Of a DNA stretch of 64,000 bases, positions 1 to 64,000 are shown piece by piece. Position 1 is the stretch's first letter; each line of letters opens with the position of its first letter. The position numbers were made by a program, and so were the translations under genes. The stretch is from Chitinophagales bacterium. GTDB taxonomy: Bacteria; Bacteroidota; Bacteroidia; Chitinophagales; JADIYW01. Location: NCBI GenBank assembly GCA_023957235.1, contig JAMLHI010000004.1, forward strand, positions 1 to 64,000, given 5' to 3'. The notes beneath the pieces are model-generated. The model worked only from the letters and a program-made list of their open reading frames with translations. It was not told where the DNA came from and ran no database searches.

Positions 1-327
1 CCTGAAATAATAAGCGAAGACGTGAAAGCATTCCTGCAATTTGAAATAGATTGGTTAGGCGGGGAATGGTACATTGGTAAATGGCTTTTGACATTGACAA
101 TTCCACTTTCATTTTTTGCACTTGGACTTGCATTTTGGAAGCGTAGTTTATTTATCGGACTTGGTGTCATTGTGCTTATGGCGACAGGGAAAATTATTTG
201 GAGCATACAAAGTGCAGGAGAAATAGGAAAAACAACTTTAGTTCCAGCAGTTGTAGGAATGTTAGTATGTACTGGACTAATTTATTTTGGATTTAATCGA
301 CTTGAGAAAAACAACCCTTATCGTTAA
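1..327 (+). CDS. Small integral membrane protein, 5' end cut off by the window
   Basis: The frame is open from base 1, so the GTG at 22 may be an internal valine and the true start probably lies outside the window. The visible 109 residues hold about three hydrophobic segments (roughly residues 25-45, 48-65 and 80-98 of the visible part) and end in a short basic tail. There is no signal peptide or recognisable catalytic motif. The next gene is on the opposite strand, so this is the last gene of whatever transcript it belongs to. I do not recognise the family. An imperfect stem-loop at about 357-387 lies between this gene and the convergent neighbour but lacks a clear T-run. Confidence 0.55.
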   Translation, partial: PEIISEDVKAFLQFEIDWLGGEWYIGKWLLTLTIPLSFFALGLAFWKRSLFIGLGVIVLMATGKIIWSIQSAGEIGKTTLVPAVVGMLVCTGLIYFGFNRLEKNNPYR

Positions 328-443
328 TAGGGTTTGTGTCATGTGGACTGACGTTTACGGCTGGAAATTTTTATGGAAATTTTCCGTCCGAACACCAAGT
401 GCTCAACCGATGTCCAAAAATCAATAAAAGAACTCCTTTGTTT

Positions 444-944
444 TTATTTATAAACATAGGGTTGAATGTAAAGCATCAATTCTCCAGCTGAATCAAATGC
501 CCCCATTTTCTTTGCAACTAGATTGCCTTTTTGGTCAAAAATAAACGTAATAGGTATGGTATATATGCCTAAATTTTTCATATCTGTAAGAAGGTGATAG
601 ATTGGAATACTTAGTTGGTTTTTGGTGATAAAAGAATTGATTTTTTCTGAGTTTTCGTCAGATGCTAGTACAAATTCAATATTTTGATTTTTCATCTCTT
701 GATATACATTTTCAAACATGGGCATTTCCTGTACACAAGGAGGACACCATGTCGCCCAAAAATTAAGGACAACTACTTTTCCTTTAAATTTACTTAGATC
801 AAATGTCTCTTTTGATAAAGATTGAACATGTACTTCTTTCAATTGAATTTCAGGTGTTATAAAATATCTTTTAATAATCGTTCCTGCAAAGAGCAACAAA
901 AAGACGATAAATAAGCCAATCGTTATTTTTTTATTTTTAAACAT
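444..944 (-). CDS. TlpA/ResA-like membrane-anchored thiol-disulfide oxidoreductase
   Basis: A 166-residue protein with one N-terminal membrane anchor (about residues 8-24) followed by a thioredoxin fold facing the periplasm. The motif WCPPC (Cys67 and Cys70) sits after FWAT, as in TlpA/ResA proteins that reduce disulfides during cytochrome c maturation or envelope redox repair. The cis-Pro-type segment near 'YTIPITFIFD' and the following glycine-rich turn are also present. The start overlaps the 3' end of the upstream deacetylase gene by 22 bases, so the two are probably co-translated although their functions differ. The specific redox partner cannot be read from the sequence. Confidence 0.88.
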   Translation of the reverse strand: MFKNKKITIGLFIVFLLLFAGTIIKRYFITPEIQLKEVHVQSLSKETFDLSKFKGKVVVLNFWATWCPPCVQEMPMFENVYQEMKNQNIEFVLASDENSEKINSFITKNQLSIPIYHLLTDMKNLGIYTIPITFIFDQKGNLVAKKMGAFDSAGELMLYIQPYVYK

Positions 945-2002
945 GATAGTTTTTTAATCAGTTGAATATATATGTTTAATCCTTCCTTAAGTTCGTCTAT
1001 GAAGATAAATTCATCTGCGGTATGCGACCTTTCTGATTTGCCAGGTCCCATCTTGATAGAAGGTATATTTAATAAAGCTTGGTCAGAAAGGGTTGCAGAA
1101 CCAAATGTGGAAATATTGAGTTGTTGGGCTGCTTGTACAATAGGGTGGTCATCTGCAATAACACTTGGTTGTAATCTTGTTGATCGTGCTTGTAGTTGAC
1201 CATGTAAATGATTTTGAAGCAATTGAATTAACTCCTCATAATTATATGCTGCAGTAGTGCGGATATCTATGACATATTTACAAATGTCTGGAACGACATT
1301 GTGTTGTTTGCCCGCTTCAATAACTGTAACTGTCATCTTTGTTGCTCCGAGAACTGGACATTTTTTTTCTAATGTATAATTTTTGATCCATTGAATATCC
1401 TCAACAGCCTTGTAGATAGCATTGTCTCCAGTATCTCTTGCAGCATGTCCTGTCACTCCATATACAGTGGCATCTACTACCATCAGTCCTCGTTCGGCTG
1501 TTGCCATTTGCATTTCTGTTGGCTCTCCTACAATGGCAAGAGAGCAAGTGGAGGTGATATCTGCGATGGATGATATTCCATTTTGACCAGAAATTTCTTC
1601 CTCAGCAGTAGCAGCAATGCAGATATTAAAGGGCATATCTTTTCTGTCATAGAAGAATAAAAAGGCACCTATTAATGTAACTAAAGCACCTCCGGCATCA
1701 TTACTGCCTAGTCCATAAAGTTTGCCATCAACTTCAATAGGGCTAAAAGGATTTTTAGTATATAGTGCTGATGGTTTTACAGTATCAATATGAGAGTTCA
1801 GCAATATAGTAGGGAGACTTTCGTCAAAATATAGATTATAAGCCCAAGTGTTATTATTGCGAGTGTAAAATGTAATTTTTTCTGAACTAAAAAAAGCTCT
1901 TATCACTTGAGCAGCATTTTCTTCTTCTCTACTCAATGAAGGTGTAGCGATTAAATCCTTTAATAATTGAAATATTTTTTGAAAAATAAATGTATGTTCC
2001 AT
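923..2002 (-). CDS. argE: M20 family deacetylase, ArgE-like (N-acetylornithine/N-acyl-citrulline deacetylase)
   Basis: A zinc peptidase-fold amidohydrolase that removes the N-acyl group from an arginine-pathway intermediate. Metal-ligand motifs are visible: SHIDT (His71), SNDAGG (Asp102), the acidic AEEE catalytic cluster at 134-136, GEPTE, and SHTADEF near the C-terminus. I place the start at the ATG at 2002, not at the longer frame start at 2071, because the argB stop and this ATG overlap as TAATG, a classic coupled junction; the extra 23 residues look non-coding. In Bacteroidetes the arginine route often uses acylated citrulline, so the true substrate may be N-acetyl- or N-succinyl-citrulline. 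Position next to argB supports the arginine role. Confidence 0.85.
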   Translation of the reverse strand: MEHTFIFQKIFQLLKDLIATPSLSREEENAAQVIRAFFSSEKITFYTRNNNTWAYNLYFDESLPTILLNSHIDTVKPSALYTKNPFSPIEVDGKLYGLGSNDAGGALVTLIGAFLFFYDRKDMPFNICIAATAEEEISGQNGISSIADITSTCSLAIVGEPTEMQMATAERGLMVVDATVYGVTGHAARDTGDNAIYKAVEDIQWIKNYTLEKKCPVLGATKMTVTVIEAGKQHNVVPDICKYVIDIRTTAAYNYEELIQLLQNHLHGQLQARSTRLQPSVIADDHPIVQAAQQLNISTFGSATLSDQALLNIPSIKMGPGKSERSHTADEFIFIDELKEGLNIYIQLIKKLSCLKIKK

Positions 2003-2796
2003 TATATTGTAAATAGAGTGCCTAAAGGCTGATGATTTTGAATAATTTGAAATATATCTGATGCATGACACAATCTGACTTGTTGAACACCTTTTTGAAT
2101 CGCCAATTCAATATTATGAACTTTGGGAATCATGCCGGCTACTATTGTACCCTCATTAATGAGATTTTGTATTTGACCAATCTGTATATGAGGAATAAAA
2201 GAATTTTCATCATGAATATTTTTAAGTAATCCTTTCTTTTCAAAGCAATATACAAATTGAACTTGAAAATCCTGACTGAGCGCAATGGCCAATGAAGATG
2301 CTATAGTGTCTGCATTAGTATTCAGTATCTGCCCATTAATATCAATTGTCAATGGAGCAAAGATGGGGACAAAACCTGCATTTAGCAAAGCAATGATTTT
2401 AGTATTATCTACCTTATCTATATCACCCACATACCCAAAATCAATACTTGGATGCTTACGTTTGTGTGACAAAATTATCTTTCCATCAGCACCTGTTATA
2501 CCTATTGCATTGGTCTGAAGAGCTTGAAGTTGTGCAGTAATATTCTTATTGATAAGCCCGCCATACACCATAGTGACAATTTTTAATGTCTCGCTGTCCG
2601 TTACTCTTCTTCCTTCAATCATTATAGGTTCAATACCCATGGATTTGGATAATTCACTTGCAATTTTTCCACCTCCATGAACCAATATCTTATTTCCTTC
2701 AATCAAATGAAAATCATTTAAAAATTGATTTAAAGCTGTAGGGAAATCGACAATGTTTCCTCCGATTTTGACTATCGTCAGTTTGGGCTTATTCAT
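2002..2796 (-). CDS. argB: Acetylglutamate kinase
   Basis: A 264-residue amino-acid kinase that phosphorylates N-acetylglutamate (in some Bacteroidetes, N-succinylglutamate) in the second step of arginine synthesis. The N-terminal 'VKIGGNIV' strand-loop and the 'LVHGGGK' nucleotide/phosphate-binding motif are intact, as is the central NTDAxA-like segment 'NTNADTIASSLA'. Length is normal for the family. It is the first gene of the minus-strand block argB, argE, tlpA-like, and its stop overlaps the argE start by one base. The 325-base spacer upstream separates it from a divergent protease gene and should carry its promoter. Confidence 0.93.
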   Translation of the reverse strand: MNKPKLTIVKIGGNIVDFPTALNQFLNDFHLIEGNKILVHGGGKIASELSKSMGIEPIMIEGRRVTDSETLKIVTMVYGGLINKNITAQLQALQTNAIGITGADGKIILSHKRKHPSIDFGYVGDIDKVDNTKIIALLNAGFVPIFAPLTIDINGQILNTNADTIASSLAIALSQDFQVQFVYCFEKKGLLKNIHDENSFIPHIQIGQIQNLINEGTIVAGMIPKVHNIELAIQKGVQQVRLCHASDIFQIIQNHQPLGTLFTI

Positions 2797-3121
2797 AAGT
2801 ATAAAAGTAATTTTTTATAAGCATAAAAGAATATGAAATTTAATAAATAAGATGGGATGTCTTAATAACTTCTATGAATATTAAGATTTTTAAGAAAAGC
2901 GATCATCCTTGCTAATAATGTAAATTGTATCTTGAATTCAAAGAGGATGGTAGGGCTTACATTATATCAAATTGAAAAATGCTATTCATTGAAAACCTCA
3001 ATAGAAACTATCACTGCTTTTTCTTTTCATTTTAAACAAACGATAGAATATAATGAGAATTCAGTGGCTTATATATTATTGACATATTGATTGTTTAGTA
3101 TTATCTTTATAAGAAAATAGT
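2797..3121. other. Divergent intergenic region between argB and the M43 protease
   Basis: 325 bases of AT-rich sequence without a supportable gene. It must contain the promoters of two divergent units. A TATCTTTA element at about 3102-3109 resembles the Bacteroidetes -7 box (TAnnTTTG) for the plus-strand gene but ends in A. I see no RNA gene or repeat here. Confidence 0.4.
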
Positions 3122-4720
3122 ATGAAAGCGTTTGGCTTGTTCTCCTTGCTATTTCTGTTGATATCAGGGCAATTTGTATGGGCACAAGAATCTTGTGGAA
3201 ATGAACATTTTGAACAACATGCTAAATTATATCCAGAATATTTCCGGGAATATGAAAAATTGACTCATCAGCCTACTATCTTCCATCAAAGGTCTCAGGG
3301 AGAAGCTGTAATTTCAATTCCTATTGTCGTGCATGTTTTACATACGGGCGAACCGATAGGCCAGGGGGCTAATATTTCGGACAAACAGATTTTTGATGCT
3401 ATTCAAAAGGCGAATGAAGAATGGAGAAATGCAAGTGGAAATAGTACAGATATGAATTTTCAATTTTGTCTAGCTAGTAAAACGCCTCAAGGTCAACCAA
3501 CTAATGGAATAGTAAGAGTAGATGCTAGCCATATAGCTAATTATAAAGAAATGGGAATGAGCTATTCGGGCTCGGCAGGTGCCAATGAAGTGGTGTTGAA
3601 AAATCTAAGTAACTGGGATCATAATTATGTATATAATATTTGGATTGTCAATAAAATATCAAATGTCAATGTAGCTGCATTTGCGTATTACCCTTTAAGC
3701 ATTCATTTTTCTTTTGATGGAGCTACTGTTAGTTATCAATATATGGATAAATCTTCTTCATCATTAGCACATGAACTTGGACATGCGTTAGGTCTTTATC
3801 ATACTTTCGAAGGGAGTGAACAAGGTTGTCCTATCAATACTAATTGTGCAAATAATGGAGATAAAGTTTGTGATACCCCGCCACATTTGAAGTATGATTG
3901 TTATAAGACAGATTGTAGTGATTCTGATTTGGAAAACTCTTTTTCAAATATCATGAGCTATTGTTGGCCGAGAGTTCTATTTACTCTAGGACAAAAAAAT
4001 AGAGCTTATTCAGTTTTTAATAGTACCGTCAGAAAACAATTATTGAATTCTAAGGCTTGTCAAAAAATCTGTGATACCATTTATTCACAACAGACACAAT
4101 ATCTTTGTGGAAGTCAGAAAAGTGATACAGTAGTTCATTTCTTGAAAGCATTGAATGGATGTGATAGTATCCATACAATGATTACCCATTATCTTTCGCC
4201 ATTGTCTTTACAATTGAATGTAGATAGTATTTCTACTCCTTATCAATATAAATTTTCAATTGACACCTCTCAATTAGATAATATCAACTTGCAATGGTAT
4301 GTTAATGATACACTGGTGGCTACAAGTGCTTGGTTTGTTTTGACTGTAGAAGAGGGTAAATATTACAAAGTGAAACTGATAGGTGAAAATGTATGTGGGC
4401 AAGATACTGTCGAGATGATTGTTGACAAGACGATATCCACTTCAATATCTGAACATTCTATGGGGAAATCTATTCTTGTATATCCTAATCCTAGCGATGG
4501 TGATTTTATTCTTGCCTTGAAGAATTTTTCTCAAGGTGATTATAGTTTAAAGATTTTTGATGAATTGGGTAGGGTAGTCATGCTCAAAAATATTGATACT
4601 ATTGAAAAGCAAGTGATTCAAGTTAATCAATGCCACATTGTTGATGGAGTATATCAATTGTTAATATTGAAAGATGGAATACCTATTGAGGCGACTCGTC
4701 TAGTTTTCAAAAAATCTTAG
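3122..4720 (+). CDS. Secreted M43 (pappalysin-type) zinc metalloprotease with T9SS type A sorting domain
   Basis: A 532-residue secreted protease. An N-terminal signal peptide ends near 'FVWAQ'. The catalytic zinc site HELGHALGLYH has His217, Glu218, His221 and His227, the extended metzincin motif, followed by the downstream met-turn region 'NIMSYCWP'. The region 'IPIVVHVLH' before it is typical of the M43 cytophagalysin/ulilysin group. Cysteine pairs occur through the catalytic domain. After a middle beta-rich segment with 'CGSQKSDT', the last 80 residues ('ILVYPNPSDGDF...') form a Por secretion tail, so export by the type IX system with surface attachment or release is expected. The substrate is unknown. 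The stop codon overlaps the stop of the convergent small gene. Confidence 0.9.
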   Translation: MKAFGLFSLLFLLISGQFVWAQESCGNEHFEQHAKLYPEYFREYEKLTHQPTIFHQRSQGEAVISIPIVVHVLHTGEPIGQGANISDKQIFDAIQKANEEWRNASGNSTDMNFQFCLASKTPQGQPTNGIVRVDASHIANYKEMGMSYSGSAGANEVVLKNLSNWDHNYVYNIWIVNKISNVNVAAFAYYPLSIHFSFDGATVSYQYMDKSSSSLAHELGHALGLYHTFEGSEQGCPINTNCANNGDKVCDTPPHLKYDCYKTDCSDSDLENSFSNIMSYCWPRVLFTLGQKNRAYSVFNSTVRKQLLNSKACQKICDTIYSQQTQYLCGSQKSDTVVHFLKALNGCDSIHTMITHYLSPLSLQLNVDSISTPYQYKFSIDTSQLDNINLQWYVNDTLVATSAWFVLTVEEGKYYKVKLIGENVCGQDTVEMIVDKTISTSISEHSMGKSILVYPNPSDGDFILALKNFSQGDYSLKIFDELGRVVMLKNIDTIEKQVIQVNQCHIVDGVYQLLILKDGIPIEATRLVFKKS

Positions 4721-4881
4721 AAATTTCCTTTAAAGGTTCTACAAGATTTTTTTGAAGTTTCTTTTTTCTTGTTTTTAATAATGATAGGGGCAAATCTGCC
4801 ATCATAAGCTCCTTGCGAGATAGCTATTTCCCTACGTGCCTTTTTGACAGCCTTAATAGAATTGTGTTTTTTACTTTTCAT
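4717..4881 (-). CDS. Small basic conserved-looking protein (54 aa)
   Basis: The frame can open at 4917, but the ATG at 4881 gives a cleaner start: it removes a hydrophobic leader that looks like read-through of upstream sequence and leaves a 54-residue protein rich in Lys and Arg ('MKSKKHNSIKAVKKARREIA'). Short Lys/Arg-rich proteins with this kind of N-terminus are common in Bacteroidetes, but I cannot name a family. It ends tail-to-tail with the metalloprotease gene, the two stop codons overlapping by three bases. A role in binding RNA or ribosomes is only a guess from composition. Confidence 0.5.
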   Translation of the reverse strand: MKSKKHNSIKAVKKARREIAISQGAYDGRFAPIIIKNKKKETSKKSCRTFKGNF

Positions 4882-5087
4882 GAAGATAGATATGAATAAA
4901 TAAATCGTTTTTCTCAATAAAACTAAGTGATTCTTTGAATGATATATGTATTAAGAGATTGAAAAATAGGCATAATGCCCAAAATTGCACCTGACTTTTA
5001 AGTTAATACCTAAAAGCCAAGGGTGCAAAAACACTCATAGTTTTAATTTTGACTACAATTGACTATCTAAATATTCGGAATTAGGGT

Positions 5088-7145
5088 TTAAAATTTATAT
5101 TGAATTCCAATGGAATAATTGATTGGAGCCTGAGTGAAATATTTTTTTGTGCCATCTTCTTCTACATAACCATGGTTGTAATATTTGGTATTGGAGAGAT
5201 TGTTGGCGTATAAAGAAAACTGGAATTTTTTATATTGATAGGAGGCACGGGCATTGAGTAAGAAATAAGAATTTATCTGTGAAGTATTGGCAAAGTTGAT
5301 ATATGAAGAGGATTGAAATCTACCACTTACAGCAAAATTAAACCCTTTGTTGGCATAAGATACTTCCTGATTGATGATAAAAGCAGGTGTTAATATAGGA
5401 CTGAATTTTTCTGACTGTTCTTTTATCCTGCTATAGTTAAATGATGATTGGTTGCTGATACTGAAATGAGCATTAATTTTGTAATCTAAGCTTATTTCAA
5501 TGCCAGTTCTATAACTTTTCTCAACATGATTGGTCAGAGCCAAACCATTAGGACCAAAATTTCCATCTAAGACAATTTCATTTTTGAAGTCCATATAGTA
5601 TAAGTTAATATTGAAATTGAGTTTTTGATTTTGATATCTTAGCCCTATTTCATGGTCTGTAACGTATTCAGGTGTAGTGTTAAATAACATTGCATTCCCT
5701 AGACTATCTGTAAGTAGGTCATCATTTCCTCCAAAAATATCATTACGAGTTGGTTCCCTTCCTGTATATCCAATACTATAGTATAAAGATGCCTTTGGTT
5801 GAATATTAGCGTTTATTCCTAATTTCGGGCTGATAAAATGCCAATCCATATTAGGCATTTTTGCTGTTCCTTTGTAATTAAACATGACATATCTATATTG
5901 TACATCTGCCATTATATTGAGCCACTTGTAATTATAATTGATTTTTGAAAAGATACTGGCTTCATTTTTATATCCTATATTACTGTATAATGGACCTAAG
6001 GTTTTTTCACTTCCATGATGATTTTTCTTGTAGTAATTGGCATGAATTCCACTTGTCCATTGAATTGATTTTTTTGAAAGAGAATAATTTGAGAAAAAGC
6101 CTAAAAAATGTGAGTTCATATCATATTTATATAACTCATTAGTTGATGGTAAGCCTAAAAAATTATTATAATCAAAGAAATAGCCACTTTTTAAATAAGT
6201 ATAATAGACGCTAGATTGTAAAGATGAGGAAGACGAAATTTGCCATTGATTCAGTATTTGAAACAAAGCTTGAGTAGTATTATCTTTTTCATCTTTTGAA
6301 TTACCATTTGTCCTTCTATTGATGCGGATAAGTGAATCTGACACACCTATCCATGACATTCCATTTTGTTGATGACCTACTAATGCATTCATTTTCCAAA
6401 TGGCTTTATCATTATATATTCCACCACTTAAATAGGCTGATTGTGAATGATTGAAAGCATGTTTTTTGTACCCATCTGAATAGATTTCAGATATTCTAGC
6501 GTAGAGGCCTTTTCGATTTTTCAAGCCACTATTATATTCAGCAAATGCTCTAAGACTATTATAGGAACCGTAGTTGACTCCAAAAGTGGTTTGAGAAGAA
6601 TCTGCTAATAGTGGTGAAAATAATTGCACGCTACCACCATAACTAGCCACTCCATTTTTAGTCGAACCGACCCCTCTTTGTACTTGTATTTTACTGACAG
6701 AATTAAAAATATCTGGATAATTTGAAAAGTATCCTCCTTGGTCTTCTGGTTCATTAAGTGGAACACCATCTAGTGTTAGATTAATTCGGGATTGGTCTAT
6801 ACCTCTGATTCTGAAATAGGAGTATCCATTAGAAGCTCCTGCATCAGAATAGTTGGTAATTGAAGGAGTCTCTGACAATAAAAAAGAAGGTTCTTGCCCG
6901 ACGTTTTTGATTTTAATTTCTTCAGAATAAATATCTTGGAAGGAAATAGGAGCATTTTTTTTGACTTGATAATTAATGATGACCTCTTCTAATCGCTGGA
7001 TGGTGTCGTTTAGTTCTTGTTCCTGAGCAAATAAATTGTGGGCAAAGGAAAAGACAATAATCATTATGCCTTTAAATATTTTTTTTAATAAGTGAAATAA
7101 TTGCCCTTTGAATGGGTGCTGCAGATAGAAAGTGTTGAAAATCAT
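5088..7145 (-). CDS. TonB-dependent outer membrane receptor, probable thiamin transporter
   Basis: A 685-residue receptor with an N-terminal signal peptide (basic 'KKIFKG', hydrophobic core, 'NLFAQ' cleavage region), a plug domain at about residues 60-180 containing 'RIRGIDQSRINLTLDGVPLNE' type motifs, and a 22-strand-barrel-like C-terminal part ending in an aromatic residue ('IQYKF'). There is no carboxypeptidase-like N-terminal repeat and no SusD partner next to it, so it is not a polysaccharide-utilisation receptor. The TPP riboswitch just upstream implies control by thiamin pyrophosphate and so uptake of thiamin or a precursor. TPP-controlled TonB receptors of this type are known in Bacteroidetes. 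The start at 7145 is preferred over the Met at 7064 because it supplies the basic n-region of the signal peptide. Confidence 0.88.
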   Translation of the reverse strand: MIFNTFYLQHPFKGQLFHLLKKIFKGIMIIVFSFAHNLFAQEQELNDTIQRLEEVIINYQVKKNAPISFQDIYSEEIKIKNVGQEPSFLLSETPSITNYSDAGASNGYSYFRIRGIDQSRINLTLDGVPLNEPEDQGGYFSNYPDIFNSVSKIQVQRGVGSTKNGVASYGGSVQLFSPLLADSSQTTFGVNYGSYNSLRAFAEYNSGLKNRKGLYARISEIYSDGYKKHAFNHSQSAYLSGGIYNDKAIWKMNALVGHQQNGMSWIGVSDSLIRINRRTNGNSKDEKDNTTQALFQILNQWQISSSSSLQSSVYYTYLKSGYFFDYNNFLGLPSTNELYKYDMNSHFLGFFSNYSLSKKSIQWTSGIHANYYKKNHHGSEKTLGPLYSNIGYKNEASIFSKINYNYKWLNIMADVQYRYVMFNYKGTAKMPNMDWHFISPKLGINANIQPKASLYYSIGYTGREPTRNDIFGGNDDLLTDSLGNAMLFNTTPEYVTDHEIGLRYQNQKLNFNINLYYMDFKNEIVLDGNFGPNGLALTNHVEKSYRTGIEISLDYKINAHFSISNQSSFNYSRIKEQSEKFSPILTPAFIINQEVSYANKGFNFAVSGRFQSSSYINFANTSQINSYFLLNARASYQYKKFQFSLYANNLSNTKYYNHGYVEEDGTKKYFTQAPINYSIGIQYKF

Positions 7146-7244
7146 TTGAATGTAAATTAGCCTTGTGTTAAAATAAAAACTTGGCTAAAGGAATATTTTT
7201 AATGAATTTAAAAATACCATTTGCACAAATAAGATTGTGCTGTA

Positions 7245-7320
7245 CTTTTCCCTACGACAGTATCAACTGTATCAGGTTCAAAGGGACTCTCTCAATTCTA
7301 TTATAGAATACCCCTAAAGC
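7245..7320 (-). promoter_or_regulatory. TPP (thi-box) riboswitch
   Basis: Read on the minus strand, the segment shows the conserved thi-box parts in order: AGGGGTATTC, TGAGAGAGTCCC, TTTGAACCTGAT, a short P4/P5 stem, and CGTAGGGAA closing P1. These are the conserved pyrimidine- and pyrophosphate-sensing regions of the TPP aptamer. It lies about 100 bases before the TonB receptor gene in the same orientation. A small stem (GCACAA / TTGTGC, 7223-7240) follows directly, but without a strong T-run, so the mechanism (termination or ribosome access) is not decided. Confidence 0.93.
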
Positions 7321-7601
7321 CAATGCAAAGTTATGGCAAAAAATGATTTTAAATATTTTTTCATGATTTTTTATCTGAATTTATCTCCAATAATTTTTAA
7401 TAGATTGATTGTCAGATAGAAAAAGGGATACCCGTTTTTAAATTGGCATATTTGCTTGTCACCAATAAGTTGAAGAAGTAAAAATTTGTTTTGGATGATA
7501 TATACAAAATATATCACCTGCAGAAGTGTATTTCTAAATTCAGTATGATTTTCATGCTCATAAATCGGTATTAAACGTAACTTAGTGGCAATTTCTATTG
7601 T

Positions 7602-8138
7602 ATGAAACAAATTTTGATTTTTGGAGTGTTCAGTTTATTATTATTGGTTGCTTGTAAATATTCTGACATTCCTAAACATATTGAGGTCCGTAAACATTTA
7701 GAATTGGATTATGCTCCTTATTTGAATAAAACAGAAGATTTGCATCCCAATGCTATTGTGGGACTCCAAAACAAATACAGGGATGTTTATTATATAGTTG
7801 TGCCTCAGAAATGGAGCGAAGATTCGGCTTATGTCTATTATTTATTTGATTCGTTAAGTAATGATTTGAAGAATATAAAGAAAGCAGAGCAAGGTCTTCA
7901 TGAAGTATTAGTTTTGAGAGATACAAGTTATCATAATGACAAGGGTTATTTTGTTCAGAATATATTATTAACTGGAGTATTAAATGAGAAAAAATTAATT
8001 TTCAATATGCAGTTAATACAGAAAGATAAGACATTGTTTCAATCATCTGGATGGTGCTTTTGGAGTAAGAGGGATTTATGGATGAAAGATATTGATGCAA
8101 TGAATCAATCTATTCGTATTTTAGATGGGGTGAAATAA
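7602..8138 (+). CDS. Lipoprotein of unknown function, first gene of the mevalonate cluster
   Basis: A 178-residue protein with a clear lipoprotein signal: short basic start, hydrophobic core 'FGVFSLLLLVAC' and a Cys at position 18 in a lipobox. The mature part is mixed alpha/beta in character and has no motif I recognise; the last third contains a Trp-rich stretch ('SGWCFWSKRDLWMKD'). It sits 26 bases before fni and in the same orientation, so it is probably co-transcribed with the isoprenoid genes, but nothing in the sequence links it to isoprenoid metabolism. Similar small lipoproteins are common near this cluster type, which I state only as a possibility. Confidence 0.7.
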   Translation: MKQILIFGVFSLLLLVACKYSDIPKHIEVRKHLELDYAPYLNKTEDLHPNAIVGLQNKYRDVYYIVVPQKWSEDSAYVYYLFDSLSNDLKNIKKAEQGLHEVLVLRDTSYHNDKGYFVQNILLTGVLNEKKLIFNMQLIQKDKTLFQSSGWCFWSKRDLWMKDIDAMNQSIRILDGVK

Positions 8139-8164
8139 ATTCTTTTAAGCATAGAAGATTTAGA

Positions 8165-9187
8165 ATGAGCGAACTTAGAACAGATCCTACTTCTCAAAAA
8201 AGGAAAAACGACCATATTGATTTGGCATTTTCCTCTCAGACCGATATTGATCAGATAGATAAAAGATTTAGCTATGAGCCATTATTAGGTTGTTCTGAGG
8301 TAGAAATTCCTGTAAAATCTTTCTTAGGAAAGGAGATTCATACGCCAATATGGGTAGGAAGTATGACTGGAGGAACAGAGAAGGCATATCAGATTAATGA
8401 AAATCTAGCCCGTGCCTGTAATGAATTTAAAATGGGAATGGGATTAGGTTCTTGTCGTCAGTTGTTAGAGGATGATACTAGGATAAAAGATTTTGATTGG
8501 CGTCATTTGGTAGGAGAGGATAGACCATTTTATGCCAATTTGGGTATTTTTCAAATAGAAGAGTTACTTCGTCTTCAACAAATAGAAAAGATAGAGGTGT
8601 TGGTTCAAAGATTGCGTGTCAATGGATTGTTTATTCATGTCAATCCGCTTCAGGAATGGTTGCAACCAGAGGGAGATAAGTTTTACAGACCTGCAATTGA
8701 AACGATTCAAGATTTTATTGAGCGTACAGACATTCCTGTTATTGTGAAGGAAGTAGGACAGGGTATGGGCAAAAATAGTTTGTCTGCCTTGATGAAATTA
8801 CCTATTCAAGCAATAGAATTTGCTGCTCACGGTGGTACAAATTTCTCAAAACTTGAACTTCTTCGTAGTCAGCCAGCCTTCCAAGAATTGTATGAGAATA
8901 TTATCCGAATAGGCCATTCGGCAGAAGATATGGTGGAGTTTGTCAACCAGATTTTAGAGGAGCAAGCTAGTGAAGTTCAATGTAAACAGTTCATTATTTC
9001 TGGAGGAATAAAAAATTTTCTTGACGGATATTATTACATGAATAAATTGAATGCTACTGCTATTTATGGACAAGCTTCAACTTTGTTAAAGTATGCAACG
9101 ATTTCGTATGAAGCACTGCGAGAATATATACAAAGTCAGAGAGAAGGCTTGAAATTAGCTCAAGCATATTTAAAAGTAAACGAATAA
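8165..9187 (+). CDS. fni: Type 2 isopentenyl-diphosphate delta-isomerase (FMN-dependent)
   Basis: A 340-residue TIM-barrel flavoenzyme that interconverts IPP and DMAPP using reduced FMN and NADPH. Characteristic parts: 'RKNDHIDLA' at the N-terminus, 'PIWVGSMTGGT' (FMN-binding first strand), the 'GMGLGSCR' segment, 'VKEVGQGMG' with the conserved Lys, 'AAHGGTNF', and 'IISGGIKN' near the phosphate-binding end. Length matches the family. It is followed after two bases by HMG-CoA reductase, so the genes form a mevalonate-pathway operon. Type 2 isomerases typically accompany the mevalonate route in bacteria. Confidence 0.94.
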   Translation: MSELRTDPTSQKRKNDHIDLAFSSQTDIDQIDKRFSYEPLLGCSEVEIPVKSFLGKEIHTPIWVGSMTGGTEKAYQINENLARACNEFKMGMGLGSCRQLLEDDTRIKDFDWRHLVGEDRPFYANLGIFQIEELLRLQQIEKIEVLVQRLRVNGLFIHVNPLQEWLQPEGDKFYRPAIETIQDFIERTDIPVIVKEVGQGMGKNSLSALMKLPIQAIEFAAHGGTNFSKLELLRSQPAFQELYENIIRIGHSAEDMVEFVNQILEEQASEVQCKQFIISGGIKNFLDGYYYMNKLNATAIYGQASTLLKYATISYEALREYIQSQREGLKLAQAYLKVNE

Positions 9188-9189
9188 GT

Positions 9190-10509
9190 ATGAAAATAAT
9201 TGAAGGATATTCAAAATTGTCCAAATCCCAAAAACTAGATTGGTTAGTAGAGAATTATTTTGATGGAGACGATAAGGTCAAAGAAGAATTTCAAGGTTTT
9301 TTGCATAGAGATGAGCAAATTCAAAAATCATTTGATGAGTTTACAGAGAATACAATAACAAACTTTTATTTGCCTTTAGGAATAGCACCTAATTTTATTA
9401 TCAATGGAAAGCCTTACGCTTTACCAATGGCTATCGAAGAAAGTTCGGTAGTTGCTGCCATGGCAAAAACAGGAAAGTTTTGGATGGATAAAGGTGGCTT
9501 TAAGGCTGAAATTATTGGTACTAAGAAGATAGGTCAGGTACACTTTTCTTTTAATGGAAATATAGCATTGCTGAAAGAAAATTTTCCGGCAATTAAAGAT
9601 TTTTTAATGGTGAATAGTGCTTATTTGAGTGTTAATATGGAAGCCAGAGGTGGAGGTGTGGTGGATATAGAGTTGGTGGACTATACAGATGAGGAACCCG
9701 ATTTATTTCAGCTGAAAGTCAGTTTTGAAACTTGTGATTCTATGGGTGCCAATTATATTAATACTGTTCTTGAAGAAATGGCACAATTGCTCAAACAAGT
9801 TGTAACGGTAGAGAAATATGAGGATTGTCCTTATATTATTATGTCTATTGTTTCAAATTATACTCCAGATTGTGTTGCCCGTGCATGGGTGGAATGTCCG
9901 ATTGAACAGTTGGGAACGATTAGTGGAGTGCCTGCGCAAGAATTTGCTCAAAAAATTAGAAAAGCTATCCGTATAGCAGAGATTGACCCACATCGTGCTA
10001 CTACACATAATAAAGGAATTTTCAATGGTGTAGATGCAGTAATTATAGCTACAGGTAACGATTTTAGGGCAGTGGAAGCTTGTGGTCATACCTATGCCTC
10101 TAGAGATGGTAGATATAGAAGTTTGACACATTGTAGTATTGAAAATGGTATTTTTAAGTTTTGGATAGATTTGCCTTTAGCAGTAGGAACAGTAGGAGGT
10201 CTGACACAATTACACCCACTTGTCAAAAGATGTCATCAAATGCTTGGAAATCCTGATGCAAGAGAATTGATGATGATAGCAGCGGTTTCGGGATTAGCAC
10301 AAAATTTTGCAGCCATTAAAGCTATGACAACTGTAGGAATTCAAAAAGGTCACATGAAAATGCATCTTTTGAATATTTTAAATCATCTGGAAGCATCTGA
10401 AGAAGAGAAAAATTATGCTTTAATTTATTTTAAAGACAAAATAGTTTCTTTTACGAATGTCAGGGTCATGTTGGATCAGGTGAGAAGTGGTGAGGTCGAG
10501 AAACCATAG
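9190..10509 (+). CDS. mvaA: Hydroxymethylglutaryl-CoA reductase, class II
   Basis: A 439-residue soluble HMG-CoA reductase without membrane segments, the bacterial (class II) form. It carries the 'ENTITNFYLPLGIAPNFIINGK' type substrate region with catalytic Glu, the 'EESSVVAA' motif, 'MEARGGG', 'DSMGANYINT' and the 'GTVGGLTQLHP' segment, in the order expected. The enzyme reduces HMG-CoA to mevalonate (biosynthetic direction is implied by the neighbours). It lies two bases after fni and two bases before the GYDIA kinase gene. Cofactor preference (NADH or NADPH) cannot be read safely. Confidence 0.93.
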   Translation: MKIIEGYSKLSKSQKLDWLVENYFDGDDKVKEEFQGFLHRDEQIQKSFDEFTENTITNFYLPLGIAPNFIINGKPYALPMAIEESSVVAAMAKTGKFWMDKGGFKAEIIGTKKIGQVHFSFNGNIALLKENFPAIKDFLMVNSAYLSVNMEARGGGVVDIELVDYTDEEPDLFQLKVSFETCDSMGANYINTVLEEMAQLLKQVVTVEKYEDCPYIIMSIVSNYTPDCVARAWVECPIEQLGTISGVPAQEFAQKIRKAIRIAEIDPHRATTHNKGIFNGVDAVIIATGNDFRAVEACGHTYASRDGRYRSLTHCSIENGIFKFWIDLPLAVGTVGGLTQLHPLVKRCHQMLGNPDARELMMIAAVSGLAQNFAAIKAMTTVGIQKGHMKMHLLNILNHLEASEEEKNYALIYFKDKIVSFTNVRVMLDQVRSGEVEKP

Positions 10510-10511
10510 TC

Positions 10512-11423
10512 GTGGCTGAAGATTTTTACGCTCATGGCAAGTTATTGTTGACTGGAGAATATCTAGTTCTAGATGGTGCTTTATCATTGGCACTACCTAC
10601 GCATTTGGGGCAAAAAATGAATATTTCTCGTTTTACAGATAATAATCATCTTCATTGGGTCAGTAGAGATGTTTTTGGTAATAAATGGCTTGAAGGGGTT
10701 TGGGATGTTAAACAACAATTATGGTTGGAAATCAGCAATGTAGGTAGAGCTGACTACTTAAAAATGTTATTCATCTACGCTACTCAAAAGTTAAAAATCA
10801 ATCTCTCTGGGTATGCTGTTGAAACTCACTTAGAGTTTCCCATTGATTGGGGATTAGGTTCGAGCTCAACATTAATAGCATTATTGGCTCAGTGGTGGAA
10901 GGCAGATGCTTATGAGCTGTTAAAGGTAAGTTTTGGTGGCTCAGGTTATGATATAGCATGTGCTAGTTCCTCTTCTCCAATTTTATATCAGCTCAATGGA
11001 ATGAACAGAAAAGTAGAAGAGATTCAATTTGCTCCTTTATTTAAAGACCAATTAGCTTTCTTATATCTAGGGAAAAAACAGAATAGCAGAGAAGGTATTG
11101 AACATTATAGATCTATTTGGGTAGATAAAAGTTCGTGGATAAATAAGATAAATGCTATCACCTTGCAAATTTTAAAATGTACCTATCTGAAAGATTTTGA
11201 AGAATTGATGATACATCATGAAGCAATAATTTCGTCAATATTAAAAATGCCTACTGTGCAAGAGAGGTTATTTCAGGATTATCAGGGTTCTGTCAAATCG
11301 CTAGGAGCGTGGGGAGGCGATTTTGTCCTTATTACTTTGAATGATACGTTTGAAAATACACAAGCGTATTTTAAAAATAAGGGATACGAAATTTGTATCC
11401 CCTATCAAGAAATGATTTTGTAG
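10512..11423 (+). CDS. GYDIA-type GHMP kinase, probably acting in the mevalonate pathway
   Basis: A 303-residue GHMP-superfamily kinase. Visible parts: the N-terminal 'AHGKLLLTGEYLVLDGA' strand, the ATP-binding 'GLGSSS' at 114-119, and 'GSGYDIA' at 143-149, the motif that names this Bacteroidetes subgroup. The C-terminal GHMP motif 'KSLGAWGGDFVLIT' is also present. The start is a GTG two bases after the mvaA stop. Its place in the operon suggests phosphorylation of mevalonate or phosphomevalonate, but the canonical mevalonate kinase, phosphomevalonate kinase and diphosphomevalonate decarboxylase are not in the window, so the exact step is an inference. Confidence 0.85.
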   Translation: MAEDFYAHGKLLLTGEYLVLDGALSLALPTHLGQKMNISRFTDNNHLHWVSRDVFGNKWLEGVWDVKQQLWLEISNVGRADYLKMLFIYATQKLKINLSGYAVETHLEFPIDWGLGSSSTLIALLAQWWKADAYELLKVSFGGSGYDIACASSSSPILYQLNGMNRKVEEIQFAPLFKDQLAFLYLGKKQNSREGIEHYRSIWVDKSSWINKINAITLQILKCTYLKDFEELMIHHEAIISSILKMPTVQERLFQDYQGSVKSLGAWGGDFVLITLNDTFENTQAYFKNKGYEICIPYQEMIL

Positions 11424-11461
11424 CTTATATTTGAGAGCTTGAAACCTATTCAAAGATATCA

Positions 11462-11962
11462 CTAGCTTTCTATTCCCAAATCTACCATGACACCCTCTGA
11501 ATTGACAAAAATAGCAATAACATATTCAGTATGTTTTTCTCCAATTGAGAAGTCAAAAACTGCAAATTCATTTGAGTCTTCAGGGAAAATACCAATTCTT
11601 TGCAATTTGAGATATTCAAATAGATTGTCATAAAGAGCATCATCTTCTAAAGAATCTTTTCCAATAATGGATTGAAGTTCTTTTTCAGGTAATTCTTCGG
11701 CATGGTGTTCTATATAACCATAAGTTTCACCTTCAGAATCATAGTCTTCACCGAGATAGGTATAAGCATTTCTGATATGATCTTCAATCAGGTTAAGAAA
11801 ATTCTGAGTCTTATTAAATGTTTCTTCAGAAATCTCATCACCATCAAAAAAGTTTAAATCAATTTTTACTTGCTTCCCTTCAAAATTGAAACTTGAAATA
11901 TATTCTTCTTTAAGGTTTTGAAGGTCAATTTCTCCAAAAAATGACAGTTGTTGTTTCTTCAT
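11462..11962 (-). CDS. DUF2004-like acidic protein
   Basis: A 166-residue soluble, acidic protein without signal peptide or membrane segment. The opening 'LSFFGEIDL' and the later 'KQVKIDLNF' strand pattern resemble the DUF2004 family, whose function is unknown; this assignment is from memory of the pattern and is tentative. It is the last gene of a minus-strand set (HerA-like ATPase, PPK2, this gene), 26 bases after ppk2, so it is probably co-transcribed. It may be an accessory or immunity-like protein, but nothing in the sequence proves that. Confidence 0.7.
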   Translation of the reverse strand: MKKQQLSFFGEIDLQNLKEEYISSFNFEGKQVKIDLNFFDGDEISEETFNKTQNFLNLIEDHIRNAYTYLGEDYDSEGETYGYIEHHAEELPEKELQSIIGKDSLEDDALYDNLFEYLKLQRIGIFPEDSNEFAVFDFSIGEKHTEYVIAIFVNSEGVMVDLGIES

Positions 11963-11988
11963 AGTCTCTTTTTTACAAAATAATCAAA

Positions 11989-12726
11989 TTATTGAACTAA
12001 AGGCGGATATTTTAAGTCCATTATTTCTAATGTTTCTAAAATAGTTTTTGCTATCAGAAAAGATTTATATTTTTTGCTATCCGCTGGAATAATATGCCAC
12101 GGAATATCATTGCATTTGTTGAGTACATCCTCATAGCATTTCATATAGTTGTCAAAATATTTTCTTTCTTCATAGTCACTTGGATGATGTTTCCAGAACT
12201 TTTGGGGATTTACTTGTCGTTCATCTAATCGGCGCAACTGCTCTTCAGGTGAAATATGTAAAAAAAATTTCAAAATAACAGTGCCTGAATCTTGAAGTAA
12301 TTGCTCAAAATGATTAATGTGCTTAAATCTTTTATGTATTGTATCTTCATCCACCCATTGATGGACTCTTTGTATTAATACATCTTCATAATGTGAACGA
12401 TTAAATACTGTGACTGTGCCTTTTTCAGGAGTGACTTGATGAATGCGCCATAGAAAATCATGAGCCATTTCAATTTCTGTTGGCTTTTTGAAAGATTGAA
12501 TATTCAGGCCATTAGGATTCATCGCTTCAATCACTTTTTTGATAGTACTGTCCTTACCAGAGGCATCCATTCCTTGGAGAACAATAAGCATACTCTTACT
12601 ATTTTCTGCAATAAAAATATTATGCAGCTTATTGATTTCTTTTAAATAAGATTTTGTTTTTTCGGCTCCTACTTCTTCTTCCCAATCTTTTGGAGGCTCA
12701 GTGCTTAATTTGGAAATATCTATCAC
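11989..12726 (-). CDS. Polyphosphate kinase 2 family (polyphosphate:nucleotide phosphotransferase)
   Basis: A 245-residue single-domain PPK2. Walker A is 'GMDASGKD' at about 52-59, with the family lid and acid residues in 'RSHYEDVL' and 'RRLDERQVNPQKFWK'. PPK2 enzymes move phosphate between polyphosphate and nucleotides (GDP, ADP or AMP depending on class); the class cannot be settled by eye. It starts ten bases after the HerA-like gene stop, so translation may be linked. The nearby phosphate regulon (19-27 kb) is a separate transcription unit but suggests that polyphosphate is part of phosphate handling in this organism. Confidence 0.92.
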   Translation of the reverse strand: MIDISKLSTEPPKDWEEEVGAEKTKSYLKEINKLHNIFIAENSKSMLIVLQGMDASGKDSTIKKVIEAMNPNGLNIQSFKKPTEIEMAHDFLWRIHQVTPEKGTVTVFNRSHYEDVLIQRVHQWVDEDTIHKRFKHINHFEQLLQDSGTVILKFFLHISPEEQLRRLDERQVNPQKFWKHHPSDYEERKYFDNYMKCYEDVLNKCNDIPWHIIPADSKKYKSFLIAKTILETLEIMDLKYPPLVQ

Positions 12727-12736
12727 AATTTGATTG

Positions 12737-14359
12737 TTATCTTTTTAGAAATGATTTTAAGGCTCCTAATAGCCCTCTGGAAACCTCTCTGCCAACAGTA
12801 TTAGTCAATTGTCTTTTCACATTGTTCAATAAAACATTCTCTATTGATTTTGATCTTCTTTTAGCCTCTTCTCTTTCCAATCTCTCTCTCTCTCTTGCGA
12901 GCCTAATATCTTCTTTTTCTTGCTCTTTACGGATTTTCTCTTGAATTTTTGCTTGTTCAATTTCCTGTTTTTGGTTGGCTATTTCATTGGCTTTCTGTTC
13001 TTTAATAACAGTAGCATCTTCTATTTTTTTACTTAAAATTTCATAAGCACTTTCTCTGTTGATGACCTGATTATATTTATGAAATAAAACTGAATTAGAT
13101 AAAATCCTTGCTTTTTCTTCTTCATTAATAATATCCATTCTAGATTCTGGAGAGGTCATTAATGTATGAACTAAAGGCGTAGGAATTCCTTTTTCGTTAA
13201 GTGCAGTAACAAACGCTTCTCCAATACCCATGCGAGTAATGGTTTCATCTACTTTGTAAAAATCAGAAATAGGATAGTTTTCAGCTACTAGCTTGATATC
13301 TTTTCTGTCTTTAGCAGTAAATGCTCTTAATGCGTGTTGTATTTTTAAGCCTAGTTGTCCTAAAACGCCTGAGGGAATATCAGATGGGCTCTGTGTACAG
13401 AAGAAAACTCCCACACCTTTGGAGCGGATGAGTTTTACTACTTGTTCCAATTGGTTGACAAGTACTGAAGATGCCTCACTGAAAACTAAATGAGCCTCAT
13501 CAATAAAAATAACTAATTCAGGTTGGTCAGCATCGCCCCTTTCAGGAAAATTTTCATAGACCTCTGAAAGTAATTGCAACATAAATGTGGAAAATAGTTT
13601 AGGCTTATTTTGTATGTCATCAAGTCTGATAATGTGAACAAAACCTCTTCCTTGAATATCTTTTCTTAATAAGTCTTTGACTTCAAAAGAAGGTTCTCCA
13701 AAGAAAAGATTGGCTCCTTGTCCTTCTAATTCTATGATTTTACGTTGTATTGTACCGATAGTTGCAGGACTAACTTGACCATATTCAGCTTCTAGTGAAG
13801 ATTTGCCTTCTCCTCCAATATATAAAAATATTTTTTTCAAATCATCTAAGTCAACTAATGGCAAGGCTTGATCATCACAAAACTTAAAAATTAAAGCAAG
13901 AACACTTTGTTGGGTTTCATTTAAGCCTAATATCTTGGAGAAAAGGATAGGTCCAAATTCTGTAACAGTAGCACGTAATCGTACACCATCTTGGTCAGAT
14001 AGTGACATCAATTCAACAGGAAATCCAGCTGCTTGCCATGTATCATTTGCATATCTTGCTCTCTCTTCAATGATAGGGTTCATTGCTCCAGGCATAGCTA
14101 GACCACTTAAGTCACCTTTTACGTCCATCAAAAGAACACTAACGCCGTTTTTTGATAAACCTTCTACCAATTTTTGTAATGATTTTGTCTTGCCTGTACC
14201 TGTAGCTCCAGCAATTAATCCATGTCTGTTTAAGGTTTTTAGAGGCACTTTGACTTGGAGTCCTTCTTGAGCCTTGCCGTCTATCATTCCTGCACCTATG
14301 ATGATACTTTTGCCTTTAAATTGATAGCCAGTTTCTACTACTTCTTTGAAATTTTGCAT
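12737..14359 (-). CDS. HerA-like ATPase, DUF853/YjgR type
   Basis: A 540-residue FtsK/HerA-superfamily ATPase. Walker A 'GATGTGKT' is at 51-58 and Walker B 'LVIFIDEAHLVF' at about 280-291, followed by a sensor-like 'FFCTQSPSDIP' and the arginine-containing 'LRAFTAKDRKDI'. The C-terminal 100 residues form a charged coiled-coil region rich in Glu, Arg and Lys ('REQEKEDIRLARERERLERE' character). This architecture matches the YjgR/DUF853 group, of unknown cellular role; archaeal HerA relatives pump DNA. First gene of a three-gene minus-strand operon with ppk2 and the DUF2004-like gene. Confidence 0.9.
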   Translation of the reverse strand: MQNFKEVVETGYQFKGKSIIIGAGMIDGKAQEGLQVKVPLKTLNRHGLIAGATGTGKTKSLQKLVEGLSKNGVSVLLMDVKGDLSGLAMPGAMNPIIEERARYANDTWQAAGFPVELMSLSDQDGVRLRATVTEFGPILFSKILGLNETQQSVLALIFKFCDDQALPLVDLDDLKKIFLYIGGEGKSSLEAEYGQVSPATIGTIQRKIIELEGQGANLFFGEPSFEVKDLLRKDIQGRGFVHIIRLDDIQNKPKLFSTFMLQLLSEVYENFPERGDADQPELVIFIDEAHLVFSEASSVLVNQLEQVVKLIRSKGVGVFFCTQSPSDIPSGVLGQLGLKIQHALRAFTAKDRKDIKLVAENYPISDFYKVDETITRMGIGEAFVTALNEKGIPTPLVHTLMTSPESRMDIINEEEKARILSNSVLFHKYNQVINRESAYEILSKKIEDATVIKEQKANEIANQKQEIEQAKIQEKIRKEQEKEDIRLARERERLEREEAKRRSKSIENVLLNNVKRQLTNTVGREVSRGLLGALKSFLKR

Positions 14360-14564
14360 TGTCCCAATTGAATATTTTCTAAAATGATATTTTCTGAAAT
14401 TGAATATACTAAAACTAATAGAAACTGTTGAAAAGACAAAAAATGAATTTTGTTTTTTTACGAGAGGAGAATAGATTGAAAATATAGAGGTGTGTAATTG
14501 AGTTCTAAAAATCAGTCACACTTATTTCTCTGCTTGCATTTCAATATATAATGTGCTTTTTTTG

Positions 14565-14572
14565 TAGTTTTG
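14565..14572 (+). promoter_or_regulatory. Predicted promoter -7 box for the ferritin gene
   Basis: TAGTTTTG matches the Bacteroidetes -7 consensus TAnnTTTG and lies 14 bases before the ferritin ATG, giving a very short leader. A TTG-containing -33 element is plausible near 14533. Confidence 0.5.
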
Positions 14573-14586
14573 TATAAAAGGTTATT

Positions 14587-15117
14587 ATGTTGAAATCATT
14601 AATTGAAGTTGTTTTAAATAAACAAATAGGTATCGAGTCTGCTGCTTCATATAAATATTTGGCTTTTGCATCATGGTGTGATGTAGAGGGTTATTCAGGA
14701 GCTGCTAAATTTCTTTATGAGCATTCAGACGAGGAAAGAATGCACATGATGAAGTTGTTTAGATATATTAATGATAAAGGAGGGAAATCTATAGTTCCAC
14801 CTATAGAAAAGCCTCAACAAGATTTTAAATCTTTGAAAGATGTTTTTGAACATGCCTATAAAAGCGAAGTGGAAGTGACAGAGGCTATTCACCAAATTGC
14901 TGCATTGTGTCTTCAAGAAGCAGATTTTACTACTTATAATTTTATACAATGGTATATTAATGAACAATTAGAGGAAGAAAATTTATATAGAAGCATTTTG
15001 GATAAATTCAAATTAGTAGGAGAGGAGGGTAATAATCTCTATTTTATTGATGTGGAAATAGAAAAGCTATGTAAAGGTTCGACCAATCCTGCTACTGGGG
15101 CAGCTACAGAAGGTTAA
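14587..15117 (+). CDS. Ferritin (iron storage, non-haem)
   Basis: A 176-residue four-helix ferritin. Ferroxidase ligands are visible in the expected helices: Glu in 'GIESAASYKYLAFA', the 'EHSDEERMHMMKL' pair with Glu and His, and the later 'EEENLYR' region. There is no haem-binding Met pattern of bacterioferritin. It stores iron in the cytoplasm. It is followed after 28 bases by the 7TM sensor gene, but that gene's function is unrelated, so co-transcription would be incidental. Its own promoter is predicted directly upstream. Confidence 0.93.
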   Translation: MLKSLIEVVLNKQIGIESAASYKYLAFASWCDVEGYSGAAKFLYEHSDEERMHMMKLFRYINDKGGKSIVPPIEKPQQDFKSLKDVFEHAYKSEVEVTEAIHQIAALCLQEADFTTYNFIQWYINEQLEEENLYRSILDKFKLVGEEGNNLYFIDVEIEKLCKGSTNPATGAATEG

Positions 15118-15145
15118 TTCTTTTGGCACTTCTTTTTATATTGCA

Positions 15146-17119
15146 GTGCCAATGTCAAAATTTTTAAAAATTTTCAGAATAGTCTTACTACAGATTTTAA
15201 TGCTGTATCAAGGATATCTTTTTTCTGAAAGTTTAGATACGCTTTATATTCATCACGATACAAAGGAAGTCCGATTAGGTAAATATATTCGCTATCTGAA
15301 TGATACAACCAATCAGATGAATCTGAAAGGTTTTCTGGAAGCAACATCCCCTACGATAGCCACTTTGCAAGCCAATTTGATGAATGAAGTGTTTTTGGGA
15401 TATGGCCAACATCAATATTGGTTTCAGTTCAATTTGAAAAACACTTTAGACGTACACAAGGTATTTTATCTGAATATTGACTATCCCAATTTGGATAATT
15501 TTATAGTTTATCAAAGATTTTTGATAAATGGAAAGGAACAAGTTGAACAGATAGCTGAAATGGGCGATAATTTTGTAAGGGGAAATAAAATTATTTCTCA
15601 TCGCAATTATATAGTACCTATTGATTTACAACCTAGAGAATCTAAAGGATTTATTTTCCAAATTAAGAAACAATGGGAACCAGTTAATTTTCCTATAATA
15701 CTTACAGATGAATATACCTTAGTCAGAAGGACTAATAATGATAATCTGTTTTTAGGTGTTTTTTATGGAGTCTATCTTTTATTTGCATTGACATTACTGT
15801 CTTTGTATTTTTTCACTAAGAACAGCTTTTTTTTCTATTATTTGCTATTGAATATCTTAGGCATAGCTAATTATCTCAGTGATACTGGAATAGGAATGCA
15901 GTATATATGGTATATGTCTCCCATTATACAGAAGGTTTTGCCTTATGTTGTTATTTTTGGAGTGATTTTAGTGCATATTACCTTTATTCGGATATTTTTC
16001 AAGACATCACTTCATCTAGTTAAGTTCAATCAGTTTTTATTAGGAGTTTTGTGGTTATTGGTATGTACACTATTGGCTCTGATTATATTCTCTCTGTTTT
16101 ATCCAACATCAAATCTTCCTTTTCAAATTGGTTATAATATAGTGAATGTATTATACTTAGGATATGGTATCTTAATTATTGCTTTATCTATTTCTACATT
16201 GATTCAGACCAGAAGAAAAGAAGTGTTGTGGGTAGTCATTGTAGTGCTTATACAATTTGCAAATTGGGTCATTCAGATTTTAATCAGAGGTAATGCTTTT
16301 ACTGTTTTTTTGCAAAAAATTAGTGTTTACGATTGGAATCTTTTTCCTAGCTTAATATCTACACCTCATATCAATATATTATTGACTGTATTTGAAATAT
16401 TTGTCGTAACAATTATTCTAGCATTGAATTTTTATGGATATATTAAAGATAATTCTTCTAGTCAGTATAAATTGATGCTACTGAGTCGGAATACTATTAA
16501 TGCTTATATAGAAGGGCAAGAAAATGAAAGATTGAAATTGACTGAACGCATCAAGGAGAGTATAGGTTTGGATATCAATATGTTAAAACTGCAAATGTTG
16601 GATGCTGTAAAGAACATATCTCATCCAGTTGTTAAATCTATACTTTTAGGTTTAAGTAATGATATACATTCTATTGAAAATGAAGTAGATAAAATATCTT
16701 CTGATTTTGTGCCTTCAAAATATGTGAATAAGAGTTTTTATGATTCTATTAAAAGTATTTTTAGCTTGCTGAGCTCTAGCAATATTCAAATAAAGTACCA
16801 ACTTGCTGTGCCATCACCTCAGGTAAATGATTTTTCTAAACTGAATATCTGCAGGATTTTACAGGAAATCACTGGTAATATTATGAAACATTCACAAGCC
16901 ACTCAAGTGCTAGTAAAAGTATATTATAATATTGATTTAATTGTTGAAGTACAAGATAATGGAATAGGATTTAATATCATTGATAATCAAGGAGGTATAG
17001 GATTGATAAATATTGAATCACGAGTCAAAGGGATGAATGGAAATGTGAGTATCCATAGCCTAGAGGGGAAGGGAACTCATATCATTATAAAAATACCAAT
17101 GAAGGAGCTAATATCATGA
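15146..17119 (+). CDS. 7TM-DISM sensor histidine-kinase-like protein lacking the phospho-acceptor His
   Basis: A 657-residue membrane sensor. The N-terminal half has a periplasmic DISMED2-type domain ('QYWFQFNLKN') after a signal segment, then seven membrane helices (about residues 200-430). The cytoplasmic part begins with 'IEGQENERLKL', which aligns with the HisKA_3 dimer helix, but the LHDG position reads IKES: the phospho-acceptor is Lys470 instead of His. The HATPase domain is intact: N-box 'EITGNIMKH' (Asn578), G1 'DNGIGF' (Asp604) and G2 'GGIGLINI'. It therefore looks able to bind ATP but not to accept phosphate itself. The next gene overlaps by four bases (ATGA) and shows the reverse defects. 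I chose the ATG at 15146; a downstream ATG three codons later is also possible. Confidence 0.85.
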   Translation: MPMSKFLKIFRIVLLQILMLYQGYLFSESLDTLYIHHDTKEVRLGKYIRYLNDTTNQMNLKGFLEATSPTIATLQANLMNEVFLGYGQHQYWFQFNLKNTLDVHKVFYLNIDYPNLDNFIVYQRFLINGKEQVEQIAEMGDNFVRGNKIISHRNYIVPIDLQPRESKGFIFQIKKQWEPVNFPIILTDEYTLVRRTNNDNLFLGVFYGVYLLFALTLLSLYFFTKNSFFFYYLLLNILGIANYLSDTGIGMQYIWYMSPIIQKVLPYVVIFGVILVHITFIRIFFKTSLHLVKFNQFLLGVLWLLVCTLLALIIFSLFYPTSNLPFQIGYNIVNVLYLGYGILIIALSISTLIQTRRKEVLWVVIVVLIQFANWVIQILIRGNAFTVFLQKISVYDWNLFPSLISTPHINILLTVFEIFVVTIILALNFYGYIKDNSSSQYKLMLLSRNTINAYIEGQENERLKLTERIKESIGLDINMLKLQMLDAVKNISHPVVKSILLGLSNDIHSIENEVDKISSDFVPSKYVNKSFYDSIKSIFSLLSSSNIQIKYQLAVPSPQVNDFSKLNICRILQEITGNIMKHSQATQVLVKVYYNIDLIVEVQDNGIGFNIIDNQGGIGLINIESRVKGMNGNVSIHSLEGKGTHIIIKIPMKELIS

Positions 17120-18972
17120 GGTGCTGGATACTCATATTATTATTTTGTATGTCTAATAAGGCTTTGGCCGCTGGTTTTTATTTAGACAAACACTTCATTG
17201 TTGCTGAAGGAAAGGATAATATAGAGTATTATTTATCTACTGACTCAATAAACAATCCTTATAACATTTACTTCCAAATGAAAAACACTGAGTATGAGCA
17301 GATTAAAAAATATTTGTTTTTTACTACTCAATCTCAGAAGTGGATGCTTTTTAATGTGTATAATTTAGAAGATAAGTCTTTTGATTTTATTGTTGAGATG
17401 AGCAATTTTGGCTTGAGTCAGATAGATTATTATATCTTTTACAAAGATGCTTTGATAGATAGTGGCTCAGTAGCAACACGCGGTGGTCTGAAAACAAGTG
17501 CTTATTACGACAGAAATATTGTCATTCCATATACTGCACAGCCCAAAGAAGAATATTCCTTCCTTGTAAGAATTTATACTAACGCACCCATTTTTGACCT
17601 TCCAGTAGTAGTATGGAATAAGAATAATAAATTTTCGATTAGTCAGGGTATTGAACTAGGTAGAGGTTTGCTTTATGGTGTTTTGTTGTTTTTTATTATT
17701 ATAACAGGTCTTGTTGTTTATTTGATTAGAGAAAAGAGTTATATCTATTACTGGTTGTATTTGTCTTCTGGTGGGATGTTGTTATTAATTAAGAGTGGTA
17801 TTCCTTTGGAAGTGTTCTGGCCTGGAAGAAGTTATTTGGATTTTGTCGTAAGAAATTTCTTCTTATATCTATACCTTGTTGTGACATTGAAATATCTAAA
17901 AGAATTCATTTCATCGAGAATTCAAAGTGGTTGGAATACGACATTGTTAGATATTTTTATTGTGTTAGGTATCATTTTGTGGGTGATATATCTTCCTTTT
18001 TCTTTTTTGAATGTGATGCTCCAAGATACTATGTTGATCGTCCAAATGGTATATATTATTTTAACGAGTTTATTGGTTTTGGTATTGATGATATGGTCAT
18101 TTCCCAAAGTAAAAGATAGAGTCGTTCTTGTAATATCTATCTTGTATTATTTTCTTTTTAGTGCATTTCTTTTCAATCCATTTATTGAATTTGGATTTTG
18201 GACTGGAAAATTAATTGGACACTTTTTGTTATATATTAGTGGATTTGTTATTAGTCTATTATTGATGATTGTTACATCTTTGAGAATGAAGGCGGTTATT
18301 CGCAGTCATCAGAAAAACAAATATGAATTGAGTGTATTGAATAAAAAATATAGCCACTCATTAATTGAAGGTCAAGAAAAGCAAAGAAGAATAGTAGCTG
18401 AAGAATTGCATGATGGAATTGGAGCGCATTTGGCTGCAGTGAAAATGAAAGTTTCTTCAATAAAAATGAAAGATTGTCAACCAGATGAGAAAAAGCTGAT
18501 ACAAAAAATCATTGACAATCTAGATGAAAGTACCCAAAATGTTAGAGAGTTATCTCATGAATTGATGCCTCCTACTTTAAATAGATATGGATTGGAAGCT
18601 GCAATAGTGGATTTGGTTCAGAAGTATCAAAATGATTATCCGATTCGACTTTCTGTCAGAACAAATTTAAAGTTGAATAAAATTAATTCTATTAGTGAGA
18701 TCATCTTATATAGACTATTGAATCAATTAATAGAAACACTTGTATATACTCATATACAAAAAGTTGAAATTAAGATTTTAATTTTTCCTTCAATTTCAAA
18801 TGCTACTATCCAAGTGAAATATTCAGGTGGAAGCCCGCTTTCTCAAAATGCAACCAATGAATATCTAGCTCTAAATTCACTTGTAAATCTGTTGCAAGGG
18901 AAAATTGAATATTTTATGAGTAGTATATGGGATGATGAGCTGAGTATAGAAATACCTGTGGAAATCTACTAA
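17116..18972 (+). CDS. 7TM-DISM histidine-kinase-like protein with intact His but degenerate ATPase domain
   Basis: A 618-residue paralogue of the upstream protein: signal segment, DISMED2-like periplasmic domain, seven membrane helices (about 185-400), then HisKA_3 with a canonical 'AEELHDGIG' (His432) and the X-region 'ELSHELMPPTL'. The HATPase region keeps its length and the N-terminal 'LYRLLNQLIE' helix, but the N-box Asn is missing, the G1 motif DxGxG reads 'YSGGSPL', and the G2 Gly-rich lid is lost ('LALNSLVNLL'). It should accept phosphate but not bind ATP normally. With the preceding gene it could form one functional kinase by trans-phosphorylation. No response regulator is adjacent. 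Confidence 0.85.
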   Translation: MRCWILILLFCMSNKALAAGFYLDKHFIVAEGKDNIEYYLSTDSINNPYNIYFQMKNTEYEQIKKYLFFTTQSQKWMLFNVYNLEDKSFDFIVEMSNFGLSQIDYYIFYKDALIDSGSVATRGGLKTSAYYDRNIVIPYTAQPKEEYSFLVRIYTNAPIFDLPVVVWNKNNKFSISQGIELGRGLLYGVLLFFIIITGLVVYLIREKSYIYYWLYLSSGGMLLLIKSGIPLEVFWPGRSYLDFVVRNFFLYLYLVVTLKYLKEFISSRIQSGWNTTLLDIFIVLGIILWVIYLPFSFLNVMLQDTMLIVQMVYIILTSLLVLVLMIWSFPKVKDRVVLVISILYYFLFSAFLFNPFIEFGFWTGKLIGHFLLYISGFVISLLLMIVTSLRMKAVIRSHQKNKYELSVLNKKYSHSLIEGQEKQRRIVAEELHDGIGAHLAAVKMKVSSIKMKDCQPDEKKLIQKIIDNLDESTQNVRELSHELMPPTLNRYGLEAAIVDLVQKYQNDYPIRLSVRTNLKLNKINSISEIILYRLLNQLIETLVYTHIQKVEIKILIFPSISNATIQVKYSGGSPLSQNATNEYLALNSLVNLLQGKIEYFMSSIWDDELSIEIPVEIY

Positions 18973-19383
18973 TTAAATAAAATGTATATGGTAGTGATAG
19001 AATGATAATGGTTCAATTAGTTCTAAAATTATATCAAGAAAAGTCCATTTTAATATAATGAGATTATTTTTTATCATTTTTCTTTGGATCAAATATTAAT
19101 TTATAGAAAGGAATCCCAACTTTTTGTTTAATATCTGTGGAAATTACTCACTTTTATAAAACATATATGAGTGAAAAAATTGGATAAGTCGTATTAGACA
19201 CTTATGATAAACTTGTAGTGAAAATCCAATTTTGAATTAACTTTTTTACTTTTTGAAATTCTCATGTTTCATAATTATTAGACTGCTAATTACATTTTTT
19301 TGTGAAGGAATACAAATTGTATTGATTGTTAATTAGTTGTGTTTTGGGAATTTATATGAAGCAAGTAAAAAGATTCAATGAAT
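18973..19383. other. Intergenic region upstream of the phosphate porin
   Basis: About 410 AT-rich bases between the kinase pair and the PHO-box-like repeats. I see no gene, RNA or repeat that I can support. No strong terminator is visible after the kinase pair. Confidence 0.35.
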
Positions 19384-19429
19384 TGTAACACAATAGTAAG
19401 TCTTCTGTAACAGAGTGAAAATAGCTTTG
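19384..19429 (+). promoter_or_regulatory. PHO-box-like repeats and -7 box upstream of the porin gene
   Basis: TGTAACA occurs at 19384 and again at 19406, with a weaker copy (AGTAAGT) exactly midway at 19395, giving three direct repeats with an 11-base period as in PhoB sites. A -7 box TAGCTTTG follows at 19422-19429; its TTTG begins 20 bases after the start of the last repeat. The same layout recurs before pstS. Confidence 0.7.
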
Positions 19430-19449
19430 CATCAAATTAAATTTTTGAT

Positions 19450-20706
19450 ATGAAGAAAAAAATTATGTTGATGTGTTGTTTGTTATTAAGTATAGCAACG
19501 CATGCTCAAGCAGAGCTTATCGATTCTATTGCCTTGGAAAATAGAATTACAGATATTGAAGAAGCAATAAAAGAAAATAGAAACTTTAAAGTTTCAGGTT
19601 ATATCCAAACTCAGTTTCAATTTGGGGAGCAATTTTCTGCTCTAAAAGTTGGAGCTTCAAATGATAGTAAAAGTAAAAATATTTCTAGAGTAGGTATCAG
19701 AAGAGGTCGCTTGAAATTTACTTATGAAAAAGGAATAGTTGCAGGAGTATTCCAAATGGATATGACTGAAAAAGGAATCGGGGTAAAAGATGCATATCTG
19801 AACATCAAAGATCCTTGGCTAAAGTCTATATCATTAAAAGCGGGCGTTTTTGACAGACCTTTTGGATATGAAATTAGCTATTCATCTTCGCAAAGAGAAG
19901 CTCCTGAACGCTCAACAATTTTCCAAACTTTATTTCCAGAAGAAAGAGATTTAGGCTTGATGCTAACCTTACAAGCTCCGAAAACATCAATATGGAGTAT
20001 GCTCAAATTAGAAGCTGGAATCTTTGCAGGGAATGGTATCAAAATGGAAACAGATAATAGAAAAGACTTCATTGGGCACTTATCCTTAAATCATACAATT
20101 AAAGATTTTCTAAAAATAGGTGGTGGAATATCTTATTATAATGGAGGTGTCTATCAAGGTTCTAAAAATATCTATACGATGCAAGGCAATTCATTTGTTT
20201 TGAATAATGACTCCACTAATATTGGGAAATATGCAAAGCGAGAGTACATAGGTTTTGATATGCAAATCAATGCCATAACAAAAGTTGGTACAACTAAGTT
20301 AGTGGCAGAATATTTAATGGGCATTCAGCCAGGAACAAATAAAGATAGCAAAAGCCCCAATGCTTCAACGCTACCAACGTCGGATACTTATATTAGAAAG
20401 TTTAATGGTGGTTATATAATGCTAACACAAGATTTTGGGAAAGCACCATTAACTGGTGTTTTAAAATATGATTGGTATAATCCTAACAAGAATGTTTCAA
20501 AAGATAATATTGGTTTAAATAATACTAATAAAGGAGATATAGATAATCATACGATAGGTGTTGGTTTATTATGGAAAGCAACTTCTAGTATTCGGGTTAT
20601 AGCATTCTATGATATTGTTAGAAATGAAATCACTAAAAATATTGCAGACTATTCTCAAAATAGGAAAGACAATGTCTTTACACTTCGATTCCAATATAAA
20701 TTCTAA
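19450..20706 (+). CDS. Phosphate-selective porin O/P family protein
   Basis: A 418-residue outer membrane porin with a signal peptide ending near 'ATHAQAE', a short coiled-coil-like segment ('LENRITDIEEAIKE'), then a beta-barrel beginning 'FKVSGYIQTQFQFG' and ending in an aromatic residue ('LRFQYKF'). This is the OprO/OprP fold of phosphate- or polyphosphate-selective porins. It is the first gene of the phosphate-uptake block and has its own PHO-box-like site, so induction under phosphate limitation is expected. It lets phosphate reach the PstS protein encoded next. Confidence 0.9.
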   Translation: MKKKIMLMCCLLLSIATHAQAELIDSIALENRITDIEEAIKENRNFKVSGYIQTQFQFGEQFSALKVGASNDSKSKNISRVGIRRGRLKFTYEKGIVAGVFQMDMTEKGIGVKDAYLNIKDPWLKSISLKAGVFDRPFGYEISYSSSQREAPERSTIFQTLFPEERDLGLMLTLQAPKTSIWSMLKLEAGIFAGNGIKMETDNRKDFIGHLSLNHTIKDFLKIGGGISYYNGGVYQGSKNIYTMQGNSFVLNNDSTNIGKYAKREYIGFDMQINAITKVGTTKLVAEYLMGIQPGTNKDSKSPNASTLPTSDTYIRKFNGGYIMLTQDFGKAPLTGVLKYDWYNPNKNVSKDNIGLNNTNKGDIDNHTIGVGLLWKATSSIRVIAFYDIVRNEITKNIADYSQNRKDNVFTLRFQYKF

Positions 20707-20719
20707 ACCTTAACCAGAT

Positions 20720-20765
20720 TGTAACAAAATTGCAAATAGACAGTAACAATTGGTATTGAAATTTG
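20720..20765 (+). promoter_or_regulatory. PHO-box-like repeats and -7 element upstream of pstS
   Basis: TGTAACA at 20720 and AGTAACA at 20742 are 22 bases apart, with a weaker repeat (TGCAAAT) midway at 20731. A GAAATTTG -7-like element ends at 20765; TTTG begins 20 bases after the last repeat, exactly as in the site before the porin gene. This suggests separate PhoB-dependent promoters for the porin and for pstSCAB. Confidence 0.68.
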
Positions 20766-20810
20766 CACTGAAAATAAAACAAATCATTTAAAAATTAAAT
20801 TAGAAAAAAG

Positions 20811-21626
20811 ATGAAAAAAACAATTATTTTAACATTTTCCTTATTCTGTTTGGCATTAAACATAAAGGCACAAAAAATCAAAGGATCAGATACAGTATTG
20901 CCATTATCACAAGAAGCGGCTGAAAATTATAAGAAGAAAAATCCAACAACTACCATCTCTGTAACTGGAGGAGGAAGTGGTGTAGGAATCTCAGCCTTAA
21001 TTAGTGGAACAACAGAGATTGCACAAGCATCAAGAAAAATAAAATTTGATGAGAAGTTAAAAATTCAAGAATCTGGCAATACCTTAAAAGAAGTAATTGT
21101 TGCTTATGATGCATTAAGTGTTATTGTAAATCCTTCAAACAAAGTTTCTAAATTAACTAGAGAGCAGTTAGAAGGGATTTTTACAGGAAAAATTACTAAT
21201 TGGAAAGAAGTAGGAGGTGATGATTTAAAAATTGTTCCTTATTCTAGAGAAACATCTTCTGGAACTTATGAGTTTTTTAAAGAAAGTGTTCTAAAAAATA
21301 AAAATTACAAGACTGGAATTATGAGTTTGCCAGCTACTGGTGCAATCATGCAATCTATTAGTCAAACTAAAGGAGCAATTGGATATGTTGGCTTTGCATA
21401 TCTAAATACAAATGTCAAAGCAATTAATATCTCTTACGATAAAGGAAAAACTTATGTTGTACCTGATATCACTAATGTAAAGAATAAAACTTATCCTATT
21501 GTAAGACCATTATACTATTACTATTTGACTAAAAACACTAATAAAGTAAAAGGATTTGTGGACTATATTCTATCTCCTGAAGGTCAAAAGATTGTTTCTA
21601 ATGTTGGATATATCACAGTGAAATAG
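20811..21626 (+). CDS. pstS: Periplasmic phosphate-binding protein
   Basis: A 271-residue substrate-binding protein with signal peptide ('LFCLALNIKAQ'). The phosphate-binding motifs are clear: 'KGSDTVLPLSQ', 'TGGGSGVGI', 'VNPSNKVSKLTREQLEGIF' with 'TNWKEVGG', and 'SRETSSGTYEFF'. It delivers phosphate to PstCA in the inner membrane. It heads the pstSCAB-phoU operon, 23 bases before pstC. A PHO-box-like site lies 45 bases upstream of the start. Confidence 0.95.
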   Translation: MKKTIILTFSLFCLALNIKAQKIKGSDTVLPLSQEAAENYKKKNPTTTISVTGGGSGVGISALISGTTEIAQASRKIKFDEKLKIQESGNTLKEVIVAYDALSVIVNPSNKVSKLTREQLEGIFTGKITNWKEVGGDDLKIVPYSRETSSGTYEFFKESVLKNKNYKTGIMSLPATGAIMQSISQTKGAIGYVGFAYLNTNVKAINISYDKGKTYVVPDITNVKNKTYPIVRPLYYYYLTKNTNKVKGFVDYILSPEGQKIVSNVGYITVK

Positions 21627-21649
21627 TAAGAAAATTCATTATAAAAAAC

Positions 21650-22858
21650 ATGAAGTCTGCTATGAAAATATTAGAAAGGCTATTAGAAGGAATGTTTAAA
21701 ATGAGTAGTGCAATCACTAGTATTGTTATACTACTCATTATAATATTCTTATTTAAAGAAGGTTTCGGATTATTTCGCTCACCAGTTGTGGAAAAGGGTT
21801 ATGGCCTTTATATTAATTCTAAAAACCCTGTTACTGATTTAAATCCAACGCAGATAAAACAAATATTTGATGGAGAAATAGAAAACTGGAATGAAATAGG
21901 AGGGAAAGACGAGTCTATCTATCTTTTAAGGTTTGATGAAATCTTTTCAATTTATTCTGATGAAGAACTAGGTGAGAATTACCAATTTTTACCTCAAAAA
22001 CTAAACAATATAATTTCTGAAAACTCTAATATTATTGCATTTTTTCCTAAAAAATTTATGCCTGAAATTTCAAGCCCGACTAAAGAAATTGCAAATAAAA
22101 ATATTGGAATTCCAGATTTTATTTATGGAAAAGAATGGTTGCCTACAACAACGCCTTCTCCATTATTTGGAATAATTCCGCTTGTACTTGGTACATTATT
22201 AGTTAGTTTTTTAGCCATTCTTATAGCACTACCATTCGGATTAGGTGTAGCTATTTACTTATCCGAAATTGCCAACAATAAAGTGAGAGGAATGATTAGA
22301 CCTGCTATTGAGTTATTAGCAGGCATTCCATCGGTTGTTTATGGATTCTTTGGATTAGTAATAATTGTACCTATTGTTCAGAAAATGGGCAATATAAGTG
22401 CAGGTGAAACAGCATTTACTGGTAGTCTGATATTAGCAATTATGGCATTGCCAACGATAATTTCCATCTCTGAAGATGCGTTAAGAAATACGCCACTAGC
22501 TTTAAGAGAATCTAGTTATGCATTAGGTGCTACTCAATGGCAAACCATCTATAAGGTGGTTATTCCTTTCGCAAGTTCTGGCATATCTGCGGCGATTATT
22601 TTAGGAATTGGTAGAGCAATAGGAGAAACAATGGCTGTGTTAATGGTTACGGGTAATGGTGCGGTTATTCCACATTCTATTTTTGAATCTGTCCGAACAA
22701 TTCCTGCAACTATTGCTGCTGAATTAGGAGAAGCTCCGATGGGTGGAACACATTATCAAGCATTATTTTTATTAGGGTGCGTATTGTTTTTATTTACACT
22801 TGTACTCAGTATCATTTCAGAGATTATTTCCAATAAACAAACTTCTAAATCAGCGTGA
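21650..22858 (+). CDS. pstC: Phosphate ABC transporter permease PstC with a PstS-like periplasmic insert
   Basis: A 402-residue permease, about 100 residues longer than typical PstC. After the first membrane helix (about 17-38) there is a periplasmic insert of about 120 residues that aligns with part of PstS: 'YGLYINSKNPVTDLNPTQI' followed by 'FDGEIENWNEIGG' mirrors the 'LTREQLEGIF...NWKEVGG' stretch of the neighbouring PstS. The remaining five helices and the coupling motif 'EDALRNTPLALRESSYALGA' are normal. It forms the channel with PstA. The insert may dock PstS or act as a local phosphate trap; that is inference. Confidence 0.93.
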   Translation: MKSAMKILERLLEGMFKMSSAITSIVILLIIIFLFKEGFGLFRSPVVEKGYGLYINSKNPVTDLNPTQIKQIFDGEIENWNEIGGKDESIYLLRFDEIFSIYSDEELGENYQFLPQKLNNIISENSNIIAFFPKKFMPEISSPTKEIANKNIGIPDFIYGKEWLPTTTPSPLFGIIPLVLGTLLVSFLAILIALPFGLGVAIYLSEIANNKVRGMIRPAIELLAGIPSVVYGFFGLVIIVPIVQKMGNISAGETAFTGSLILAIMALPTIISISEDALRNTPLALRESSYALGATQWQTIYKVVIPFASSGISAAIILGIGRAIGETMAVLMVTGNGAVIPHSIFESVRTIPATIAAELGEAPMGGTHYQALFLLGCVLFLFTLVLSIISEIISNKQTSKSA

Positions 22859-23712
22859 TGTTTTCAAAAAATATTCAACAAAAAATAGCCTTTCATATTT
22901 TCAGACTACTTAGTTTCAGTATTCTAGGTGTCTTGGTTTGGATACTAGGTTTTATTATATATAATGGAATCCAAGTCATTAACTGGGAGTTTATTACAGC
23001 TTTCCCAAAAGAAGGAATGACCGAAGGAGGAATTTTTCCTGCAATCATTGGAACAATTTATTTAGTAATAGGAAGTATGATGTTTGCAGTTCCACTTGGA
23101 ATAATGTCAGCCATTTATATCAGTGAATATGCAAGTAATCAAAAGTGGGTGAAATTCATTCGTATAATGACTAATAATCTAGCAAGTATTCCATCAATTG
23201 TTTTTGGATTGTTCGGAATGGCATTATTTGTACATACGTTTGGATTTGGCGATTCAATCCTTGCTGGTTCTTTAACGCTTGGAATATTAATAATACCTTT
23301 AGTAATTCGCACAACCGAAGAGGCTTTAAAAGCGGTCCCAGAGTCTTATCGATTAGGTAGTATTGCATTAGGTGCTACTAAATTTCAAACCATAAAAAAT
23401 GTAGTATTTCCAATTGCTTTTCCAAATATTATGACTGGAATAATTCTTTCTGTAGGCAGAGTATCTGGGGAAACTGCTCCTATATTATTTACAGTAGCAG
23501 CTTATTTCCTGCCCAAGCTTCCTCAAAGTATTTTTGACCAAGCAATGGCACTTCCTTACCATTTGTATGTTATTGCAACTAGCGGTACAGATATAGAAGC
23601 CTCAAAGCCTATTGCTTATGGAACTGCATTTGTATTAATTTCTATCGTATTAATAATAAATCTCTTAGCGGGTTGGATAAGAAGATATTTTGAAAAACAA
23701 AACCCTAAATAA
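22858..23712 (+). CDS. pstA: Phosphate ABC transporter permease PstA
   Basis: A 284-residue permease with six membrane helices and the EAA-type coupling loop '[23 protein letters not shown]' that contacts PstB. I start it at the ATG at 22858, which overlaps the pstC stop as TGATG; a GTG one codon earlier is possible. Length is normal, with no extra domain, in contrast to its partner PstC. It pairs with PstC to form the transmembrane channel for phosphate. Confidence 0.94.
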
Positions 23713-23723
23713 TATTCAGAAAA

Positions 23724-24473
23724 ATGATGATTGAAGCAAAAAATATAAACTTCTACTATGGTAACTTTCATGCACTGAAAGGTATTAATATTGCTATTCC
23801 AGCAAATACAGTAACTGCATTAATTGGTCCTTCGGGCTGTGGCAAGTCCACTTTCTTAAGATTATTTAATCGAATGAATGATACTATAGAGAATGCTAAA
23901 TTAACTGGAGAATGTTTGGTGAATGGGCAAAATATTTATGATAAAACGGTACAAGTTGATGCATTAAGGAAGAATGTTGGAATGGTATTCCAAAAACCCA
24001 ACCCATTTCCTAAATCTATTTATGAAAATGTTGCTTATGGCTTAAAAGTAAATGGTGTATCAGACAAGAAGTATATTGCAGAGCGTGTGGAGCAATCACT
24101 TGTGGCTGCTGCATTATGGGATGAAGTCAAGGATAAACTTCATCAATCGGCATTTGCATTGTCTGGTGGACAGCAGCAAAGACTTTGTATTGCCAGAGCA
24201 TTAGCTATTTCACCATCTGTATTGCTTATGGACGAACCAGCATCAGCTTTAGATCCAATATCTACTTCAAAAATAGAAGAATTAATTCATGGTTTGAAAG
24301 AAAAATATACCATTGTAATAGTTACACACAATATGCAACAAGCTGCTAGAGTAAGTGATAAAACAGGTTTTTTTATGTATGGAGAATTGATTGAATACAG
24401 CGATACAAAGAAGATGTTTTTAAATCCAGAAAATATTCAAACACAAAACTATATCACAGGAAGATTTGGTTAA
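23724..24473 (+). CDS. pstB: Phosphate ABC transporter ATP-binding protein
   Basis: A 249-residue ABC ATPase with Walker A 'GPSGCGKST' (35-43), Q-loop '[12 protein letters not shown]' typical of PstB, signature 'LSGGQQQRL' (from 146), Walker B '[12 protein letters not shown]' and the H-loop 'IVTHNMQQA'. It powers phosphate import through PstCA. It starts 12 bases after pstA and is followed 19 bases later by phoU. All catalytic residues are present. Confidence 0.97.
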
Positions 24474-24491
24474 ATTTTAAAAAGATAAATT

Positions 24492-25166
24492 ATGAAACAT
24501 ACAGAACTAGAAATTCAGGAGCTAAAAATCCAAGTAAAACAAATGTGGAATTTAGTTATTGCTCAGTTAAGTAAAACTAAAATAGCATTGTTGGAAAACA
24601 ATACAGCACTTGCATTAGAAGTAATTAGTCAAGAAAAAAGAGTGAATGCTTACGAGCTTAAAATTGAAAGCGATTGCGAAAATTATATAGCATTATATAG
24701 CCCTGTTGCAGTTGATTTGAGATTAGCCCTTTCATTAATTAAGGTTAGCAATACTTTAGAACGAATAGGTGATTTTGCAGAAGGTATTGCAAGACATACT
24801 ATTTCTCAAGAATGCAAAACCATTGATGTTAAAATAATTGAAGATTTAGGCATTGAAAAAATGATTGATATTGTTTTAGAAATGCTCCTTGACGGTTACA
24901 TTGCGTTTGAAACAGAGAACACAAAATTAACTGAAAAAATTATGAGTCTTGATATTCAAGTAGATGAGTTGTATAAAAATGGCTTTTATATCTTAGCTGA
25001 ATATATTAAGGAAAATCCATTAGAAACAATGTGTGCTTTGAGACTTATTATCATACTTAGAAAAGTAGAAAGAATTGGAGATCATTGTAATAATATTATT
25101 GAAGATATTGTTTTCTATGTAGATGCTGAAGTTTTAAAACATAATAATAAAACAAGTTTGAAATAG
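24492..25166 (+). CDS. phoU: Phosphate signalling complex protein PhoU
   Basis: A 224-residue helical protein with the two PhoU repeats, each containing an acidic metal-binding motif: 'VSNTLERIGDFAEGIA' in the first and 'LRKVERIGDHCNNI' in the second. PhoU links PstB activity to the sensor kinase and represses the phosphate regulon when phosphate is plentiful. Position between pstB and the response-regulator/kinase pair fits this role exactly. Length is typical. Confidence 0.95.
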   Translation: MKHTELEIQELKIQVKQMWNLVIAQLSKTKIALLENNTALALEVISQEKRVNAYELKIESDCENYIALYSPVAVDLRLALSLIKVSNTLERIGDFAEGIARHTISQECKTIDVKIIEDLGIEKMIDIVLEMLLDGYIAFETENTKLTEKIMSLDIQVDELYKNGFYILAEYIKENPLETMCALRLIIILRKVERIGDHCNNIIEDIVFYVDAEVLKHNNKTSLK

Positions 25167-25215
25167 TTAATTCTTAGTGATATTGATTAAATTTGTTCAA
25201 TAAGACAACCCCAAA

Positions 25216-25908
25216 ATGTCAATAAAAATATTAATTGTAGATGATGATGTAAGTATTTGTGAAATATTAGAATTTAATTTAAAGAGTGAAGGTTATACTA
25301 TTGAAGTTGCTCATTCAGCAGGAGAAGCATTAGAAAAATTGAATGCTGATTATCATCTTATTTTATTAGATATTATGATGGGAGGGATGTCTGGTTATAA
25401 GATGGCAGAAAAGGTACAGACCTCTAAAAATCGGATCCCAATTATTTTTATTACTGCTAAAGATACAGAAAATGATATGCTTACTGGTTTTTCTGTTGGA
25501 GCTGATGACTATATTTCTAAACCATTCTCAATAAAAGAAGTAATTGCTAGAATCAAGGCTATATTAAAAAGAACAAATCAAAATACTAAAGCAACTTCAA
25601 TCAATTCAAATACTCTAGAATTAAATGATTTTATTATTGATTTTGATGCTAAATGTTTAATTATTAAGGACAATAAAATAAATCTAACAAAAACTGAATT
25701 TGATATTTTATCAAAATTAATAGAAACCCCTAATCGAATATTCTCTCGTCAAGAAATTATTGATAGTATTTGGGGTGAAGACATATATGTAACTGAGCGT
25801 ACAGTAGATGTACATATTACAAGATTAAGAAAAAAACTAGGAGAATATGGATCTGCAATTACTAATCGAATTGGTTTTGGATATCGATTTGATATAACTA
25901 ACTTATGA
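25216..25908 (+). CDS. phoB: OmpR/PhoB-family response regulator, probably PhoB
   Basis: A 230-residue regulator with a receiver domain (acidic pocket Asp9-Asp11, phospho-acceptor Asp52 in 'LLDIMM', Thr in 'FITAKD', Lys in 'YISKPFS') and a winged-helix DNA-binding domain of the OmpR type ('TERTVDVHITRLRKKLG'). It follows phoU by 49 bases and overlaps the kinase gene by four bases (ATGA). It is the best candidate to bind the 11-base repeats before the porin and pstS genes. The name phoB is from context; no experiment is implied. Confidence 0.9.
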   Translation: MSIKILIVDDDVSICEILEFNLKSEGYTIEVAHSAGEALEKLNADYHLILLDIMMGGMSGYKMAEKVQTSKNRIPIIFITAKDTENDMLTGFSVGADDYISKPFSIKEVIARIKAILKRTNQNTKATSINSNTLELNDFIIDFDAKCLIIKDNKINLTKTEFDILSKLIETPNRIFSRQEIIDSIWGEDIYVTERTVDVHITRLRKKLGEYGSAITNRIGFGYRFDITNL

Positions 25909-27617
25909 AACTAAATTTTAAAAAGCGCTTATTTCTTTACTTTACATTTGTTTTTTCTATTTCGATTATTGGTGTAACTATTTTTGAACGAAATAAAGAA
26001 AGAGAACAAAAAATAGAAACCTTAGAAGGGAAATTAGATGTTTATACTTCTACCATTAGTTCTGTTCTATCAAAAAATGTAACAATAAATATTTCTAATT
26101 TAGACAGCTTAGTTACCCTGTTTCCACCAGAACTTAGAGTGAGTCTTATTGATAAAAAAGGTAAGGTTGTTTTTGACAATTCTATTAAAAATTTAAATCA
26201 ATTAGAGAATCATTCCCAACGACCTGAAATTCTAGCATTAAAAACAAACAGTAAAGGCACTGATATTCGCAACTCTGCATCTAAGCATCAACCTTATCTA
26301 TATTATGCCAAAGACAATGGAATATATTTTATTCGTGTAGCCTTACCTTATAATATTAATACTAAAAATTTTCTAAAACCTGATAATTCATTTGTTTATT
26401 TCATTTTAGTTATCTATTTATCTGTACTTTTTTTAATCAATAGTATTATTAGAAAATTTGGCAAATCTGTAACTCAATTGCGTGATTTAGCAATAAATAC
26501 AAAAGTAGTGGATTCAAATTTTCATTTTTCAGATAATGAATTAGATGAAATTGGTAAAAAACTTACCGAAAATTATCTGTTATTAGAAAAATCAAAGAAT
26601 GAGATAAACATTGAAAAAGAAAAATTATTGCAACATATCCATAATTCTAAAGAAGGTATTTGTTTTTTTAATCCTCAAATGGAAGTAGAATTTTATAATG
26701 GACATTTTATTCAATATCTACATTTAATAACAGATTCTGACGAGGGTAATCCTAATGTAATTTTTACAGATAAAGCATTTGAAAGGCTACAGCTTTTCTT
26801 AAAGGATTTAAGCGCTAATTTCTTAGATTATAAGATTTCTAAACAAGGTAAAATATTCAATCTTCGTTTAGTCTTTTTTGAAAACAAAGGATTTGAAATC
26901 ATCTTGAATGACATTACACTTCAAGAAAAAAATCGAATTTTAAAACAAGAAATGACAGGCAATATTGCTCATGAACTTAGAACGCCTGTAACTGGAATAA
27001 GAGGATATTTAGAAACAGTCCTTTCTCAACCTTTGGATGAAAAAAAACAACTTTATTTTATCGAAAAAGCTTTTAATCAGACAAAAGCACTATCAGAACT
27101 TATTCAAGATATGAGTTTAATTTCAAAAATTGAAGAAGCAAGTCACACATTTCCTATGCAATCAATTCTGCTTAAAAAATTTATTGAAAATATAAGAGAA
27201 GAATATTCCATACAACTAGCCCAAAAAGAGATGCAATTTACTATCAATATTTCTGAAAATTGTGAAATCAAAGGCAACCCTAATTTATTAAATTCTATTT
27301 TTAAAAACTTAATTGATAATGCGCTTAGATATGCTGGAAATAATATGAGCATAGTTGTTAATTTATACAATCAAGACGCTGATTTTTGTTACTTCTCATT
27401 CTATGATACTGGAAAAGGTATTGAAGATGAAAAGCATCTTTCTAGGTTATTTGAAAGATTTTATAGAGTAAATGAAGGTAGATCTAGAGATCTGGGTGGT
27501 TCAGGCTTAGGATTGTCTATAGTAAAAAATGCTATACAGATTCACGGCGGAACTATATATGCTAAAAATAGAAAAGGTGGAGGTTTAGAATTTCTTTTTC
27601 ATTTAAAAAGAGTTTAA
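25905..27617 (+). CDS. phoR: PhoR-like sensor histidine kinase
   Basis: A 570-residue kinase: an N-terminal helix (about 10-25), a periplasmic domain of about 130 residues, a second helix ('FVYFILVIYLSVLFLINSII', about 160-182), a linker with a PAS-like segment, then HisKA with 'NIAHELRTPVTG' (His356), N-box 'NLIDNALRYA', G1 'DTGKGI', F-box 'LFERFYRV' and G2 'GGSGLGLSIV'. All catalytic parts are intact. It is translationally coupled to the regulator gene and lies at the end of the phosphate block, so control by PstSCAB-PhoU is expected. A sizeable periplasmic domain is larger than in E. coli PhoR. Confidence 0.9.
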   Translation: MKLNFKKRLFLYFTFVFSISIIGVTIFERNKEREQKIETLEGKLDVYTSTISSVLSKNVTINISNLDSLVTLFPPELRVSLIDKKGKVVFDNSIKNLNQLENHSQRPEILALKTNSKGTDIRNSASKHQPYLYYAKDNGIYFIRVALPYNINTKNFLKPDNSFVYFILVIYLSVLFLINSIIRKFGKSVTQLRDLAINTKVVDSNFHFSDNELDEIGKKLTENYLLLEKSKNEINIEKEKLLQHIHNSKEGICFFNPQMEVEFYNGHFIQYLHLITDSDEGNPNVIFTDKAFERLQLFLKDLSANFLDYKISKQGKIFNLRLVFFENKGFEIILNDITLQEKNRILKQEMTGNIAHELRTPVTGIRGYLETVLSQPLDEKKQLYFIEKAFNQTKALSELIQDMSLISKIEEASHTFPMQSILLKKFIENIREEYSIQLAQKEMQFTINISENCEIKGNPNLLNSIFKNLIDNALRYAGNNMSIVVNLYNQDADFCYFSFYDTGKGIEDEKHLSRLFERFYRVNEGRSRDLGGSGLGLSIVKNAIQIHGGTIYAKNRKGGGLEFLFHLKRV

Positions 27618-27981
27618 ATATTATTGAACTTTTTGTGGATAATTATACCAACTTATGTTTCAGATTTATACTGAAATATAAAGATTGAATGTTCTCTATA
27701 AGATGCTTCCTCTATGTATGCGTTTGGTGAACTTTTAAAAATATCGTATTACTCGATAGCTGAACAATATGATTTGCTTATTGTCGAACTTTTAGTAAAA
27801 TATTTAATATATTATGATATTAATAATTGATAATTTAATACACTAATTATTAGATATAGATTTTTGGTTATCCAGCTTTAAGGGAAATTTTTTTTTATTT
27901 GTACAGTTTAATCCCCAAAATACACTAATTGTTTTTAATGATTATTTAATGTTAAAAATTGTTTAATTTTTAAATGTGAGC
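27618..27981. other. Intergenic region after phoR
   Basis: About 360 very AT-rich bases without a supportable gene. A single perfect reverse DnaA-box-like 9-mer (TGTGGATAA) lies at 27634-27642, which may be chance. The end of the region carries the promoter of the next gene. Confidence 0.35.
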
Positions 27982-27989
27982 TATTTTTG
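27982..27989 (+). promoter_or_regulatory. Predicted -7 box that fixes the start of the following gene
   Basis: TATTTTTG matches TAnnTTTG, with a TTG-containing element about 24 bases upstream. Transcription would start near 27996, downstream of the GTG at 27976. The first usable start is therefore the ATG at 28015. Confidence 0.55.
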
Positions 27990-28014
27990 CCCTTCTGTAT
28001 TGTGTTTGTGTTAT

Positions 28015-29253
28015 ATGCGTATTTATTTAATTATCTCATTGCTAGTTGCTGGGCTATTCAATGCTCAAGCTCAGATTGCAGGTTGTAGGGATCCTAAAGC
28101 TGGTAACTATAATAAGGATGCCACTGTGAATGATGGCTCTTGTGTGTATTCGAATGTATTTCATTTGCCTAGAAAAATTGTTAATCTACCAAGTGCTGTT
28201 TCTGAGACTTCGGGATTGTTCTTATGGAATGAATTTCTATGGACATTTAATGATAGTGGAGGTGAAGCTGCTCTTTATGCCCTTGACCCAAATACTGGAA
28301 GTGTTATGCACAAATTAATTGTCGCAGGTGCTGCCAATTATGACTGGGAAGATATAGCCGTAGATGACAACTTTGTGTATATAGGTGACATTGGAAATAA
28401 TAATGGAAATAGACGCGATTTGAAAATATACAAATTTCCAATTGAAGATTTGGAGAAAGATACAGCTCACGCAATAGCCATTCATTTCAGCTATGAAGAT
28501 CAAGTAGATTTCACGACAAATCCTAATAAAAATGACTATGACGCAGAAGCCTTGGTAAGTATTGGTGACAGTCTATATATTTTTTCAAAAAATTGGGTCA
28601 ATTCAAGATGTCGCATTTATGCATTGGATAAAAATCAAGAGAATCAAGAAGCAAAATTATTAAATGAATTTTTCTCAAATGGCATGATAACAGGTGCTGA
28701 TTTTCAGCCGTTAGATCAGGTATTGGTTTTATGTGGATACAATGCCTTGCTGCAACCTTTTATATGGCTACTTTGGGACTTTCCTAATCATGATATTTGG
28801 GCAGGTAATAAAAGGAGAATAAATTTGAATTTACCTTTTCATCAAATCGAGGGGGTTGCTTGGGCAGGAGGAAGCAATTATTTGTTGACCAATGAAGAGC
28901 TTAAACAAGTAGTCAATGTGAATGCTGCTTTATTTAGTTTAGATATGTCTCCTTGGGTAGATGCTACTAATATTTATATTTATGTAACATCCAATGCAAA
29001 CTCTAATGAGGAAAAAGGATTTGAAATTTTTCCCAATCCTGTGAATGGTTTTCTCAATGTTCAATGGGAATCATCAAAATCTATTCATAGCATTGAAGTA
29101 TATGATATGAAAGGAAGTCAGTCTGAAGTGTGGATGCTACCTCTTCATCAAAACCAAAGTCAGTTGAATCTGTCTCATTATTTACCAGGTACTTATATCT
29201 TAGTACTTGTTGGAGATACTGGAAGATATGTAAAGAAATTTGAAGTAAAATAG
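28015..29253 (+). CDS. Secreted beta-propeller-like protein with T9SS type A sorting domain
   Basis: A 412-residue exported protein. Signal peptide 'MRIYLIISLLVAGLFNAQAQ' is followed by a short Cys-containing calcium-binding-like repeat ('GCRDPKAGNYNKDATVNDG' with 'SC') that is widespread in secreted Bacteroidetes proteins. The central 270 residues contain repeating strand motifs ('LWNEFLWTFNDSGG', 'DWEDIAVDDNFVYIGDIGNN') resembling a propeller of the phytase/SdiA-regulated kind; no catalytic residues can be named. The last 75 residues are a Por secretion tail ('FEIFPNPVNGFLNVQW'). The ATG at 28015 is chosen from signal peptide and promoter position. Likely surface-exposed or released; substrate unknown. 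Confidence 0.83.
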   Translation: MRIYLIISLLVAGLFNAQAQIAGCRDPKAGNYNKDATVNDGSCVYSNVFHLPRKIVNLPSAVSETSGLFLWNEFLWTFNDSGGEAALYALDPNTGSVMHKLIVAGAANYDWEDIAVDDNFVYIGDIGNNNGNRRDLKIYKFPIEDLEKDTAHAIAIHFSYEDQVDFTTNPNKNDYDAEALVSIGDSLYIFSKNWVNSRCRIYALDKNQENQEAKLLNEFFSNGMITGADFQPLDQVLVLCGYNALLQPFIWLLWDFPNHDIWAGNKRRINLNLPFHQIEGVAWAGGSNYLLTNEELKQVVNVNAALFSLDMSPWVDATNIYIYVTSNANSNEEKGFEIFPNPVNGFLNVQWESSKSIHSIEVYDMKGSQSEVWMLPLHQNQSQLNLSHYLPGTYILVLVGDTGRYVKKFEVK

Positions 29254-29345
29254 CTGGGTTTATATCTAATAATAGTATTTGAGATGAATGGTACTTGTAT
29301 TAATGATTTTTCACCATTATAATGATTTAAATTCTCACTCAACAC

Positions 29346-29951
29346 TTAGAATACTTCATTGATAAAATGAGGGATAATTCCTGGAATTGTAATAATCGTG
29401 TAAATCAAGCCATATAATGCCCCATAAAAATGCGCTGAATGACCTATGTTGTCATTAGAATTTTTAGCCATGTAAGCACTAAATCCTAAAAATAAAGGTC
29501 CAAATATATAGGCAGGAATATGAAAAGGAATAGGAAAAATACCTATACCCATTTGAGGGTAAATTAAGATACTGGAAAATATAACCGCAGAGACAGCTCC
29601 TGAAGCTCCAACAGCCATATATCTCGAATTGTTCCTGTTTTGGAAATAATCTACCAGAGAACTCACAGGCAATGCGCTAAGGTATAAAAGAATAAAAAGT
29701 AAATTTCCTGAATTTTCATAGATATTATTGAACATCTTCTCTACAATTCCACCAAAAAGATAAAATGAATACATATTAAATATCAAGTGCATCCAGTCTC
29801 CATGTAATAAACCATAAGTAAAAAACCGTTGCCATTCATTCGTTTTTGACATATACTGAGGGGCAAAAATAAATTTTCTAAATACTTCTTCATTGCTAAA
29901 AGCAATAATCGAAATAAGGGCTGTGATAATAATAATTGCTATAGTAACCAT
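29346..29951 (-). CDS. Rhomboid family intramembrane serine protease
   Basis: A 201-residue, six-helix membrane protease. The catalytic dyad is visible as Ser117 in 'GASGAV' and His174 in 'GHSAHFYGALYG', and the oxyanion/loop residues His50, His55 and Asn59 lie in 'HGDWMHLIFNM'. It cleaves transmembrane segments within the inner membrane; no substrate can be inferred from neighbours. It starts four bases after the stop of rlmH, so the two are transcribed together. Confidence 0.92.
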   Translation of the reverse strand: MVTIAIIIITALISIIAFSNEEVFRKFIFAPQYMSKTNEWQRFFTYGLLHGDWMHLIFNMYSFYLFGGIVEKMFNNIYENSGNLLFILLYLSALPVSSLVDYFQNRNNSRYMAVGASGAVSAVIFSSILIYPQMGIGIFPIPFHIPAYIFGPLFLGFSAYMAKNSNDNIGHSAHFYGALYGLIYTIITIPGIIPHFINEVF

Positions 29952-29954
29952 AAG

Positions 29955-30419
29955 TTATTCGTGATGATAAGGTAATCCTTTTATAATTGTCATTCCGCGG
30001 TATAATTGTTCCAAAAACAACAAGCGGATAATTTGATGAGAAAATGTCATGGGTGATAATGAAAGCATAGCATTGGCCCTTTTGTATATTGACTCGTCAA
30101 ATCCATAAGCTCCACCAACAAGAAAAATAATTTTTTTCTGTAATAGCATTTGACGTTTTTCAATTTCTTTGGCAAAATGAAGAGAAGTATATGTTTGCCC
30201 TCTTTCATCCAATAAGATGAGTTGTTCTTCTGGTTTGATTCTTTCTAGTACCTGTTTAGCTTCTTTTAATAAGAATGATTTTTCATTGTTTGCCTTTAAA
30301 TCAGGTAGTGTAATCATTTGAAAATCCGTAAGACGCTCTAATCTTTTACTATAATCTTTTATGCCATCATCAAGATATTTAAATGAAGTTTTTCCCAATA
30401 CCCAGAATTCTATTTTCAT
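29955..30419 (-). CDS. rlmH: 23S rRNA (pseudouridine1915-N3)-methyltransferase
   Basis: A 154-residue SPOUT-fold methyltransferase that methylates pseudouridine 1915 in helix 69 of 23S rRNA. The AdoMet-binding knot is seen in 'LDERGQTYTSLHFA', 'IIFLVGGAYGFDESI' and 'LSPMTFSHQIIRLLFLEQLYRG', ending with the family tail 'GLPYHHE'. The frame can open at 30437, but the ATG at 30419 starts the conserved 'MKIEFWVLGKT' and gives the usual length. Downstream gene is a rhomboid protease. Confidence 0.96.
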   Translation of the reverse strand: MKIEFWVLGKTSFKYLDDGIKDYSKRLERLTDFQMITLPDLKANNEKSFLLKEAKQVLERIKPEEQLILLDERGQTYTSLHFAKEIEKRQMLLQKKIIFLVGGAYGFDESIYKRANAMLSLSPMTFSHQIIRLLFLEQLYRGMTIIKGLPYHHE

Positions 30420-30486
30420 GATGGAGCAAAGTTGCAATCTTTTTGTTTATTTTGTACTATATATTATATAAGGAAATATATTCGCT

Positions 30487-30951
30487 ATGAATCTTTTTGT
30501 CATCATTTTATTAATTGTTTCAGGAACTGTATTAGTGATTTTGGAAATATTTATTCTCCCAGGTATGATAGCTGGAATTGTCGGAGGGTGTTTAAGTATT
30601 TGGGGAGTTTACGAAGCATTTGTTCTATATGGGTATAATTGGGGTTGGACGGCTTTGATAGTGGCTATTTTGTTAAACTTTACTGCAATATGGTTGGCTT
30701 TTAAAAATATCCATAGGTCCAAGTTGACAATGAAAGCAGATATTGATGGACGCATGAATGAGTTTGATGATTTTGGTTTAGTTAAAGGCGATATCGGTAC
30801 GACTATCTCAGATTTAAGGCCAGAAGGTAAGGCTATATTTGGTGATAAAATGTTGAGTGTTTGGAGTTATGAAGGAGTTTTTATATCTTCAAACACTAGA
30901 ATTCAGATTGTGAAAATTTCTGATAATAAAATTTTTGTTGAACAAAATTAA
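30487..30951 (+). CDS. NfeD family membrane protein
   Basis: A 154-residue protein with three N-terminal membrane helices (about 1-75) and a C-terminal OB-fold-like domain ('DIGTTISDLRPEGKAIFGDKMLSVWSYEG...' region). This is the short NfeD form without a ClpP-like protease domain. NfeD proteins interact with flotillin/stomatin proteins in the membrane, and the FloA gene follows nine bases later, the classical arrangement. Its likely role is in organising membrane microdomains together with FloA. Confidence 0.9.
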   Translation: MNLFVIILLIVSGTVLVILEIFILPGMIAGIVGGCLSIWGVYEAFVLYGYNWGWTALIVAILLNFTAIWLAFKNIHRSKLTMKADIDGRMNEFDDFGLVKGDIGTTISDLRPEGKAIFGDKMLSVWSYEGVFISSNTRIQIVKISDNKIFVEQN

Positions 30952-30960
30952 TTAACTACC

Positions 30961-31929
30961 ATGAATACAACTGTTTTGATGATAGGAGGTTTTATACTCC
31001 TTCTTTTTGTTTTGGTTTTTGTCCTAACCTTCATGCGATATATTAGCTTATGGATAAGCGCAATATTGGCAAATGTAAGAATAGGTTTGATAGAACTATT
31101 TGTCATGCAACTGCGTAATGTTCCACCTAATGTGATTGTAAATGCAATGGTTATGGCGACTAAAGCTGGATTGGCCATTTCTAAAGATGAGCTAGAAGCA
31201 CACTATCTAGCGGGTGGAAAAATTAATAGTGTAGTCAGTGCATTGATTTCTGCAGACAAAGCCAATATTCCTTTGTCTTTCAAAGAAGCAACAGCAATTG
31301 ATTTGGCTGGTAGAGATGTATTTGAAGCAGTACAAATGTCTGTAAATCCTAAAGTCATTGAATCTCCCCCTGTTACCGCTGTGGCAAAAGATGGTATTCA
31401 GTTGATAGCCAAAGCGAGAGTAACTGTAAGAGCCAATATTAGACAGCTAGTGGGCGGAGCTGGAGAGGAGACTGTTTTGGCTCGGATTGGAGAAGGGATT
31501 GTTACTTCAATAGGTTCAGCCGATTCTCATAAGTCGGTTTTAGAAAATCCAGATACAATATCTAAACTTGTTTTAGGTAAAGGATTAGATAGTGGAACTG
31601 CTTTTGAAATCCTATCTATTGATATTGCAGATATTGATATAGGAAAAAATATCGGTGCACAATTGCAGATTGATCAAGCTAATGCGGATAAGAATATTGC
31701 TCAAGCAAAAGCTGAAGAACGTAGAGCAATGGCAGTAGCTCACGAGCAGGAACAAAAAGCCAAAGCACAAGAAGCAAGAGCTAAAGTAATTGAAGCAGAA
31801 GCTCAAATCCCTCTAGCAATGGCAGAAGCATTTAGAAAAGGCAATTTGGGTATCATGGATTACTATAAAATAGAAAATATTAAATCAGATACTGACATGA
31901 GAGGCTCTATTGCTAAAGAAGGGCAGTAA
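30961..31929 (+). CDS. floA: Flotillin-like protein FloA
   Basis: A 322-residue SPFH-family protein with one N-terminal membrane hairpin (about 5-27), the FloA-specific '[17 protein letters not shown]' region, an SPFH core ('[20 protein letters not shown]') and a long Ala/Glu/Lys-rich coiled coil ('[20 protein letters not shown]' character). It scaffolds membrane microdomains. It is co-transcribed with nfeD and followed by a strong terminator. Length and order of domains match FloA of Firmicutes and Bacteroidetes. Confidence 0.95.
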
Positions 31930-31957
31930 TATTTTTAAAGAAAAAAAATATTTGTTG

Positions 31958-31987
31958 AGGTAGTCAATTATTTGACTACCTTTTTTT
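31958..31987 (+). terminator. Rho-independent terminator after floA
   Basis: A perfect ten-base stem (AGGTAGTCAA with TTGACTACCT) and a four-base loop are followed by seven T residues, 29 bases after the floA stop. Confidence 0.92.
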
Positions 31988-32076
31988 ATAAAGAAACTTG
32001 GTCATCTTTTGATAAAATACTCAAAAGATATGAAGTATCTTTTAATCTAATATTTGAATAGGCATTGAATCAGAGA

Positions 32077-33093
32077 CTATCTCTTTCTTTTACTTAATTT
32101 TTCGGCTATAATACTTGCAGCAATCAATTGTAGAGTATGATAAATCATTAAAGGCAAAAGAATAATACCAATTGAAGGATTGTTTTTAAATAATACACTT
32201 GACATGACAGTGCCATGTACTAATGATTTTTTTGAACCGCAAAAGGCTGCAGTAATCGTATCTTCTTTTGAGAAATTCATCAGACGACTGATTTTTGTAA
32301 TCGAAAAATAGGATACAAAAAATAAGAGCATCATGGATACACTCAAAATAATGAGCTCAATTGAATTTATTTTACCAAATAGTCCTTGGAGAAATGATTC
32401 GCAGAAAGAAATATAAACGATCATGATGATGATAGTCTGATCAAATATTTTCAATAGTTGAATATGCCTTTCCACCATTCTTTTAAAATAGGGATGCAAA
32501 AACAAACCGAGACCCACTGGTACGATGACTTGAAGTATTAAGTCAATAATGACTTGCGTTAAATCCATTCCTTGTTGAGAAGTGCTCATGAAAAAATTCA
32601 TGATGATGGGAGTCATTAGAACACCTATAAGACTGGATATGCTGGCATTAAAGATAGCTGCCGGGATATTTCCATGCGCTATAGATACCATGACTACTGA
32701 AGATGAAACCGTAGAAGGTAGTGCAGCTAGTAGAAATATTCCCACCCAAATCATGTCAGAGGCTTCAGGTTGGAATAGCCAACTCGCTATCAATATGATA
32801 AAAGGAAAAATAATGAAAGTAGAAATTTGAACTAAAAAGTGAAGATGGACATTCTTTAATCCAGACCTAAGATTTTCTGGACTTAGTTTAAGACCATAAA
32901 AGAAAAAAATGAGAGCTACTCCAATATTTGATATTTTCCTAAAGGGAATAGGAGAGTTATGAGCACCCCATTGAGGAAATAAATAGGCCAAGAAAACAAC
33001 AGTCAGCATACCCAAAATGAAGTTGTCTATTCCAAAAGATGCCAATCGACTTTTTATTTGAGTATGTATTTTTATAAAACTCATCAAAGGCAA
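32077..33093 (-). CDS. Bile acid:sodium symporter (SBF/BASS) family transporter
   Basis: A 338-residue membrane protein with nine to ten predicted helices. The motifs 'FFFYGLKLSPENLRSGL', 'ALPSTVSSSVVM' and 'TAAFCGSKKSLVHGTVM' match the SBF-like (YfeH/YocS-type) branch, whose substrates are organic anions with sodium or protons; true bile acids are unlikely in this organism. It stands alone between two plus-strand units. The start may be the ATG at 33093 or the one three codons later ('MSFIKIH'). Confidence 0.88.
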   Translation of the reverse strand: MPLMSFIKIHTQIKSRLASFGIDNFILGMLTVVFLAYLFPQWGAHNSPIPFRKISNIGVALIFFFYGLKLSPENLRSGLKNVHLHFLVQISTFIIFPFIILIASWLFQPEASDMIWVGIFLLAALPSTVSSSVVMVSIAHGNIPAAIFNASISSLIGVLMTPIIMNFFMSTSQQGMDLTQVIIDLILQVIVPVGLGLFLHPYFKRMVERHIQLLKIFDQTIIIMIVYISFCESFLQGLFGKINSIELIILSVSMMLLFFVSYFSITKISRLMNFSKEDTITAAFCGSKKSLVHGTVMSSVLFKNNPSIGIILLPLMIYHTLQLIAASIIAEKLSKRKR

Positions 33094-33337
33094 AGGTATT
33101 CTATTTTTGAATCATTGAAAAAGATGAAGTTGATTTGAATAATTATAAAGATGTATTCTTAAAGAACTATTGCAAAATGTAAAATTATTTTTTTAAATAA
33201 AGGATTGAAAGCCTTGTTATAAATGATATAATACCTAATCTTTAGCTAATACTTAACTTAATCTATGTTTAACATATTTTCATCGTTATTAAGTTATAAA
33301 AAGCATATATTCGCACATCATTTAAAAAAAATACCTG

Positions 33338-34936
33338 ATGTCACAAAATTATAAAGTACCTCAGGGCGTTCAAATTACTGGTAAATATACGCCCGAATTT
33401 GCGGAAATTCTTACACCGGAAGCATTAGAATTTGTTGTTGGACTACAGAGAAAATTTAACAAAAGACGTAAGGAATTATTGCAGGCTCGTGTAGAGCGTC
33501 AGAAATCATTAGATCAAGGTATTCTTCCTGATTTTCTTCCTGAAACCAAATCTATTCGTGAAGGCAATTGGATTGTTGCACCTGTACCTGCTGATATTCA
33601 AGATAGAAGAGTAGAAATTACTGGACCTGTTGATCGTAAAATGATTATTAATGCATTGAACTCAGGTGCAAAGGTTTTTATGGCAGATTTTGAAGATGCC
33701 AATTCTCCAACTTGGGAAAATAATATTGATGGTCAAGTCAATATGAGAGATGCAAATCGCAAAACAATTTCTTTAGTTGATGAAGCAAAAGGAAAGACTT
33801 ATCAATTAAACGAGACTACCGCTGCTTTGTTTGCTCGTCCGAGAGGATGGCACATGGAAGAAAAAAATGTCACAGTAGATGGTGAAAATATGTCTGCTTC
33901 AATTTGGGATTTTGGTTTGTATTTCTATCATAATGTTCATCAAAGGTTGAAAAATGGAAGTGGTATTTATTATTATTTGCCTAAAATGGAACATCATTTA
34001 GAAGCTAGGTTATGGAATGATATTTTTGTATTAGCTCAAAGCCAGTTGGATGTGCCTTTAGGAACTGTAAAAGCTACTGTTTTAATTGAAACAATTATGG
34101 CTACTTTCCAATTGAATGAAATTTTATTTGAATTGAGAGATCACTCAGCGGGATTGAACTGTGGACGTTGGGATTATATCTTCTCATTTATCAAGAGATT
34201 GGTAAAAAATGAAGCCTATTTAGTTCCTGACAGAGCACAAGTGACTATGACTTCTCCATTTATGAAATCATACTCAGAATTGGTCATCCAGACTTGTCAC
34301 AAACGTGAAGCATTTGCAATGGGTGGAATGGCTGCACAAATTCCTATCAAAAATGATGAAGCTGCCAATAAAGTAGCTATGGAAAAAGTGAGAGCAGATA
34401 AAGAGAGAGAAGCAAAAGCAGGTCATGATGGTACATGGGTAGCACACCCTGGATTGGTGGCTATTGCGATGGAACAATTTGATAAATATATGCCTACACC
34501 TAATCAGATTCATGTCAAAAGAGAAGATGTAAAAGTGTCTGCTAAAGATTTGTTGGAAGTACCAGTAGGAACAATTACTCTTGGTGGTTTGAAAACAAAT
34601 ATTGATGTAGGTATTCAATATATAGAAGCTTGGCTAAGAGGCAATGGTTGTGTGCCAATTCATAACTTGATGGAGGATGCTGCAACAGCTGAAATTTCAA
34701 GAACACAAGTGTGGCAGTGGGTAAAACATCCTAAGGCAGTATTGGAAGATGGTTCAAAAATCACTGCTGATACTGTTAAAGGATTGATTGCAGCACAAAA
34801 AGAAGCATATCAAGCTGAATTAGGAAATAAATACGCAGATTCAAAGTTTGATTTGGCAATAGAATTATTTGAAAGAATGAGTTTGGCTGATACTTTAGAA
34901 GAGTTCTTAACCTTAGAAGCATACAACTATATTTAA
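33338..34936 (+). CDS. aceB: Malate synthase (A type)
   Basis: A 532-residue TIM-barrel enzyme that condenses glyoxylate with acetyl-CoA to malate. Diagnostic segments: 'FMADFEDANSPTWEN' (Mg-binding region), 'TVLIETIMATFQLNEILFELR' and 'LNCGRWDYIFSFIKR', and the C-terminal 'CVPIHNLMEDAATAEISRTQVWQW' with catalytic Asp. Length matches malate synthase A, not the larger G form. It lies 40 bases before aceA; together they form the glyoxylate shunt, used for growth on acetate or fatty acids. Confidence 0.96.
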   Translation: MSQNYKVPQGVQITGKYTPEFAEILTPEALEFVVGLQRKFNKRRKELLQARVERQKSLDQGILPDFLPETKSIREGNWIVAPVPADIQDRRVEITGPVDRKMIINALNSGAKVFMADFEDANSPTWENNIDGQVNMRDANRKTISLVDEAKGKTYQLNETTAALFARPRGWHMEEKNVTVDGENMSASIWDFGLYFYHNVHQRLKNGSGIYYYLPKMEHHLEARLWNDIFVLAQSQLDVPLGTVKATVLIETIMATFQLNEILFELRDHSAGLNCGRWDYIFSFIKRLVKNEAYLVPDRAQVTMTSPFMKSYSELVIQTCHKREAFAMGGMAAQIPIKNDEAANKVAMEKVRADKEREAKAGHDGTWVAHPGLVAIAMEQFDKYMPTPNQIHVKREDVKVSAKDLLEVPVGTITLGGLKTNIDVGIQYIEAWLRGNGCVPIHNLMEDAATAEISRTQVWQWVKHPKAVLEDGSKITADTVKGLIAAQKEAYQAELGNKYADSKFDLAIELFERMSLADTLEEFLTLEAYNYI

Positions 34937-34976
34937 TCAGAAACAATATTTATTTAATCACAATATCAAATTAATT

Positions 34977-36557
34977 ATGGGTAATTCACCAAAAACAAGT
35001 TATATCTCTGCATTGGAGATGGTGCAAAATTTAAAAGCAAAATTTGGCAATTCATGGGATGCTATCTCCCCAGATGAGGTGGCTCGTATTGCTGTTCAAA
35101 ATCGTTTCAAAACTGGTTTAGATATTGCTAAATACACAGCTGCTATCATGCGTAAAGATATGGCTGAGTATGATGCAGATCATTCTAAATATACTCAATC
35201 TTTGGGTTGCTGGCATGGTTTTGTTGCTCAACAAAAAATGATTGCAGTTAAGAAACACAAAAAAACAACTGATAAAACTTATATCTATCTATCTGGATGG
35301 ATGGTTGCAGCGTTGCGTTCTACTTTTGGACCTCTTCCTGACCAATCTATGCATGAAAAAACTGTTGTTCCTCAATTGATTGAAGAAATCTACCAATTCT
35401 TGAGACAAGCTGATGCAGTAGAATTAAACGACTTATTCCGTCGTAAAGAAGCTGGAGAAGATGTTCAAGATCAAATTGACAACTTTGAAACTCACGTAGT
35501 TCCTATTATCGCTGACATTGATGCTGGTTTTGGTAATGAAGAAGCTACTTACTTGTTAGCTAAAAAAATGATTGAAGCAGGAGCTTGTGCATTGCAAATT
35601 GAAAATCAGGTTTCTGATGCTAAACAATGTGGTCACCAAGATGGTAAAGTAACTGTTCCTCATGCTGAGTTCCACGGAAAATTGAATGCACTTCGTTATG
35701 CTTTCTTGGAATTAGGTGTTGAAGATGGTATAGTGGTTGCTCGTACTGACTCTGAAGGAGCTGGCTTGACTCAAGCGGTTCCAGTTTCTGAAAAACCAGG
35801 TGATTTGGCCTCTAAATATATCGACTTCTTGAAAACAGAAGAAATTGATATCGCAGATGCAAAAGAAAATGAAATTTTGATTAAGAGAAATGGAAAATTG
35901 CACAGACCATCAAGATTAGCTAATGGCTTGTATGAATTTGCTGCTGGAACAAATATTGACCGTGTTGTTTTGGATTGTGTTGAAGCATTAAAAGCAGGTG
36001 CAGATCTTCTTTGGATTGAAACACCAACTCCTAATGTGGCTCAAATTGCTAACATGGTAAACCGTATTAAAGAAGAAGTGGCTGACGCTAAATTGGTGTA
36101 CAACAACTCTCCTTCATTTAACTGGACTTTAAACTTCCGTCAACAAGCTTATGATGCAATGGCAGCTACTGGTGAAGATGTTTCTGCTTATGAGCGTAAA
36201 AAACTAATGGATGTGAAGTATGATGATACTGAACTTGCTAAGAGAGCAGATGAGAAAATTCGTACTTTCCAAGCTGACTCAGCTCGTGAAGCTGGTATTT
36301 TCCACCATTTGATTACTTTGCCTACTTATCATACTAATGCTTTAGTGATGAATGACCTTTCTGAAGGATACTTTGGCGAAGAAGGAATGTTGGCATACGT
36401 GAAAGGCGTTCAACGTCAAGAAATCCGTAAAGGAGTTTCAGCTGTTAAACACCAACGTATGGCTGGTTCTGATATCGGAGATGATCACAAAGAGTTCTTC
36501 AATGGTGAGCATGCATTGAAAGCTGGCGGTGCTAAAAATACTTCAAACCAATTCTAA
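34977..36557 (+). CDS. aceA: Isocitrate lyase (long-form subfamily)
   Basis: A 526-residue isocitrate lyase that splits isocitrate into succinate and glyoxylate. The catalytic loop reads 'AKQCGHQDGKV', the variant found in the longer Pseudomonas-type subfamily in place of KKCGH. Upstream 'IIADIDAGFGN' provides Mg ligands. The gene is unusually rich in C-ending and cgt/gct codons compared with neighbouring genes, which suggests strong expression. It follows aceB by 40 bases and ends at a good terminator. Confidence 0.95.
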   Translation: MGNSPKTSYISALEMVQNLKAKFGNSWDAISPDEVARIAVQNRFKTGLDIAKYTAAIMRKDMAEYDADHSKYTQSLGCWHGFVAQQKMIAVKKHKKTTDKTYIYLSGWMVAALRSTFGPLPDQSMHEKTVVPQLIEEIYQFLRQADAVELNDLFRRKEAGEDVQDQIDNFETHVVPIIADIDAGFGNEEATYLLAKKMIEAGACALQIENQVSDAKQCGHQDGKVTVPHAEFHGKLNALRYAFLELGVEDGIVVARTDSEGAGLTQAVPVSEKPGDLASKYIDFLKTEEIDIADAKENEILIKRNGKLHRPSRLANGLYEFAAGTNIDRVVLDCVEALKAGADLLWIETPTPNVAQIANMVNRIKEEVADAKLVYNNSPSFNWTLNFRQQAYDAMAATGEDVSAYERKKLMDVKYDDTELAKRADEKIRTFQADSAREAGIFHHLITLPTYHTNALVMNDLSEGYFGEEGMLAYVKGVQRQEIRKGVSAVKHQRMAGSDIGDDHKEFFNGEHALKAGGAKNTSNQF

Positions 36558-36586
36558 TATATTAATTTAGAATTTAATTGATAATG

Positions 36587-36614
36587 AGGCTGTCTGAAAA
36601 GACAGCCTTTTTTA
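36587..36614 (+). terminator. Rho-independent terminator after aceA
   Basis: Nine-base stem AGGCTGTCT / AGACAGCCT with a GAAA loop and a run of seven T residues, 30 bases after the aceA stop. Confidence 0.93.
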
Positions 36615-36717
36615 TTTCCGAGTTTTTCCCCTCAAATTTAGTGTGGTTGCAAAATATTGATAATCAGCATTTATTATTTTTTTTCACTAAAAATACTGCA
36701 CAAAGGGTTGTTACGAT

Positions 36718-36832
36718 ATGAAAATAAGAGTAGTTCAGACCGCATCAAAAACCAAAACTGTACAGTTTATTCACTACTAAAACAATACAGCATATCGAAT
36801 CTGCCTGTTGCCAAACAGCATAAAATTTTTAT
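36718..36832 (+). pseudogene. Remnant of an IS1634-like transposase N-terminus
   Basis: An ATG at 36718 opens 'MKIRVVQTASKTKTVQFIHY' and then a stop. A shifted frame continues with 'QHIESA', close to the 'KHIGSA' segment that follows in IS1634-type transposases. The order of the pieces fits a short, frame-broken transposase start. The assignment is from memory of the family's N-terminus and needs a search. Confidence 0.45.
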
Positions 36833-36886
36833 ATATTGATATTATTTTTATATTTTAGGTTTATAAAAAAAACTTAAAACTATTTC

Positions 36887-37525
36887 ATGCGTGTTACTTT
36901 AGGAAGAGCTACTACCAATAATTATACTACAGACGATCCATCAGTGAGCAACTCTCATGCTTATATTGAATTTGATGATACTCATATTTTCATTCACGAT
37001 ACTAATTCTGCTAACGGAACTTTTGTTAATAATATTCAAATTATTAAGAAAGAAATTGACTTAACCAATCAAATTAAATTAGGCAATCACCTAGTCGATA
37101 ACAAACTTTTAAATCAAATCATTCATCAGCAAAAAGTAGCTTTACAAACAGACTTCACCAAAGAATTTCAAGAATTAGAGCCTGTTTATAATCAATACAT
37201 TAAAAATCTAAATAAAATTGATACTTCTGAAAAAAATAGACTTATTCTTATTCGTTTAGTGATTACTGCAGTTTTAATGCTATTGGTATTCCTTGTTTTT
37301 GGAAAACCAAGTTATATGATATTTGTAGGTTTAGTTGCAACTATGCTGACCAATTTTCTAATTAAGCCATCTAATGTGAGAGAAAAAAAAGAAGATATTC
37401 AATTGAACTTGTCTGATGATTTTGTTTGCCCTAAATGCAAAACTAGCCTAGCTAATAAATCTTGGAAATATTGGAAAAAAAATGGTAGTTGCCCTAATTC
37501 AAAATGTAATGCTACTTGGCAATAA
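36887..37525 (+). CDS. FHA domain protein with two membrane helices and C-terminal zinc ribbon
   Basis: A 212-residue protein. Residues 1-70 form an FHA domain with 'LGRA', the 'SVSNSHAYI' phosphothreonine-binding loop and 'NSANGTFVNN'. Two hydrophobic segments follow (about 124-142 and 144-162), then a zinc ribbon with 'CPKC' and 'CPNSKC' near the end. It would read phosphothreonine on a partner at the inner face of the membrane. It opens the accessory island; the next gene has the same two domain types in the reverse order. No exact family name can be given. The kinases that could make its ligand are encoded at 42.3 and 48.4 kb. Confidence 0.85.
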   Translation: MRVTLGRATTNNYTTDDPSVSNSHAYIEFDDTHIFIHDTNSANGTFVNNIQIIKKEIDLTNQIKLGNHLVDNKLLNQIIHQQKVALQTDFTKEFQELEPVYNQYIKNLNKIDTSEKNRLILIRLVITAVLMLLVFLVFGKPSYMIFVGLVATMLTNFLIKPSNVREKKEDIQLNLSDDFVCPKCKTSLANKSWKYWKKNGSCPNSKCNATWQ

Positions 37526-37537
37526 AAAAATATTAAA

Positions 37538-38092
37538 ATGAGTTGGGAAAATTATAAAAAGAAATGTAGTAAGTGCGGTTATATTAATGAAATTTCTGCA
37601 GATTGGTTTAATAATAATTTAGAAACTAAGCAATATTCATGTCCTTCTTGCAATTATTCTGTTTTGTTGAAAGTAAGTGCTATTAGAAAAACCTTCTACA
37701 ACAATTTTGCTTTGGAAACTCAATTGGTAGGTATGAAAAGCAGAGCTGGTTCCTGCTATCTAAAAGTTACACACAATGCAGACAAAGGCTTTTTTGATAT
37801 TAAAAGAAGTGTAGAGTATATAGAAATTGGCAGAGGTAATACTTTGTCTTTTTGGGGAGATGAGCTAGAAAAGTCCTTTGTTTTACAGATTCCTGATCGA
37901 TATATATCCAAAAAACACGCACTTATAAATATTATAAAACAAGGAGAGCAGAAAGTATTAGTTTTAAAAGATAGTAATAGCATGAATGGAACTGTTTATA
38001 ATCAAGTGCCTTTACATGAAGGCGATGAAATTATTCTTCAAAATAATGGAATTATAAAAATTGGAGAAACGGAAATCGAAGTTATTTATTAA
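37538..38092 (+). CDS. Zinc ribbon-FHA domain protein
   Basis: A 184-residue soluble protein. The N-terminus has two Cys pairs of a zinc ribbon ('CSKCGY' and 'CPSCNY'), followed by an FHA domain from about residue 85 with 'IEIGRGN', 'RYISKKHALI' and 'DSNSMNGTVYN', i.e. the Arg, Ser, His and Asn residues that contact phosphothreonine. It starts 12 bases after the first FHA gene and is probably in the same operon. The order of domains is the mirror of the preceding protein, and it lacks membrane segments, so it may be the mobile partner. Confidence 0.87.
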   Translation: MSWENYKKKCSKCGYINEISADWFNNNLETKQYSCPSCNYSVLLKVSAIRKTFYNNFALETQLVGMKSRAGSCYLKVTHNADKGFFDIKRSVEYIEIGRGNTLSFWGDELEKSFVLQIPDRYISKKHALINIIKQGEQKVLVLKDSNSMNGTVYNQVPLHEGDEIILQNNGIIKIGETEIEVIY

Positions 38093-38109
38093 TAACCAAA
38101 GCAGAAAAT

Positions 38110-39030
38110 ATGGCCAAACCAAAATTAGTTAAGATTCCAAATTCTAAAAAAGTCAAGATTGTTGGACTCAATAAAGACCAAATAGAATCTTTAAAGGATA
38201 AAAACAATAGTAATAAAGCCGCTACAATTCTTGCTGCATTTGGCGGTGCTGCATTCTTAGCCGATGCTATTAGTCATTTTAATATTGAAAATAGTGATGA
38301 GCCAATTTCATTTGCTGAACCAATTGAAGTGGCTGATGATGAAATCGCAATAGAGCCAGAAACCCCTGAAATCGAAGATATTATTAAAATTATAGATATT
38401 GATAATACGATTAACGATTTCGAGGAAATGAGTTTTGATGATGATTTAATCGAAGAGGTGGTAGATGGTATTGAGGAAATTTCTATCGACCAAGAAATGG
38501 ACGAATACATTCATTCAGATGAATTGATTGACGATTTAAACGATGAGTCTTATGTAGATGGTTTTATTGTCAATGATGATTTAGTGGAGGATGATGAATA
38601 TCCTGAACACGACGAAGATGGATATGTCATTGAAGAAAATGAAGACGAAGAGATTATCCGTGAAGATTTTGATGAAGCTGGATTGGATGAGGATATTATA
38701 GATGAAGTCATTGGAGATGATGAGATTGATATTACCAATGATGAAGAAATGGAAGAATACATTCATTCAGATGAACTCATTGATGATTTGAATGATGAAT
38801 CAGAATTAGATGGTAGTATCATTAATGATGACTATATAGATGATGAAATTTCTACAGAAGGCGTTGGAGACGATGCGATTGAAATTGACTTTAATGATGA
38901 AATCGATGATGAACTTGATGAGATTCCTTTAGATGATGACGATGATTCTGATTGTTTAGATGAAGATATTCTCGAAGAGAATGACGATAATAATGACTTT
39001 GATTTTGACAATATGGAAGATAATATCTAA
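38110..39030 (+). CDS. Highly acidic repeat-containing protein
   Basis: A 306-residue protein with a basic first 35 residues, a short Ala-rich hydrophobic stretch ('AATILAAFGGAAFLADAIS', about 38-56), then 240 residues dominated by Asp, Glu and Ile. A segment 'EYIHSDELIDDLNDES' occurs twice, at about 132-147 and 216-231, exactly 84 residues apart, within longer diverged repeats. I know no family for it. The acidic tract may bind cations or basic proteins. Given its place between FHA and protease genes it may be a structural or scaffold partner; that is inference. Ser/Thr residues are few, so it is not an obvious kinase substrate. Confidence 0.75.
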   Translation: MAKPKLVKIPNSKKVKIVGLNKDQIESLKDKNNSNKAATILAAFGGAAFLADAISHFNIENSDEPISFAEPIEVADDEIAIEPETPEIEDIIKIIDIDNTINDFEEMSFDDDLIEEVVDGIEEISIDQEMDEYIHSDELIDDLNDESYVDGFIVNDDLVEDDEYPEHDEDGYVIEENEDEEIIREDFDEAGLDEDIIDEVIGDDEIDITNDEEMEEYIHSDELIDDLNDESELDGSIINDDYIDDEISTEGVGDDAIEIDFNDEIDDELDEIPLDDDDDSDCLDEDILEENDDNNDFDFDNMEDNI

Positions 39031-39033
39031 AAC

Positions 39034-39438
39034 ATGAAAATTAATTTGTTCATTATCCTTGGTGTAATAATTGTTGTAGGAACAATATCTTGTAAAATAT
39101 CTAAAACTAATTCTATGGAAAACAACGATAAGGCAGATATCGATAGTTCAGAAGTGTCAATCTATAATTTAGAAGATTCTATCCATATTGTTTTAGAAAA
39201 TAATTTACAAGGTGGATATGAATGGTTTTATCGTGATGATAATTGCTTTAATGTCTTAGACGTAATAGATAGTTCCCAACTCAATACCTCCACAAATTTA
39301 TACGAATACAATAGAGAATATATTTTACAAGCAAAAGATACTGGAATATTTACACTTGTTTTTGACAAAAAGAGAGCGTTTGAGCCTGATTCTTTAGCAC
39401 TTCTAAATGAATATACTCAAAAAATTAAAATACAATAA
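39034..39438 (+). CDS. Chagasin-like (I42) lipoprotein, predicted cysteine-protease inhibitor
   Basis: A 134-residue lipoprotein with Cys20 in the lipobox 'GTISC'. The mature part is beta-rich and shows two of the chagasin inhibitory loops in order: 'NNLQGGYEW' (56-64), comparable to NPTTGY-W, and 'KKRAFEP' (112-118) after 'TGIFTLVF', comparable to the K/R-R-P-W/F-E loop. A middle glycine loop is not clear. Chagasin proteins block papain-family enzymes, and a papain-like protease is encoded ten bases downstream, which strongly supports the reading. It probably sits in the envelope and restrains that protease. The loops are diverged, so inhibition should be treated as a prediction. Confidence 0.68.
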   Translation: MKINLFIILGVIIVVGTISCKISKTNSMENNDKADIDSSEVSIYNLEDSIHIVLENNLQGGYEWFYRDDNCFNVLDVIDSSQLNTSTNLYEYNREYILQAKDTGIFTLVFDKKRAFEPDSLALLNEYTQKIKIQ

Positions 39439-39448
39439 ATTTATAATT

Positions 39449-40663
39449 ATGAAAAAAATAATCAGTACACTCTTTTTAGTTTTTGCTTTATTATTCAGTT
39501 TTGCACAGAACGGAACTGGATATATAAAACTAACTGATGCAGAACAATTAGAACTTGATAAAGAGGTTGCAACATTCAAAGGTGCTGGAATTTCTTTATT
39601 AAAATCAACACTGAAATCTCATGCTGATATTACTGCTTCTAAATTTGATTTGAGAACGATAGAAGGGCTAACTCCTGTTAAAGACCAAGGGAAATGTGGT
39701 TCTTGTTGGGCGTTTTCTTCATTAGCAACAATAGAATCCAATTATGCTTTAGTAAATAGTAAGCTTTTAGATTTATCAGAGCAATCATTAGTACATTGTG
39801 TGCAACCGGCATTAGGTGATTGTAAAAATGGTGGACATCCATATATTGTATATTCTTGGTTATTGACCAATAAAGATGCATTCTTAGAAAACGAAACTGA
39901 AAATCCTTATGCTGACCTAAGCACGTCGTGTAATTTTCCTATTGTTAAAACTGATATCAAACTTACAGATGCCTACTATTTCAAAAAAGAACAAGCTAAA
40001 AGTCGTGATGAGTATATCAATACAGTAAAAAGTTTTATTGCTGAATTTGGAGCTATAAGTGCTGCTGTTTGCTCCAATGTGCCAAGTTTTATGAACTATA
40101 AAGCGGGCGAAGTGCTTAGAGATACAACAAGCAGATTAGACCACGCTATCAATGTTGTGGGCTGGGATGACGACAAACAAGCTTGGCTAATTAGAAATTC
40201 TTGGGGCCCATATTGGGGCGAAAATGGATATGCTTGGGTGGGCTATGATGCCTTAGGAATTAATGAATTTTTAGCTGTAGAAACGGCAGGTATTGATGAT
40301 AATAATGATAAAATTGTTGTTGATAAAAAGGATAAAGTTATTTTCAACTTGATAGATAATTTAGGAAAGACACAAGAATATCAAGAAATATTTGTTAAAA
40401 TTGATGATAATAAACCTTTTAGATTTTATATGAATCAACCGAAAAAGTTGTATCATAATTATATTCCAATTACAAAAGGAAAACATAGATTGCAAATCAT
40501 TACTAAAAGTATAGTTACAAAAAATGGCAAGCGTGCTATGATTTTCGGTGTTCTAAAAGGAGAAATGGAGTTTAATGGAAACTCTAACTACAAATTAAAA
40601 TACGGCGAACTGATTAAAGATAATATTCTAAACTTAGAGTTAGAAAAGGTTACTAAAAAATAG
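39449..40663 (+). CDS. Secreted papain-like (C1A) cysteine protease with C-terminal extension
   Basis: A 404-residue exported protease. Signal peptide 'MKKIISTLFLVFALLFSFAQ'. Catalytic residues are all present: Gln80 (oxyanion hole) in 'PVKDQG', Cys86 in 'CGSCWAFSS', His232 in 'LDHAINVVGW' and Asn250 in 'IRNSWGPYWG'. A short N-terminal pro-region (about 40 residues) precedes the catalytic domain, and a C-terminal beta-rich extension of about 120 residues follows. I use the ATG at 39449 rather than the longer frame at 39407, which would put 14 residues in front of the signal peptide. It is followed after five bases by the PP2C gene and preceded by a likely inhibitor. Confidence 0.92.
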   Translation: MKKIISTLFLVFALLFSFAQNGTGYIKLTDAEQLELDKEVATFKGAGISLLKSTLKSHADITASKFDLRTIEGLTPVKDQGKCGSCWAFSSLATIESNYALVNSKLLDLSEQSLVHCVQPALGDCKNGGHPYIVYSWLLTNKDAFLENETENPYADLSTSCNFPIVKTDIKLTDAYYFKKEQAKSRDEYINTVKSFIAEFGAISAAVCSNVPSFMNYKAGEVLRDTTSRLDHAINVVGWDDDKQAWLIRNSWGPYWGENGYAWVGYDALGINEFLAVETAGIDDNNDKIVVDKKDKVIFNLIDNLGKTQEYQEIFVKIDDNKPFRFYMNQPKKLYHNYIPITKGKHRLQIITKSIVTKNGKRAMIFGVLKGEMEFNGNSNYKLKYGELIKDNILNLELEKVTKK

Positions 40664-40668
40664 AGTTG

Positions 40669-41418
40669 ATGAATTTAATAGTTGAATATATTCATGAAGT
40701 TGGACAAAGAGCAAACAACGAAGACTATTTACTGATAAATTCAGAGAAGAATTTCTATTTTGTTTGTGATGGTGTTGGTGGTAGCAATAAAGGAGAAGAA
40801 GCCAGTCAATTGGCTGCAAATTCATTTAATAACTTCTTAAATACTTTAGATTCTATTTCTAATGAAGAATTAAAAAAAGCACTAAAATATACAGAACAAG
40901 CTTTTGATAAATTTGTTGAAGACAACCCAGAAAGTTACGGCATGGCAACGACTTTGACTTTCTTGTTTTTTGATGATGACAATAATGCAATGGCTGCACA
41001 TTGTGGCGATAGTAGAATTTATCAAATTAGAGATGGTGAGATTATTTTTAAAACCAAAGATCATTCTTTTATACAAGAATTAGTAGATGGTGGATATATT
41101 ACAGCTGAATTAGCCAAAGTTCATCCTAAAAGAAATCAAATTACAAGAGCTATAAAAGGCAGTAATGCTCCTACTCAATTAGCTATTGCTATCATTGATA
41201 ATATTCAAGAAAATGACTTTTTCTTATTATGCTCCGATGGGATTTTAGAAAGTATAGATGATGAATACATTACACAAAATTTCAAAAAGAATAGAGCAAT
41301 AAAAAGTATAAAAGACAATATCCTAGAGCTTTGCAATGAACACTCTAAAGATAATTTTACAGCCATTCTATTACAATATAAAAAAGAGAATTTGATACAA
41401 AAATCGGCAATTGGTTGA
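40669..41418 (+). CDS. PP2C-family serine/threonine protein phosphatase
   Basis: A 249-residue soluble metal-dependent phosphatase with no membrane segment. Motifs: 'GQRANNEDY' (first metal Asp), 'FVCDGVGGSNKGE' (second), 'GMATTLTFLF', 'AAHCGDSRIYQI', 'LLCSDGILE' and 'DNFTAILL'. It removes phosphate from Ser/Thr and so opposes the kinases of the island. I start it at the ATG at 40669; the in-frame TTG one codon earlier is less likely. Five bases separate it from the protease gene, so the block 36887-41418 looks like one operon of six genes. Confidence 0.93.
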   Translation: MNLIVEYIHEVGQRANNEDYLLINSEKNFYFVCDGVGGSNKGEEASQLAANSFNNFLNTLDSISNEELKKALKYTEQAFDKFVEDNPESYGMATTLTFLFFDDDNNAMAAHCGDSRIYQIRDGEIIFKTKDHSFIQELVDGGYITAELAKVHPKRNQITRAIKGSNAPTQLAIAIIDNIQENDFFLLCSDGILESIDDEYITQNFKKNRAIKSIKDNILELCNEHSKDNFTAILLQYKKENLIQKSAIG

Positions 41419-42103
41419 ATACATAATTACTGCAATAGAGTATATTAAGAACCAGCACGAACATCATAAGAAAGAAGACTTTAAGAACGAAAGACCTTGG
41501 TTGTTGTTTTAAGAGTTTTGAAATTGAGAGAAAAAATTAATTAAAATAAGTTTTTGACAATCACAAACATTTGATGTAACTTTCATTCAATGAATAAAAA
41601 TATATTTATAAGCGTCTTGTCCGTAGGACAATATATAGTATCTCTCACTTCTCATTTTTATTCTGTCTTGGCTCTTGATTCTAAAAATCTGGCTTCTCAT
41701 TTCTTTCTACTTAATACTCAAATTAATTGTCTGAATTAGGATTTGCAGGATTTTGGGATTTGCAGGATTTTTTTTAGCTTTTAATTCGTAATTCGTAATT
41801 CTCACTACTTAATACTTTCTACTTAATACTCAAATTAATTGTCTGAATTAGGATTTGCAGGATTTTGTGATTAGGAGGATTTTTATAGTAATTAATGATT
41901 GATAAATTATTTTATTATTAAATTGCTTAATTATTAAATTAATTAAATTCTCACTACTTAATACTTTCTACTTAATACTCAAATTAATTGTCTGAATTAG
42001 GATTTGCAGGATTTTGTGATTAGCAGGATTTGATTAGTAGTCAATGGTTATTAAATCATTTTATTACTAAATTATTGAATTATTAAATTAATTAATTTCT
42101 CAT
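41419..42103. other. Repeat-rich spacer without a gene
   Basis: Roughly 690 bases between the phosphatase gene and the kinase remnant. It contains a small hairpin (TTGTCC / GGACAA at about 41624-41639), three copies of a long intergenic repeat (see separate entry), and poly-A/T-rich filler. No open frame of interest is present on either strand. Confidence 0.6.
41704..42035 (+). repeat. Three direct copies of a long intergenic repeat
   Basis: Copies begin at 41704, 41816 and 41965 (TTTCTACTTAATACTCAAAT start) and run through a core containing AGGATTTGCAGGATTTT. Copies two and three share about 76 identical bases (from about 41798 and 41947), offset by 149 bases. Within each copy the unit GGATTTGCAGGATTTTG is itself partly repeated. 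Such GGATTT-AGGATT motifs recur between genes in Bacteroidetes, but I cannot name this element. Confidence 0.85.
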
Positions 42104-42245
42104 CTCACCTCTCAATAAATTGCTTGAATACATAAAATATATTACTTTTGTAATATCATAAAACAAAAATGACTCAAGGGAATTTTGATTAGAAGATGAT
42201 ACAATATTATCCAGATGGCAATTGAATACAACTCTTGAAAAAATC
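42104..42245 (+). pseudogene. Internally deleted copy of the second kinase gene's 5' region
   Basis: The leader (CTCACCTCTCAATAAATTGC and the following bases) matches the leader of the kinase gene at 48413. An ATG at 42169 starts 'MTQGNFD' then stops, and the next bases (42202-42223) are a 22-base perfect match to codons near residue 94 of that kinase ('QYYPDGN'). About 270 bases of coding sequence are missing between them. A TACTTTTG -7 box at 42143-42150 survives. This is a decayed duplicate, now perhaps only supplying a promoter to the next gene. Confidence 0.8.
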
Positions 42246-42255
42246 AAACTTTTAA

Positions 42256-43680
42256 ATGAAAAACAAAATCCTTAACGGCTTTACCCTCAAATATCTTCTT
42301 GGCAGAGGAGGTATGGCAGAGGTGTGGTATGCAGAAAACAACTTAGGGAAACCAGCAGCTATCAAAATTATGTTGCCTCAATTTATCGGCATGGAGCAAG
42401 TGGTTTCTCGTTTTGAGATAGAAGCCAAAGCCATGGTTAAGTTGAATCATCTTAATATTAGAGATGTTTTTGATTTTGGAGAATACGAAGGCCGACCTTT
42501 TATTATAATGGAATACCTTGATGGAAAAGATTTTGGTCAATATTTAGCTGAAGGTAAAAAGTTTTCAGATGCTGATTTGCAAAAATGGTGGAAGCAAGCT
42601 TTGTCCGCTTTAGCACATACGCACGAACAAAAAATCATCCATCGGGACATCAAACCATCTAATCTCTTTTTACAAAAGAATGGTAATATTAAAATATTAG
42701 ATTTCGGTATTGCTAAAGTGAAAGATGAAATATCTCTTACCAATACTGGGCAAGGACTTGGCACAGTATTGTATATGAGTCCAGAGCAGATATTAGACCC
42801 TAGGCGTGTAACTTCTGCCACAGACATTTATTCATTAGGAATGACTTTTGCTTCTTTATTGAAAGGGAAATCAGTATTAGATATTACAGAAGATGATGTT
42901 ACTTTTGCAATACAACAAAAAATAATTGAGAGTCAATTTAATTTAAATAATATATCTAAAGAATGGCTTAATTATATTAAACCCACTTTAATGAGGGAAG
43001 CCAGTGATAGACCCTCAGCTCAAAACTTTTTCTCATCTATTGGACAAATATCTAGTGGCGAACCAATTGAAGATTTAGATAAGACAGAAGTTTTAGGCAC
43101 TAAAATTACTTCTAAAAATGAACCATCTGAAATAGACCCTTTGCCTCCTAAGATGGAAGTGCCTAAAAATGCAACTGATATCAAAAAAATATTAAAAATA
43201 ATTGGTGGTTCTATAGTAGGTATAATTCTGCTATTTATGATATTACCCGAAGGTGTTGAGGAAGATGTGGTAGCAACAGAAGTAGTTGAAGCAACTGAAG
43301 AAGAGACCCATGTTACAGGTAAAGAGTTCACCATAGGCAGTGAAACCTATAACTATACCGGAGCGGTCGAAAATGGATTGCCTAATGGAAAAGGGAAAGC
43401 TACTTTTATTAGTAGCCTTAAAAAACACAATAGCTATGAAGGAGAGTTTAAGAATGGCTTGAGAAATGGTACTGGTGTATTGGTGAACAATAACGGAGAT
43501 GAAGCAGGTACTTATGAAGGAACATTCCAAGATAATCAGAAAATTAAAGGTAAATACACATGGAAGGATGGTGATTATTTTATAGGTACTTTTAAAAATG
43601 ATGAAATTAATACAGGTTCCTTTTTTAATGAAGTAGGAAGTATATTAGCAGAATATAAAAACGGGAAACAGATAAAATAA
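42256..43680 (+). CDS. Membrane Ser/Thr protein kinase with C-terminal MORN repeats
   Basis: A 474-residue kinase of the PknB/Hanks type. P-loop 'GRGGMAEVW' (16-24), catalytic Lys37, 'HRDIKPSN' (His129, Asp131), 'DFG' (Asp149) and the 'GTVLYMSPEQ' activation end are all intact. A single membrane helix lies at about 314-333, so the kinase domain is cytoplasmic and the C-terminal part extracytoplasmic. That part (about 355-474) contains MORN repeats such as 'YEGEFKNGLRNGTGVL' and 'YEGTFQDNQKIKGKYTWKDG', which elsewhere bind lipids or proteins. The upstream segment holds a promoter on a kinase remnant. The SUMF1-fold gene follows nine bases later. Confidence 0.93.
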   Translation: MKNKILNGFTLKYLLGRGGMAEVWYAENNLGKPAAIKIMLPQFIGMEQVVSRFEIEAKAMVKLNHLNIRDVFDFGEYEGRPFIIMEYLDGKDFGQYLAEGKKFSDADLQKWWKQALSALAHTHEQKIIHRDIKPSNLFLQKNGNIKILDFGIAKVKDEISLTNTGQGLGTVLYMSPEQILDPRRVTSATDIYSLGMTFASLLKGKSVLDITEDDVTFAIQQKIIESQFNLNNISKEWLNYIKPTLMREASDRPSAQNFFSSIGQISSGEPIEDLDKTEVLGTKITSKNEPSEIDPLPPKMEVPKNATDIKKILKIIGGSIVGIILLFMILPEGVEEDVVATEVVEATEEETHVTGKEFTIGSETYNYTGAVENGLPNGKGKATFISSLKKHNSYEGEFKNGLRNGTGVLVNNNGDEAGTYEGTFQDNQKIKGKYTWKDGDYFIGTFKNDEINTGSFFNEVGSILAEYKNGKQIK

Positions 43681-43689
43681 ATTTAAACT

Positions 43690-44402
43690 ATGACACATAC
43701 AAAACATATATTTTTTATACTGCTTTCCCTTTTGGTATTGAACCATGCTAATGCACAAGTGAAAAAGCCAGAAATTAATAAACCTACTAAAGTAGTACCT
43801 AAGCCGACACCAGCTCCTAAACCCACACCTGCACCAGCTCCAACTCCAAAACCCGCAACCTCCAAACCTTATATTGAAATGGTTTCTATTCCTGCAGGTA
43901 GTTTTATGATGGGTAGCCCTAGCAGTGAGGTAAGTAGAGATAGTGATGAAGGACCACAACATGAAGTCTATATCAGTGCATTTAAAATGAGTAAATATGA
44001 AGTAACCTTTGCACAATATGATGCTTTTTGTGAAGCCACTGGACGACAAAAGCCAAGTGATGAAGGTTGGGGACGTGGTAATCGTCCAGTTATTAACGTG
44101 ACTTGGCATGATGCCAAAGCTTTTGCAGATTGGGTGGGTATGCGTCTGCCTACCGAAGCAGAATGGGAATATGCAGCTAGAGCAGGGACAACTACCCCGT
44201 TTAATACTGGAAATAATTTAACGACAGACCAAGCTAATTATAATGGAAATTACCCATATAATGGCAATGCGAAGGGAATAAATAGAGGAAGGACACTTCC
44301 TGTAGGTAGTTTCTCTCCTAATGCTTGGGGCTTATACGATATGCATGGGAATGTGTGGGAATGGTGCAATGATTGGTATGGGAGCGATTATTACACAATG
44401 AC
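43690..44402 (+). pseudogene. FGE/SUMF1-fold secreted protein, 5' part (interrupted by an IS)
   Basis: The first 237 residues of an exported protein: signal peptide, a Pro-Thr-Ala-rich linker (about residues 38-58), then a formylglycine-generating-enzyme/sulfatase-modifying-factor domain: 'VSIPAGSFMMGS', 'FKMSKYEVTFAQYDAFC', 'PVINVTWHDAKAFADWVG', 'LPTEAEWEYAARAG' and 'WGLYDMHGNVWEWCNDWYG'. The true FGE catalytic Cys pair cannot be confirmed, so it is better read as the binding form of this fold. The reading frame is cut at 44402 by an IS and continues for a few IS-encoded residues. The 3' part lies at 45865-46035. It is nine bases after the MORN kinase and probably was its operon partner. Confidence 0.88.
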
Positions 44403-45861
44403 TCGTCCTAAAAAAAGTTTACAGTTTAATAGATTAATTCTGTTATAAGTTTACAATTCATTTTTAGTCCTGATTTGGGTTTACAATAGTAGGATTTTTT
44501 CGATAATAATTCTTCCATAATCTTTCTATTTTTATCTTGGTTTTTGAATGATGAAACATGATTTGGTGTCAAATTACTGATACTCATGTGAGGTCTTTCG
44601 TTGTTATATAAATTCACTATGTCTTTGAGTAGTGTTCTGGCTTCATTGATATTATTAATGTCATACGTTTCTAAATACTCATCTTTAATAATTCCGTTTA
44701 TTCTTTCTGCTACTGCATTTTCTAAAGGATTTCCATTTTCGGTCATACTAATTTTTATACCATTGTCCTGTAATAACTTTTACAAGCATGGCTACAATAC
44801 TGAATGCCTCTTGTCACTGTGATGGATAAGATTCATAAGGCTCTGCCCCCAAGGCAGAGAGCCTTATGCAAAAGCCTTCAATAGTTTCTATGGCTTCCAT
44901 TGTTTCAGCTACCTGATAGCCTACAATTTTATGTGAGTAGGCATCGGTAATCGTTCTGATATAAAGGTGTTCGCCATGTTAATTTTCCAGTAAGTGATAT
45001 CGCTCACCCATAGCTGGTTTGGAGCGTTGGTACAAATTCTCGTATTAGATTGGGATACTTTCTTAGCCAATGGTAAGAGTTAGGTGGTCTGTATCCTCCG
45101 CTTTCTTTTCCTTATGAGTAAATGATTGGAAGACAGTAGGTTGAATAATCCATCTCTGCCTATTTTTATTTGATGTTCAAGTAGGAATGGCTGTAACATT
45201 TCATATAGTTTTTAGTGTTCCCATTCTTCGATGTTTTTTTACGGATTTCTTTTACTCTGTTGTATTACCAAATCTTCTTCCAAGGTAGTTGAGATTCCTT
45301 CCCAATTGTTTTGATAATAAGCCTTGTCTGCTGATACCAAACCATCCACATAGCTTGGCTAATCCTATGTGAAAAATTACTTTTCATGGCTTCTATGGTT
45401 TGGTATTGAACTTTTTCTTATCGGAATTTTAAACTCCTTTTCAGCAACATCTACCATTGTAGAGAAAGTAATTGCTTTTAGCTCTGCATCTTTTAATTGC
45501 TTTTCTAATTCCACTATTCGCTTTTAATTGCAGGTTATCAAATGATTCATCATCATTGTTAGTTGCTCTGTCTGGTTTGATTTTTTCTGTACCATTGGAT
45601 ATAGATTTGATACAAAGTTAGGTCTTCTGGTTTTGATTCCAGTATTGTAGCCTAATTGTCGCATCCAGCGGCTAAATTTCTCGCCCGTGCTCTTGTTCTT
45701 CACCAGTGTATTTCTCCCAAATCTCCACCTGGTACATTGAGTAGAAATTAACTCCTGAATGATCTTGTGTTTCTCCCTCTACGGTAAAATATTTACCCGC
45801 TTTTTGAATGATTTTTTTGTCCATTTTTTACACTTTTTAGTGTAAACCTATTTTAGGACAA
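44403..45861 (-). mobile_element. IS3-family insertion sequence, defective
   Basis: A 1459-base element inserted in the FGE gene. Ends are imperfect inverted repeats: the left begins TCGTCCTAAAA and the right, read inwards, TTGTCCTAAAA, each continuing to GTTTACA. The flanking GAC at 44400-44402 and 45862-45864 is a likely 3-base target duplication, usual for IS3 elements. The transposase genes run on the minus strand and carry several frame breaks, so the copy is no longer autonomous. Confidence 0.85.
44426..45824 (-). pseudogene. Broken OrfA/OrfB transposase of the IS3-family element
   Basis: On the minus strand an ATG at 45824 opens an OrfA-like reading that soon hits stops, with another frame giving 'ELEKQLKDAELKA' type leucine-zipper sequence. 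Pieces of the OrfB integrase core follow in different frames, including 'HSD' of the DDE triad and then an intact C-terminal piece (44426-44746) with 'MTENGNPLENAVAERINGII' holding the last acidic residue of the triad, ending in 'YNNERPHMSI'. At least three frame changes are needed to join the pieces. Confidence 0.82.
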
Positions 45862-45864
45862 GAC

Positions 45865-46035
45865 ACAAACAGTCCACGTAACAATCCTCAGGGTCCGAGT
45901 AGTGGAGCCGGTCGTGTGCTTCGTGGCGGTAGCTGGATTAATTATGCTCAGAGCTGTCGGAGTGCTTTTCGCGATTACAACATTCCTGCCTATCGGCGCG
46001 ACAATTTCGGTTTCCGCCTGGCCGTCTCCCAGTAA
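45865..46035 (+). pseudogene. FGE/SUMF1 protein 3' part, with variable-region-like C-terminus
   Basis: From 45871 the frame reads 'SPRNNPQGPSSGAGRVLRGG' and then 'SWINYAQSCRSAFRDYN' and 'IPAYRRDNFGFRLAVSQ', the C-terminal strand-loop of the FGE/C-type-lectin fold. Removing the IS and one GAC leaves this piece out of frame with the 5' part by one base, so the gene has lost its frame as well as being split. Codons at the exposed loop positions (for example ATT, TAT, AGC, TTT, GAT, TAC) each differ from Asn AAC/AAT mainly at A positions, as in targets of diversity-generating retroelements. The segment is markedly more GC-rich than the 5' part. Confidence 0.8.
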
Positions 46036-46425
46036 CAGTGGTTCATCCTGTCCTTCCTTTAAAAAATGAGCTTTGCCTAATACGAGGGAGAGAGGTGGCG
46101 AAGCGGAGCCGCCACCGCCGACCGAAGTAAGAGGCAAAGTGAGTAATATATACCGCCGACCTGACAGATTGATTGTAGTACTGCCTTCCGGGCAGGTAGC
46201 TTACGTAATCACCATAGACCTACGTCATAGACTTATGTCTCCACTTTGCCTATACAAGACAGCTGCAAGGCAATCATTATTTATAAAATTCAAATCAGAT
46301 TCCTTCAATCTTCTTTGTTACTCATTTATTTTTAATCCTCATTATCAATACGATAACTGCAGTGTAAAAATAAATGAAAGCCTTGAATATCTTTGTAAAT
46401 TGACTTTTGCATCGGTCTTATACTA
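46036..46425. other. GC-rich tail with hairpin, then AT-rich spacer
   Basis: About 390 bases without a supportable gene. The first 230 bases are GC-rich compared with the genome. CTTTGCCT (46071-46078) pairs with AGGCAAAG (46132-46139), and inside it GGTGGCG (46094-46100) pairs with CGCCACC (46110-46116), giving a strong nested stem. The remainder returns to normal AT content. Open frames here on both strands look accidental. Confidence 0.6.
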
Positions 46426-47781
46426 TCAATACTTCTCCAAAAAGTATTCTAAATATTGATAAATATGAGTGCCTAAGTAATAGGGTAAATGCATTAGATA
46501 ATAGACTTTTCCTTCAGGTGTTTTTGTCTTTTGAATTTTAAACTTTCCACCATAGACTCTTACTGCATAATGATGTTCAGATTGATTAATAAATTGATGA
46601 AGAGATTTTAATGAGCCTGTTGCTCCTGATTTTATTTCTATAGGAATAATTTTTCCTTTATAAGCTAAAATCAAATCTATTTCCGCAGATGATTGAGCCT
46701 TATCTCTTATCCAAAAGGAAAGTGAAGCTTTACGTTCAGATTCAAGAGAAATAATTTCTTGATTAAAAATATGTGGTATTAATGCACCACGATAGGCATC
46801 GCTCAAATCTTTCAATGGTATCAAATCTGGCATAATTCCTAAACTATAATTGACTATTCCTGTATCTAATACTTGAAGTTTAGGTGATTTTTTATAATCG
46901 GGCAAAATCGGAATATCCATAGATGTAGATGGTGTAAGAATTTGTACCACCTTAGCCATATCTAAAGCTAAAAAGGCTTCACTCACCTCACGAGATCGAT
47001 AATTTGAATTGGCAAAATTTTGATACTTTATTCTTTCATCTATAAACTTTGGTGCTGCTTGCATTACAAATTTTATCACATTGCGTGCAGTGGTATTGCT
47101 TCCGTATTTTTCAACATCATTTATATAAGAACTCCATATACTTTCGTAAATGGGAGTTAAGGACGAAAATGTTTCTTCTTGTACATATTGCTGAACAATT
47201 TCAGGCATGCCACCAAGAATGGTATAGGTATTAAATAAGTCTAACAAAACATTATGAGCAAAGTCTTGGACTGGTAGAGTTGTTAATGCCTTCAATGCTT
47301 GTTGGTGATTCATTGCATTTAGAAACTCTAAAAAATTAAATGGATGAAGATATAAATACTCTACTCTACCCACAGGAAAGCTTTTAATTTCTTTCATAGC
47401 AAATTCTAATAATGAACCTGCTGCAATAACATGTATATGAGGCAAATCCTCATAAAAGTAACGCAATAAAGAAATCGCTTTGGGAGATTCTTGAATTTCA
47501 TCAATAAAAAGTAAGGTTGACTCATTGCCATTAACGGCTACTTTTTCAGAGAGTAGAATAGTGTCAAAAATGATTTTTATATTTACATTTTCTTCTTCAA
47601 AATATTGAAAATGCTCTTTTCGCTCCAGATTCAAAGATATAAAGTGCTTGTATTCTTTACCGAATTGATGAACTATAGTCGTTTTTCCTACTTGTCTGGC
47701 ACCTCTTAAAACCAAAGGTTTTCTGTTGGTCTTATTTTTCCAAACCAATAGTTTCTTCCACAATTCCCTCTTAAACTTCAT
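46426..47781 (-). CDS. AAA ATPase with C-terminal DUF4143 domain
   Basis: A 451-residue protein: AAA_14-type ATPase with Walker A 'GARQVGKTT' near residue 25 and Walker B 'LLFIDEIQESP', followed by a DUF4143 domain containing the conserved 'LDTGIVNYSLG' and the nuclease-like end 'AEIDLILAYKGKIIPIEIKSG'. That D-ExK pattern resembles the PD-(D/E)XK fold but activity is not known. These proteins are abundant, often mobile or toxin-antitoxin-like in Bacteroidetes, and their role is unknown. It is transcribed against its neighbours, from a promoter that overlaps a set of palindromic repeats. Confidence 0.9.
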   Translation of the reverse strand: MKFKRELWKKLLVWKNKTNRKPLVLRGARQVGKTTIVHQFGKEYKHFISLNLERKEHFQYFEEENVNIKIIFDTILLSEKVAVNGNESTLLFIDEIQESPKAISLLRYFYEDLPHIHVIAAGSLLEFAMKEIKSFPVGRVEYLYLHPFNFLEFLNAMNHQQALKALTTLPVQDFAHNVLLDLFNTYTILGGMPEIVQQYVQEETFSSLTPIYESIWSSYINDVEKYGSNTTARNVIKFVMQAAPKFIDERIKYQNFANSNYRSREVSEAFLALDMAKVVQILTPSTSMDIPILPDYKKSPKLQVLDTGIVNYSLGIMPDLIPLKDLSDAYRGALIPHIFNQEIISLESERKASLSFWIRDKAQSSAEIDLILAYKGKIIPIEIKSGATGSLKSLHQFINQSEHHYAVRVYGGKFKIQKTKTPEGKVYYLMHLPYYLGTHIYQYLEYFLEKY

Positions 47782-47804
47782 ATCTTTAATCTGTTACAAT
47801 ACTG

Positions 47805-47812
47805 CAAATATA
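47805..47812 (-). promoter_or_regulatory. Predicted -7 box of the DUF4143 ATPase gene
   Basis: On the minus strand TATATTTG matches TAnnTTTG, 24 bases before the ATPase start at 47781. The first palindromic repeat (47817-47828) lies immediately upstream, between the -7 box and the expected -33 element. Confidence 0.6.
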
Positions 47813-47816
47813 GTCA

Positions 47817-47915
47817 TTTGTTACAAAATAAGGGATGTTTTAAGTATTTTTTGTTACAAAATAAAGGGTGTTTTGAATATTTTTTGTTATAAAATAAAGG
47901 CAGTTGTAAAAATTG
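47817..47915. repeat. Three tandem 33-base repeats with palindromic cores
   Basis: TTTGTTACAAAA at 47817 and 47850 and TTTGTTATAAAA at 47883 are spaced exactly 33 bases apart, with related sequence between (AAGGGATGTTTT, AAGGGTGTTTTG, AAGGCAGTTGTA). TTTGTTACAAA is a near-perfect palindrome. The first copy overlaps the promoter of the DUF4143 ATPase, so these look like operators or iterons. Confidence 0.85.
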
Positions 47916-48042
47916 GAGAATTATTTCAACTAATTTTATTAAAACTCAATCGCCAAAATAAGATTTATTTTACCTTTGTTAGTTTACTATCTATCTTCTT
48001 AAACCAACGTAAAAGCTTATTATCTTCCTCTTTAATCAAATG

Positions 48043-48290
48043 CTAATCTCCAATTTCTTCAGCTTCAATATCTGACTTAAACATCAAATCTGCTAACGAT
48101 ACAGATTGAGAAGTATCAACTTCTACCCCTCCAAAATAATATCTATAAAATATAGATACAATTCCTTTGGAGTTGGTACGTTATGAATTACATCCGTTTT
48201 TATTTTACCACCACCAATTAAATTTTCCATCTTAGATAAAAATTCACCACTCATCATACTATCAAAACCTTGTTTTCTATATGGTTTCTA
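48043..48290 (-). pseudogene. Frameshifted remnant of an unidentified protein C-terminus
   Basis: On the minus strand from about 48285 the frame reads 'PYRKQGFDSMMSGEFLSKME', 'NLIGGGKIKTDVIHNV' and 'PTPKELYLYFIDII', then a one-base loss shifts to 'GGVEVDTSQSVSLADLMFKS' and 'DIEAEEIGD', ending at a stop at 48043. The composition is that of a real protein. I do not recognise the family. It lies between the ATPase and the second kinase and shows that another gene has been lost from the island. Confidence 0.6.
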
Positions 48291-48412
48291 CTTATCAATA
48301 TTCTATAAATTGTTCTCACCTTGCATCTCTCACTCTCTCATTACTCACCTCTCAATAAATTGCTTGAATGCATAAATTCTATTATTTTGTATGACAAAAC
48401 AATAAAACAAAG

Positions 48413-50287
48413 ATGACTCAAGAAGATTTTTTTAAGAGATATATTTATAAACCAAGTACTGACAAATTGGGTGGTGGTTCATTTGGGAAGGTGTATAAGG
48501 CTTATGATACTGTTTTAGATAAATACATTGCGCTTAAAGTAGCTGAACAAATGGAAGTTGATGGTAAAAAATTCACTCTATCTGATGAGTTTAATGCTCT
48601 AGCCAATTTAGACGACCATACAAATATTGCAAAATATGAGCATTTATATACTTTTGAATCGCCACAAGGTGTTTTTGATTATGCCATTATGCAATATTAT
48701 CCAGATGGCAATTTAACGCAACTCTTAAAATCTCAATCTATAAATGAAGAACAAAAAGATTCAATAGCAAGGCAATTGATGAATGGCATTGAATTTTTGC
48801 ATCAAAACAATGTGGTGCATCGAGATTTGAAACCTTCAAATATTCTAATTCATAATAGAGTTTTAAACAATAAAAAGGAATTTATTCCCAAAATTACAGA
48901 TTTTGGTTTGTCCAAAAAGGCAAGTACTCAGAATAATAAAGACAATCACTTTACCAATTCATTTGCTGCGGGTACTTATGCCTATAGTTCACCGGAGCAG
49001 TTGAAAGGTGAGCCACTTCGTTTGAACACAGATTGGTGGGCGTATGGTGCAATTGTTTTTGAAATATTCACTGGGAAACCCTTATTTAATGTTGAAAAGC
49101 AAAGTTCTGGAAGTAGTGCTTTAGATGTCAAAGAAATATTAGATAGTATTCTAAAAAATGACATCACAGATAAAATTTCAATTTTGCCAGAAAAATGGCA
49201 AAGAGTTGCTATCGCTTGTTTAGAAAAAAATCCTGACCAGAGAGTAAAAACTCAAGATGAATTATTGCAATTGCTAGAAGGTACAGCTATCACAAAAGAA
49301 AATAAAATTCCAATAATTGAAGACATGGAGGACGATGCTACGGTTTTATTAACACCTAAACCCAAAGAACCCATTGCATCTAAATCTTCAAAAGATAGAA
49401 TAAAAGCTGAAGAAGTAACACCACCTACATCGGCGAAAACTGAATCTAGTTCAGAAGAATCATTCTTTAAAAAATATGGGATGCTTATTCCCATTTTAAT
49501 AGGTGCAATTATTGGATTGGCGTTTTTATTTAAGGTGATAAATAATAATGGCAGCCAACTGCCTAATTCCAAAGATATTCCTTATGTTGCTTCTAAAGAT
49601 ACATCAAGTAGCTCAACTGATACCTTAGAAATAACTCAACCAAAGACAATTGATAAGATTCCTTCCAGTCTTCAATTGCCTGATGGAACGCCAGTTGGTG
49701 TTAAAATGAAAAGTGATGATTGGAAAGCTACTTTTGTTCAAAAATTTAATGAATTAGAAAAGAATGAAAGTAAAAAAAGTGCTGCTGAAAACTTAGAGGC
49801 TTATAAAGCTCTAAAAGCCACGATTCCCCAAAATGCTACTAAGGAAATAGGATTAGTACAAAAAAAAATAAACAACTTCCTTTTGAAATCAGATAACCAA
49901 AATACGAAAGGAAAGACTGTAGATGCAAATTTAATAAGACAAAAATTGGTTGGAGAATATTCATTTGCAATGCATTCATTGAGCACAACTCAAAAAGGAA
50001 CTGCAAAGATTTATATAGATCCATTTAATATTTTAAGTTTAAAGCTCAAACAATCGGTGGGTGGAGAAGAATTGTCATTTCAAGGAGCAATAGAAATAGT
50101 AGATGAAAATCAATTTAATGTTTCAGGAATTTACTTTATTACTAAAAATAATATCAATAATGGGCAGCAATTTCATGTATTTCCTGGGCAATCCTTTAAA
50201 AAAGAAGGGAATGTTTATAGAACTTATTTGAGTTTAAAACCTTATGACAACTCTAATGAGATTATAGATATTTATTTTAACAAATGA
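48413..50287 (+). CDS. Membrane Ser/Thr protein kinase with large extracytoplasmic domain
   Basis: A 624-residue Hanks-type kinase. 'GGGSFGKVY' (20-28), Lys42, 'HRDLKPSN' (His136, Asp138), 'DFG' (Asp163) and 'GTYAYSSPEQ' are intact. A membrane helix lies at about 355-376 ('YGMLIPILIGAIIGLAFLFK'), after a Ser/Glu-rich juxtamembrane stretch. The outer part (about 377-624) is beta-rich near the end and has no recognised motif; it differs from the MORN domain of the other kinase, so the two probably sense different things. Its leader and first codons exist as a deleted copy before the other kinase gene. Confidence 0.92.
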   Translation: MTQEDFFKRYIYKPSTDKLGGGSFGKVYKAYDTVLDKYIALKVAEQMEVDGKKFTLSDEFNALANLDDHTNIAKYEHLYTFESPQGVFDYAIMQYYPDGNLTQLLKSQSINEEQKDSIARQLMNGIEFLHQNNVVHRDLKPSNILIHNRVLNNKKEFIPKITDFGLSKKASTQNNKDNHFTNSFAAGTYAYSSPEQLKGEPLRLNTDWWAYGAIVFEIFTGKPLFNVEKQSSGSSALDVKEILDSILKNDITDKISILPEKWQRVAIACLEKNPDQRVKTQDELLQLLEGTAITKENKIPIIEDMEDDATVLLTPKPKEPIASKSSKDRIKAEEVTPPTSAKTESSSEESFFKKYGMLIPILIGAIIGLAFLFKVINNNGSQLPNSKDIPYVASKDTSSSSTDTLEITQPKTIDKIPSSLQLPDGTPVGVKMKSDDWKATFVQKFNELEKNESKKSAAENLEAYKALKATIPQNATKEIGLVQKKINNFLLKSDNQNTKGKTVDANLIRQKLVGEYSFAMHSLSTTQKGTAKIYIDPFNILSLKLKQSVGGEELSFQGAIEIVDENQFNVSGIYFITKNNINNGQQFHVFPGQSFKKEGNVYRTYLSLKPYDNSNEIIDIYFNK

Positions 50288-50395
50288 TTTTTAGAAGAAT
50301 TCAATTTGTACTTGCTGTCAAGTTATTATGAAAGGTGATTTGTCAAAATTGTGATAAATATCACATGGTTTAATGCTGTAATAATTATTCTTATT

Positions 50396-50403
50396 TATAT
50401 TTG
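50396..50403 (+). promoter_or_regulatory. Predicted -7 box for the outer-membrane protein gene
   Basis: TATATTTG matches TAnnTTTG and lies 17 bases before the ATG at 50421. Confidence 0.5.
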
Positions 50404-50420
50404 TGCACTGAATCAATAGT

Positions 50421-51062
50421 ATGAAGTGTGTTTCTTTATTTTCAAAAGGTGTTTTATTAGTATTATTTACAATATTATTAAGCAATAGATTGTCGGCAAG
50501 AGTTTATTCTACTTGTCCTTATCCTCAACATGAGTGGGGAGTTGGATATGGATTTTATCCGACTGAGCAACTGGCAATTACTTTTTTGGAAGAAGTGAGC
50601 TTTGGAGTATTGAAACCATTGACCAATATGGATTTTCAATCTTCACAATTTGTTGGTCCTATTTCTGTCAATTATAAACATTTTTTTAAAGAAAGACTAG
50701 CTGTAGGAGTTAGTGCTTTATATTCCAATGCAAAAGTTAAGTTTGTTGGTGGCAATGAAGTCTTGACCACTAGCCATTTAAATACAATCAGTGTCTTACC
50801 TAGATTTGATTTTTATTATCTTAGAAATCCCAAGTTTGCCATGTATGGTTCGTTAGCAGCTGGAGCTTTTGTTATGGTAGCTAATGGTAAAGAATTGCCT
50901 TTGGAAGATAAAGCCAATGTGTCATTTGCTTTTCAAGTAACTCCATTAGCTTTTAGAATAGGAAGAGATTTTGGTCTTGTTGTGGAATTGGGTATTGGTT
51001 CACATGGTTTGGCTGAAGTAGGATTTACTTACCGACCATTTCATAGACCTTGGATGCATTAA
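50421..51062 (+). CDS. Outer-membrane beta-barrel protein of unknown function
   Basis: A 213-residue exported protein with an N-terminal signal segment (about 1-26, 'SKGVLLVLFTILLSNRLSAR') and repeated alternating-hydrophobic strands ('FVGPISVNYKHFFKERLAVGVSALY', split here by a conserved glycine-aromatic pattern), suggesting an eight-strand barrel. It ends with 'GFTYRPFHRPWMH', close to the terminal strand of OmpA-like barrels. I cannot name a family. It stands alone, with its own promoter and a shared terminator with gyrB, so there is no operon hint to its role. Confidence 0.7.
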   Translation: MKCVSLFSKGVLLVLFTILLSNRLSARVYSTCPYPQHEWGVGYGFYPTEQLAITFLEEVSFGVLKPLTNMDFQSSQFVGPISVNYKHFFKERLAVGVSALYSNAKVKFVGGNEVLTTSHLNTISVLPRFDFYYLRNPKFAMYGSLAAGAFVMVANGKELPLEDKANVSFAFQVTPLAFRIGRDFGLVVELGIGSHGLAEVGFTYRPFHRPWMH

Positions 51063-51082
51063 AAATTGATTAAAATATAAAT

Positions 51083-51113
51083 AAAAATGGGCAACGCTAT
51101 GTTGCCCATTTTT
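51083..51113. terminator. Bidirectional terminator between the barrel gene and gyrB
   Basis: A perfect 13-base stem (AAAAATGGGCAAC with GTTGCCCATTTTT) around a five-base loop, with A-run and T-run on either side, so it can end both convergent transcripts. Confidence 0.93.
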
Positions 51114-51124
51114 ATATTTATGAA

Positions 51125-53470
<2,346 letters not shown>

Positions 53471-56320
53471 ATGAGTGTTAATTTTGCTTCTAGACATATA
53501 GGTCCTTCATTTGAAGAAACTCAATTGATGTTGAAGTCAATCGGCGTTAGTCATTTAGATGAATTGATTGATAAAGCTGTTCCTAATAATATTCGATTGA
53601 AGAATTCTTTAGGTATCGGTACTGAGATAAGTGAGTATGAATATCTGAGCACTCTGCGTCAAACTGCTAGAGAAAATCAGGTGTTTAGAAGTTATATCGG
53701 TTTGGGTTATAACGGTACAATTTTACCTGGAGTCATTCAAAGAAATATTTTTGAAAATCCGGGATGGTACACACAGTACACTCCTTATCAAGCAGAAATT
53801 TCTCAAGGAAGACTTGAGGCTTTGTTAAATTATCAAACAATGGTAGCAGATTTAACAGGACTACCCATTGCCAATGCTTCTTTGCTGGATGAAGCCACTT
53901 CTGCTGCTGAAGCGATGTATATGCTTTATGAAGTGAAGAATAAAAAGAGAAAATCTGATAAATCCACAAAAATATTTATAGGCAATACCGTTTTTCCTTC
54001 TACTATTGATGTTGTTAAGGGGAGAGCGATTCCTTTTGGAGTAGAAGTTGTTGTAGGAGATGTGAAAGATTTTGTTCCTTCAGATGATTATTTCGCTGCT
54101 CTCTTTCAATATCCTGATGTGAATGGAGAAATTCTGAATTTCGATAGCATCATTGCTTCTTGCAAAGCAAGTGAGGTTTATGTTATCATGGCGGCAGATA
54201 TTATGAGCCTTGCATTGATTAAAAGTCCTGGTCAACTTGGAGCTGATGTTGCTGTAGGTTCTACACAGAGATTTGGTGTTCCTATGGGTTTCGGTGGGCC
54301 ACATGCTGCTTATTTTGCTTGTAAAGAAGAATATACGAGACAGATTCCTGGACGTATCATTGGAGTCTCAGTGGATAAGCATGGCAATCATGCGTTGAGA
54401 ATGGCATTGCAGACTCGCGAACAACATATTAAAAGGGAGAAGGCATCTTCTAATATTTGTACTGCACAAGCTCTGTTAGCTATTATGTCTAGTATGTATG
54501 CAGTGTATCATGGCTCTTCTGGAATTATTAATATTGCTACAAATATCCATTTGAAAACCGCTGCTTTGTCAAATGCGCTTAAGGATTTGGGCTTTGAAAA
54601 TAAGAACAAATCTTTTTTTGATACGATTACAGTGGATGCTGGTCAATTAACTTCAAAAATTGAAGAATTAGCTCTTGGAAAAGGGATTAATTTTAGATAT
54701 CATGACAATGATATTTCAATAGCATTTGATGAAACGGTATTAGACACAGATGTATATGATGTAATTGAAATTTTTGCTAAAGCTAAAGGTAAAGCAGTTC
54801 CCGCTCAAGAGAAACCTAAAGTGGAAATAGAGATTGAACTGAGAAGAAATGAATCTGTTTTAGAACATCCAGTATTTAATACTTATCATTCTGAAACTGA
54901 AATGTTGAGATATATCAAACGTTTGGAATCCAAAGATTTATCATTGACTTATGGAATGATTCCTTTAGGCTCTTGTACGATGAAGTTGAATGCTACAACA
55001 GAATTAGTCCCTTTGAGTTGGCCTGAATTTTCTTCTATACATCCTTATGTTCCAGTCAATCAAGTAGAAGGTTATTTGAAAATGATTGAAGAGTTGGAAG
55101 ATGCACTTTCAAAAGCCACTGGATTTGCAGCTACTTCTCTACAGCCAAATTCTGGAGCACAAGGTGAGTATGCTGGCCTTATGGTTATCCGTGCTTATCA
55201 TCAAGCTAGAGGTGACCATCATAGAAATGTTGCTTTGATTCCTTCATCAGCTCACGGCACCAATCCTGCTTCTGCATCTATGGCTGGAATGAAGATTGTG
55301 ATTGTTAAATGTGATGATGCAGGAAATATTGATGTTGAGGATTTAAAAAATAAAGCAGAACAATACAAATCAGAATTATCTTGTCTGATGGTGACTTATC
55401 CATCTACTCATGGTGTTTTTGAAGATACTATTATAGATATTTGTCAGATTATCCATGAAAACGGTGGGAAAGTGTATATGGATGGTGCAAATATGAATGC
55501 ACAAGTAGGATTAACTTCTCCTGCTAATATTGGTGCGGACGTATGTCATTTGAATTTGCATAAAACATTTGCTATTCCTCATGGAGGAGGAGGACCAGGG
55601 ATGGGGCCTATTTGTGTAGTGGAAGATTTAGCTCCATATTTGCCAGGTAATCCTATTGTGAAAACAGGTGGTGAGCAGGCTATTCATGCAATTTCTGCTG
55701 CTCCTTATGGCAGTGCGAGTATCTTGTTGATTTCTTATGCCTATATCAAAATGTTGGGAGATGAAGGATTGACAAATGCTACTAAATATGCTATTCTCAA
55801 TGCAAATTATTTAAAGTCTAAACTGAAAGATAGTTATCCTATTTTATATACTGGCCCTAATGGATATGTTGCACATGAGTTTATAATGGATATTCGTCCA
55901 TTTAAAAAAGATGCAGGAATTGAAGCAACAGATATAGCAAAACGATTAATGGACTATGGTTTTCATGCTCCTACATTATCTTTTCCAGTCCCTAATACTT
56001 TAATGGTCGAACCGACAGAAAGTGAAAGCAAAGTTGAATTGGATAGATTTGTAGATGCGATGGTACAAATCCGTCAAGAGATTCAAAATATCATTGATGG
56101 AAAGACAAGTAAAGACGATAACCCCCTTGTCAATGCTCCTCATACTGCGGCAGAAGCTATTTCAAGCGAATGGAGTCATTGCTATACTAGAGAAGAAGCA
56201 ATATATCCTGTAAAAAATTTAATCACTAATAAATTTTGGCCATCTGTAGCAAGGGTTGATAATACATTGGGCGACAGGAACTTAATATGTACTTGCCCAC
56301 CAATTGAATCATATCAGTAA
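53471..56320 (+). CDS. gcvP: Glycine dehydrogenase (decarboxylating), P-protein of the glycine cleavage system
   Basis: A 949-residue PLP enzyme that decarboxylates glycine and passes the aminomethyl group to the lipoyl H-protein. The two halves of the fused P-protein are present; the PLP-binding lysine is Lys698 in '[20 protein letters not shown]'. The N-terminal 'RHIGPSFEE' and the C-terminal 'ALYPVKNL'-like '[15 protein letters not shown]' ends are typical. It is a single long gene, not split into gcvPA/gcvPB. Genes for the T-, H- and L-proteins are not nearby. A weak terminator follows. Confidence 0.96.
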
Positions 56321-56338
56321 ATCAAAAATTATAAATAG

Positions 56339-56367
56339 AATAGGCTGCCTTCAAGGTGGCCTATTTT
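56339..56367 (+). terminator. Probable terminator after gcvP
   Basis: Seven-base stem AATAGGC / GCCTATT with partly paired inner bases, then only four T residues, so terminator strength is uncertain. Confidence 0.6.
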
Positions 56368-56526
56368 GATTAAATAGGGGTGCTTTTTATTCAATGTCAA
56401 GCTCAATCAATATGCGTTTCTCATCCTTATAAGGTTGAAGCATAAAGTTATGTGCCATTCCAAAACACAGTCCGCAGACAGAAATCAAAATAGAAATTGT
56501 ACCTTTGCACATAAATTTATAGACTA

Positions 56527-57387
56527 ATGTATGAAATTGCAGAAGATGTATTAAATATGGTAGCAGAACCAAATTATGGAGTCAGGAAAGAGTATTTTCG
56601 CCATAAAAACACATTGCTTTTTCACGGAGACATTTTAAATAAAAAACTCTTTGATAAACAATTCATTGACTTAATTGTTACCTCTCCACCATACAATGTA
56701 GGAATTGACTACAATTCAAATGATGATGAATTAAGTTATGAACAATATCTTGATTTTTCTGAACAATGGATGAAGAATTGTTATGATTGGAGTAAAACAC
56801 AAGCAAGGTTTTGCTTAAATATTCCATTAGACAAGAATAAAGGTGGACACAGAGCTGTTGGTGCTGATTTGACAAAAATTGCTCAAAAAGTTGGTTGGAA
56901 ATACAAAACAACTATCATTTGGAATGAAGGTAATATTTCAAGGCGAACTGCTTGGGGTTCATGGAAATCTGCTTCTGCACCAGTTGTAATTGCACCAGTT
57001 GAACTCATTGTAGTTCTCTATAAAGATGAGTGGAAAAAAACAAATGGGAGCAAAATTTCTGATGTAACAGGGAATGAATTTAAAGATTGGACACAAGGAG
57101 TTTGGATTTTTAATGGTGAAAGTAAAAAACGTATTGGACACCCCGCACCTTTTCCAAAAGAATTGCCTTACAGGTGTATAAAATTATTTAGTTATCAAAA
57201 CGATTTAGTATTTGACCCATTTGTTGGTAGTGGAACCACTTTATTAGTCGCTCAAAATCTTGACAGAAAAGCAATAGGAACTGAATTAGATAGTGAGTAT
57301 TGTGAGTTAGCTAAAAACAGAATATTAAAAGAAACTGGAACTTTAAATTTTGAATTAAATGGCAGAGAAAAAAATATCACAACTTAA
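56527..57387 (+). CDS. Type II DNA methyltransferase (N4/N6-aminomethylating, beta-type order)
   Basis: A 286-residue methyltransferase. The catalytic motif 'TSPPYN' (52-57) comes first and the AdoMet-binding 'FDPFVGSGTT' (from 229) last, the beta-class order of the N6_N4_Mtase family. TSPPY occurs in both N4-cytosine and N6-adenine enzymes, so the methylated base is undecided. It partners the HNH nuclease whose gene overlaps its end by 29 bases in another frame. The recognition sequence is unknown. Modification protects host DNA from the nuclease. Confidence 0.92.
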   Translation: MYEIAEDVLNMVAEPNYGVRKEYFRHKNTLLFHGDILNKKLFDKQFIDLIVTSPPYNVGIDYNSNDDELSYEQYLDFSEQWMKNCYDWSKTQARFCLNIPLDKNKGGHRAVGADLTKIAQKVGWKYKTTIIWNEGNISRRTAWGSWKSASAPVVIAPVELIVVLYKDEWKKTNGSKISDVTGNEFKDWTQGVWIFNGESKKRIGHPAPFPKELPYRCIKLFSYQNDLVFDPFVGSGTTLLVAQNLDRKAIGTELDSEYCELAKNRILKETGTLNFELNGREKNITT

Positions 57388-57946
57388 TTTAATTAAAGAG
57401 TTTTTCATAAATAACCCATTGAGAGATATACCACACCCAGAAGTTGTAGATTGGGTTGTAGAAGAGTTCCGTATAAGAACGGGAGAAGTTTTTAGAGACC
57501 CAGATAGAGGTATCCGTTCTCTATCACAAAAAGGATTTCTTATCAAAATTTCAAAAGGTGTTTATCGTTATGACCCTGAATATGTCCACAACAGAGAATT
57601 AGAGGACTTTACACCTACACAAAAGAAAGAAATATTGGAACGAGACAATTATAAATGTGTAATTTGTGGTAAAGGAATGCAAGAGGGTGTAGAGTTGCAT
57701 ATTGACCATATAAAAGCAAAAGATTTTGGTGGAGAGGCAACCATTGAAAACGGACAAACATTATGTGCTCAACATAATTTCTTGAAGAAGAATTTTAAAC
57801 AAACTGAAACAGGAAAGAAAATGTTTATCCGACTTTATGAATTAGCAAAAGTGCAAGAAGACAAAACTTTACAAAAATTTTGTACTGAAATTTTAGAAGT
57901 GTTTGAGAAGAACAATATTAATGGACACATTGAATGGAAGAAATAA
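57359..57946 (+). CDS. HNH restriction endonuclease of a type II system
   Basis: A 195-residue nuclease. The first 85 residues look like a winged-helix DNA-reading domain ('RSLSQKGFLIKISKGVYRY'). The HNH domain follows: 'CVICGK' zinc-knuckle Cys pair, catalytic 'HIDHIKAKDFGG' (Asp116, His117) and 'ENGQTLCAQHNFLKKN'. The gene starts inside the methyltransferase gene, overlapping by 29 bases, which would delay nuclease synthesis until the methylase has been translated. No controller protein is present. Specificity cannot be predicted by eye. Confidence 0.9.
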   Translation: MAEKKISQLNLIKEFFINNPLRDIPHPEVVDWVVEEFRIRTGEVFRDPDRGIRSLSQKGFLIKISKGVYRYDPEYVHNRELEDFTPTQKKEILERDNYKCVICGKGMQEGVELHIDHIKAKDFGGEATIENGQTLCAQHNFLKKNFKQTETGKKMFIRLYELAKVQEDKTLQKFCTEILEVFEKNNINGHIEWKK

Positions 57947-58417
57947 AAACGACACAATACAGTAGCTTGGCAAAATGGCTGATTCTGTGCAAAATTCAAA
58001 ATTTGTGGTTCTATTCAGCAGTAGTGCTAAATTCAACTTTAGTGCTTCTATTTCCCTGCCCTCGCAAAGCTGCCAAACCGTTTATGATTATAACCCCAAA
58101 AGTTGAATTAATCCATAGTTCTAATGGATTTTTGGGGATGATAAAGCCTTTTATGGAACAAATAGGCTCAATTTAGATGGCTTTAATCAATTTCCATAAA
58201 GCAAAATAAGAGCAAGAAAAATTCATTTTGTTAGGTCTTGAATGATTTTTTTAATCTTCAATTGAAGCACTTACTATGGACAGTTGATTAAGAGCACTTG
58301 TCTATTATATATATATATCCATTTTAAACTTTTTTATAAGTGACCATTTTTAGATATTCTATCGCATAATCAAGTGAAATTATTTACCTAAGTATAGAAT
58401 TTACATCAGATAACTTC
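57947..58417. other. Non-coding spacer after the restriction genes with a long inverted repeat
   Basis: About 470 bases. A short open frame (57934-58176) shows no protein-like features. AATTCAACTTT at 58030-58040 and AAAGTTGAATT at 58099-58109 form an 11-base inverted repeat enclosing about 58 bases that include a GC-richer patch. The rest is AT-rich. Confidence 0.5.
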
Positions 58418-58425
58418 TACCTTTG
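58418..58425 (+). promoter_or_regulatory. Predicted -7 box of the large adhesin-like gene
   Basis: TACCTTTG matches TAnnTTTG. It lies 18 bases before the ATG at 58443 and upstream of the TTG at 58428, so it favours the ATG start. Confidence 0.55.
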
Positions 58426-58442
58426 CTTTGATTTTTATTAAG

Positions 58443-61223
58443 ATGAAGAAATTAATATATTTTATTGCTGTTTCACTGGCAGCTATGGCAAATAATAATC
58501 TTGTAGCTCAATGTCCTACATTATATGATTTGAAAGTAAATGGAACCGAAAATACTTCTGTTTGCGTTCCGGGTAAAGTAGAATTGAGTGTTCATGGAAT
58601 ACAGATGCCTTCTGGTGGGAAGATTGATTGGTATTATAGCGAAGACAAAAATTTTGATCCTAGGATTGAAGGTGAAAAGATTGGGACTACAACATTGCCG
58701 ACATACAATCAGCAAAGCTGTCCTCAAGTATGCCCCGATTTATTGATGATGATGATCAATAGCTGTGATAAAGATGGCTTGGGTGTTGGTGAAGAGCATG
58801 ATAATGAATTTTTTATTTTTAAATCAGGTAGTGGTTTTTTTGCTTCAGATATTCAATTTAAAATTAATGAGGGAACTAATGATGCTGGTAATAATAATCA
58901 TTCTATCAATATCGGCTCTAATCCTTGCTCTATACAGAAACCTTCAGCTGCTTTGATGACTAGACTGCGAACTGGTGCTTGTAGTACTTTGAATCTTTTT
59001 CCAGCAGGTCCTGGTGATTTTATCCCTGCAGATGCTCTAGTGATATTCTATATGAGTGCCAATGTGGCGATGGATTATGATTTGACCACCTTGTGTGGCT
59101 CTGGCCATAATGTATATGTTATGCAAAACTCCTGTCAACGTTCAATGGGAGCATTCACTAATTCTAAAACAACTTCTGATAGCTATAGAAATAATTTTTT
59201 AAGTTTGAAAAATTGCACAAAGTGTACAGACTCATTGAATTATAATAGAAATGGAATGAGAGATTTAGAAGGAGAATATGCTGTAGATAATGAATTTAAT
59301 TTTGCAACAGTTGCTAATGGTTCTATTATATTAAACGATTCAATATACCCTTGTCAGACTCCTGATCTTTCTAACTATTTGAAACCTATTGAGCCTTATA
59401 AGATTGATTTTGAAATTAAAGAAGGTTCTCCTTTATGTGGGAAAACGGTGTATTTTAAAGCTTATGTAACTCCTTCTGATGAAAAAACATGTAATGATGT
59501 AGTGGCTGAAGGAGCTTCTCTAAATATTATGTGTGGCGGAGGTTCAGTTAAAATTGAAAGCTATCCACAAGCAGTATGTTCTGGCAATCCTATCGAAATT
59601 ATTTTAGCCAATGCAGGGGATTATTCATGGGTAGTTGAAGCGCCAAGTAGCGTGTCAGGACTTTCAAATGGTAATGGGACTGGTATAAAATCTATTCAAC
59701 AAACACCTATTTTGAATGGTAATGCCTCAGCTACTGTCAAATATACAATTTCTTCTTTGAGTCAAGAGTGTCCTACTCAGCCAATTACTATTGAAATTGT
59801 TGTTGGTGCAGAAGTGAATGCTTCTATTTTAGGAGAAACTCAATTATGTTCAGGTGGCACTACTACACTTTCAGTTCAGGCTCAAAATGGCAATTCGGTG
59901 CTTTGGAGTACTGGTGAACAATCTCATTCTATTGTGGTCAATAAATCTGGCGTTTATTCAGTGGTGGTGGGTAACGGAACTTGTTCAGACAGCTCTCAGG
60001 TGGAAGTTGTAATAGGTGATGAATTAAAACCTACTATCTCAGGCAAAACTTCTATCTGTGAAGGTGAGAGTACAATATTGAATGTAGTTGAAAATTTTGA
60101 TTCATATTCTTGGTCAGATGGAACAAAGGGACCATCTATTACAGTTAACAAAGCCGGAACTTATTCGGTAACGGTTACAAAAGGTTCATGTGAAGGTATA
60201 GCTACTGTTCAAGTTTCCTTAGGTGCTGAACTTGAGGTAAATGAATCAACTACGCCAGTGTCTTGTGTTGGAAATGATGGAACTGCTACTATTGAAGTGG
60301 TAGGAGTGGATACCTATTCTATTTTATGGTCTTCAGGGGAAACGACTAATTCGATTACAAATAAAACTTCTGGTGAATATTCTTACACAATTACCGTAGG
60401 TGCATGTAGCCAATCAGGCATAATAAATATACCTACTGATAGCAATGTTCTTCAAGCAGAGATTGAGGTTGAACCGATTCGCTGTGACCAACAAAATGGA
60501 GGAAGTGTTTCTGTTTATAATATTAAAAATGGAGTTCAGCCTATAAAAATATTTTTTAATGGCGTTGAATCAACTGAAACGACATGGACAAACTTATCTT
60601 TAGGAGAATATGTGATTTCTCTTAATGATGCAAATGGTTGTGTTTTTACCCAATCAGTTACTGTTGACAATGCTCCTCAAGTATCTGTATCTCTACCTCA
60701 AGATGTGATCATTCATCAAGGTGATGAAGTGAAAATACAATCGACAATTGTGGGAATAGATTTGCATCCAGAACAAACTATATATACATGGACTCCTACA
60801 GAAGGCTTGTCATGTATAGACTGTCCTCATCCAACTGCACGTCCTCAACAAACTACAATATATGTCCTTACTGTTGAGAATGCCTATGGTTGTAGCGCTA
60901 GCGATACAATGAAGATAGAAGTATTGCCAGTGATGAATGCATTTCTTCCTAGTGCCTTTTCTCCAAATGGAGATGGAAAAAATGATATCCTATATATCCT
61001 TACAAATGTGGATGCTCAGGTGAAAATTTTTGAAATTTATAATAGATGGGGACAATCTGTTTATAAAGTAGAGAATGTGCCTACAAATACCAATTCAGTG
61101 GGCTGGGATGGTACTTATAAAGGTAAAAAAGCTCCTTTAGATAATTATTCATATTATTATGAAGTGATTTTACCTGATAATAGTTCTATCAAAAACAAAG
61201 GCACCGTTTTAATAATTAGATAG
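58443..61223 (+). CDS. Large secreted adhesin-like protein with T9SS type B (gliding-associated) C-terminal domain
   Basis: A 926-residue surface protein. Signal peptide 'MKKLIYFIAVSLAAMANNN' is followed by a Cys-rich N-terminal domain (about 25-370) and then several Ig/PKD-like repeats, each with a pattern such as 'SICEGESTILNV', 'SWSDGT' and 'AGTYSVTVT', at about 440-780. The last 90 residues ('SAFSPNGDGKND' onward, ending 'KGTVLIIR') form the gliding-motility-associated type B sorting domain. It should be exported by the type IX system and act in adhesion or as a surface scaffold. The ATG at 58443 is chosen over the TTG at 58428 from signal peptide and promoter. Confidence 0.9.
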   Translation: MKKLIYFIAVSLAAMANNNLVAQCPTLYDLKVNGTENTSVCVPGKVELSVHGIQMPSGGKIDWYYSEDKNFDPRIEGEKIGTTTLPTYNQQSCPQVCPDLLMMMINSCDKDGLGVGEEHDNEFFIFKSGSGFFASDIQFKINEGTNDAGNNNHSINIGSNPCSIQKPSAALMTRLRTGACSTLNLFPAGPGDFIPADALVIFYMSANVAMDYDLTTLCGSGHNVYVMQNSCQRSMGAFTNSKTTSDSYRNNFLSLKNCTKCTDSLNYNRNGMRDLEGEYAVDNEFNFATVANGSIILNDSIYPCQTPDLSNYLKPIEPYKIDFEIKEGSPLCGKTVYFKAYVTPSDEKTCNDVVAEGASLNIMCGGGSVKIESYPQAVCSGNPIEIILANAGDYSWVVEAPSSVSGLSNGNGTGIKSIQQTPILNGNASATVKYTISSLSQECPTQPITIEIVVGAEVNASILGETQLCSGGTTTLSVQAQNGNSVLWSTGEQSHSIVVNKSGVYSVVVGNGTCSDSSQVEVVIGDELKPTISGKTSICEGESTILNVVENFDSYSWSDGTKGPSITVNKAGTYSVTVTKGSCEGIATVQVSLGAELEVNESTTPVSCVGNDGTATIEVVGVDTYSILWSSGETTNSITNKTSGEYSYTITVGACSQSGIINIPTDSNVLQAEIEVEPIRCDQQNGGSVSVYNIKNGVQPIKIFFNGVESTETTWTNLSLGEYVISLNDANGCVFTQSVTVDNAPQVSVSLPQDVIIHQGDEVKIQSTIVGIDLHPEQTIYTWTPTEGLSCIDCPHPTARPQQTTIYVLTVENAYGCSASDTMKIEVLPVMNAFLPSAFSPNGDGKNDILYILTNVDAQVKIFEIYNRWGQSVYKVENVPTNTNSVGWDGTYKGKKAPLDNYSYYYEVILPDNSSIKNKGTVLIIR

Positions 61224-61276
61224 CTGTGTATTAAACATTGACTAGCCTTTTGGGTTAATATGATATTAAGTGAGTG

Positions 61277-62257
61277 ATGCGTTTAATATCTTCAAGAAAT
61301 AGTCAATGGATGAAGGCAATATTATTTATTGCAGGTCTATATAGTATTATATGGGGAGTATCTGTTGTTGTCATACCAGGATTTTGGTTTGATTTGGCTG
61401 GATTGGATCATCCAAATTATATGCAACTCTGGCAATTGTTAGGAGTGTATTCTATAGCAATGGGAGTGGGTTATCTAATTGCATTTACTAATCCTATGCG
61501 CCAATGGCCAATTGTGTTAATTGGTTTGATTGTAAAAGTTTTAGCACCAATTGGTTTTTTGATTTATTATCTGAAAGGTCAATTGCCTTTGATAGTATTT
61601 CAAATGAATATTACCAATGATTTGATATGGTGGATTCCTTTTGCATTGATATTGTATAATACATATATGCATGACTATCTATTAGATAATGAAATAATAG
61701 GCTGTACAGAGCATAATATGAAAGATTTGCTTTCATGGCATCATACACAACATGATGAATCACTTTTGGAGTTGTCAAATCAACAACCTATTATGTTGAT
61801 ATTTTTACGACATTTTGGCTGCACATTTTGTAGAGAAACACTTCATGAAGTAGGTGAAAAGAAAGAATTAATAGCTTCTCAAGGGGTTAAAATCGTTTTA
61901 GTACACCAACTTTCTATCCAAGATGCTACGCAGTATTTTGAAAAATTTGGATTGCAGGATATTGATTCTGTAAGTGATCCAGAATTGATTTTATATAAAG
62001 GATTCCATTTGAAAAGAGGTAAGATTACTCAAATATTTGGTTTGAAAGATATTATTACATTGATTCTTAAAGGCAAGTTTTTTAAATGGGGAATAGCTAG
62101 CTTTAAAGATGAGGACCCCTTTCAAATGCCTGGAGTTTTTATTGTCAAAGAAGGTCGGATTATGGCACAGTTTATTCATTCTTCAGTCTCTGATGCTATT
62201 CCATATCATGAGCTGACCAAATGTATTTGTTCGACTAGGACTTTGCCTGAAAACTAG
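61277..62257 (+). CDS. Membrane protein with four helices fused to a peroxiredoxin-like (SelL-type) domain
   Basis: A 326-residue protein. The N-terminal 130 residues hold four membrane helices. The C-terminal part is a thioredoxin-fold domain of the PRXL2/AhpC-like kind with the motif 'FGCTFCRET' (Cys182, Cys185), 'KIVLVHQLS' and 'FQMPGVFIVKEGRIM'. It likely reduces peroxides or protein disulfides beside the membrane. The ATG at 61277 is preferred to the GTG one codon before. Its 3' end overlaps that of cydB by 23 bases on the opposite strand. No redox partner is encoded next to it. Confidence 0.82.
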   Translation: MRLISSRNSQWMKAILFIAGLYSIIWGVSVVVIPGFWFDLAGLDHPNYMQLWQLLGVYSIAMGVGYLIAFTNPMRQWPIVLIGLIVKVLAPIGFLIYYLKGQLPLIVFQMNITNDLIWWIPFALILYNTYMHDYLLDNEIIGCTEHNMKDLLSWHHTQHDESLLELSNQQPIMLIFLRHFGCTFCRETLHEVGEKKELIASQGVKIVLVHQLSIQDATQYFEKFGLQDIDSVSDPELILYKGFHLKRGKITQIFGLKDIITLILKGKFFKWGIASFKDEDPFQMPGVFIVKEGRIMAQFIHSSVSDAIPYHELTKCICSTRTLPEN

Positions 62258-63239
62258 CTATTAAATGCACAACTCCAGGGATTATAAAAATGCTTCCCAA
62301 TAATAAGGCCCATCCTAAATAATAGATTGTCAATGAATTGGCGGCACTACTTAAGAAGCTATGTCCTATTTGATCTTTAAAGGTCACAATTTCTGGGTGA
62401 ATGAATAAGGCAGTGGTAACCAACATCCACATAATGACAGAACTAGCAGCAAATCTTGCTCTCCATTTTTTGCTGGAGAAAATTAATTTCCAATAGAAAA
62501 GTAAACTGATACCTGAACATAAAAAGCTTAGTGTGTTCCAAGAAATGAATTTGATATTTTCAATAAATGGTGTTCCCCATAATTTTGCAATTATCAAAGC
62601 AATTCCTCCCCATATAAACACAGAAATTGAAAATATTAATGATTTTTTTCTGAAATATTTTTTATCTTCTTCAGTTTCGCTTTCTCCTATTAAGAACGTT
62701 GATGCTAAAAATGCAAAAACAACTACACATAATATTCCAGTCGAGATTGAGAAAGGAGATAACCAAGAAAAGATGTATGTGTCAAGAAAATTATTGGAAG
62801 TCACTTGTATTTGATGCCCAACAATTGAACCTGCAATAACTCCTAATAAAAAGGAGGTGATTAGACTTGAAATCATAAAAATGTAATTATAAAATTGTTG
62901 GCTTTTCTCATCTTGATAGGCATCATAATGTCTGAAAATAAATGCCATTCCTCTTGATAAATTCCCTAATAGTAATATCATGATTGGAATATGTAAATAT
63001 GTTGTAATAGATGTATAAATGCTAGGGAATGCTACGAATAATATAACGATAGAAATGATAAGCCACATATGATTGGCTTCCCATATAGGGCCAATTGTAT
63101 TGTATGTAAGAGTGCGAACTTTTTCTTTATTTTTATTTCCAACAAAAATTTCTAGTATTCCAGCACCAAAATCAGCTCCTCCTAATAAAATATATAATAG
63201 TATTGAAATCCAAAAGAATAATATGACTATGCTTAACAT
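62235..63239 (-). CDS. cydB: Cytochrome bd ubiquinol oxidase subunit II
   Basis: A 334-residue membrane protein with eight to nine helices, beginning 'ILFFWISILLYILLGGADFGAG', the standard CydB start. It contains 'GPIWEANHMWLI' and the later 'FLIGESE' region expected of subunit II. It forms the high-affinity quinol oxidase with CydA, for respiration at low oxygen. Its start overlaps the cydA stop by seven bases, so translation is coupled. No CydX-like small gene was noted within the visible part. Confidence 0.95.
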   Translation of the reverse strand: MLSIVILFFWISILLYILLGGADFGAGILEIFVGNKNKEKVRTLTYNTIGPIWEANHMWLIISIVILFVAFPSIYTSITTYLHIPIMILLLGNLSRGMAFIFRHYDAYQDEKSQQFYNYIFMISSLITSFLLGVIAGSIVGHQIQVTSNNFLDTYIFSWLSPFSISTGILCVVVFAFLASTFLIGESETEEDKKYFRKKSLIFSISVFIWGGIALIIAKLWGTPFIENIKFISWNTLSFLCSGISLLFYWKLIFSSKKWRARFAASSVIMWMLVTTALFIHPEIVTFKDQIGHSFLSSAANSLTIYYLGWALLLGSIFIIPGVVHLIASFQAKS

Positions 63240-64000
63240 GATGAATTTATTTCTGATGATGAATATTGTTCATTTATAAACCTGATTTGTCTTCTCATTA
63301 TCCAAGTAACAATGATGGTCAAGAAGATATAAACCAAGATGAAAAAGTAAAATGAATATTGGATGCCAGGCATTTGAGTGACACCATCTTTTGTCTTCAT
63401 GATGCCATAAATTATCCAAGGCTGTCTGCCTACTTCGGTTACAGTCCATCCAGCTTCTACTGCAATAAAACCCAAAGGAGTGCAAAATATGACTAGGTAT
63501 AAAAACCATTTTTTGCTTAATATATATTTGAACTTCCAATGACTTATCAAAAATATCAATCCTATAACCATCATGATGATACCACAAATGACCATGATTT
63601 GAAAGGCATAATGAGTAATAACTACTGGGGGATGTTTGTCTTTGGGAAATTCATTCAAGCCTTTTACTTCTGTATGAAAATTGCCATGAGCTAGAAAACT
63701 TAGTGCTCCAGGAATTTTTATTGCATAATTGACAGTTTCATTTTCAGTGTCAACAATACCTCCTAAGATTAAAGGAGCATTGCTTTGAGTTTGAAAGTGC
63801 GCTTCTATAGCTGCTAGTTTTAATGGCTGTCTTTTAGCCAAATCTTTTGCAGAAATATCTCCACTGATGGGCTGAATAAGTGCAGCTATTGCACCAATAG
63901 TTAAGGCAATCTTAAATGCACTTTTATGAAATTCCGGATAATTTCCTTTGTAATAATGATAGGCATGAATGCCTGCTACTCCAAATCCTGTAGCTGAAAA
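63233..64000 (-). CDS. cydA: Cytochrome bd ubiquinol oxidase subunit I, cut by the window end
   Basis: The C-terminal 255 residues of CydA. The frame is open to base 64000, and the piece starting at the TTG at 63841 is only an internal part. Visible CydA features: 'GVAGIHAYHYY', 'QPISGDISAK', 'KRQPLKLAAIEAHFQT' and the late 'GWTVTEVGRQPWIIYG', which is the conserved GRQPW motif near the quinol site. The heme b and d ligands in the N-terminal part lie beyond the window. It precedes cydB in the same operon. Confidence 0.95.
   Translation of the reverse strand, partial: FSATGFGVAGIHAYHYYKGNYPEFHKSAFKIALTIGAIAALIQPISGDISAKDLAKRQPLKLAAIEAHFQTQSNAPLILGGIVDTENETVNYAIKIPGALSFLAHGNFHTEVKGLNEFPKDKHPPVVITHYAFQIMVICGIIMMVIGLIFLISHWKFKYILSKKWFLYLVIFCTPLGFIAVEAGWTVTEVGRQPWIIYGIMKTKDGVTQMPGIQYSFYFFILVYIFLTIIVTWIMRRQIRFINEQYSSSEINSSC

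Follow-up and report, generated by a model that had tools for sequence, protein, structure and literature searches.

The catalytic and phospho-accepting roles of a membrane histidine kinase appear to be divided between two adjacent genes of a Chitinophagales bacterium, here called A and B. Conserved complementary defects in the two proteins, the intact motifs of their single-gene relatives and a second, probably independent pair together give this division strong support. We propose that A and B are probably the subunits of a split kinase, derived from a complete one by duplication and complementary degeneration and operating by trans-phosphorylation in an A:B heterodimer. Coordinates without a contig or locus name refer to the forward strand of the window, the whole 64,000-nucleotide stretch of contig JAMLHI010000004.1 that was analysed, and both genes lie on that strand.

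Gene A (15146-17119, 657 aa) encodes the presumed ATP-binding half, a 7TMR-DISM sensor kinase. It opens with GTG, and an in-frame ATG at 15152 may be the true start. An extracellular 7TMR-DISMED2 sensor domain (aa 45-186, 15278-15703; Pfam PF07696, E 2.7e-17) is followed by the 7TMR-DISM seven-helix membrane domain (aa 200-392, 15743-16321; PF07695, E 9.5e-10). The HATPase_c domain (aa 568-653, 16847-17104; PF02518, E 3.8e-10) has all its motifs intact: the N-box N578 lies within it, the G1 box DNGIGF (604-609) at 16955-16972 and the G2 box GIG (617-619) at 16994-17002. In alignments the position of the phospho-acceptor His is occupied by Lys470 (16553-16555), and Pfam finds no HisKA_3 match in A, so the protein lacks a recognisable HisKA_3 dimerisation and phospho-acceptor (DHp) domain with its His.

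Gene B (17116-18972, 618 aa, ATG start) encodes the presumed phospho-acceptor half on the same plan, with a 7TMR-DISMED2 sensor domain (aa 65-167, 17308-17616; PF07696, E 6.1e-7) and a 7TMR-DISM membrane domain (aa 183-383, 17662-18264; PF07695, E 1.2e-11). It alone of the two has a HisKA_3 domain (aa 424-488, 18385-18579; PF07730, E 2.8e-9) with the phospho-acceptor, His432 in ELHDG (18409-18411). The remainder of the protein (18583-18972) is a degenerate ATPase-like, or pseudo-CA, domain, identified from its motifs, an AlphaFold model and a Foldseek comparison with DesK. Its N-box Asn is gone, YSGGSPL (18820-18840) stands in place of DxGxG, the glycine lid is missing and Pfam finds no HATPase_c match in B. 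These residue-level defects are as the preliminary description reported them from the letters alone, and the Pfam assignments mirror them, with HATPase_c but not HisKA_3 in A and the reverse in B. The overlap of the genes by four bases (ATGA, 17116-17119) and their common 7TM-DISM layout hold as well, both receptor domains being above the Pfam cut-offs in both proteins. Neither chain carries the N, G1 and G2 boxes of HATPase_c together with the His. A and B are the sole two 7TMR-DISM_7TM proteins in their 3.0-Mb genome, and B is one of just three HisKA_3 proteins there.

Structure prediction fits these assignments, both models being single chains of moderate confidence. The model of A (mean pLDDT 71) contains the expected CA elements, and in that of B (mean pLDDT 73) the helices and strands of the C-terminal region alternate as in a CA domain (pLDDT about 80), and the place of the lid is taken by a short loop. 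Foldseek matched the B model to DesK structures over about 205-230 columns. In profile searches against the PDB, A matched the DesK and VraS structures, and the B profile, its lost CA region included, matched no structure.

A search of 100 relatives recovered the pair from 12 genomes, all of one Chitinophagales family and spanning three genera, with identity falling to about 26-30%. When the B alignment was run, in a pattern-limited scan, against 84,980 species, the long matches with appreciable identity all came from 11 MAGs of the same group. The genes are adjacent in 11 of the 12 genomes, with A upstream and a four-base overlap as the usual arrangement, the overlap being TTGA or ATGA in most pairs besides this one, and on these grounds A and B are probably co-translated.

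The defects are conserved with the genes. Every B orthologue retains the phospho-acceptor His within an invariant ELHDG and every one lacks the N-box Asn (12/12 for each); DxGxG and the lid are lost across the set, in which one sequence ends at a contig end after the N-box. Among the A orthologues, N578, D604, G606, G608, G617 and G619 are invariant (12/12), and the residues in the acceptor position are, in order, K, K, H, D, D, G, T, E, N, E, N, D. The conserved trait of A is the absence of His (11/12) and not the presence of Lys470, and a role for this lysine as a substitute acceptor is rejected, the column being unconserved. As a control, all 31 single-gene 7TM-DISM kinases aligned keep both the His and the N-box Asn, and 29 of them DxGxG; the rows in both sets are related, so that these counts are not independent trials. 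By sequence, ATP site and phospho-acceptor lie on two different proteins in 11 of the 12 genomes of the family. The preliminary description had suggested aligning the pair with intact kinases and asking whether the paired defects recur in orthologues: the alignment bears out the contrast, and the recurrence is complete for B and for the ATP site of A, with a single exception to the loss of the His.

That exception is a congener, G002, whose A protein keeps the His (KIHDEI) along with all ATP motifs and is encoded on a different contig from B. An orthologue with every motif restored had been named beforehand as evidence against the pairing, and G002 A, unlinked from its B, is such a protein in one species. 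The division of roles accordingly stands, but it would not be obligate in every member of the family. The CA motifs of B are lost in all genomes with the pair, G002 included, while G002 A still has its His; the most economical reading would be that the loss of the ATP site in B came first and that the His of A, once redundant, was then lost several times. The His of G002 A may instead have been regained. If it was retained, as the B-first order supposes, G002 is a possible intermediate that suggests the order of events.

A second instance of the same division occurs in another family. In genomes G026 and G085, tandem 7TM-DISM genes encode a first protein with D or Q at the acceptor position and an intact ATP site and a second with LHDEAG and a degraded CA domain, and Pfam divides HATPase_c and HisKA_3 between them in the same manner. 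In trees of the full proteins and of the sensor and membrane columns only, A and B of the source family each form a supported group, and in both trees the A and B proteins of the second family join each other (99/97). An AU test on the sensor and membrane columns rejected a grouping of all A-types (p=0.004), and with it a single origin of both pairs; a clade of the source family's own A and B was not rejected (p 0.32). The rejection of a common A-type ancestry indicates that the split probably arose twice, with two caveats, possible gene conversion and a biased composition of the sequences from the second family. Separately, genome G023 (L135:3605-7462) has tandem TPR-type HisKA_3 kinases beside a NarL regulator; the first has LNNG for LHDG with an intact CA domain and ATP site, and its neighbour is a complete kinase. 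This tandem is a one-sided version of the arrangement and a possible intermediate of kinase splitting.

Loss of catalytic motifs in each gene might also mark one or both as decaying duplicates without function. We regard this as highly improbable. Contig ends aside, neither reading frame is interrupted in any of the 12 genomes, and His432 with its surroundings in B and the ATP site in A are invariant across proteins of about 26-30% identity. Between congeners dN is 0.13 for A and 0.09 for B against a dS of 2 or more (saturated, hence rough); with dN so far below dS, both genes are under purifying selection and are not pseudogenes.

An unlikely, though more serious, alternative is that B is phosphorylated by another kinase or never, and that A, itself binding ATP, allosterically regulates either B or a different kinase, as a pseudokinase in the manner of DivL or RetS. 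Pseudokinases or partner kinases that modulate kinases are known (DivL, RetS/GacS, ChrS), and the drifting His column deprives A of a phospho-acceptor role in 11 of 12 genomes. The strict invariance of the catalytic motifs of A is nevertheless what would be expected of an active ATPase and not of a scaffold, and the losses, being complementary and not one-sided in two families, fit mutual dependence. As to another kinase, the two further HisKA_3 kinases of the genome each adjoin a NarL regulator of their own. It is less probable still that the pair is facultative, with A binding B and homodimers serving other roles, B for example as a phosphotransfer module or phosphatase. G002, where A has every kinase motif and is unlinked from B, favours such an arrangement; in the other 11 genomes, however, the active site is incomplete in each protein taken singly. 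In addition, B has Ala or Ile at the position of the Gln of HisKA_3 phosphatases, which speaks against a phosphatase, although most single-gene relatives are also without this Gln and its loss is unsupported as a trait specific to B.

For the split kinase we propose the following scheme. An ordinary 7TM-DISM/HisKA_3 kinase would have been duplicated and the copies would have degenerated in complementary fashion. The DHp helices of A and B would form the dimer contact, the ATP bound by the catalytic domain of A would serve to phosphorylate His432 of B in trans, and from B the phosphate would go to a NarL-type response regulator whose gene lies elsewhere. As the sensor domains differ, the A:B heterodimer could integrate two inputs. 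This mechanism requires phosphorylation in trans across the dimer; cis-acting histidine kinases exist, and DesK is reported to act in trans. A more general form of the proposal, on which we are evenly divided, is that at least twice among Chitinophagales sensor kinases a tandem duplicate may have become, through degeneration and complementation, an obligate heterodimeric split kinase, the ATP site of B being lost first and the His of A then drifting, so that the two sensors, both retained, would gate a distant orphan regulator with two inputs.

Genome context, to which the preliminary description had looked for the regulator, yielded none beside the pair in the family's loci and a candidate elsewhere in the genome. 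The small ORF upstream of A in other genera was considered as a receiver and rejected, since its sequence suggests a protein of MmcQ/YjbR type instead. Since the other HisKA_3 kinases have adjacent regulators, orphan NarL regulators are left for the pair. For one of these, RR1 (genome contig C13:138014-138667), 10 of the 11 other genomes with the pair contain an orthologue at 63-88% identity, and relatives without the pair contain none at comparable identity (best 47%). A second conserved orphan, RR2 (C10 near 175779), is likewise present in 10 of the 11, and all 16 comparisons made place RR1 nearer than RR2 to the regulators that adjoin 7TM-DISM kinases. Its want of a close orthologue where the pair is absent and this nearness make RR1 the preferred candidate receiver, a choice we favour somewhat over its being another regulator; its co-occurrence with the pair is confounded by common descent, and RR2 is conserved as well. 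RR2 (L210:4756-5403, in G000) has an atypical receiver in which SD replaces the usual acidic pair, and adjoins what is by eye a SpoIIE/PP2C-like phosphatase gene. The second family has a NarL regulator next to its B gene, convergent with it at a distance of 21-26 bp.

The normal form of a histidine kinase is a homodimer; obligate heterodimers in nature are, to our knowledge, rare (CheA3/CheA4, FasB/FasC). The latter, from group A Streptococcus, offer the nearest experimental precedent: their genes encode membrane sensor kinases side by side, one supplying the ATPase domain and the other the needed His (FasC H246), the kinase domain of FasC is dispensable, and two-hybrid data show hetero- and not homo-association (PMC12675982). 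They differ from A and B in that they are of six-TM type and share the operon with FasA, their regulator, and in that FasB retains candidate His residues and FasC a predicted, if dispensable, HATPase. In A and B both defects are visible in the sequence, the sensors are of 7TM-DISM type, the DHp is HisKA_3 and the operon holds no regulator. CheA3/CheA4 of Rhodobacter sphaeroides (PMC3591291), the precedent first put forward, also divide catalytic and phospho-accepting functions between two complexed proteins and are a fair functional parallel, though FasB/FasC (PMC12675982) are closer. They are CheA-type proteins that lack whole domains and carry the His on a P1 domain, whereas neither A nor B has lost a domain, the two share one membrane-sensor layout, and it is their active sites that are degraded. 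Together with split EnvZ, CheA3/CheA4 establish that kinase chemistry is divisible between proteins. DesK and VraS share the HisKA_3 type of the DHp and CA of A and of the DHp of B, but are complete single-gene kinases. In Corynebacterium glutamicum a CA-less ChrS stands beside a complete paralogue, HrrS, and the intact proteins heterodimerise; that case was laboratory-evolved, does not need the ChrS His and has a complete kinase as partner (PMC9491836).

What seems new is complementary degeneration in 7TM-DISM HisKA_3 kinases that can be read from the sequences, is conserved and is apparently recurrent. It makes subfunctionalisation by complementary degeneration of tandem duplicates, a textbook idea, directly testable in a signalling enzyme, and, for the difference in behaviour that modelling predicts between split and ordinary kinases, it offers a naturally occurring system.

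The surroundings of the pair vary. A ferritin gene (14587-15117) ends 28 bp ahead of A and is directly upstream in the congener G001 too; given this position in both species, the two kinase genes may share a transcript with ferritin there. Directly after the pair (19450-27617) come genes for a Porin_O_P porin, a phosphate-type binding protein, transporter components, PhoU and PhoB-like and PhoR-like proteins. What comes after the pair in G001 is instead a set of orthologues of the window from 29346 onward, so this neighbourhood is unconserved, and phosphate sensing was rejected as a conserved link; the pst/phoU/phoBR operon, moreover, carries its own PhoB/PhoR. At five loci from other genera (L039, L040, L041, L042 and L045) a conserved gene of 113-119 aa, MmcQ/YjbR-like by eye, precedes A, and beyond it lies a divergent gene of 570-590 aa that is AceK-like by eye.
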